Source: Polynucleobacter sp.
GTDB lineage: Bacteria; Pseudomonadota; Gammaproteobacteria; Burkholderiales; Burkholderiaceae
NCBI GenBank assembly: GCA_016462905.1
Contig: JAEMSI010000003.1
Coordinates: forward strand, 1,529 to 34,344
Length of the DNA: 32,816 bases
Direction: 5' to 3'
The first letter of the stretch is position 1, and every line of letters begins with the position of its first letter. The notes beneath the pieces are model-generated. The model was not told the origin of the DNA. It ran no database searches and was given only the letters and a program-made list of their open reading frames with translations. The position numbers were made by a program, and so were the translations under genes. Of the stretch, positions 1 through 32,816 are shown in pieces.

Positions 1-23
1 CTTACGCTGAAGGCTTTGATTAA
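1..23 (+). CDS. C-terminal end of an upstream gene (partial)
   Basis: Frame 3 from the left edge reads Y-A-E-G-F-D and then stops at TAA (21-23). A ribosome-binding-like GGAGA and an ATG follow 15 bases later, the usual spacing for co-directional genes. Only six codons are visible, so no function can be assigned. Frame 1 stays open to 93 and cannot be excluded as the real frame, although it would overlap the next ORF by 55 bases. Confidence 0.3.
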
Positions 24-38
24 ACGCGGAGACCCGAG

Positions 39-170
39 ATGCTATCAATTGAATACACCCATAAACGTGCACGCTTGTTTCGGATTGAGTTGAACTTCGC
101 AGTCCTACTAGTCTTGATTGGCATTTACATGGTTTGGAAAATACTCACAACCCTAATCCCGTTTCTATAG
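39..170 (+). CDS. small putative single-span membrane protein (43 aa)
   Basis: ATG to TAG, 43 codons, preceded by GGAGA six bases upstream of the ATG. The first 16 residues are basic and polar (HKRARLFR). A hydrophobic stretch of about 20 residues follows (FAVLLVLIGIYMVW), then a short tail ending LIPFL. This is the pattern of a one-helix inner-membrane peptide with a cytoplasmic N-terminus. I recognise no family. It sits 15 bases after the apparent end of the preceding gene, so it is probably its operon partner. It converges on the reductase gene, whose stop is 25 bases away, with no clear terminator between. Small size makes the call uncertain. Confidence 0.4.
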   Translation: MLSIEYTHKRARLFRIELNFAVLLVLIGIYMVWKILTTLIPFL

Positions 171-195
171 ATTACTAGTAGATCAAGCTTGTAGT

Positions 196-1878
196 TTAGG
201 CTTGCACTTCTAAATTACCACTTGCCCGAGTGCTGCACGAATAGACAAACCCTGCGGCTTTCGATTTCGCATCGATAGTACATTCACTATCGATCTTTAC
301 CTCACCAGCGCATTTCATTTCGCATTCGCCGCAACTGCCTACACGACAGCTGTAATCGATTTGAATACCGTGTGCTTCTGCTAACTCGAGCAGAGTGATA
401 TTTTCATCGGTCTGTACCGTGATTCCAGAACGCACAAACTTAATTTCATGGGTTGGTCCACTCAGCTCCAAGGCTTTGGTGAGACCACCAGAACCGTGTG
501 CGACGCGACCCGAATCGAAACTTTCGGTATGCAGTCGCGAAAGATCGAATTCTAATTCTTGCAGAGTTTGTCGCACCGCCTCAAAAAAAGGTTTGGGACC
601 ACAGATAAAGACATCGCGTTCATCGAGATCGGGGGCAAATTTGCGCAGCATATCGGGGCCAACTCGGCCACGCAGTCCATCCCATGCGTTGGGGTCAGGT
701 AAATCGGCTGTGAGTGTGACTGCAACATGAAAACGTTGACTGCGGCTAGCGAGGTGTTCAAGTTCCTTGCGAAAGATGATGTCCTCGGGTGATTTGAAGG
801 AGGCCAACAATTTGACATGAACATCAGCGCTGGTGTCGCTAATCCATCGGCTCATGGAAAGGATCGGGGTGATACCACTGCCTGCTCCGATGAATAGCAT
901 CTTGCTACTGGGGTATTCAAAGCAACTGAATTTTCCAGAAGGACCTTTAATTGTCAGACGTTGTCCTAGTTTGACTTGATCACAAAACCAATTTGAGACC
1001 AAGCCACCAGGGACGCGCTTAATCGTCACATCGAGCAGATGAGGTCGCGATGGGCTTGATGACATGCTATAGGAGCGTTTAACCTGCTTGCCATCAATCT
1101 CGAGAATAAACGTTATAAATTGACCAGGACGATAGGAAAAGAGTAGGGGCTCTTCGCCTGCGAAACGAAAGGTTTTGGTATCGGGGGTTTCATCGAGGAT
1201 ATCGACCACCTTAACGATGGTTTGCCCCTCGCTCCAGAGGCTGATTGTCGAGCGGTTGTCAATTAGGTTAGCCAAGACCGGGCTAGCTGGAGGAATCGGC
1301 GGTGTGTAGAAGAAGCGCGGAATCTCGGCGATCTCTTCGAGTGCCATGCCCTCGAGTGTTTCGGGTTTGGTCGCCTCGCTTAATACGAACTCGAGTCGAT
1401 AGCCTGGTAGATCGATAAACGCTCCGTTCCATAAAGGAATTGGCGCTTGCGTGCCTACTTTTTTGCGATCGAGTAAGACGCCAACCTCATCATCGAGCGA
1501 GCGCATATAAAGCTTGCCACCCGACTTAACTAGGGCCAGATGGTACATGCCCATTTTGTTCGATTCGAGTTGCAAATCGGTATTGGGGTGTCGTCCCACC
1601 AAAGTTTCGGTATTGAGTCGATCTAGGGCAATTTCATGAATTGCTAAACCGTTTTGCATGACGATGATTTTGTCGCAGGGATCACGATCGAGTGGCACAC
1701 CTGCAAAGAGGCATTTCATCCAGTACTCGGCCTGTATTTTGGCAGAAATAGTTTGCGGCTCAGTGAGATCTTGCTTGCGCCGCTTTCGGCTAGACTTAGC
1801 GTGGCGCTCAGGAAAAAAAGTTTCTCCCCAAAACTTATTCTCCTCAATGATAGAGTGGTCTAAGGGATTTGTTTCCAT
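196..1878 (-). CDS. FHA domain / FAD-NAD oxidoreductase / 2Fe-2S ferredoxin fusion protein
   Basis: A 560-residue cytoplasmic electron-transfer protein. In order: an N-terminal basic region; an FHA-like beta domain (about 93-165, GRHP at 95-98, His113); a ferredoxin-reductase FAD barrel (about 215-325, flavin motif RSYS at 268-271); an NAD(P)-binding lobe (GAGSGITP 331-338, CGP 426-428); and a C-terminal plant-type [2Fe-2S] domain with Cys511, 516, 519 and 548 (C-x4-C-x2-C-x28-C). It should take hydride from NAD(P)H and pass single electrons through FAD and the cluster. The likely acceptor is the product of the gene 26 bases upstream, the flavin-barrel/haemoglobin fusion, since both read leftward as one unit. 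The frame also opens at TTG 1884, but ATG at 1878 is the natural start. The FHA domain lacks the usual phosphothreonine-contacting Ser (Gly110 there). Domain identities are firm; the electron acceptor is inferred. Confidence 0.85.
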   Translation of the reverse strand: METNPLDHSIIEENKFWGETFFPERHAKSSRKRRKQDLTEPQTISAKIQAEYWMKCLFAGVPLDRDPCDKIIVMQNGLAIHEIALDRLNTETLVGRHPNTDLQLESNKMGMYHLALVKSGGKLYMRSLDDEVGVLLDRKKVGTQAPIPLWNGAFIDLPGYRLEFVLSEATKPETLEGMALEEIAEIPRFFYTPPIPPASPVLANLIDNRSTISLWSEGQTIVKVVDILDETPDTKTFRFAGEEPLLFSYRPGQFITFILEIDGKQVKRSYSMSSSPSRPHLLDVTIKRVPGGLVSNWFCDQVKLGQRLTIKGPSGKFSCFEYPSSKMLFIGAGSGITPILSMSRWISDTSADVHVKLLASFKSPEDIIFRKELEHLASRSQRFHVAVTLTADLPDPNAWDGLRGRVGPDMLRKFAPDLDERDVFICGPKPFFEAVRQTLQELEFDLSRLHTESFDSGRVAHGSGGLTKALELSGPTHEIKFVRSGITVQTDENITLLELAEAHGIQIDYSCRVGSCGECEMKCAGEVKIDSECTIDAKSKAAGFVYSCSTRASGNLEVQA

Positions 1879-1904
1879 AATCAATCTAGATTGGGTCTGA
1901 TGAG

Positions 1905-2924
1905 TTAGAGACCTAAGACATCGTCACGCGAACTTTCTAAAACCGCCAACATGCCTTCTCGTTCTTTTTCGGAGATGCTTAATTCTTGTAGGGTATCGGA
2001 AAAGAGTTGCATAACGCGGTCGAAATGCTCTTGCCTTAGCCCTAATTTTTCGACTAAGTGACTATGCGCCAAACGCAAGTCTTGACTACTGGAATGTTCG
2101 GGACCACCAAAAGCCATGGTTAGGAATTTTTTCTGTTTGGTGCGCTGGCCCGCCATATCGACATCTGCGAAGAACCGGCCAACGAGCTCATCGGCTTGTA
2201 CCTTGCGGTAGAAGAGATCAACTGCAATCTCCATCGCGGTATCGCCACCGACTCGGTCGTATAAAGGTAAATCTTGCAGCTGGAAATAATCGCCACCTTT
2301 CAGTGCGACGCTATCGGTTCCCCATTCGATCACCTTGTCTGCTTTTGATAACAAAGGAATATGCTTGGAACACTGAATGTAGGCCTCCTCAACTTCGACC
2401 ATAACCCAGCGCTCGGGCTGCTTCTTACCTTCTTGTTTGATGTCGTCGAGCACACTTTGGGGCAGTTTGTCGGCGAATGTCAGCATTTCATCGTTCTCGA
2501 TGACGCGTGCTCGTCCGTTAATGTGTAAACCCACGGTATCGCGGGTGAAATCGATAATCAGCATGGCGATGTGCGGGTTCTCGCTGAGATTGCCCGAATT
2601 GGCATAGACACCGTTACCGCGCAATTCTGGGTAGAGGACATACTTATTACCCAGCACACGAATGAAGCCAGGTTTGCCAAACTTGGAGGTGTTATCGCAT
2701 TCGCCATGTCGATCGGCGGTGGCCACAAACATAAATTCTTGACGGCCGATGAATTCGATCATCTTGGGTGCCAGATAATCGAGCATCTGCTTTTCGTAAA
2801 AGGTGATCGCCCGCTCTCGGGTATCGTATTTTTCTTGAAGCTTATGTTCGCCGTCCGAGCCTTGTAAAAGGGTGGGCGCCCTCAATTCCTCGGGACTGGT
2901 AGTGTCGACCGAACTCTGTTCCAT
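1905..2924 (-). CDS. PNPOx-like flavin split-barrel fused to group I truncated haemoglobin
   Basis: A 339-residue, two-domain cytoplasmic protein. Residues about 40-205 form a pyridoxamine-phosphate-oxidase-like split barrel (FMFVATADRHGECDNTSK, then GLHINGRARVI), a fold that usually binds FMN and sometimes haem or F420. Residues about 220-338 form a complete truncated haemoglobin of group I type: LYDRVGG at 221-227, LFYRKVQAD with the B10-type Tyr239, Gln264 in KQKKFL, the GGP turn at 273-275, proximal-type His287, EHFD at 299-302 and the group's usual ending SSRDDVLG. Such globins bind O2 or NO and typically act as NO dioxygenases or peroxidase-like proteins. It is first in a two-gene unit with the FHA/FAD/2Fe-2S reductase. 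The start is ATG with GGAA about eight bases upstream. The domain calls are strong; an NO- or oxygen-related role is inferred. Confidence 0.85.
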   Translation of the reverse strand: MEQSSVDTTSPEELRAPTLLQGSDGEHKLQEKYDTRERAITFYEKQMLDYLAPKMIEFIGRQEFMFVATADRHGECDNTSKFGKPGFIRVLGNKYVLYPELRGNGVYANSGNLSENPHIAMLIIDFTRDTVGLHINGRARVIENDEMLTFADKLPQSVLDDIKQEGKKQPERWVMVEVEEAYIQCSKHIPLLSKADKVIEWGTDSVALKGGDYFQLQDLPLYDRVGGDTAMEIAVDLFYRKVQADELVGRFFADVDMAGQRTKQKKFLTMAFGGPEHSSSQDLRLAHSHLVEKLGLRQEHFDRVMQLFSDTLQELSISEKEREGMLAVLESSRDDVLGL

Positions 2925-3011
2925 GATCTGCTTTCCACGTATTTTTACAAACGATGTGTAGGGTTGCTATTAATGTAGCACAAGCGAAGGAAGAAATGCT
3001 TTGGGAAAAGC

Positions 3012-3049
3012 AAAAGGGTCTGAAAGCAAAATCGCGATCAAACCCTTTT
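3012..3049 (-). terminator. Rho-independent terminator after tRNA-Asn
   Basis: Arms 3012-3022 and 3039-3049 pair over 11 bp (one G-T wobble) around a 16-base loop that contains a small self-complementary ATCGCGAT. On the minus strand the second arm runs into TTTTGCTTTT. It begins seven bases beyond the CCA end of tRNA-Asn, as expected for its terminator. The A/T-rich arms may let it act in both directions. Confidence 0.6.
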
Positions 3050-3055
3050 TGTATT

Positions 3056-3131
3056 TGGCTCCCCGACCTGGACTCGAACCAGGGACCTGCGGATTAACAG
3101 TCCGTCGCTCTACCGACTGAGCTATCAGGGA
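3056..3131 (-). tRNA. tRNA-Asn (anticodon GTT)
   Basis: A 76-base cloverleaf on the minus strand. The acceptor arm TCCCTGA pairs with TCGGGGA (one T-G pair), with discriminator G and an encoded CCA. The D-arm lies in AGCTCAGTCGGTAGAGC. The anticodon stem-loop GACGGACTGTTAATCCGC carries GTT, which reads AAC/AAT. The T-arm is CCTGG-TTCGAGT-CCAGG. All arms fold without gaps. It is a single-gene unit with its own -10 box upstream and terminator downstream. Confidence 0.96.
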
Positions 3132-3141
3132 ATAGAACGAT

Positions 3142-3170
3142 ATTATAGCCAATAGTACATACTTGTTCTA
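3142..3170 (-). promoter_or_regulatory. promoter of tRNA-Asn
   Basis: On the minus strand a perfect TATAAT (3142-3147) lies 11 bases before the tRNA 5' end. A weak -35 match, TAGAAC (3165-3170), stands 17 bp upstream of it. The -10 box is convincing; the -35 is inferred from spacing only. The same 54-base gap must also hold the thiD promoter on the other strand. Confidence 0.55.
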
Positions 3171-3185
3171 AATTCAACTTTTCCA

Positions 3186-4106
3186 ATGAAACCCGTTCAC
3201 CCTAGCAAAATCAACATCGCTAAAGTGCTTAGCATTGCCGGCTCCGATAGCGGCGGTGGGGCGGGTTTGCAAGCCGATATCAAGGTGATTACGTCCTTAG
3301 GCGGCTATGCCATGACCGTGGTAACGGCAGTTACGGCACAAAATACCCTCGGTGTGACCCGCATTCAAGATATTGACGTCGAGGTGATTGAAGCGCAACT
3401 CGATGCGGTGATCAGTGATATTGGGGTTGATGCGGTCAAAATTGGCATGCTCGCGAGCCCAGCGATTGTGCGAACCGTTGCCAAGGCACTTAGGCGCCAT
3501 CAAATCCAGCGGATTATTTTGGACCCGGTGTTGCGCGCTACCTCGGGAGCGAGTTTGGGTGGCGACGATACGGCGCAAGCGATTCTGAGTGAATTAGTTC
3601 CGATGGCAAGCTTGGTCACACCCAATTTGCACGAGGCCAGTATTTTATTAAAGCGCTCGATTACGCATGCGGATGAATTGGCTCAAGCTGCTAATGATCT
3701 TTTGCAATTTGGATCGCAAGCCGTTTTAATTAAGGGTGGTCATTTATTCGATTCTTTGCCCACCAGTGAACTTCATGCTAAGCCCAGAGAAATCGTCGAT
3801 TATTTAATTTGGCGCGCTCGCAAAGACGATCAGCCTGTGATCTTGCAGCAGGCCTTTGCTCATCCGCGAATTGATACGCTCAACACCCATGGCACGGGGT
3901 GTTCTTTAGCTTCAGCCATCGCAACCTACTTTGCCGATGGTCACGATATGAAGCATTCGGTTGCTAAAGGCATTGCCTATGTGACGGCTGGTTTAGAAGC
4001 GGGCAGGGATTTGAATATCGGCGCAGGGCCAGGACCCTTGTGGCATATGCATGCTTTTTATCCGACGCATTTGCTCGATGAATCGAGTACGCGGGATAAA
4101 ACGTAG
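3186..4106 (+). CDS. thiD: hydroxymethylpyrimidine / phosphomethylpyrimidine kinase ThiD
   Basis: Phosphorylates hydroxymethylpyrimidine and then HMP-P with ATP, giving HMP-PP for thiamine phosphate synthesis. It is a ribokinase-fold enzyme of 306 residues, somewhat longer than the usual 260-270. The N-terminal substrate loop GSDSGGGAGLQAD (19-31) and the anion-hole motif HGTGC (235-239) with its catalytic Cys239 are intact. The extra length lies in an insertion before the HGTGC motif and in a tail after about residue 270. The chosen ATG has no clear Shine-Dalgarno sequence (TTTTCCA precedes it), so initiation may be leaderless or weak. It faces tRNA-Asn and converges on thiE, with 14 bases between the two stop codons. 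It lies outside the riboswitch-led operon and so is probably not under the same TPP control. Confidence 0.95.
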   Translation: MKPVHPSKINIAKVLSIAGSDSGGGAGLQADIKVITSLGGYAMTVVTAVTAQNTLGVTRIQDIDVEVIEAQLDAVISDIGVDAVKIGMLASPAIVRTVAKALRRHQIQRIILDPVLRATSGASLGGDDTAQAILSELVPMASLVTPNLHEASILLKRSITHADELAQAANDLLQFGSQAVLIKGGHLFDSLPTSELHAKPREIVDYLIWRARKDDQPVILQQAFAHPRIDTLNTHGTGCSLASAIATYFADGHDMKHSVAKGIAYVTAGLEAGRDLNIGAGPGPLWHMHAFYPTHLLDESSTRDKT

Positions 4107-4120
4107 TTTAGATTCTCGGT

Positions 4121-5047
4121 TTAACTCTGCAATAATTTTTTTAGACGCTGGACTGCTGCTTCGGGATTCGGGTCGGCGATGATCGCACGCACGACTGCGA
4201 CCGAGCCAACACCACTTTTCATGACTGCTGGAATGCTCTCTTCACTGATGCCACCAATTGCCACAAGCGGATAGTGACTCATTAATTTGGCGTATTGGTA
4301 GAGCCGACCTAAGCCTTGCGGCGCCGTCGGCATTTGCTTTAAATTGGTCGGAAAAATAGCGCCCATGGCGATATAACTGGGACAGAAGCGATCGGCATGC
4401 ACCATCTCGGCATAACCGTGTGTGCTAATGCCTAAACGTAAACCCGCTTCACGAATTAAATCTAAATTAGCATCGGCCAAATCGTCTTGACCGAGATGCA
4501 CACCATAAGCGCCATGATCGATCGCCAATTGCCAATAGTCATTAATGAACAATCGGGATTGACTGCCTTTGACAGCGGCAATCGATTCTTTAATTTGTTT
4601 TTCAATCGCTTTCAGATCGGTCGATTTAAAACGCAATTGCAGGGTGGGAACTTCGGCATCGACCATGCGCTTGATCCAATCGGAATCGGGTAAGACCGCA
4701 TACAAACCCAAACGCTTGGGGCATTCGGCAAAAGCATGTTGATTCATGCTGCGAGCAAAAGGGACCAGATCAAAATCTTCGGGGCGAATCGGCCACGCTT
4801 TAGGATCAAAGTCGCCTTGATGTTTGACCATGCGCGACCAGGCTTTGCCCAATATGCGCGCATCAGCCTCAATAAAACCCATTTCAATCGCAGCGAGCGC
4901 ACCAGCGAGTTCGTAATGATCGCTGGCGTGTTCGGTATCGATCACCGCAGGCGGATTAGAGGGGGAGAACTGAGGTAAGGGGATGTTTAAATCCGCCTTG
5001 GCATGCTCAGCGACAATCTGTTGGGCTAGTTCGCGAATTAAGCTCAT
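4121..5047 (-). CDS. thiE: thiamine phosphate synthase ThiE with N-terminal extension
   Basis: Joins HMP-PP to thiazole phosphate to give thiamine phosphate. The TIM-barrel ThiE domain occupies about residues 110-308 of 308: QLRF at 137-140, FINDY around 167-171, GVHLGQDD 182-189, GISTH 206-210, AIFPTNLKQ around 230-238 and AIGGI 263-267, which cover the diphosphate and metal loops. Family members with only the barrel are about 210 residues. The first 110 residues here are extra, and part of them (ELAGALAAIEMGFIEADARI) resembles the C-terminal helices of ThiD, perhaps a decayed kinase domain. It is last in the thiC operon, 28 bases after thiG, and ends facing thiD. The ThiE function is certain; the extension's role is unknown. 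Confidence 0.95.
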   Translation of the reverse strand: MSLIRELAQQIVAEHAKADLNIPLPQFSPSNPPAVIDTEHASDHYELAGALAAIEMGFIEADARILGKAWSRMVKHQGDFDPKAWPIRPEDFDLVPFARSMNQHAFAECPKRLGLYAVLPDSDWIKRMVDAEVPTLQLRFKSTDLKAIEKQIKESIAAVKGSQSRLFINDYWQLAIDHGAYGVHLGQDDLADANLDLIREAGLRLGISTHGYAEMVHADRFCPSYIAMGAIFPTNLKQMPTAPQGLGRLYQYAKLMSHYPLVAIGGISEESIPAVMKSGVGSVAVVRAIIADPNPEAAVQRLKKLLQS

Positions 5048-5075
5048 GAATGATTATGCCCAAATGCCTTGCGAT

Positions 5076-5888
5076 TTATTCTTGATGCCAAAACGGCGTA
5101 CCGACCAAAGGCGTACTCGCTTGAGCCGATTGCTGAGCTGGCATCGCTCCTGATAAATACGCTTTACGACCCGCGTCCACGGCGTTAGCAAAGGCGTGTG
5201 CCATTTGAATGGGATCTTGAGCGAGCGCGACGGCAGTATTAAGGAGCACCGCATCGTAACCCCATTCCATGACGGTGCAGGCGTGCGATGGTAAACCTAA
5301 ACCCGCATCGACTAATAAAGGCACCTTTAAGCGCTCCCGCAAGAGTTTCATGGCATAGGGGTTGAGTGGCCCTTGACCCGTACCAATAGGCGCAGCCCAC
5401 GGCATCACAGCTTGACAGCCAACATCAACCAAACGTTGGCACAAAATTAAATCTTCGGTGCAATAGGGCAATACTTTAAAACCTTCACGAATTAATTGTT
5501 CAGCAGTTTGCACTAAGCGTTGAGTATCGGGTTGCAGGGTGTAATCGTCACCAATCAGTTCGAGTTTGATCCAATCGGTTGCAAATACTTCACGCGCCAT
5601 TTGCGCAGTCACAATCACTTCTTTAGGACTATGACAACCTGCTGTGTTGGGCAATACCGGCACCGCCATTTTTTTCAGTAAATCCCAAAAGCCACTATTG
5701 GCTTCGGTTGCCGCTGAACCTTGACGACGTAAGCTCGCAGTAATCATCGCTGGCTTGGCCATTTGAATGGCGTTTTCGAGTACTTGCGGTGATGGATAAC
5801 GCGAAGTGCCAAGCAGCAAGCGACTTTCAAATACGTCGCCATACAAGATCAAGGGATCTTGGGTTTGCAAAGGTAAGGGTGCGGTCAT
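5076..5888 (-). CDS. thiG: thiazole synthase ThiG
   Basis: Condenses deoxyxylulose phosphate, dehydroglycine and ThiS-thiocarboxylate sulfur into the thiazole phosphate of thiamine. It is a TIM barrel of 270 residues. The Schiff-base lysine is in WIKLELIGD (Lys108). Also visible are PNTAGC (80-85), the phosphate-binding segment APIGTGQG (166-173), VDAGLG (193-198) and LLNTAVA (215-221). The C-terminal 20 residues are a Gln/Ala/Ser-rich tail. The ATG (5886-5888) is 23 bases after the ThiS stop, and ThiS is its sulfur donor. Confidence 0.97.
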
Positions 5889-5911
5889 GATTTGTTGATG
5901 GGGTTTAGCGT

Positions 5912-6109
5912 TTATCCACCCGTGACCGGTGAAATCACTTCGATTTCATCATTCTCTTTGAGGATCAGGGTGTCGTGTTCATTTTTAGGAACAAAGTTCC
6001 AGTTGACTGCGACTGCAAAGGGTGGCGTTGCTTCAATCGCCTCGAGTAGTTCGGTGAGGCTGGTATCGGCATTCAGATCGCGGGGGATTTGATTGACTAT
6101 GACACGCAT
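5912..6109 (-). CDS. thiS: sulfur carrier protein ThiS
   Basis: A 65-residue beta-grasp protein that carries sulfur as a C-terminal thiocarboxylate to ThiG. It ends exactly in the required Gly-Gly (SPVTGG, then TAA), so no processing is needed. The body shows the normal ThiS pattern: a short N-terminal strand, the helix LTELLEAIE, then [14 protein letters not shown]. The start overlaps the end of thiO by 13 bases, which suggests translational coupling. No thiF-type activating enzyme is in this window, so ThiS adenylation must be supplied from elsewhere. Confidence 0.95.
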
Positions 6110-7269
6110 ACAGTTTTCTTAATATTTTGATTGGGGTGTGTATTTAAATGTGCATTGGGATTTTGGATTGGCACTGAAAAACGCTCTGCTAATAAACTGC
6201 GCTCGTGATCGATCAGTTCTAAAACCAGATCGAGCATCGCAGGTGCAATTAAAAAGCCGTGACGGTATAAACCATTAATCATCATCTGCTTGGGTTTAGG
6301 AATTTGGATTTCAGGCAAATTGTTTTTGAGGGTGGGCCGACATTGCGTTGATTCTTCGATGATGCGCGCTTCAGCAAAGCCACTGTGCACCGAGTAAGCG
6401 GCGCTTAATAATTCCATACTCGAGCGAATGCTTATGGGTGAAAAATCCTCTGATTCGATTTCAGTCGCACCAATCACATAAAGATGATTTTGTTTGGGTG
6501 CAATATAAATTGGATACCGCGGATGAATTAAACGCGTGGGGCGTTTGAGATTGACTTCAGGAGCGTAGACCCGAATCACTTCGCCGCGCACGCCGCGCAA
6601 GGGGTTAGCAGGGTTGGCAATTTGCCAATCGGCTTTAGCGCCCAGACCGCGGCAATCGAAGACCCAGTCGTACCCTTTGTTTTCTAGATCGCTGGGGTTG
6701 ACGGCGTGATTCCAATGCAATTGCACCGCGGGTTGCTCGAGATTTTTTAAAAGCGCGTCTAAAAGTTGGCGATTATCGAGTTGACCTTCGCGCGGTAAAT
6801 ACAAACCGTGTTGAAAGCGTTCGGTAAGGCTTGGTTCTAATTCAGCGAGCGATTTGCTATCGAGATGCCAAGGCAGGGTGAGCTCGGGGTTGGTGCGGCA
6901 ATTACTTTCTAAGTGCGCTGAAAAGCGTTCGGCTTCTGGCGCATCGAGATGATGCCACACCACTAAGGTGCCGTCTTGTTGAAAAAAGACGGGATCAGTA
7001 GAACTGTTTTCAATCCCTTGATTGATAGTTTGAATCAGTTCGCGCCAACGATGAAGTCCATACAAGCCCATGCGCACGACATTTTTTTCCGTAATCGCCG
7101 ACTCGGCCAAAGGCGCTAGCATCGAAGCGGCCACCCGTGCTGCCGCATGTTCACCAGTGGCACCACCGCGATCAAAAAGATCAACGCTAGCACCGCGTTG
7201 TGCCAAAGCGAAGGCGAGGAGGCGGCCCATCAGGCCAGCCCCTACGATCGCGTATTGCGCTGCTTTCAT
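6097..7269 (-). CDS. thiO: glycine oxidase ThiO
   Basis: An FAD-dependent amine oxidase of the DAO family. It oxidises glycine to the imine (dehydroglycine) that ThiG uses, the aerobic alternative to the radical-SAM enzyme ThiH. The protein has 390 residues. The N-terminal Rossmann motif is AIVGAGLMGR with Gly10, 12 and 15. The substrate domain follows (GEVIRVY, HPRYPIYIAP), and the C-terminal FAD-contacting segment reads NGLYRHGFLIAPAM. About 25 residues follow that segment and are low in recognisable structure. It lies three bases after thiC and overlaps thiS. Use of ThiO instead of ThiH points to an aerobic organism. Confidence 0.93.
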   Translation of the reverse strand: MKAAQYAIVGAGLMGRLLAFALAQRGASVDLFDRGGATGEHAAARVAASMLAPLAESAITEKNVVRMGLYGLHRWRELIQTINQGIENSSTDPVFFQQDGTLVVWHHLDAPEAERFSAHLESNCRTNPELTLPWHLDSKSLAELEPSLTERFQHGLYLPREGQLDNRQLLDALLKNLEQPAVQLHWNHAVNPSDLENKGYDWVFDCRGLGAKADWQIANPANPLRGVRGEVIRVYAPEVNLKRPTRLIHPRYPIYIAPKQNHLYVIGATEIESEDFSPISIRSSMELLSAAYSVHSGFAEARIIEESTQCRPTLKNNLPEIQIPKPKQMMINGLYRHGFLIAPAMLDLVLELIDHERSLLAERFSVPIQNPNAHLNTHPNQNIKKTVCVS

Positions 7270-7272
7270 TGC

Positions 7273-9222
<1,950 letters not shown>

Positions 9223-9245
9223 CGAAACCGGGTGTCGGTTTGATG

Positions 9246-9333
9246 GAACTCCCCACGCCAGCATTACCTGGATCGGGTTAGAGGGTTTTTCTCAGCGCCG
9301 CCTAGGTTTTAAGACCCAATAGGAGCACCCCTG
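9246..9333 (-). promoter_or_regulatory. TPP riboswitch (THI element) of the thiC operon
   Basis: The minus strand shows the conserved blocks in order: GGGGTGCTCC, a variable stem, GCGCTGAGA (TCTCAG at 9290-9295 on the plus strand), ACCC, CCGATCCAGGTAATGCTGGC and GTGGGGAG closing P1. These match the canonical pattern in which CTGAGA contacts the pyrimidine and the GATAATGC-type loop binds the pyrophosphate. It ends about 50 bases before the thiC start. TPP binding should lower expression of thiC-O-S-G-E. Confidence 0.96.
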
Positions 9334-9413
9334 TTTCATCCTTAACTAGTATTAAACCATGAATAAAGCCCTGATGGTTGAGCATCGGCGGGCCATGGGC
9401 GCCCGTGATGAAT

Positions 9414-10247
9414 TCAATGGCTATGGCGCAAAATAAAATCGGCTGTGACCATCGCGGCATCATTCGTGAACTCATCGGCCAAAATTCGTGCCGCCGCTTC
9501 GGCAAAATCGATTTCGATAAAGCCACTGACTTCGCCATCGTGATTTTTTGGGACTATATTTTCAGGTAACTGCAGATCAAACATAAAGAGGTTTTCATGA
9601 TGAAAACCGTGAGGCAGATTGGGGCGTTTAATTAACAGCTTTCCTTGCGGTTGAATGTACTGCGCAATGTGTTCGGGAATACCAGCTTCTTCCCATAGTT
9701 CACGAATCGCATTTTGACGGACGGTTTCACCAGCGGTGACACCGCCGGCTGCTAGATTGTCGAGTAAACCCGGATCGATCCCTTTGATTTCGCTGCGGCG
9801 CCCCACCCAAATCTTTCCAGAACGGGTATAGCCATTGATGTGAGCGGCGCGACTGCAAAAACCAAAGGTTCGAAAGGCGGCACGCTCAATACGAAAGTAT
9901 TCGTGATCATCTTTGCCATACCAAGCAAATTCTTCCTTACGCCAAGTGGGAATTAAACCCACTTCGTGTAAATGCTGGGCCAGTTGGCGCAAATCTTGAC
10001 TTAATTCGTAAGGGGTTTGATTGAGTAATACCAAACGGTCTGAATGAAATTGAATTTGCGGTAGTGGCTTATTTTTTAAATAGGCTTGGATGGGCGAAAT
10101 AAAATGGTGATGCAAATGCCCAACCACTTCATGATCAAAATAAATTGGCAATAAATCACTGGGAATATGACGCGCCGCATTTTGCAACATCTCCTCTAAA
10201 GCAGCTAAGGTCGATGCGCTTAAATGGAATGCGGTGGATTTGCTCAT
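9414..10247 (-). CDS. DUF4743-type Nudix hydrolase, probable thiamine-damage enzyme
   Basis: A 277-residue protein with an N-terminal domain (about 10-125) of the type found ahead of Nudix in fungal and plant thiamine-linked proteins, then a Nudix domain. The Nudix box is perfect: G-x5-E-x7-REUxEExGU at 168-190 (GGVTAGE ... RELWEEAGI). FRTFGFCSRAAHINGY and KIWVGRRS match the same family. Eukaryotic relatives (yeast Tnr3/YJR142W, plant NUDT20/24) hydrolyse damaged forms of thiamine diphosphate. Here the gene lies directly upstream of the riboswitch-controlled thi operon on the same strand, which supports that role by context. Its 3' end is about 80 bases before the riboswitch, which must therefore contain the operon promoter. 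No good Shine-Dalgarno precedes the ATG. The family is certain; the substrate is inferred. Confidence 0.88.
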   Translation of the reverse strand: MSKSTAFHLSASTLAALEEMLQNAARHIPSDLLPIYFDHEVVGHLHHHFISPIQAYLKNKPLPQIQFHSDRLVLLNQTPYELSQDLRQLAQHLHEVGLIPTWRKEEFAWYGKDDHEYFRIERAAFRTFGFCSRAAHINGYTRSGKIWVGRRSEIKGIDPGLLDNLAAGGVTAGETVRQNAIRELWEEAGIPEHIAQYIQPQGKLLIKRPNLPHGFHHENLFMFDLQLPENIVPKNHDGEVSGFIEIDFAEAAARILADEFTNDAAMVTADFILRHSH

Positions 10248-10309
10248 GTTCTTTTTTTTGTCAATGTCAAGGGCTTTTTCTATTTTGCAACATTATTTTT
10301 TTATTGAGG

Positions 10310-10332
10310 GGATGCTTAATTTTTAAGCATCC
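10310..10332. repeat. perfect inverted repeat (hairpin)
   Basis: Ten-base arms GGATGCTTAA and TTAAGCATCC flank a three-base loop TTT. No T-run follows on either strand, so it is not a standard intrinsic terminator. It lies in the 245-base gap between the Nudix gene and tRNA-Arg, 46 bases from the DnaA-box pair. Upstream of it the plus strand has a T-rich stretch. Confidence 0.6.
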
Positions 10333-10378
10333 TAGCTCAGTCTATACGGAATAAATACTTAGCGAACTATTTTTTCAC

Positions 10379-10401
10379 TTATCCACATTCTCTGTGGATA
10401 A
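10379..10401. promoter_or_regulatory. two consensus DnaA boxes in inverted orientation
   Basis: TTATCCACA (10379-10387) and TGTGGATAA (10393-10401) are both exact matches to the DnaA-box consensus. They face each other across five bases (TTCTC), forming a perfect 9-bp inverted repeat. The gap is A/T-rich and contains no gene. Such a pair could bind DnaA or simply form a hairpin in RNA. No dnaA, dnaN or gyrB gene is in the window and no box cluster is visible, so this is not an obvious origin. Confidence 0.5.
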
Positions 10402-10492
10402 CTCCGAGTTTTCGTCAGCGACGATCACTTCATTAGGGATAGAGGTATGACTTGAAAAAGAATCAGTAAATCAGGCCTAAGTAATTGATTGA

Positions 10493-10567
10493 TGGTCCCC
10501 CTGCCAGGAGTCGAACCTGGATCTATCGCTTAGGAGGCGATTGCACTATCCATTGTGCTACAGCGGG
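10493..10567 (-). tRNA. tRNA-Arg (anticodon CCT)
   Basis: A 75-base cloverleaf on the minus strand: D-stem GCAC/GTGC, anticodon stem ATCGC/GCGAT with loop CTCCTAA (anticodon CCT, reads AGG), T-arm CCAGG-TTCGACT-CCTGG, discriminator A and an encoded CCA. The acceptor stem CCCGCTG/CAGGGGG begins with C1-G72 and has a G-G mismatch at the fourth pair. Otherwise the fold is complete. The 5' end is six bases after the stop of a small ORF on the same strand. Confidence 0.9.
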
Positions 10568-10573
10568 ATTGGT

Positions 10574-10735
10574 TTACCAGCCACACAGGGCCCAAGCTTG
10601 ATTGAGTAAGCCTACTACGACTTCGGGAATAAAGTAAAGCGCAAACACTGTCAACAAAATTAGCAGCGCCACGCAATAGCTTAGGCGGATTTTCCATGAG
10701 GCGATGGGCTTGGTGGTGGGTTGATTGAGTGGCAT
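10574..10735 (-). CDS. small putative membrane protein (53 aa)
   Basis: ATG to TAA, 53 codons. A polar, basic N-terminus (MPLNQPTTKPIASWKIRLSY) is followed by a hydrophobic span of about 25 residues (CVALLILLTVFALYFIPEVV) and a Trp/Cys-rich end (WALCGW). I recognise no family. It begins 20 bases after the MFS transporter stop on the same strand and ends six bases before tRNA-Arg. It could be a short accessory peptide of the transporter unit. No good ribosome-binding site precedes the ATG. Position and composition favour a real gene, but conservation has not been tested. Confidence 0.4.
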   Translation of the reverse strand: MPLNQPTTKPIASWKIRLSYCVALLILLTVFALYFIPEVVVGLLNQAWALCGW

Positions 10736-10755
10736 CGATATCGTGTATGCCAGCT

Positions 10756-11994
10756 TTAGGCTGTAGCGGGGCGTTGTAGGGGTTTTTCTTGGATCGGTAA
10801 ATTAATCACGCAGGCAAAGACACCAAGGGCAATCGCAATATTCCAAACGATTTGATACGAGCCCGTGAGATCAAATAAATAGCCGCCAAAATAGACCCCA
10901 CAAAAACTGCCCACCTGATGCGATAAGAATACAAATCCCGATAACATCGTGAGGTATTTGACGCCAAAGATTTGCGCCACAATCGCGTTGGTGAGGGGAA
11001 TGGTCGATAACCACAATACGCCCATCACTGCGGCAAAAATATAGACGCTGATGGTAGTAATGGGCAGTAATAAGAAAATCGTAATCGCCACCGAGCGGGT
11101 GAGATAAATTCCAGACAGTAAGTAGCGCTTGGGAATTTTTTGACCGAGAATACCTGCATAGTAGGTGCCGAGGACATTAAATAATCCAATTAAGGCTAAT
11201 GCCGTGGTAGCGACATGCGCGCCACCTGCCTCAGGATAGATGCGCGACATATCTTTTAAATAGGGAGCAAGGTGAACCCCAATAAAGACAACCTGAAAAC
11301 CACAAACAAAATAACCTAAGGTTAAATATAAAAAATTACGGTTTTGAATCGCTTCTTTTAAAGCTTCGGCGATCGATTGATTACCAAATTGATTGCTGCC
11401 ACCTTGAAAATTTTTCTCCCGCAACATAAAGGCAACCGGCACCATCATCGAAGCAAACAAAGCCAAAATTAAGAGAGCGTCTTGATAACCAAAGCCTAAG
11501 AGCAAACCTTGCTCTAAGGGCATCATCAGGAACTGACCAAAGGAGCCAGCCGCTGCCGTAATGCCCATCGCCCAGACGCGTTTTTCAGCACTGACGTTGC
11601 GTCCCAGAATGCCGTAGATGGTGCTGTAGGTGGTGGTGGCTAAACCAAAGCCAATCAAAAGACCGCCGGCAATGCCAAATTCGACCTTACTGCTGGTAAG
11701 TGCCATGCCCGCTAAGCCAAGGGCATAGGCGAGACCGCCCACCACCATCATCTTAAACGGACCAAAGCGATCGGCTAATGCGCCAGTGATGGGTTGCAAG
11801 ACCCCCCAGATGAGGTTTTGCAAGGCAATCGCTAGGGCAAAGGTCTCGCGTCCCCAACCATGGGTTGAGGTAATGGGCAAATTAAATAAGCCAAAGCCAT
11901 GACGAATACCCATCGAAAGGGTGACCATCAGACTGCCAAAGATTAAGACCTGAGCCATCGACAGTGAGTGGTTTTGCCCTTGGGGTGCATTCAT
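10756..11994 (-). CDS. MFS transporter (12-span, monocarboxylate/oxalate-formate type)
   Basis: An inner-membrane secondary transporter of about 412 residues with some twelve hydrophobic spans. The signature loop between helices 2 and 3 reads ALADRFGPFKM, and the two halves are separated by a charged loop with LREKNFQGG. The region GIRHGFGLFNLPIT and the overall pattern resemble MFS carriers for small carboxylates, but the substrate cannot be read from sequence. The frame is open back to 12093, which would overlap parE by 14 bases. ATG 11994 (MNAPQGQNHS), with AGG upstream and hydrophobic sequence soon after, is the better start. It is divergent from parE across 85 bases. Confidence 0.85.
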   Translation of the reverse strand: MNAPQGQNHSLSMAQVLIFGSLMVTLSMGIRHGFGLFNLPITSTHGWGRETFALAIALQNLIWGVLQPITGALADRFGPFKMMVVGGLAYALGLAGMALTSSKVEFGIAGGLLIGFGLATTTYSTIYGILGRNVSAEKRVWAMGITAAAGSFGQFLMMPLEQGLLLGFGYQDALLILALFASMMVPVAFMLREKNFQGGSNQFGNQSIAEALKEAIQNRNFLYLTLGYFVCGFQVVFIGVHLAPYLKDMSRIYPEAGGAHVATTALALIGLFNVLGTYYAGILGQKIPKRYLLSGIYLTRSVAITIFLLLPITTISVYIFAAVMGVLWLSTIPLTNAIVAQIFGVKYLTMLSGFVFLSHQVGSFCGVYFGGYLFDLTGSYQIVWNIAIALGVFACVINLPIQEKPLQRPATA

Positions 11995-12034
11995 AAAGCC
12001 TAGTTTAACTGCGACCTCAAAATGAGGGATTTTG

Positions 12035-12040
12035 TATAAA
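12035..12040 (+). promoter_or_regulatory. candidate -10 box for parE-parC
   Basis: TATAAA lies 39 bases before the parE ATG in the divergent gap with the MFS gene. No convincing -35 hexamer stands at the usual 16-18 bases upstream (GCGACC is the best). It is offered as the likeliest promoter element, on position and composition only. Confidence 0.3.
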
Positions 12041-12079
12041 TCGTGACTAGCCCCGCTGACATGACTACAATTTCTCCGC

Positions 12080-14080
12080 ATGGCGCTGAACAAACCTTCT
12101 AAAAAATCCGCTCAATACAGTGAATCGTCGATTCAGGTTCTTAAGGGCTTAGAGCCGGTTAAGCAACGCCCTGGGATGTATACCCGAACCGATAATCCCC
12201 TGCATATTATTCAGGAGGTTCTCGATAACGCTTCGGATGAGGCCTTGGGTGGTTACGGCAAACAAATTAATGTGACCCTGCATACCGATGGCAGTGTGAG
12301 CGTGGAAGACGATGGCCGCGGTATTCCCGTGGGTATGCATCCGCAAGAAAAATTACCCGTGGTTGAAATTGTATTTACGCAATTGCACGCGGGCGGCAAA
12401 TTTGAAAAGGGCGCAGGTGGTGCATATGCTTTTTCTGGTGGCTTGCACGGCGTGGGTGTTTCCGTTACCAACGCCTTATCCAAACGTCTTGAAGTGAGCG
12501 TCTGGCGTGAAGGGCAATTTTCGACCTTAGCGTTTGCGGATGGTTTGGTGATCGAGAAATTAAAAACCAAAGCGGCTGCAAAGGGAGATAAATCGCATGG
12601 TACGCGCGTACGCGCTTGGCCTAATCCCAAATACTTTGATAGCCCGACGATTCCGTTAGTTGATTTACAGCGCCTGTTACGTTCTAAAGCGGTTTTATTG
12701 CCTGGCGTGAAAGTGACTCTCACGCAAGAAAAAAATGGCGATACCCAAACTTGGCAATACGCTCAGGGCTTACGCGGTTATCTCGATGAAGCGATGGCGC
12801 AGGCGGGGCATAGCCCACTGGTGATCCCTGCTTTTGAGGGTGAACATTTTGCGGCAGGTTTAGCTGAAGACGAAGGCTTTGCGGAAGGCGAAGGCGCCTC
12901 TTGGGTGGTGGCGTGGACCGAAGAGGGTGCGCCCGTGCGCGAAAGTTATGTGAATTTAATTCCAACCCCCGCAGGCGGTACGCACGAAAGCGGTTTGCGC
13001 GAAGGTTTATTTAATGCGGTGAAAAGTTTTGTTGAGATTCATGCCTTACAACCCAAAGGCGTAAAACTGATGCCTGAAGATGTGTTCGCGCGCGCGTCTT
13101 TTATTTTGTCGGCTAAAGTCTTAGATCCGCAATTTCAAGGGCAAATTAAAGAGCGTTTAAATTCGCGCGATGCGGTTCGCTTAGTGTCGGGCTTTGTAAA
13201 GTCAGCCTTAGAGCTTTGGTTAAACCAGCACGTTGACTATGGTCGCGCTTTAGCCGATCTAGTGATTAAACAAGCGCAAGCGAGAACTCGCGCTGGACAA
13301 AAAGTAGAGAAACGAAAATCGTCTGGGGTGGCGGTCTTACCAGGCAAGCTCACCGATTGCGAAAGCCAAGATATTAGCCTCAATGAAATCTTTTTAGTCG
13401 AGGGCGATTCGGCGGGCGGTTCAGCCAAGATGGGGCGCAATAAGGAATTTCAGGCGATTTTGCCTTTACGCGGCAAAGTACTCAATACGTGGGAGACTGA
13501 GCGCGATCGCTTATTTGCCAATAACGAAGTGCACGATATTGCGGTGGCGATTGGGGTTGATCCACACGGACTCAACGATGAACCCGACTTAAGTAATTTA
13601 CGTTACGGCAAGATTTGCATTTTGTCGGACGCCGATGTCGATGGTTCGCACATTCAAGTATTACTCTTAACTTTATTCTTTAAACATTTTCCGAAGCTGA
13701 TCGATTTAGGCCATGTGTGTATTGCTAGGCCACCGCTTTTTCGAGTCGACGCACCTGCGCGCGGTAAAAAACCAGCGCAAAAGATTTATGCCTTAGACGC
13801 GAATGAGTTGCAAGCGATTGAAGATAAGTTACGCAAAGACGGAGTGCGCGATGGTGCTTGGCAAATCTCCCGCTTTAAGGGCTTGGGCGAAATGAGTGCT
13901 GAGCAATTATGGGATACGACTTTAAATCCCGATACCCGCCGTTTATTGCCAGTACTATTAGGTGAACTTTCGGAGGCCGATACTTCAAAGACCATGGATA
14001 TGCTGATGGGTAAATCGGAATCGGGTGCGCGACGCGATTGGCTTGAAGAGCGTGGTAATGAAGTTGAAGCCGATATATGA
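12080..14080 (+). CDS. parE: DNA topoisomerase IV subunit B ParE
   Basis: The ATPase/TOPRIM subunit of topoisomerase IV, which decatenates daughter chromosomes together with ParC. It has 666 residues. The GHKL ATPase shows [10 protein letters not shown] (Glu46, Asn50), DDGRGIP (77-83) and [15 protein letters not shown] (120-134). The TOPRIM metal site shows EGDSAGG (from Glu441) and DADVDG (Asp517, 519, 521), with PLRGKVLN between. The C-terminus has the family motif RFKGLGEM. The length fits ParE, not GyrB, which usually carries a longer TOPRIM insertion. Its TGA overlaps the parC ATG by four bases (ATGA), so the two subunits are translationally coupled. Confidence 0.96.
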
Positions 14081-16515
14081 GTAAAAAAATGCCTAGCAAA
14101 AAGACCGCAGCTAAACAATCCTCAATTAAAAAATCATCCAGCAAGAAAGAGTTGCAAGGCGATTTATTTTCTAATGTGGTGGAGGACGATTTACCACCGC
14201 ATAAACCTGCGGGTCGTAAGAATGCGAATGGCGAACCCGACGATAGCTTAACGCTCGGTGTGTATGCTGAACGGGCGTATTTGGATTACGCCATTAGTGT
14301 GGTCAAAGGCCGCGCCTTACCTGAAGTAGCCGATGGGCAAAAGCCAGTACAACGGCGCATTTTGTATGCGATGAATGAAATGGGTTTGCGCGCTGACGCG
14401 AAACCCGTGAAGAGTGCAAGGGTAGTGGGTGATGTCTTGGGTAAATACCATCCGCACGGCGATCAATCGGCTTACGACGCCTTAGTGCGTTTGGCTCAAG
14501 ATTTTTCATTGCGTTATCCCTTAATCGATGGCCAAGGTAACTTTGGTTCGCGTGATGGCGATGGCGCTGCAGCGATGCGTTACACCGAGGCGCGTTTAAC
14601 CAAGATCGCCGGTTTGTTGCTGAGCGAAATTGACGAAGGCACGGTGGATTTCATCCCCAATTACGACGGCTCGTTTAAAGAACCGAAATTATTACCCGCG
14701 CGTTTACCTTTTGTTTTATTAAATGGTGCTTCGGGGATTGCAGTGGGAATGGCAACCGAAATTCCAGCGCACAATTTACGCGAAGTAGCCGCAGCTACGG
14801 TGGCTTTGATGAAGTCGCCCAAGATGTCGGTGGCGCAAGTGCTGGAGCATATTCCAGCGCCTGATTTTCCAGGGGGTGGGCAAATTATTTCGCCCGCCGC
14901 AGAAATTGCTCAGGTGTATGAGTCCGGTCGCGGTAGTTTGAAAGTGCGTGCGCGTTGGTCGGTCGAAGAATTAGCGCGTGGGCAGTGGCAAGTGGTGGTC
15001 AATGAATTACCTCCTGCGACATCGACCCAACGCGTCTTACAAGAAATCGAAGAGCTTACCAACCCTAAAGTGAAATTAGGCAAGAAGACCTTAACGACGG
15101 AACAAAATAATTTAAAAGCCACGATCTTGAATTTACTTGATTGCGTGCGCGATGAATCGAATCGCGAAGCTTCGGTTCGCTTGGTGTTTGAACCCAAGAG
15201 TAAGAATATTGATGTGAATGAGTTTGTAACGGCTTTATTGGCGCACACCTCCTTAGAGTCAAATGTATCGGTCAACTTAGTCATGATTGGCAATGATGGT
15301 AGACCTAGACAGAAAGCCTTAAAAGACATTTTGTTGGAGTGGATTGAGTTTCGGGTAGCTACTGTGACCCGCCGTAGCGAACACCGCTTAGGTAAAGTGA
15401 AAGATCGTATGCATATTTTGGAAGGACGCAAAATTGTCTTCCTCAATATCGATAAGGTCATTAAATTAATTCGCAATAGTGATGAACCCAAAGCCGATTT
15501 AATTAAAGTGTTTAAATTAAGCGATCGGCAAGCGGAAGATATTCTAGAAATTCGTTTGCGTCAGTTGGCGCGGCTTGAGGGAATTAAGATTGAACAAGAG
15601 CTCAAAGCGCTGAAAACCGAGAAGTCGGAATTAGAAGGCTTATTAAATAGCGAGGCAGTGTTACGTAAACAAATTATCAAAGAGATTGAGTCGGATGCGA
15701 AAGAATTTGGTGATGCGCGGCGTACTTTAATTCAAGAAGATAAGCGTGCCGTGGCTGAAACTAAAGTGATTGATGAGCCAGTGACGGTAGTGGTATCGCA
15801 AAAAGGGTGGGTACGAGTTCGCCAAGGGCATGAACATGATCCTGCGCAATTTGCTTTTAAAGCGGGCGATGCACTGTATGGCATTTTTGAATGCCGCAGC
15901 GTCGATAGCATGCTGGGATTTGGTAGTGATGGACGGGTGTATACCGTTCCAGTCGGCGACCTTCCCGGTGCGCGGGGCGATGGTCAGCCTTTAACCAGCT
16001 TTGTGAATTTAGCGCCTGGTTCGCAAATGGTCGCGTATTACGCTGGCCATAGCGATGATTTAGTTTTGATTGCAACACGCGGTGGTAATGGTTTCTTAGC
16101 GAATGTGGCTGATATGTTTACGCGCAATAAAGCGGGTAAATCGTTTGTTGGCTTAGATAAAAAATTCCCCGGTGGCGATGCTCCCTTGAGCGCCGCTAAA
16201 GTAGCGGAAGGCATGCGCCAATTGGCCTGCCTTTCGGAAAACGGCCGTCTATTGGTATTTCCCTTAGACGAGATTAAACGCTTACCGACGGGCGGTAAGG
16301 GTGTGATCTTAATGGGCTTGGACGATCAAGAGCGCTTGGCTTCTGCGATTGCTTTTGGTGAGGCGGGTGCTTTGTTTACTGGGCTAGGGCGTGGTGGCAA
16401 ATATACCGAAACGAGTTTGGACTTTAAAACTCTTAAATCGTTTGCGGGTAATCGCGCTCGCAAAGGCCATTTAGTTGAACCGCGCTTAAAAGAAGCGAAG
16501 TTACGCAGTCTCTAA
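14077..16515 (+). CDS. parC: DNA topoisomerase IV subunit A ParC
   Basis: The cleavage-religation subunit of topoisomerase IV, 812 residues. A Lys/Ser-rich N-terminal tail (about 1-45) precedes the winged-helix core with the DNA-cleaving Tyr169 ([11 protein letters not shown]). [12 protein letters not shown] and [14 protein letters not shown] precede it, and [17 protein letters not shown] follows. The C-terminal domain (about 560-812) is a short beta-pinwheel. In the quinolone-resistance region the position equivalent to E. coli ParC Ser80 is Gln130 and that of Glu84 is Asp134. I believe the Gln is usual in Burkholderiales. The partner is ParE, encoded immediately upstream with a 4-base overlap. 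Confidence 0.96.
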
Positions 16516-16574
16516 ATAGTGAAATCTCTAAATGATTAAACTGGATGCGTAAGCTACGAATGGATACATGAGCT

Positions 16575-17453
16575 ATGAATAAAACGATTTTGACGTGTGC
16601 GGTGACGGGTAATCTCACCAAACCTGAGATGACTCCATATTTGCCCATTACACCAGCGCAAATTGCCGAGTCGTGTTTGGGTGCTGCCGATGCGGGTGCG
16701 GCTGTAGTGCATATTCATGTGCGCCATCCCGAGACGGGTAAGCCGTCGATGGAGTTAGATCATTACGCTGAAGTAATGAGTCTGATCAAAGCAAAGAATA
16801 AAGAATTAATTATTAATCTCACTACCGGCCCTGGCGGTCGTTATATTCCGAGTGAAGATGATCCTAAGGTATTTGCCCCTGGAACTACCTTATGCCATCC
16901 TCTTAAACGGGTTGAGCATGTGGCGAAATTAAAACCCGATATTTGTTCCTTAGATTTAAATACGATGAATTCGGGTGGTGATGTGGTGATGAATACCCCA
17001 TCGAATGTGCGCAAGATGGCGAAGGTGATTCGCGATTCAGGCGTGATGCCCGAGCTCGAAATTTTTGATACAGGTGACCTTAATTTGGCCAAAGATTTAT
17101 TGCAAGACGGCTCGGTTGACGGCCCCGGATTATTTACTTTTGTGATGGGTGTGAAATACGGCTTGAATACCGATCCTGCAACCTTGTTGTACATGCGCGA
17201 TCAATTACCCAAAGGTGCGATTTGGGCGGCCTTTGGCATTAGCCGCGCTGAGTTTCCCATTGTGGCGCAAGCGTGGTTGTATGGCGGTCATGTGCGCGTG
17301 GGAATGGAAGACAATATTTACATGGAAAAGGGCGTGCTTTGCAAATCCAATTCAGAACTCGTCATCAAGGCCAAAGATTTAATTAAAAGCATGGGCGGCG
17401 AGTTGGCCTCTTCGCAAGAGGCGCGCGCGATCTTGGGCTTGAAGGGAGTTTAA
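16575..17453 (+). CDS. BKACE-family (DUF849) beta-keto acid cleavage enzyme
   Basis: A 292-residue TIM-barrel enzyme of the family that contains 3-keto-5-aminohexanoate cleavage enzyme. Members use Zn2+ to cleave a beta-keto acid with acetyl-CoA. The N-terminal CAVTGNLTKPEMTPYLPITP and the metal-ligand pair His46/His48 in VVHIHVRHPETG are typical, as are INLTTGPGG and PELEIFDTGD. The substrate cannot be told from sequence; known subfamilies range over lysine, carnitine and other catabolic keto acids. It follows parC by 59 bases on the same strand and has no obvious pathway partner beside it. Its stop is one base from the stop of the convergent TctC-type gene. Confidence 0.88.
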   Translation: MNKTILTCAVTGNLTKPEMTPYLPITPAQIAESCLGAADAGAAVVHIHVRHPETGKPSMELDHYAEVMSLIKAKNKELIINLTTGPGGRYIPSEDDPKVFAPGTTLCHPLKRVEHVAKLKPDICSLDLNTMNSGGDVVMNTPSNVRKMAKVIRDSGVMPELEIFDTGDLNLAKDLLQDGSVDGPGLFTFVMGVKYGLNTDPATLLYMRDQLPKGAIWAAFGISRAEFPIVAQAWLYGGHVRVGMEDNIYMEKGVLCKSNSELVIKAKDLIKSMGGELASSQEARAILGLKGV

Positions 17454-17454
17454 T

Positions 17455-18450
17455 TTACTCGCGTGGGATTTTGGCTTGAATCGCGACGTCTTCCCATTTT
17501 TTCTTTTCCCCAGCAACAAATAGATCCGAATTAGCTGGCGTATCGCCAATTGCCCAGCCACCTAAATCTTTCCATTTGGCTTTGGTTTCAGGAGAATTTA
17601 AAACTTTCTTCAGTGCGGCATATAGCTTATCGATGACGGGCTGAGGTGTTTTAGCTGGTACAAATAAGCCAAACCAAGCAATCACTTCAAAATTAGGAAA
17701 GCCTGCTTCTTGCATGGTGGGTACATCGGGTAAATCGGGATTACGAGTTTTACTAGTGACCGCTAATGGACGCAATTTACCGCTGCGAATGTGCCCGATT
17801 GAGCTGGGTAAATTATCAATCATCATGTTAACTTGCCCGGCCAATAAATCGACCAGAGCAGGGCCTGCACCTTTGTAAGGGACGTGCACGATATCGATGC
17901 CCGCTTGGTTTTTAAATAATTCGCCCGACATATGAATTGACTGACCTCGACCAGAAGAGGCAAATGAATACTTACCTGGATTGGCTTTGGCAAGCGCGAC
18001 AAATTCAGACACAGTCTTCGCAGGAAAAGCCGAGTTCACTACCATCACATTGGGGGTTGCTAAGACGATGCTAATGGCTCGCATGTCTTCGATTTTGTAG
18101 GGCAGATTGGCATACAAGCCATAGTTGATGGCGTTGGTACCAATATTGCCCATGGCCATGGTGTAGCCGTCGGCGGAACTTGCTAATAAAGCCTGTAAAG
18201 CAATAATTCCAGAGGCGCCTGCCTTGTTTTCTACCAAAACTGATTGGCCCAATTCTCTGCCCAGTTGATCAGAGAGCGCACGAGAAGCGATGTCGCTAGT
18301 TCCACCTGGTGCGGCGGTCACAATAATTTTGATGGGCTTGGATGGAAACGGGTCGGCCGCATGACTTAATGGTGCCAAGAGAATTCCACTTAGAAGAATC
18401 CCGCCCAGTAAAAACGTTGCGACTTTTTGAATATCAGATTGAGTTAGCAT
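17455..18450 (-). CDS. tripartite tricarboxylate transporter substrate-binding protein (TctC/Bug family)
   Basis: A 331-residue periplasmic solute-binding protein. The N-terminal signal peptide has a hydrophobic core LLGGILLSGILLAPL and likely cleavage after SHA (residue 31). The mature part begins DPFPSKPIKIIVTAAPGGTSD, the family's ligand-loop signature. IDIVHVPYKGAGPAL, DNLPSSIGHIRSGKLRPLAVTS and DVPTMQEAGFP are further hallmarks. Bug proteins usually bind carboxylates; the ligand here is unknown. No tctA or tctB membrane gene is in the window, as is common for the large orphan Bug families of Burkholderiales. Strong Shine-Dalgarno AAGGAGA lies six bases before the ATG. It follows the XdhC gene by 23 bases. 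Confidence 0.93.
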   Translation of the reverse strand: MLTQSDIQKVATFLLGGILLSGILLAPLSHAADPFPSKPIKIIVTAAPGGTSDIASRALSDQLGRELGQSVLVENKAGASGIIALQALLASSADGYTMAMGNIGTNAINYGLYANLPYKIEDMRAISIVLATPNVMVVNSAFPAKTVSEFVALAKANPGKYSFASSGRGQSIHMSGELFKNQAGIDIVHVPYKGAGPALVDLLAGQVNMMIDNLPSSIGHIRSGKLRPLAVTSKTRNPDLPDVPTMQEAGFPNFEVIAWFGLFVPAKTPQPVIDKLYAALKKVLNSPETKAKWKDLGGWAIGDTPANSDLFVAGEKKKWEDVAIQAKIPRE

Positions 18451-18473
18451 GTATGTCTCCTTAGGGAATTGGT

Positions 18474-19448
18474 TTAGGTTTTATTTTGAGTAATCGTCAC
18501 TTGATATTTAACCGCAATCACTTCCGCCATAATCGAGACTGCCATTTCGGGAGGTGTGAGGGCGCCAATTGCTAAACCCACTGGCCCATGCAATCGATCG
18601 ATTTGCTCTTGGTTTAAGTCAAATTGCAAGAGGCGTTCTTTACGTTTGCGTGTATTGGTCATGCTACCGAGTGCGCCGACATAAAACGCATTCGATTTGA
18701 GAGCCTCTAAGAGGGCCATATCATCTAATTTGGGATCGTGCGTTAAAGCGACCACGGCGGTGTGAGGATCAAGCCCCAACTCCAATAAGACATCATCGGG
18801 CATGCCCTGAACAAAGCGAATTTCGGCGCGTTGTAAACCTTCGATGTATTCTTCCCGCGGATCAATCACAATCACTTCGAAATCGGCTGCTAGGGCAAAG
18901 TCGGCAACGTATAAAGAGAGTTGACCGGCGCCGATGATGAACATGCGCCAACGTGGTCCATACGAGGTGACCATGCGTTGTTCATCAAATATAAAAGTTT
19001 GTTCGGGCGCTTTGCTGGGATTAAGCGTTTGCAGAGTTGATTGCCCGCTCGCTACTACTACCACGCGTTGCAGTACGTGATGTTGAGAAATCGCGTCAAG
19101 TAATTTTTCGAGTATCGCGAGTTCGGGGCGGGGTTCGACTAATAAACGCAAGGTTCCTCCGCAGGGCAAACCAAAACGGGCCGCCTCGGCTTGGCTAACT
19201 CCGTACACCACAAGCTCGGGTTTGGAGAGGGGCAGAATTTCACTTTGTACGCGGCGAATTAGATCGTCCTCGACGCATCCTCCCGATACCGAGCCAGCGA
19301 CTTGTCCATCTTCGCGAATCACCAGCCACGAGCCAATGGGACGCGGTGAAGAGCCCCAGGTTTGTACCACGGTAGCAATCGCCACGCGTTGCCCCGCCTG
19401 AAGCCAAGCCACGGCGGTTTTTAGAACACTTAAATCCGTACTATTCAT
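18474..19448 (-). CDS. XdhC/CoxI family molybdenum-enzyme maturation factor
   Basis: A 324-residue protein with the N-terminal CoxI/XdhC domain (WGSSPRPIGS at 31-40, GSVSGGCVEDDL around 52-63 with Cys58) and a C-terminal Rossmann-like domain (FIIGAGQLS, VIVIDPREEY, ALTHDPKLDD, YVGALGS). Family members bind molybdenum cofactor and help insert its sulfurated form into xanthine-dehydrogenase-type hydroxylases. It is paired with the divergent MocA-like gene only 22 bases away, a frequent pairing that supports the role. No molybdenum hydroxylase gene is in the window. The downstream neighbour on the same strand is the TctC-type protein. Confidence 0.9.
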   Translation of the reverse strand: MNSTDLSVLKTAVAWLQAGQRVAIATVVQTWGSSPRPIGSWLVIREDGQVAGSVSGGCVEDDLIRRVQSEILPLSKPELVVYGVSQAEAARFGLPCGGTLRLLVEPRPELAILEKLLDAISQHHVLQRVVVVASGQSTLQTLNPSKAPEQTFIFDEQRMVTSYGPRWRMFIIGAGQLSLYVADFALAADFEVIVIDPREEYIEGLQRAEIRFVQGMPDDVLLELGLDPHTAVVALTHDPKLDDMALLEALKSNAFYVGALGSMTNTRKRKERLLQFDLNQEQIDRLHGPVGLAIGALTPPEMAVSIMAEVIAVKYQVTITQNKT

Positions 19449-19470
19449 AGAAATCGATTATCGTGTATTA

Positions 19471-20097
19471 ATGCCAAATTCATTTAATTTAGCCTTTATT
19501 TTATTGGCCGCAGGTCAGGGTAGTCGTTTGGGCTTTCGTCCTAAGGCGCTTTTAAAAAAAGAGTCGAATCTCGATTCACAAACTCTATTAGCGCACTTTG
19601 CCCACATTGGCGCCACTTTAAACGCCAAGCCTTTTTTGGTGGTGACTGGTTTTTATCACGATCAAATTGAAGCGCTTGCACCGAAGTTTGCGCACTGCGT
19701 GCGTAATTTTGTTGATAAGCCCAATGCGGATTTAAGTCAGGGTGATTCAGCTCGAATCGCTTTGGAAAATCTGCCGAAAGATTTTGATGCGGTGGTGATT
19801 GCTTTAGTGGATCAAGCCCAAATCGGCGTCGCTGAAATTCGTGCCTTGCAAGATGCATTTACCCATCGGCCCGCGCCGTGCGAAGTGGTATTGCCTGTAA
19901 TGGCAGACGAGCGGGGTAACCCAGTGATTTTATCGCGCAAAGCAGTCGAGTTGATTTTGGCAAAACCAGGATTAACACCGCGTGAGTGGATGGATCAACA
20001 TCCTGATCTCGTTTTTAAAATGAACAGTAAGAATCGCGCTTATTTTGACGATGTTGATACGCCCGATGATCTTGAACGGTATGGCTTGCGTTTTTAA
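19471..20097 (+). CDS. MocA-like molybdenum cofactor nucleotidyltransferase
   Basis: A 208-residue nucleotidyltransferase of the MobA/MocA group. The N-terminal signature is LLAAGQGSRLGFRPKALLKK (11-30), with the Gly-rich NTP loop and the catalytic Lys. ALVDQAQIG supplies the metal-binding Asp, DERGNPVILS is the substrate loop and FDDVDTPDDLERYGL the family ending. MocA transfers CMP to molybdenum cofactor for hydroxylase enzymes. The divergent XdhC gene supports that over MobA (GMP transfer), but the nucleotide cannot be settled here. No Shine-Dalgarno is visible in the 22-base gap. It converges on the RidA gene with six bases between stops. Confidence 0.82.
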   Translation: MPNSFNLAFILLAAGQGSRLGFRPKALLKKESNLDSQTLLAHFAHIGATLNAKPFLVVTGFYHDQIEALAPKFAHCVRNFVDKPNADLSQGDSARIALENLPKDFDAVVIALVDQAQIGVAEIRALQDAFTHRPAPCEVVLPVMADERGNPVILSRKAVELILAKPGLTPREWMDQHPDLVFKMNSKNRAYFDDVDTPDDLERYGLRF

Positions 20098-20103
20098 ATG
20101 AAT

Positions 20104-20562
20104 CTATTCAATCTCAACGATCATTTCAATTTCAACGCAGGATCCGAGTGGAATTTGAGCTACGCCAAAAGCGCTGCGAGCATGTTTGCCTGCATCGCCA
20201 AAGACCTCATTGATCAGTTCAGAGCAGCCATTAATCACTAGATGCTGCTCGGTGTAAGAGCTAGTTGAGTTAACCAAGCCCATTACCTTGACCACCCGTT
20301 TGACTCGATCGATCGAGCCTAGATGGTCTTGCAGGGTAGAGAGTAGGTCGATAGCAACGGAGCGGGCCGCTTCTTTGCCGCTGGCGGTATCCATGTTTTC
20401 ACCCAGTTTTCCGACCCAAACTTGTCCCTCTTTTTTAGCGATATGGCCTGATAAAAAGACCGTAGAGCCCGTGCTTACCGCCATCACGTAGGAGGCGGCT
20501 GGGGCGCCTGGTTTTCGCAATGCGATACCAAGTGCTTGCAGTTTTGCGGATGGACTAGTCAT
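20104..20562 (-). CDS. RidA family protein
   Basis: A 152-residue protein of the YjgF/YER057c/UK114 family, which deaminates reactive enamine/imine intermediates or cleaves related substrates. The C-terminal signature ARSAFGVAQIPLGSCVEIE carries the conserved Arg (Arg129) that binds the substrate carboxylate, and the N-terminal half has VFLSGHIAKKEGQVWVGKLG. It is longer than archetypal RidA (about 128 residues), like several RidA subgroups. The frame opens at TTG 20568, but ATG 20562 is the better start. A TATAAT box lies only six bases before this ATG, so the transcript may be leaderless. Its specific substrate is unknown. Confidence 0.88.
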   Translation of the reverse strand: MTSPSAKLQALGIALRKPGAPAASYVMAVSTGSTVFLSGHIAKKEGQVWVGKLGENMDTASGKEAARSVAIDLLSTLQDHLGSIDRVKRVVKVMGLVNSTSSYTEQHLVINGCSELINEVFGDAGKHARSAFGVAQIPLGSCVEIEMIVEIE

Positions 20563-20567
20563 GATCA

Positions 20568-20573
20568 ATTATA
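20568..20573 (-). promoter_or_regulatory. -10 box before the RidA gene
   Basis: A perfect TATAAT on the minus strand ends five bases before the ATG at 20562. Transcription would start at or next to the initiation codon. No good -35 hexamer is seen at 16-18 bp. The match could be chance in this A/T-rich gap. Confidence 0.35.
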
Positions 20574-20620
20574 CTTTGGGCAGTTTTTAAATAGATTATC
20601 AAAAACGGAATATTCGAATC

Positions 20621-21016
20621 GTGCAGAATTTTATTCAAATCCAAGCCCCTTTTTCATTCAAGTCATTCCTTCTGTTGAGCGTCAGTTTAGCGTTGTTTGT
20701 GATTGGCGCTAACTCAGTTCAAGCTCAAGAGATTAAAGGGTCGATCGATGCGGGTAAAGGTAAGGTTTGGCTTTGCACAGGTTGCCATTCGATTCCAGAC
20801 TATCGTGCTGATTGGCCCGTGGTGTATCGGGTTCCCAAGATTGGCGGCCAATCTTCAGCTTATATTGTGAGCTCCTTAACCGCGTACAAAACCGGTGAGC
20901 GAAAACATCCCACGATGCGCGCTATTGCAGGTAGTCTGTCGGATCAGGATATGGCCGATATTGCGGAATACTATGCAACGCAAAATGCGAGTAGCGTTAG
21001 CAATACCTTGAAATAA
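20621..21016 (+). CDS. exported c-type cytochrome, single haem
   Basis: A 131-residue periplasmic electron carrier. A signal peptide (hydrophobic core FLLLSVSLALFVIGA, likely cleavage after VQA, residue 35) precedes one class I haem site, CTGCH (52-56). Met99 in KHPTMRAIAG is the probable sixth ligand. The helix LTAYKTGERKHPTM and the ending DIAEYYA are typical of c553/c4-like half domains. It starts with GTG; GGAA lies about nine bases upstream. A second cytochrome follows 50 bases later. The redox partner is not in the window; the XdhC/MocA genes nearby raise the possibility of a molybdenum hydroxylase. Confidence 0.9.
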   Translation: MQNFIQIQAPFSFKSFLLLSVSLALFVIGANSVQAQEIKGSIDAGKGKVWLCTGCHSIPDYRADWPVVYRVPKIGGQSSAYIVSSLTAYKTGERKHPTMRAIAGSLSDQDMADIAEYYATQNASSVSNTLK

Positions 21017-21066
21017 GATTGTTTTCGATACCTACTACTTATTTTTTACATTATTAAAATTAAATC

Positions 21067-21429
21067 ATGATGAAACCCTCTCTTCCTGCCATCGCTAGTC
21101 TTACCGGCGCTCTGTTTATTTTGTTTGCAGGCTCGACTCAGGCAGCCAATGCTGATAAGGGCAAAGATTTAGTTGAAAAAAATAACTGCGCTGCTTGCCA
21201 TGGTGCTGGTTTAAAAGCGCCTGTAGCACCCGCTTACCCCAAGATTGCGGGTCAGTATGAAGATTATGTGTATAACGCCTTGCGCTCCTATCAAGTAAAA
21301 AATAATGCGAGCTTCGGTCGTAACAATGCGATCATGGCTTCCCAAGTGGAGAAGTTTAAGGATCAAGAGTTGCGCGATATGGCTGCTTATATTGCATCCT
21401 TATCAGGTGATTTAGTCGTGAAGCGATAA
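21067..21429 (+). CDS. exported c-type cytochrome, single haem
   Basis: A 120-residue periplasmic cytochrome with a signal peptide (LTGALFILFAG, cleavage near TQA or NA, about residues 26-29). The haem site is CAACH (41-45) and the probable axial ligand is Met90 in NNAIM. KIAGQYEDYVYNALRSY and ELRDMAAYIASL are standard for cytochrome c4/c553-like domains. It matches the preceding gene in size and plan, and together they resemble the two halves of a dihaem c4, perhaps from an ancient duplication. The unit ends at the strong terminator 19 bases beyond the stop. Confidence 0.9.
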   Translation: MMKPSLPAIASLTGALFILFAGSTQAANADKGKDLVEKNNCAACHGAGLKAPVAPAYPKIAGQYEDYVYNALRSYQVKNNASFGRNNAIMASQVEKFKDQELRDMAAYIASLSGDLVVKR

Positions 21430-21447
21430 ATTTCGAATTGAATCATT

Positions 21448-21473
21448 AAGCCGTCTTAGGACGGCTTTTTTTT
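21448..21473 (+). terminator. Rho-independent terminator after the cytochrome genes
   Basis: Arms AAGCCGTC (21448-21455) and GACGGCTT (21460-21467) pair perfectly over 8 bp with tetraloop TTAG, followed by a run of eight T (21466-21473). It stands 19 bases after the second cytochrome stop. The convergent GntR gene ends 17 bases further on. Confidence 0.92.
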
Positions 21474-21489
21474 GGCTAACAGCTTATGA

Positions 21490-22152
21490 TTAATTGAGGG
21501 TGCTGGCCTCAAGACCGCGCGCGAGGTGATTGCGCATGGCTGCTTCGGCGGCAATCGAATCGCGTTTGAGTAAGGCTTTTAAGATTTCACGGTGCTCGTT
21601 GAGCGATTGCTGTAATCGTCCGCTACGCGTTAATGAATCGCGCCGTTGCAACTTTAAAACTTTTCTTAAATCGGTAATCACGCCATTCATCCAGCGATTG
21701 CCTGAGATTGCCAAGATACGCTCATGAAAACGCACATTCACTTCAAAGAAGAGCTCGAGATTGCGATCGGCGGCTGCTTTTTCGAGTCGCAAATGCAAAT
21801 TATCTAATTCGTTTAAGTCGGATTCGCTGGCTTGATGTGCGGCATTTCTGGCTGCTTCGCCTTCGAGGAGGGAGAGGACGGTAAAGATTTGTTCTAGATC
21901 TTGGCGATTGACTTCGGTGACATAAGCTCCGCGCCGCAGTTTCATCGTAATTAAGCCTTCCGCAGCCAATACCTTGATGGCTTCGCGCATCGGGGTACGG
22001 CTAATTCCATAATCTTTGGCTAATTTTTGCTCATCTAACCATGATCCTGGGGGCAGTTGGTGGGCGAAAATTTGCGCGCGCAACTGGTCGGCCACTTCTT
22101 CGTAAAGCGGTCGATTTCTTAAGTTATTGTTTTGATTGGATAAATCTAGCAT
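21490..22152 (-). CDS. GntR-family transcriptional regulator, FCD (FadR) subfamily
   Basis: A 220-residue DNA-binding regulator. The N-terminal winged helix-turn-helix (about 14-80) contains LPPGSWLDEQKLAKDYGISR, TPMREAIKVLAAEGLI and RRGAYVTEV. The all-helical FCD effector domain (about 90-215) supplies the usual metal/ligand positions in NVRFHERILAISGN and the late His of LNEHREILKALLKRD and MRNHL. It is transcribed away from the methylmalonyl-CoA mutase gene, and a near-perfect 24-bp palindrome lies 43 bases upstream of its ATG. It probably controls the propionyl-CoA cluster and itself, perhaps responding to an acyl-CoA or organic acid; the effector is inferred only. Confidence 0.92.
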   Translation of the reverse strand: MLDLSNQNNNLRNRPLYEEVADQLRAQIFAHQLPPGSWLDEQKLAKDYGISRTPMREAIKVLAAEGLITMKLRRGAYVTEVNRQDLEQIFTVLSLLEGEAARNAAHQASESDLNELDNLHLRLEKAAADRNLELFFEVNVRFHERILAISGNRWMNGVITDLRKVLKLQRRDSLTRSGRLQQSLNEHREILKALLKRDSIAAEAAMRNHLARGLEASTLN

Positions 22153-22194
22153 TTTGGGCGTAATTTCGGCTACTTTTCATCAATAAATACAATT

Positions 22195-22218
22195 TTGAAT
22201 GCATAATTATGTATTCAA
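22195..22218. promoter_or_regulatory. probable GntR-type operator, 24-bp palindrome
   Basis: TTGAATGCATAA and TTATGTATTCAA abut as inverted halves with a single mismatched pair out of twelve. The site is in the 165-base divergent gap, 43 bases from the regulator start and 99 from the mutase start. It is very A/T-rich, as FadR-subfamily operators often are. Autoregulation and control of the mutase operon are inferred from position. Confidence 0.55.
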
Positions 22219-22317
22219 TTCTATAGACAAAAATGATAAAGTCAAGGAAAATGACCAAAATAATGGCATTAAGTCATAGCTCCATAAGCGCAGACTAAAA
22301 ACAGTAAGGGGTTTTTG

Positions 22318-24513
22318 ATGGCGTCGAAAGACAAAGCACAATCGGCATCGGTTCCAGGCAAACCTTGGCCTAAGGCAGCCTCGGTCGATATGGCTGCTTG
22401 GACTAAACAAGCCAGCCAATCGGCACCCAATGGCGATGTCAATGCATTGGGTTGGAAAACACCCGATGGCATTCAATTAAAAGCCTTATATACCGCTGAA
22501 GATTTAGCGGGTTTGGCATTTACGAATACCTTGCCTGGTTTTGAACCCTATTTACGCGGGCCGCAAGCCACAATGTATACCGTGCGTCCTTGGACCATTC
22601 GGCAATACGCTGGATTTTCAACCGCCGAAGAATCCAATCGTTTTTATCGCAACGCCTTAGCTTCTGGTGGACAAGGAGTTTCCGTGGCCTTTGATTTAGC
22701 CACGCATCGCGGTTACGACTCGGATCATCCGCGCGTGATTGGCGATGTCGGTAAAGCGGGCGTTGCCATCGATTCAGTTGAGGATATGAAAATCTTGTTC
22801 GACGGAATTCCTTTAGATCGAGTTTCGGTGTCGATGACGATGAATGGCGCCGTCTTACCCGTGTTAGCCGGATTTATTGTGGCGGGTGAAGAACAGGGGG
22901 TTAAACCAGAACTGCTGTCGGGAACGATTCAGAACGATATTCTCAAAGAGTTTATGGTGCGCAATACCTATATTTATCCGCCAACGCCTTCGATGCGGAT
23001 TGTTGGTGACATTATTGAATACACCGCCAAGCATATGCCCAAGTTCAACTCGATTTCGATTTCGGGTTATCACATGCAAGAAGCGGGCGCCAATCAAGCT
23101 CTCGAATTAGCCTTTACTTTGGCCGATGGCAAAGAGTATGTGAAGACCGCCTTGGCAAAGGGTTTAGATGTCGATGCTTTTGCGGGGCGTTTATCGTTCT
23201 TTTTTGCGATCGGCATGAATTTTTATTTAGAAGTTGCGAAGTTGCGTGCTGCGCGTTTGTTGTGGTGGCGCATCATGAACGAGTTCGAACCTAAAAATCC
23301 AAAATCATTCATATTACGCACGCATTGTCAAACTTCGGGTTGGTCTTTAACCGAACAAGATCCCTATAACAATATCGTGCGAACCACAGTGGAAGCAATG
23401 GCAGCTGTTTTTGGTGGCACGCAATCCTTGCACACGAATTCATTTGACGAGGCGATTGCCTTGCCATCAGAAACTTCATCACGCATCGCCCGCAATACGC
23501 AATTGATTTTGCAAGAGGAGACTCATATTGGTAGTGTGGTCGACCCTTGGGCTGGTTCTTACATGATGGAAAAATTAACTCAGGAAATGGCCGACAAGGC
23601 TTGGGAGATTATTTTAGAAGTCGATGCGATGGGCGGTATGACTCGCGCGGTAGAGAGCGGTTGGGCTAAGTTAAAAATTGAAGCTGCGGCAGCTGAGAAA
23701 CAAGCGCGAATTGATTCGGGTTCCGATGTGATTGTGGGGGTAAATCAATATCAATTAGCCAGCGAAGATCTCGTCGATGTTTTGGTGGTCGATAACGATA
23801 TGGTTCGCAATACGCAATTAACGCGTCTGAAGTCGGTGAAAGCCAAACGCGATCCGGCGCAAGTCGATGCTGCCTTAGCTGCACTGACAGCAGCAGCAGA
23901 AAATAACTCAGGGAATTTATTGGATTTATCGGTCAAAGCAATTCGTGTACGCGCTACGGTGGGCGAGGTGTCGGATGCTTTGGAAAAAGTTTATGGCCGC
24001 CACCGTGCCGATACCCAAAAGGTGACTGGTGTGTATGCTGCTGCCTATGATTCAGCCGAGGGCTGGGAAAAACTCAAAGTTGAAATTACGGATTTTGCAA
24101 AACAAGTCGGACGCAGACCGCGCGTGATGATTGCCAAGTTAGGTCAAGACGGCCATGATCGTGGCGCTAAAGTGGTTGCGACCGCGTTTGCGGATCTTGG
24201 GTTTGATGTCGATATGGGGCCTTTGTTTCAAACTCCTGAAGAATGTGCGCGCCAAGCGATTGAAAACGATGTGCATGCTTTGGGTGTTTCGACTTTGGCT
24301 GCGGGGCACAAAACCTTAGTGCCAGCGATTATTCAAGAATTAAAAAAGCAGGGCGCAGACGATATTATTGTTTTCGTTGGCGGCGTCATTCCGCGGCAAG
24401 ATTACGACTTTTTATATGAGGCCGGTGTGAAAGGCATTTATGGCCCAGGCACGCCCATTCCTGCTTCAGCGAAAGATGTTTTAGAGCAAATTCGTAAAGC
24501 CATTCAGGCCTAA
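22318..24513 (+). CDS. scpA: methylmalonyl-CoA mutase, single-chain
   Basis: An adenosylcobalamin enzyme that isomerises (R)-methylmalonyl-CoA to succinyl-CoA, of 731 residues. The N-terminal TIM barrel has [36 protein letters not shown] and [13 protein letters not shown]. The C-terminal B12 domain (about 595-725) has the cobalt-ligand motif D-x-H-x-x-G (DGHDRG, His613), [12 protein letters not shown] and VGGVIP. Both domains are in one chain, like the catalytic subunit MutB/ScpA; no small subunit gene is present. A TTG at 22315 also fits the frame, but AAGGGG is six bases from the ATG at 22318, which decides the start. It heads the operon with meaB, pccB and pccA. Confidence 0.97.
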
Positions 24514-24537
24514 TTAATTTTTTATGAATCGCTACTG

Positions 24538-25557
24538 ATGCCATCGCACCAATCTGATTCTGAATTGATTGAAACCTTGCTAGGCAAACCGGGGCCTGAG
24601 CAAAGACGGGCTTTAGCCAAGTCAATTACCTTATTGGAATCCACTCGTCCCGATCACCGTGAGCGCGCGGATGAATTATTGAATGCTGTATTACCGCGCA
24701 CAGCGCAATCGTTTCGTTTAGGAATTTCGGGAGTACCAGGGGTTGGCAAATCCACTTTAATTGAAACGCTCGGTTTATTTTTGATTGAGCAAGGGCATCG
24801 CGTAGCGGTATTCGCAATTGATCCCTCGTCGAGTTTATCGGGCGGGTCTATTTTGGGCGATAAAACCCGCATGGAAAAACTATCCGTGCATGAAGATGCC
24901 TTTATTCGCCCCAGCCCCTCATCGGGCACCTTAGGCGGTGTAGCAGAGCGGACGCGTGAAGTGATGCTTTTAGCTGAAGCTGCTGGCTACGATTTTGTGA
25001 TTGTGGAAACCGTCGGTGTGGGTCAGAGTGAAATTGCTGTGGCGGGGATGACCGATTTATTTATGTTGATGCAGTTACCCAATGCTGGCGATGATTTGCA
25101 AGCGATTAAAAAAGGCGTAATGGAGTTGGCCGATTTAATTGTGATTAATAAAGCCGATATTGATCCCGATGCCGCGATGCGCGCCGAAGCGTTTATTACC
25201 AGCTCCTTACGCTTAATTGGTTTTGGTGCAGAGAAAAATAGTGTCACCAAAGAATTATGGCAACCCACCGTGATGCGATTAAGTGCCTTATTGGGAGAAG
25301 GTATCGAGGAATTGTGGTTTCACATACAACGCTTTCAAGTAATTGAAAAGGTCAACGGTCATTTTCAAGAGCGTCGGCAAAACCAAGCGGGGTCGTGGAT
25401 GTGGGAGCGGATTGATAGCGCTTTAAAAGCCAATTTTCAGAATCATCTAGCCGTACAAGAGCAATTACCTGAAATGATGAAGGCGGTGAATCAAGGTACC
25501 TTAGCACCTTCGGTGGCAGCCCGTCGTTTATTGGATTTAAGTCAACTAACTCAATGA
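24538..25557 (+). CDS. meaB: methylmalonyl-CoA mutase-associated GTPase MeaB
   Basis: A G3E P-loop GTPase chaperone that gates cobalamin delivery to the mutase and protects it from inactivation. It has 339 residues. Walker A is GVPGVGKST (65-73). The switch and metal region shows FAIDPSSSLSGGSILGDKTR, VETVGVGQSE is the G3 segment and INKAD the base-recognition G4 motif. The C-terminal arm is the dimerisation region. It starts 24 bases after the mutase stop, the usual order for this pair. Confidence 0.96.
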   Translation: MPSHQSDSELIETLLGKPGPEQRRALAKSITLLESTRPDHRERADELLNAVLPRTAQSFRLGISGVPGVGKSTLIETLGLFLIEQGHRVAVFAIDPSSSLSGGSILGDKTRMEKLSVHEDAFIRPSPSSGTLGGVAERTREVMLLAEAAGYDFVIVETVGVGQSEIAVAGMTDLFMLMQLPNAGDDLQAIKKGVMELADLIVINKADIDPDAAMRAEAFITSSLRLIGFGAEKNSVTKELWQPTVMRLSALLGEGIEELWFHIQRFQVIEKVNGHFQERRQNQAGSWMWERIDSALKANFQNHLAVQEQLPEMMKAVNQGTLAPSVAARRLLDLSQLTQ

Positions 25558-25586
25558 TTCACGATCGATTGATACGCGAGGATTAA

Positions 25587-27119
25587 ATGCAAGACATTAT
25601 TCAACAACTTGAAGCCAAAAGGGAGCTCGCTCGTTTAGGTGGTGGTGAGAAACGCATTCAGGCGCAACACGCTAAAGGTAAGTTGACTGCGCGTGAACGC
25701 ATTTCGCTTTTACTCGACGAAGATTCCTTCGAAGAATGGGATATGTTTGTTGAGCACCGTTGCCATGATTTTGGCATGGCCGATCAAACGGTTCCTGGTG
25801 ATGGTGTGGTGACTGGCTATGGAATGATTAATGGCCGTTTGGTTTTTGTCTTCTCGCAAGATTTCACGGTCTTGGGCGGCTCCTTATCGGAAGCGCACGC
25901 TGAAAAAATTTGTAAGCTAATGGATCAGGCGATGAAAGTCGGCGCACCTGTGATTGGTTTAAATGATTCGGGCGGTGCGCGGATACAAGAGGGGGTTGCT
26001 TCCTTAGGCGGCTACGCTGAAATTTTTCAACGCAATGTCAGTGCCTCGGGTGTGATCCCGCAAATCTCGCTGATTATGGGGCCCTGTGCTGGCGGTGCGG
26101 TGTATTCGCCTGCCTTAACTGATTTCATCTTCATGGTGAAAGATACCTCGTATATGTTTGTCACTGGACCTGAAGTGGTGAAAACCGTAACGCACGAAGA
26201 CGTGAGTGCTGAAGATTTAGGAGGCGCCACCACCCATTCCAGCACCTCAGGCGTATGCGATTTAGCTTTTGAAAATGATGTTGAGGCGATTTTGATGTTG
26301 CGTCGTTTTTACAGTTATTTGCCCTTATCGAACCGTGAGAAAGCGCCTTTTTTAGGCGGTTTAGTTTGGTCGGATGAGCCCGATTATTCCTTGGATACCT
26401 TAGTACCCAATAATCCCAATCAGCCTTACGACATGAAAGAGTTGATTTTAAAGATAGTCGATGACGCTGATTTTTTTGAATTACAACCTGATTACGCAAA
26501 AAATATCATCATTGGCTTTTCACGTATTGGTGGACAGACCGCTGGCATCGTCGCAAATCAACCGATGGTATTAGCGGGGTGTTTGGATATTAAATCGTCG
26601 ATTAAAGCTGCACGCTTTATTCGGTTTTGTGATGCCTTCAATATTCCCGTCGTAACTTTAGTCGATGTGCCTGGTTTTATGCCGGGTACCGCGCAGGAGT
26701 ATGGCGGCATTATTAAGCATGGTGCGAAATTACTGTATGCCTATGCTGATTGCACGGTGCCGAAAGTAACGGTCATCACTCGGAAAGCCTATGGTGGCGC
26801 CTACGATGTCATGGCATCGAAGCACTTGCGAGGTGATGTCAATTTTGCTTGGCCTTCAGCCGAGATTGCCGTGATGGGACCTAAAGGCGCGGTTGAAATT
26901 ATTTTTAGGGATGAAAAAAGCGATCCACAAAAGATTGCTGTGCGCGAAGCTGAATATAAAACCAAATTTGCTAATCCCTTTGTAGCAGGTCGACGGGGTT
27001 ATATCGATGACGTAATCATGCCGCACGAAACCCGTAAACGGATTGCGCGCTCCTTGGCTATGTTGCAGGAAAAAGAAGTCGAGTCACCGGCTCGTAAGCA
27101 CGGCAATATTCCGCTTTAA
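25587..27119 (+). CDS. pccB: propionyl-CoA carboxylase beta subunit (carboxyltransferase)
   Basis: Transfers CO2 from carboxybiotin to propionyl-CoA, giving (S)-methylmalonyl-CoA. It has 510 residues with two crotonase-like halves. The N-terminal half has [48 protein letters not shown] and [17 protein letters not shown]. The C-terminal half has [23 protein letters not shown] and [17 protein letters not shown]. The match to PccB over other acyl-CoA carboxyltransferases comes from length and from the mutase/MeaB/PccA context. The gene is 29 bases after meaB. Confidence 0.94.
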
Positions 27120-27181
27120 AGCGATCTTGAATTTAGGTAACTCCACATGAACCAGCAAATTGGCGAAAGATAAATGAAGCG

Positions 27182-29230
27182 ATGGCGATGTTTAAAAAAA
27201 TACTAATTGCAAACCGCGGTGAAATTGCTTGCCGTGTGATGTTAACGGCAAAACGCTTAGGTATTCAAACGGTCGCGGTTTATTCGGAAGCCGATCAAGA
27301 GGCGCGTCATGTGCGCATGGCCGATGAAGCCGTTTGCATTGGTCCCGCACCCTCGCGGGATTCGTATTTACGAATGGATCGGATTATTCAAGCGTGTAAA
27401 GATACAGGCGCACAAGCAGTTCACCCTGGCTATGGTTTTTTATCGGAGAACGAGGAATTTGCCCGTAAGCTAGAAGAAGAGGGCATTATTTTTATCGGAC
27501 CTAAGCACGCTTCGATTGCGGCGATGGGCGATAAGATTGCATCAAAAAAATTAGCGATCGCAGCCAAAGTGAACACGATCCCTGGTCATAATGCGGCGAT
27601 TGAAAAAGCCGAAGAGGCGGTGAAAATAGCGCAAGGTATTGGCTATCCCGTCATGATTAAAGCCTCTGCAGGGGGTGGTGGCAAAGGTTTGCGAGTCGCT
27701 CACAATGATCAAGAAGCCTTAGAGGGTTTCACGGCATGCCGTAATGAAGCGCGCAATAGCTTTGGTGATGATCGGGTTTTTATCGAGAAGTTTGTAGAAG
27801 AACCGCGCCATATTGAAATTCAAGTGTTAGGTGATGCACACGGTAATACTGTTTATTTATGGGAACGTGAGTGTTCGATTCAACGGCGCCACCAAAAGGT
27901 GATTGAAGAGGCGCCATCCCCCTTTTTAGATGACGCAACGCGTCAAGCCATGGGTGAACAAGCGGTTGCTTTAGCTAAAGCCGTGAACTATCAATCGGCA
28001 GGAACGGTTGAGTTTGTGGTTGGCAAGGATAAATCGTTTTATTTCTTGGAAATGAATACGCGTTTGCAAGTTGAGCATCCCGTGACTGAATTTATAACGG
28101 GACTCGATTTGGTCGAGCAAATGATTCGCATCGCTGCAGGCGAAAAACTCAGTTTTACGCAAAAGCAAATCGAGCGTAAAGGCTGGGCAATGGAGTGCCG
28201 AATTAATGCCGATGATCCCTATCGCAACTTTTTACCCTCGATGGGTCGCTTAGTGCACTATCAGCCGCCTGCGAATGCCAATGGTGTGCGGGTCGATACG
28301 GGTGTTTACGAAGGTGGCGAAATTTCAATGCATTACGATTCGATGATTGCTAAATTAATCGTGCACGGGCAAGATCGTGCCGAAGCGATACACAAGATGC
28401 GCACTGCATTAAATGAATTTGTGATTCGCGGAATTCATTCCAATATTCCATTTCAGGCTGCTTTGTTTCAGCATCCACGGTTTATTTCAGGAAACTTAAA
28501 TACCGGTTTTATTGGGGAAGAATACCCCAAGGGGTTTTCGGCGGAGATGGTAAAGCCATCCGACCCAAATCGCTTACCTGCATTAGCTACTTTGGTCCAC
28601 CGCCGGTATTTGGAACGAGCTAAATTATTAGAAGGGCAATTATTAGGTCATGAAATGAAAATCACCCAAGATTTTGTGGTGATGATTGATCAAGATTCTT
28701 TTGCTACTCGGATCGAGTCACTCGGTTCGGGATACGCTGTTACCGTCAAGCCCAATGAATCTAAAACCGAATTTAAATCGAATACGACGAAAAAGAATTT
28801 ATCTGTTAGTGAATATCGCATCGATAGCGATTGGACCCCAGGGTCAATTCGCATGGACGTAACCCTCAATCAAACTCTGGCATTGACTGCCCAAGTTGAG
28901 CGGATTGGCTTAAATTATGTATTGATGCTCGATGGAGTTCGGCTTGAGTGTTTAGTTTTAAGCCCTCTTGGCGCTGAATTGCAAAAACGCATGCCCGAGA
29001 AAATCCCGCCGGATAATTCTCAATTTTTACTTTCCCCGATGCCTGGTTTATTAACCCAATTAGCCGTAAAAGTCGGTGAGAAGGTGATGGCAGGCCAAAA
29101 ATTAGCGGTGATTGAGGCAATGAAAATGGAAAATACTTTACTGGCTGCACAAGATGGTGAAGTAGCCGAGATTTGTGCTGAGCCTGGGGCTAGCTTGGCG
29201 GTAGATCAATTGATTATCAAATTCGTTTAA
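27182..29230 (+). CDS. pccA: propionyl-CoA carboxylase alpha subunit (biotin carboxylase and biotin carrier)
   Basis: Carboxylates its own biotin with ATP and bicarbonate for the PccB subunit. It has 682 residues. The biotin carboxylase domain (about 1-450) has [38 protein letters not shown] and [13 protein letters not shown] linker domain of about 480-600 follows, then the biotinyl domain with AMKM and biotinylated Lys648, 34 residues from the end. ATG 27182 is taken as the start; ATG 27188 ([11 protein letters not shown]) is equally possible, and no clear Shine-Dalgarno decides between them. The 62-base gap after pccB shows no terminator. Confidence 0.94.
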
Positions 29231-29241
29231 AACTGCTGACT

Positions 29242-29718
29242 ATGCCAAATCGACCTTTTCAAATACTGGGAGTGCAGCAAATAGCGATTGGCGGGAGCGA
29301 TAAGCAACGCTTGCGTCATTTGTGGATTGAGTTATTGGGTTTTGATTACAAAGATACGTTTGTATCGGAGCGTGAAAACGTCGATGAAGATATCTGTGCG
29401 ATTGGCAGTGGGGCACATGAAATTGAAATTGATTTGATGCAGCCATTTGATAGTGAAAAAAAACCAGCTGTTCATCAAACCCCACTAAACCACTTAGGCT
29501 TGTGGGTAGATGATTTGCCCAAGGCGGTGGCATGGTTGACTGAACAGGGTATGCGTTTTGCCCCTGGCGGGATCCGCAAAGGCGCGGCGGGGCATGACAT
29601 TATTTTTATTCATCCCAAAAGCAACGAGGACTTCCCATTCTGTGGCGAAGGTGTTTTAATTGAATTGGTTCAGGCACCACCTGAAATCACCCAAGCCCTA
29701 AAAAATCCCTCAACCTAA
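29242..29718 (+). CDS. VOC-fold protein, probable methylmalonyl-CoA epimerase
   Basis: A 158-residue vicinal-oxygen-chelate protein with two paired beta-alpha-beta modules (about 8-70 and 82-145). The C-terminal half ([28 protein letters not shown]) is close to bacterial methylmalonyl-CoA epimerases as I remember them. Its place 11 bases after pccA fits the missing step between carboxylase (S-product) and mutase (R-substrate). Metal-ligand positions His84 and Glu141 are present, but the first His is Gln13 and the usual Gln/Glu of the first module is Asp64. It could therefore be a divergent epimerase or a glyoxalase-like enzyme. Context makes the epimerase the better reading. The name is inferred, not proven. 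Confidence 0.75.
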
Positions 29719-29755
29719 GGGGTTTACAAAGTAAATTTCATTGCTCTAAATCAAG

Positions 29756-29768
29756 GTTGCAGTGCAAC
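29756..29768. promoter_or_regulatory. 13-bp palindrome upstream of malate synthase
   Basis: GTTGCA-G-TGCAAC is a perfect odd palindrome 116 bases before the aceB ATG. It is followed by ATAATT, which could be a -10 with the palindrome over the -35. A further hairpin (TAGCTCTC pairing with GAGAGGCTA, one bulge) lies around 29820-29848 in the leader. It is a candidate regulator site; the protein that binds is unknown. Confidence 0.35.
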
Positions 29769-29884
29769 ATTTCAGGCATAATTCGTATTAATGTATTGAT
29801 TCGGGCTAGGCCATTTTTTTAGCTCTCATCTCGTTGTCGAGAGGCTAAGGTTGCCCTTAATTAGGCTTTTTAGGAGATTTTTGC

Positions 29885-31486
29885 ATGTCTAGCGTTATGG
29901 AAAGTAGGGCTAAGGGTTTAGAAATTACGGCTGATATTCATCCTGAATTTGAAGCCATCTTGACTCCCGCTGCGCTTGAGTTGGTGGCTAAATTGCATCG
30001 CGCTTTTGAGCCGCGCCGTCAAGAATTGCTCCAAAAGCGCCTTGAGTTAGCAAAACGTTTAGATGCGGGTCAGAAGCTGGATTTTTTGCCTGAGACTCAA
30101 GCGATTCGCGATGGGGCTTGGAAAATTGCTCCAGTTCCAAAAGCCTTGGAGCGCCGTCGCGTTGAAATTACTGGCCCAGTGGATGCCAAGATGGTGGTGA
30201 ATGCCTTCAATTCGGGCGCAGATTCCTATATGGCTGATTTCGAAGATTCCAATAGTCCCTATTGGAATAATTTAATTCAAGGGCAACTCAATTTAAAAAA
30301 CGCGATTCGGCGTGAATTGAAGCTCGATTTATTTGGCAAACACTACGAAATTCAAGATCGGCCAGACATTGCTGTGTTGCAAGTTCGTCCCCGCGGCTGG
30401 CACTTAGATGAGAAGCATGTCTTGGTCGATGGGCAGCGTGTTTCAGGCGGTATTTTTGACTTCGCTCTATTTTTATTTCATAACGCTAAAGAACTATTGG
30501 CGCGGGGTTATGGTCCTTATTTTTATCTTCCGAAGATTGAAAGCCATTTAGAAGCTCGTTTATGGAATGATGTTTTTGTGATGGCGCAAAACGAGCTTGG
30601 TTTGCCACAAGGCACGATCAAAGCCACTGTATTAGTCGAAACGATTAATGCAGCGTTTGAGATGGAAGAAATTTTGTATGAGTTGCGTGAACATAGCGCT
30701 GGTCTTAATGCAGGACGTTGGGATTATATTTTCTCGGCAATTAAAAAGTTTAAGCTCGATAAGGATTTTTGTTTGGCTGAGCGCGTTAAGGTAACGATGA
30801 CTTCTCCCTTTATGCGCGCTTATGCTTTATTTCTTTTGAAGACCTGCCATAAACGGGGAGCACCTGCGATTGGTGGCATGAGCGCCTTTATTCCGATTAA
30901 AAACGATCCTGAGAAAAATGCGCTTGCGATGTCGGCGATTTCAACCGATAAACGTCGCGAAGCGACCGATGGCTACGATGGTAGTTGGGTTGCGCATCCT
31001 GGTTTGATTGAAGTTTGCATGAATGAATTTAAAGCGGTTTTGGGGGATAAGCCGAATCAGTTTGAGCGTCAACGTGATGATGTGAATGTGACCGCTGCTG
31101 ATTTAGTCAATTTCACTCCTGAAACGCCGATTACGGAAACGGGTTTACGTTACAACATTAATGTTGGCATTCATTACATGGGTGTTTGGTTAATTGGCAA
31201 TGGGTGTGTTCCGATTCATAACCTGATGGAAGACGCCGCTACCGCTGAGATTAGTCGTTCGCAAGTTTGGCAATGGATTCGATCTCCGAAGGGTATTTTG
31301 GATGATGGTCGTAAGATCACGATTGAATTGGTGCGTAGCATGATCGCCGAAGAACTTGAAAAAATTAAAGCCACTGGGGTAGCAGGCAAGTTTGATCGCG
31401 CCGCAGACATTTTTGAAAAGATGGTGGTCGATAACCAATTCGTTGAATTCTTAACACTGCCTTTATACGAAGAATCGCTGTTCTAA
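29885..31486 (+). CDS. aceB: malate synthase A
   Basis: Condenses glyoxylate with acetyl-CoA to malate, in the glyoxylate bypass. It has 533 residues, a TIM-barrel enzyme of the A isoform (the G isoform is about 720). LQVRPRGWHLDEKHVLVDG contains the glyoxylate-binding Arg, VETINAAFEMEEILYELREH the Mg-binding Glu, and NLMEDAATAEISRSQVWQW the catalytic Asp. The C-terminal helical domain is complete. The start ATG has AGGAGA about eight bases upstream. It has its own 166-base leader region and no isocitrate lyase beside it. The tsaB gene follows 15 bases later, probably on the same transcript. Confidence 0.97.
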   Translation: MSSVMESRAKGLEITADIHPEFEAILTPAALELVAKLHRAFEPRRQELLQKRLELAKRLDAGQKLDFLPETQAIRDGAWKIAPVPKALERRRVEITGPVDAKMVVNAFNSGADSYMADFEDSNSPYWNNLIQGQLNLKNAIRRELKLDLFGKHYEIQDRPDIAVLQVRPRGWHLDEKHVLVDGQRVSGGIFDFALFLFHNAKELLARGYGPYFYLPKIESHLEARLWNDVFVMAQNELGLPQGTIKATVLVETINAAFEMEEILYELREHSAGLNAGRWDYIFSAIKKFKLDKDFCLAERVKVTMTSPFMRAYALFLLKTCHKRGAPAIGGMSAFIPIKNDPEKNALAMSAISTDKRREATDGYDGSWVAHPGLIEVCMNEFKAVLGDKPNQFERQRDDVNVTAADLVNFTPETPITETGLRYNINVGIHYMGVWLIGNGCVPIHNLMEDAATAEISRSQVWQWIRSPKGILDDGRKITIELVRSMIAEELEKIKATGVAGKFDRAADIFEKMVVDNQFVEFLTLPLYEESLF

Positions 31487-31501
31487 GTCTAAAATAGGTG
31501 G

Positions 31502-32260
31502 ATGAACCTATTAGCCATCGACACCTCATCTTCTTGGTGTTCGGTGGCTTTGTCTTTTTCAGACACGACACTGCAGCGTCATGAAAACGTGGGCCCGAAG
31601 GCCAGTCATTTTTTATTGCCTTGGATTCAAGAACTTTTAAAAGAAGCTCATTTCGATTGGCATGATTTAGATGCCTTGGCAGTGGGGATTGGACCAGGCG
31701 CTTTTACGGGAGTGCGTCTTGCGGTGGCGGTGGCTCAAGGTTTAGCCTACGGTGCCGATTTGCCCATATTGCCGGTAACGAGTTTAGATGCCATGGCGGC
31801 GCAAGCACAACTTTTACCCTCCTTTGTTGCTAAAAAGCCTAAACAGATGCTCGTTGCTTTGGATGCGCGGATGGGTGAGGTTTATTGGGCCAGTTACGAT
31901 TGCACTGCGGCATCGGTCGACGCTTTAGCAAAACGACTGAATCCGATTTCCCTATGCAAACCCGAGGCAGTCGATTTAAGAGGAGCTGATTTTTTAGTGG
32001 GCAATGCTGCTAAGGTGTATTCGGATCAAATGCCATTGCATTTAGAGGCAGACCAAATCGACTCGGAGTTAATGCCGAGCGCTTTAGGTGTGATGCTGTG
32101 CGCTAAGTCAATGGCTCAACGGGGCGAATTCGTTTCGGTTGATCAATTGGAACCTCTGTATGTTCGAAATAAAGTGGCCTTCACCACTTTGGAGCGTGCC
32201 GCTGGGGAAGGGTTTGCTTTAGCGGGCGATTTAGGTCGGAAGGACAGTAAGCGTGTCTGA
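31502..32260 (+). CDS. tsaB: tRNA threonylcarbamoyladenosine biosynthesis protein TsaB
   Basis: The non-catalytic partner of TsaD in forming t6A37 on ANN-reading tRNAs. An ASKHA-fold protein of 252 residues. The N-terminus MNLLAIDTSSSWCSVAL is the family hallmark, followed by KASHFLLPWIQELL, VGIGPGAFTGVRLAVAVAQG and LPVTSLDAMAAQA. The C-terminal segment QLEPLYVRNKVAF fits as well. The start is fixed by this N-terminus, although AGGTGG sits against the ATG with no spacer. It overlaps rimI by eight bases, the common tsaB-rimI order. Confidence 0.94.
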   Translation: MNLLAIDTSSSWCSVALSFSDTTLQRHENVGPKASHFLLPWIQELLKEAHFDWHDLDALAVGIGPGAFTGVRLAVAVAQGLAYGADLPILPVTSLDAMAAQAQLLPSFVAKKPKQMLVALDARMGEVYWASYDCTAASVDALAKRLNPISLCKPEAVDLRGADFLVGNAAKVYSDQMPLHLEADQIDSELMPSALGVMLCAKSMAQRGEFVSVDQLEPLYVRNKVAFTTLERAAGEGFALAGDLGRKDSKRV

Positions 32261-32732
32261 TTTGCAGTTAGAGCAGATGACCGAAGCCGATTTAGTTTCG
32301 ATTGTGCCGCTGGAACTGCAATCACACCAACATCCTTGGACTCGTAGGCACTTTATCGATTCACTGAAAGCAGGGCATTGGGCTTATTGCGTGCGTCAAG
32401 TCGATGCAGCACATTCTGCGTTGGCAGAAATTCATGCGTATTGTATTTTGTTACCTGGAGTAGATGAGTTGCATTTGCTTAACATTACTGTGGCGCCGCA
32501 TTTGCGTAAAAAGGGTATCGCGAGGCGCATGATGCAAGCGATTGAGAATCTTGCGTTGCAATATCGTTTGCCGCGTATTTTGCTGGAGGTACGACCAAGT
32601 AATACGGCCGCATTTGCGTTATATCAGTCCTTGAATTTTAAAGAGATTGCGAGGCGTAAAAATTATTATCCGCTGCGCGAAAACCCCAACCAACGGGAAG
32701 ATGCCTGCGTGATGGAGAAGGTTCTACAATGA
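32253..32732 (+). CDS. rimI: ribosomal protein S18-alanine N-acetyltransferase RimI
   Basis: A GNAT acetyltransferase of 159 residues that acetylates the N-terminus of S18 and perhaps other proteins. ELQSHQHPWTRRHFIDSLKAG opens it. The acetyl-CoA pyrophosphate loop is VAPHLRKKGIARRMMQAIE, and LEVRPSNTAAFALYQSLNFKEI and RKNYYP are the RimI signature end. The start is GTG inside the tsaB end, with AGGA about nine bases upstream. Its TGA overlaps the ATG of the next gene (ATGA). Confidence 0.92.
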   Translation: MSDLQLEQMTEADLVSIVPLELQSHQHPWTRRHFIDSLKAGHWAYCVRQVDAAHSALAEIHAYCILLPGVDELHLLNITVAPHLRKKGIARRMMQAIENLALQYRLPRILLEVRPSNTAAFALYQSLNFKEIARRKNYYPLRENPNQREDACVMEKVLQ

Positions 32733-32816
32733 ACTCGATGCGATCAAGCTATTTAAAAGAAATGGGGATAAGCGAATGGGTGCCTCGCGAGAGCGCTCCT
32801 GTGGAGTCCTTGCCCG
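32729..32816 (+). CDS. uracil-DNA glycosylase, family 4-like (N-terminal fragment)
   Basis: The 29 visible codons read MNSMRSSYLKEMGISEWVPR and continue with ESAPVESLP to the window edge. The pattern YLKEMGI-x-x-WVPR is the usual N-terminus of the uracil-DNA glycosylase that follows rimI in Burkholderiaceae. The catalytic domain lies outside the window, so the call rests on this short match and on synteny. Start overlaps the rimI stop by four bases. Confidence 0.6.
   Translation, partial: MNSMRSSYLKEMGISEWVPRESAPVESLP

Follow-up and report, generated by a model that had tools for sequence, protein, structure and literature searches.

Locus Organization and Domain Composition

The DNA stretch analysed here (the window) comprises 32,816 nt of Polynucleobacter sp. 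(GCA_016462905.1, contig JAEMSI010000003.1, positions 1,529–34,344 of the forward strand). As shown in Table 1, it carries two neighbouring genes, one for a fusion of a flavin barrel with a truncated haemoglobin and one for a multidomain reductase. Both genes lie at the positions given in the original prediction, and the Pfam matches above cut-off return the domain composition that it had described. An in-frame ATG at 1876–1878, two codons past the TTG, is the likely start of the reductase, and the 26-base gap to the stop of the upstream gene that had been claimed holds if translation begins there. The gene content beside the adjoining tRNA-Asn differs among genomes of the same genus. The base composition of the module shows no difference from the window.

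Table 1. Features of the two-gene module and its border in the window.
Feature	Position	Strand	Residues and remarks
Upstream gene, PNPOx/PPOX-type flavin barrel plus group I truncated haemoglobin	1905..2924	-	One chain, 339 aa
PNPOx_N barrel	2370..2768	-	Residues 53–185; E 2.9e-12, above the Pfam cut-off
Bac_globin domain	1920..2264	-	Residues 221–335; E 8.7e-17
Tyr B10 codon	2208..2210	-	Residue 239
Lys E10 codon	2136..2138	-	Residue 263; aligns with a THB1 Lys
Proximal haem His codon, F8	2064..2066	-	Residue 287
Downstream gene, FHA-FAD-NAD-[2Fe-2S] reductase	196..1884	-	562 aa counted from TTG 1884
FHA domain	1408..1602	-	Residues 95–159; 24.6 bits vs cut-off 20.7, the weakest domain call
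FAD_binding_6 domain	928..1209	-	Residues 226–319
NAD_binding_1 domain	571..894	-	Residues 331–438
Fer2 [2Fe-2S] ferredoxin domain	223..429	-	Residues 486–554; all four ligand cysteines present
tRNA-Asn	3056..3131	-	Adjoins the module; possible insertion site, outside the system

The barrel belongs to a PPOX subfamily and does not reach the cut-off of the NCBIfam model closest to it, TIGR04025 (MSMEG_1061 family FMN-dependent PPOX flavoproteins), scoring 75.3 bits in the window and 85.5 to 106.1 bits in four relatives against a cut-off of 170 bits; FMN on the barrel is assumed from this distant family membership. In vitamin B6 enzymes of the PdxH type, the N-terminal barrel is followed by a PNPOx C-terminal dimerisation domain; such an enzyme was rejected as a candidate, since PNPOx_N and Bac_globin are the sole domains found in the fusion at E 0.01 and the C-terminal domain is lacking. 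The globin domain scores 61.9 bits against the Bac_globin cut-off of 21 and carries the residues typical of group I truncated haemoglobins (His F8 and Tyr B10), and its closest solved relatives are cyanoglobins and Chlamydomonas THB1. In the reductase, the [2Fe-2S] part is visible in 29 of the 31 aligned sequences, the remaining two being cut off.

Distribution and Gene Neighbourhood

A readable fusion was found in 26 of 251 sampled genomes of the Methylolobus order (methanotrophs), in 5 of 242 sampled Bradyrhizobium genomes and in one Burkholderiales MAG (L067); these sets, like those drawn at order and phylum level, are samples from larger groups. An FAD/NAD reductase directly adjoins the fusion at every one of these loci (26/26 in methanotrophs, L144–L169; 5/5 in Bradyrhizobium; 1/1 in the MAG). 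Six of the 26 methanotroph loci come from genomes that are also among the 80 best relatives described below and were counted once, and two of 28 initial matches were left out of the count: L170, which is cut and reads from a barrel start into a ferredoxin-domain end, and L171, whose barrel is split over two frames and whose examined stretch gives no match to the reductase. These adjacencies support the proposal that the two genes form one redox system, and the search for co-occurrence and gene order found the pair side by side in distant bacteria rather than rarely together. In addition, barrel and reductase distances are correlated (Mantel r 0.84 over 28 pairs, a value reached in 0 of 9,999 permutations), a result that common descent alone can give.

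The same barrel subfamily also occurs unfused. Among the best 80 of 212 relatives, it adjoins a flavohaemoglobin-like (globin-FAD-NAD) gene in 36 of 45 actinobacterial loci. Comparison by eye of 20 non-actinobacterial barrel loci revealed no neighbour common to all, shared neighbours being confined to close kin. At other loci a lone truncated haemoglobin adjoins [2Fe-2S] and FAD-NAD modules (L066, L188, L189, L191), and FAD-NAD-[2Fe-2S] is found fused to the barrel of another PPOX branch. The natural fusions of all domains that the original prediction looked to were thus found in part: barrel, globin and FAD/NAD reductase are joined pairwise by fusion or neighbourhood, but the barrel–reductase fusion belongs to that other branch. 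As read from these sequences, the barrel is the constant partner across the relatives.

Of 27 relatives, seven have nitrate-assimilation genes (NasC, NirB-like or NarK) in the neighbourhood of the module, and in one of them (L183) the fusion, reductase, NirB-like and NasC genes form a single run. No such neighbour was seen at the other 20 loci, several of which are on short contigs; no nas genes were found near the window's pair, and a NasC match is absent from the window's genome at 1e-100. In 4 of 5 Bradyrhizobium genomes, a separate, uninterrupted PF00042 globin stands beside another NasC. The accessible text of a report on B. japonicum states that NasC can produce NO and that Bjgb and Flp detoxify it (PMC4724949), and an NO role for the pair gains support from the nitrate-assimilation neighbours in these seven relatives.

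Haem Pocket and Proposed Catalytic Mechanism

In the window's own clade, the largest one, Tyr B10, Lys E10, Gln E11 and His F8 align in 19/19 members, and from these intact pocket residues the globin of the window is expected to bind haem. It has been reported, in the accessible part of the source, that recombinant THB1 uses lysine as a distal haem ligand and has NO dioxygenase activity (PMC4304232). The proximal His is absent, however, in 14 of 32 aligned relatives: the five Bradyrhizobium proteins carry a deletion, and in nine methanotroph relatives Tyr (eight) or Leu (one) takes its place. Since barrel and reductase persist in these 14 relatives, the general function of the pair is something other than haem chemistry. 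The earlier idea of haem as the end point of electron flow is weakened as an obligatory feature of the system.

The downstream protein is very probably the fusion's own NADH-driven electron donor. On balance, we consider it probable that the pair is a two-component NADH-driven flavo-haem enzyme, most likely an NO dioxygenase with its native electron donor. In this scheme, electrons would pass in the reductase from NAD(P)H to FAD and on to the [2Fe-2S] cluster, from which they would be handed singly to the fusion protein; the PPOX barrel, with FMN expected, would pass them on to the haem in the truncated haemoglobin part of the same chain, and where the haem pocket is intact, as in the window, the most likely reaction would be the conversion of NO and O2 to nitrate. 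FMN occupancy, the direction of electron flow and NO as the substrate are what we infer here. If the NO dioxygenase reading holds, this reductase would be the native donor required by a group I truncated haemoglobin.

The strongest competitor, which we regard as unlikely, places the catalytic centre in the barrel, where O2, NO or a small organic substrate would be reduced by flavin or by a haem held in the barrel, and the globin would serve as haem reservoir, oxygen sensor or scaffold. Strict conservation of the barrel (47 invariant positions in 25 sequences), the retention of the reductase where the haem His is lost and the ferredoxin domain of the reductase are consistent with this, and there is a precedent in Anf3, a PNPOx-fold flavocytochrome that, according to the accessible text, reduces O2 with ferredoxin electrons (PMC6579470). 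However, the three PDB matches that the barrel profile gives up to E 10 do not include Anf3, the haem pocket is retained throughout the largest clade, and the globins that adjoin the actinobacterial barrels have Tyr B10, Gln E7 and His F8 in 36/36 cases.

The flavo-haem enzyme may also be part of a wider pattern, a tentative extension that we hold with some doubt. The PPOX barrel would then be a third module of globin-reductase chemistry that has so far gone unrecognised. In Actinobacteria its partner would be a flavohaemoglobin-like protein; in Proteobacteria it would share a chain with a truncated haemoglobin and receive its electrons from an FHA-derived [2Fe-2S] reductase, and some lineages would have given up the haem and kept barrel and reductase at work. 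If this were true, the globin would be replaceable and the barrel would be either the true active site or an obligatory electron gate.

FHA-like Domain and Remaining Alternatives

FHA is a signalling fold whose phosphothreonine pocket is formed by Arg, Ser, His and Asn. In the window, Arg and His are kept, Ser is replaced by Gly and Asn by Val, so that the full phosphothreonine motif is lacking and a canonical phospho-gated FHA domain was rejected for the window. Among 23 aligned FHA domains, Ser is kept in four (L157, L158, L160, L162), Asn in three (L145, L148, L150) and both together in none; moreover, FHA was detected in 18 of the 26 adjacent reductases of methanotrophs and not found in the other eight, L196 among them. 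The description of the reductase as FHA-gated is left unsupported by these results. Among the 398 genomes sampled from the window's phylum, the FHA part is matched solely by the window's own reductase, the other listed matches beginning at residue 189 at the earliest. In this lineage, the FHA-like domain probably serves for structure or docking rather than as a phospho-switch.

The same residues bear on a sensor model, in which the globin-barrel protein would sense O2 or NO and the FHA-reductase would signal its state through phosphorylation partners. Besides the signalling fold itself, two neighbourhoods fit: an FHA-FAD-NAD-[2Fe-2S] gene of Leptolyngbya is found two genes downstream of one for a Ser/Thr kinase, and at L196 the next frame listed upstream of the pair, on the opposite strand, codes for a protein-kinase domain. 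The missing pocket residues and the adjacent reductases in which no FHA was found, that of L196 among them, make this model improbable, as does the window, where no kinase domain was found among the genes scanned (18 of 29 frames) and the gene past the pair encodes a VWA protein.

A role in haem degradation or handling, with a HugZ/HupZ-like barrel fed by the reductase and a globin delivering haem, is very improbable: HupZ is the top match of the barrel profile among solved structures (E 0.0033), but it is a marginal one that spans about half the profile, the members score far better against the PPOX flavoprotein model, and the few neighbour genes scanned included none that was recognised as serving haem uptake. 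Finally, a chance neighbourhood of two unrelated redox genes in one genome, with which the absence of the module from 24/24 sampled genomes of the same genus and from the other 398 sampled in the window's order would agree, is refuted because both domain orders recur side by side in three other lineages (methanotrophs, Bradyrhizobium and the Burkholderiales MAG). The patchy distribution is in line with horizontal transfer, for which a tRNA gene may have been the site.

With the flavo-haem enzyme as the preferred reading, the locus provides, by genetic linkage, a candidate donor for re-reducing a group I truncated haemoglobin, and the pair can be expressed and tested directly, with the His-less members as natural controls for telling flavin function from haem function. 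The linkage of one PPOX subfamily to two globin families points to an as yet unrecognised role of these flavoproteins. In methanotrophs and nitrate-assimilating rhizobia, NO removal may bear on methane and nitrogen turnover.

Comparison with Known Systems

Among the matches listed in literature searches, with subscription journals outside their scope, no paper was recognised as describing the pair. The C-terminal two thirds of the reductase follow the FAD-NAD-[2Fe-2S] order of Hcr and GbcB, but its scores stay under the family cut-offs (Hcr 200 vs 383 bits, GbcB 323 vs 500 bits), and it differs from both in its FHA-like N-terminus and its partner; the nearest named reductase model serves glycine betaine monooxygenase. 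A truncated haemoglobin joined to a flavin-containing reductase is also seen in the raphidophyte NR2-2/2HbN, a nitrate reductase with an inserted 2/2 haemoglobin for which the accessible text proposes a coupling of NO dioxygenation to nitrate use. That protein, unlike the pair, is one eukaryotic nitrate reductase chain. It is not known to carry a PPOX barrel or an FHA domain.

Bjgb-Flp resembles the pair in combining a haemoglobin with a separate flavoprotein reductase, in its case in a nitrate-assimilation setting; genes of that setting (the NirB-like ones being Flp-like) occur near the module in the seven relatives, and no nas genes were found near the window's pair. Bjgb is a single-domain haemoglobin, as far as the available text describes it (PMC4724949), and the Flp-like neighbours carry Pyr_redox_2 and Rubredoxin_C and no ferredoxin domain. 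THB1 matches the globin domain at E 5e-24, with Tyr B10, Lys E10 and His F8 aligned; the matched THB1 and cyanoglobin chains, however, are globin only (121 to 135 residues), whereas the present globin is fused to a barrel and paired with a reductase. Anf3 is similar as an O2-linked redox protein with a PNPOx-type barrel that takes electrons from ferredoxin and different in that, in the part of the source available, FAD and haem both sit inside the barrel and no globin is described (PMC6579470).

Flavohaemoglobins (Hmp/FHP) likewise use globin, FAD and NAD modules for one redox task. Membership in this family was rejected, as a globin of the truncated type is on one chain and FAD/NAD on the other. 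The FAD/NAD part of the reductase matches the flavohaemoprotein model at 117 bits, under the family cut-off of 432. The Polynucleobacter system differs from them in its two chains, in a truncated 2/2 globin rather than a 3/3 globin, and in the added flavin barrel, [2Fe-2S] domain and FHA-like domain.

Domain Content and Pairing of the Two Genes

A Pfam scan found PNPOx_N and Bac_globin domains in the upstream protein (339 residues) and FHA, FAD_binding_6, NAD_binding_1 and Fer2 domains in the downstream protein (562 residues), and all six exceed their cut-offs, the FHA domain being the weakest (24.6 bits vs. 20.7). Both frames and their domain content agree with the original prediction, and its 26-base intergenic gap is true from the ATG start, counted after the upstream stop; the reductase start as listed is the TTG at 1884, and the ATG lies two codons further on. 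tRNA-Asn and thiamine genes lie next to the pair, and a scan of 18 of the window's 29 frames recognised no nitrogen-oxide gene.

The two genes had been read as one system, and co-occurrence and gene order bear this out: an FAD/NAD reductase adjoins the fusion on the same strand in 26/26 methanotroph loci with a readable fusion (downstream in L144–L160, upstream in L161–L169), and an FHA-reductase lies directly downstream of it in five Bradyrhizobium loci and in L067. FHA is seen in 18 of the 26 methanotroph loci, with L162 counted through its L193 scan; L159 has only a smaller protein of the reductase cluster beside the fusion, and in L163–L169 the reductase is present and FHA undetectable. 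The fusion and the main reductase are separated by an additional, smaller reductase in L146, L155, L157, L158 and L160; where such a protein was scanned, in L188, its order is [2Fe-2S]-FAD-NAD. The [2Fe-2S] part is visible in 29/31 aligned reductases, the remaining two being cut off. Reductase matches at 1e-60 occur in 47/398 genomes of the window's phylum; among the matches listed, only the window's own reductase covers the FHA part. Barrel and reductase distances are correlated (Mantel r 0.84, 28 pairs), as expected under co-inheritance but also under plain common descent. Taken as a whole, a functional pairing of fusion and reductase is highly probable. In addition, the barrel start of L170 (G478) runs straight into a ferredoxin-domain end, either because a deletion removed the middle of the pair or because of an assembly error. 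In L185 the module is immediately preceded upstream by two genes that match multicopper oxidases or copper-binding domains.

Coordinates of the features discussed
Locus	Feature	Position	Remark
Window	Reductase gene	196–1884 (−)	
Window	Barrel-globin fusion gene	1905–2924 (−)	
Window	tRNA-Asn	3056–3131	Adjoins thiD; other genes there in five same-genus genomes
L053	FHA-FAD-NAD-[2Fe-2S] gene	8926–10371	Leptolyngbya boryana plasmid
L066	Lone truncated haemoglobin, then [2Fe-2S] and FAD-NAD modules	13636–15064	
L185	Two genes upstream of the module	9952–12278	

Distribution and Possible Horizontal Gain of the Module

Among close relatives the module is rare: it was not detected in 24/24 same-genus genomes examined or in the other 398 genomes sampled in the window's order, in which the other matches listed at 1e-20 comprise the globin part alone. 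A barrel alignment was scanned against 84,980 species genomes, and the best 80 of 212 relatives were kept. Among these, barrel-globin fusions occur in Methylobacter (L056), Methylomicrobium (L057), Methylolobus (L060), Methylotetracoccus (L061), two Methylococcaceae MAGs (L065 and L066), four Bradyrhizobium (L058, L059, L062 and L063) and, in two pieces, a Burkholderiales MAG (L064 and L067). Sampling 251 genomes in the order of Methylolobus, labelled methanotroph here on the basis of its named members, gave 28 with a match at 1e-40 or better, and both domains are readable in 26 of them; Bradyrhizobium has a match in 5 of 242. In the barrel tree, built by a quick method with SH-aLRT support only and with 23 of 45 inner branches below 80, the window and the Burkholderiales MAG stand together (support 99) within the methanotroph and Bradyrhizobium set. 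This pattern fits a horizontal gain of the module.

The tRNA-Asn/thiD flank may be an insertion site. The region by tRNA-Asn is unlike the window's in 5/5 fetched same-genus genomes, three of them alike and two different again, and the base composition of the module shows no departure from the surrounding window. An integrase-like gene lies beside tRNA-Asn in one of the two odd genomes (L224; set L219–L224).

FHA Domain and Reductase N-Terminus

The term "FHA-gated" in the original prediction is not supported. At the phosphothreonine-pocket positions, which we assigned from the FHA literature, Arg is kept except in L145 and His in 23/23 aligned domains; Ser is Gly or Ala in 19/23, staying in L157, L158, L160 and L162, whereas 20/23 have another residue for Asn, the exceptions being L145, L148 and L150. 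The window has neither Ser nor Asn, and since none of the 23 domains keeps both, a phospho-switch of the usual type through this FHA is unlikely. A W-x3-LF motif, often present twice, is conserved in the N-terminus of the window's reductase and its relatives, and is also found in all seven FHA-less reductases (L163–L169); it may have a docking role.

In Leptolyngbya boryana, an FHA-FAD-NAD-[2Fe-2S] protein (34% identity) is encoded on a plasmid, second downstream from a gene for a Ser/Thr kinase with WD40 repeats; a different plasmid carries a barrel without a fused globin (57% identity). This FHA-reductase retains the pocket Ser and adjoins a protein that matches Fer4_5 weakly.

Haem Site

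The window's globin aligns gap-free with cyanoglobins and THB1 across the haem pocket. Tyr B10, Lys E10, Gln E11 and the proximal His F8 are found in 19/19 of the window's clade (window, L067, L144–L160), and Gln E7 in 17/19. The distal Lys of THB1 is taken by us to be at E10, with which the window–THB1 alignment agrees. A lysine is reported to be the distal haem ligand of THB1, and the recombinant protein to show NO dioxygenase activity (PMC4304232).

The proximal His is lost in 14/32 relatives in total: F8 is absent by a seven-residue deletion in 5/5 Bradyrhizobium, where Tyr B10 is also His, and is Tyr in L162–L169 and Leu in L161. These losses count against a purely haem-based reading. In the Bradyrhizobium fusions (L172–L176; L058, L059, L062 and L063) the F-helix stretch with this His is missing, and the rest of the globin is ~51–54% identical to the window's; Pfam still calls a globin in both His-less members scanned (L172, 45.3 bits; L163, 22.1 against a cut-off of 21). 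The barrel has no such decay: across 25 sequences drawn from several phyla, 47 of its positions never vary.

Nitrate-Assimilation Context

Searches with NCBIfam and Pfam models assigned NasC, a NirB-like flavoprotein and NarK in L182, L183 and L062, where among these genes only the L182 NarK passes its model cut-off; in the remaining loci the assignment comes from sequence clustering. At least one of the three lies near the module in 7/27 loci: 3/22 methanotroph (L180, L182 and L183), 4/4 Bradyrhizobium (L058, L059, L062 and L063) and 0/1 Burkholderiales. L183 has all four genes, for the fusion, the reductase, the NirB-like protein and NasC, one after another in a single orientation; in the Bradyrhizobium loci the NirB-like and NasC genes lie on the opposite strand to the module. 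Since a NasC match at 1e-100 is present in 25/33 module genomes (17 at 50% identity or more, G513 with internal stops) and none was found in the window's genome or the Burkholderiales MAG, nitrate assimilation is a recurrent, not universal, setting of the module.

For B. japonicum, one paper describes narK-bjgb-flp-nasC as one unit, in which NO can come from NasC and Bjgb with Flp detoxifies NO (PMC4724949). In Bradyrhizobium G725 and G891 the PF00042 match by the module's NasC is broken up or incomplete, which would look like the decay of a Bjgb-like gene; an uninterrupted match is kept by a second NasC in G423, G831, G725 and G908.

Module Unions and Proposed Mechanism

Among the best 80 of 212 relatives, 68 loci of the window's barrel subfamily are globin-less, 45 of them actinobacterial going by their titles. 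A flavohaemoglobin-like frame, located with small profiles built from three of the loci, ends within ~0.6 kb of the barrel in 36 of these 45 and in 0/23 non-actinobacterial ones; in L094 the reductase end alone is present, where the contig stops, and eight more actinobacterial loci have no such frame. Four representatives are Globin+FAD+NAD in Pfam, one matches solved flavohaemoglobins at 1e-23, and Tyr B10, Gln E7 and His F8, positioned from the alignment, are kept in all 36 globins. No description of an actinobacterial PPOX barrel beside a flavohaemoglobin-like gene was found in the literature searched. Some of the flavohaemoglobin-like genes in the actinobacterial loci (L081–L135) have a long proline-rich N-terminus.

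L007 (G028) encodes a single-chain PNPOx-FAD-NAD-[2Fe-2S] protein of 537 residues, whose barrel, 27% identical to the window's, comes from another branch of the PPOX family. Some methanotrophs also have, near the main pair, an unfused truncated haemoglobin beside [2Fe-2S] and FAD-NAD modules, which form one reductase chain in L188, L189 and L191 and two genes in L066. Barrel-globin, globin-reductase and barrel-reductase unions thus all occur in nature, and nothing else speaks as strongly for a single electron path. Electrons would pass from NAD(P)H to FAD, [2Fe-2S], the barrel flavin and haem, the simplest path consistent with these unions.

With an intact haem pocket, NO dioxygenation would be the likely reaction, and for the window's system this function is slightly favoured. 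In haem-less members either electrons must end at the barrel or another acceptor is served. Anf3 is reported to be a PNPOx-fold flavocytochrome that reduces O2 with electrons from ferredoxin (PMC6579470); this precedent shows that PNPOx-type barrels are capable of O2 chemistry, but no sequence link between the window-type barrel and Anf3 was found. The system is a haemoglobin with a dedicated reductase, which is a known kind; what is new is the different globin class and the added flavin barrel.
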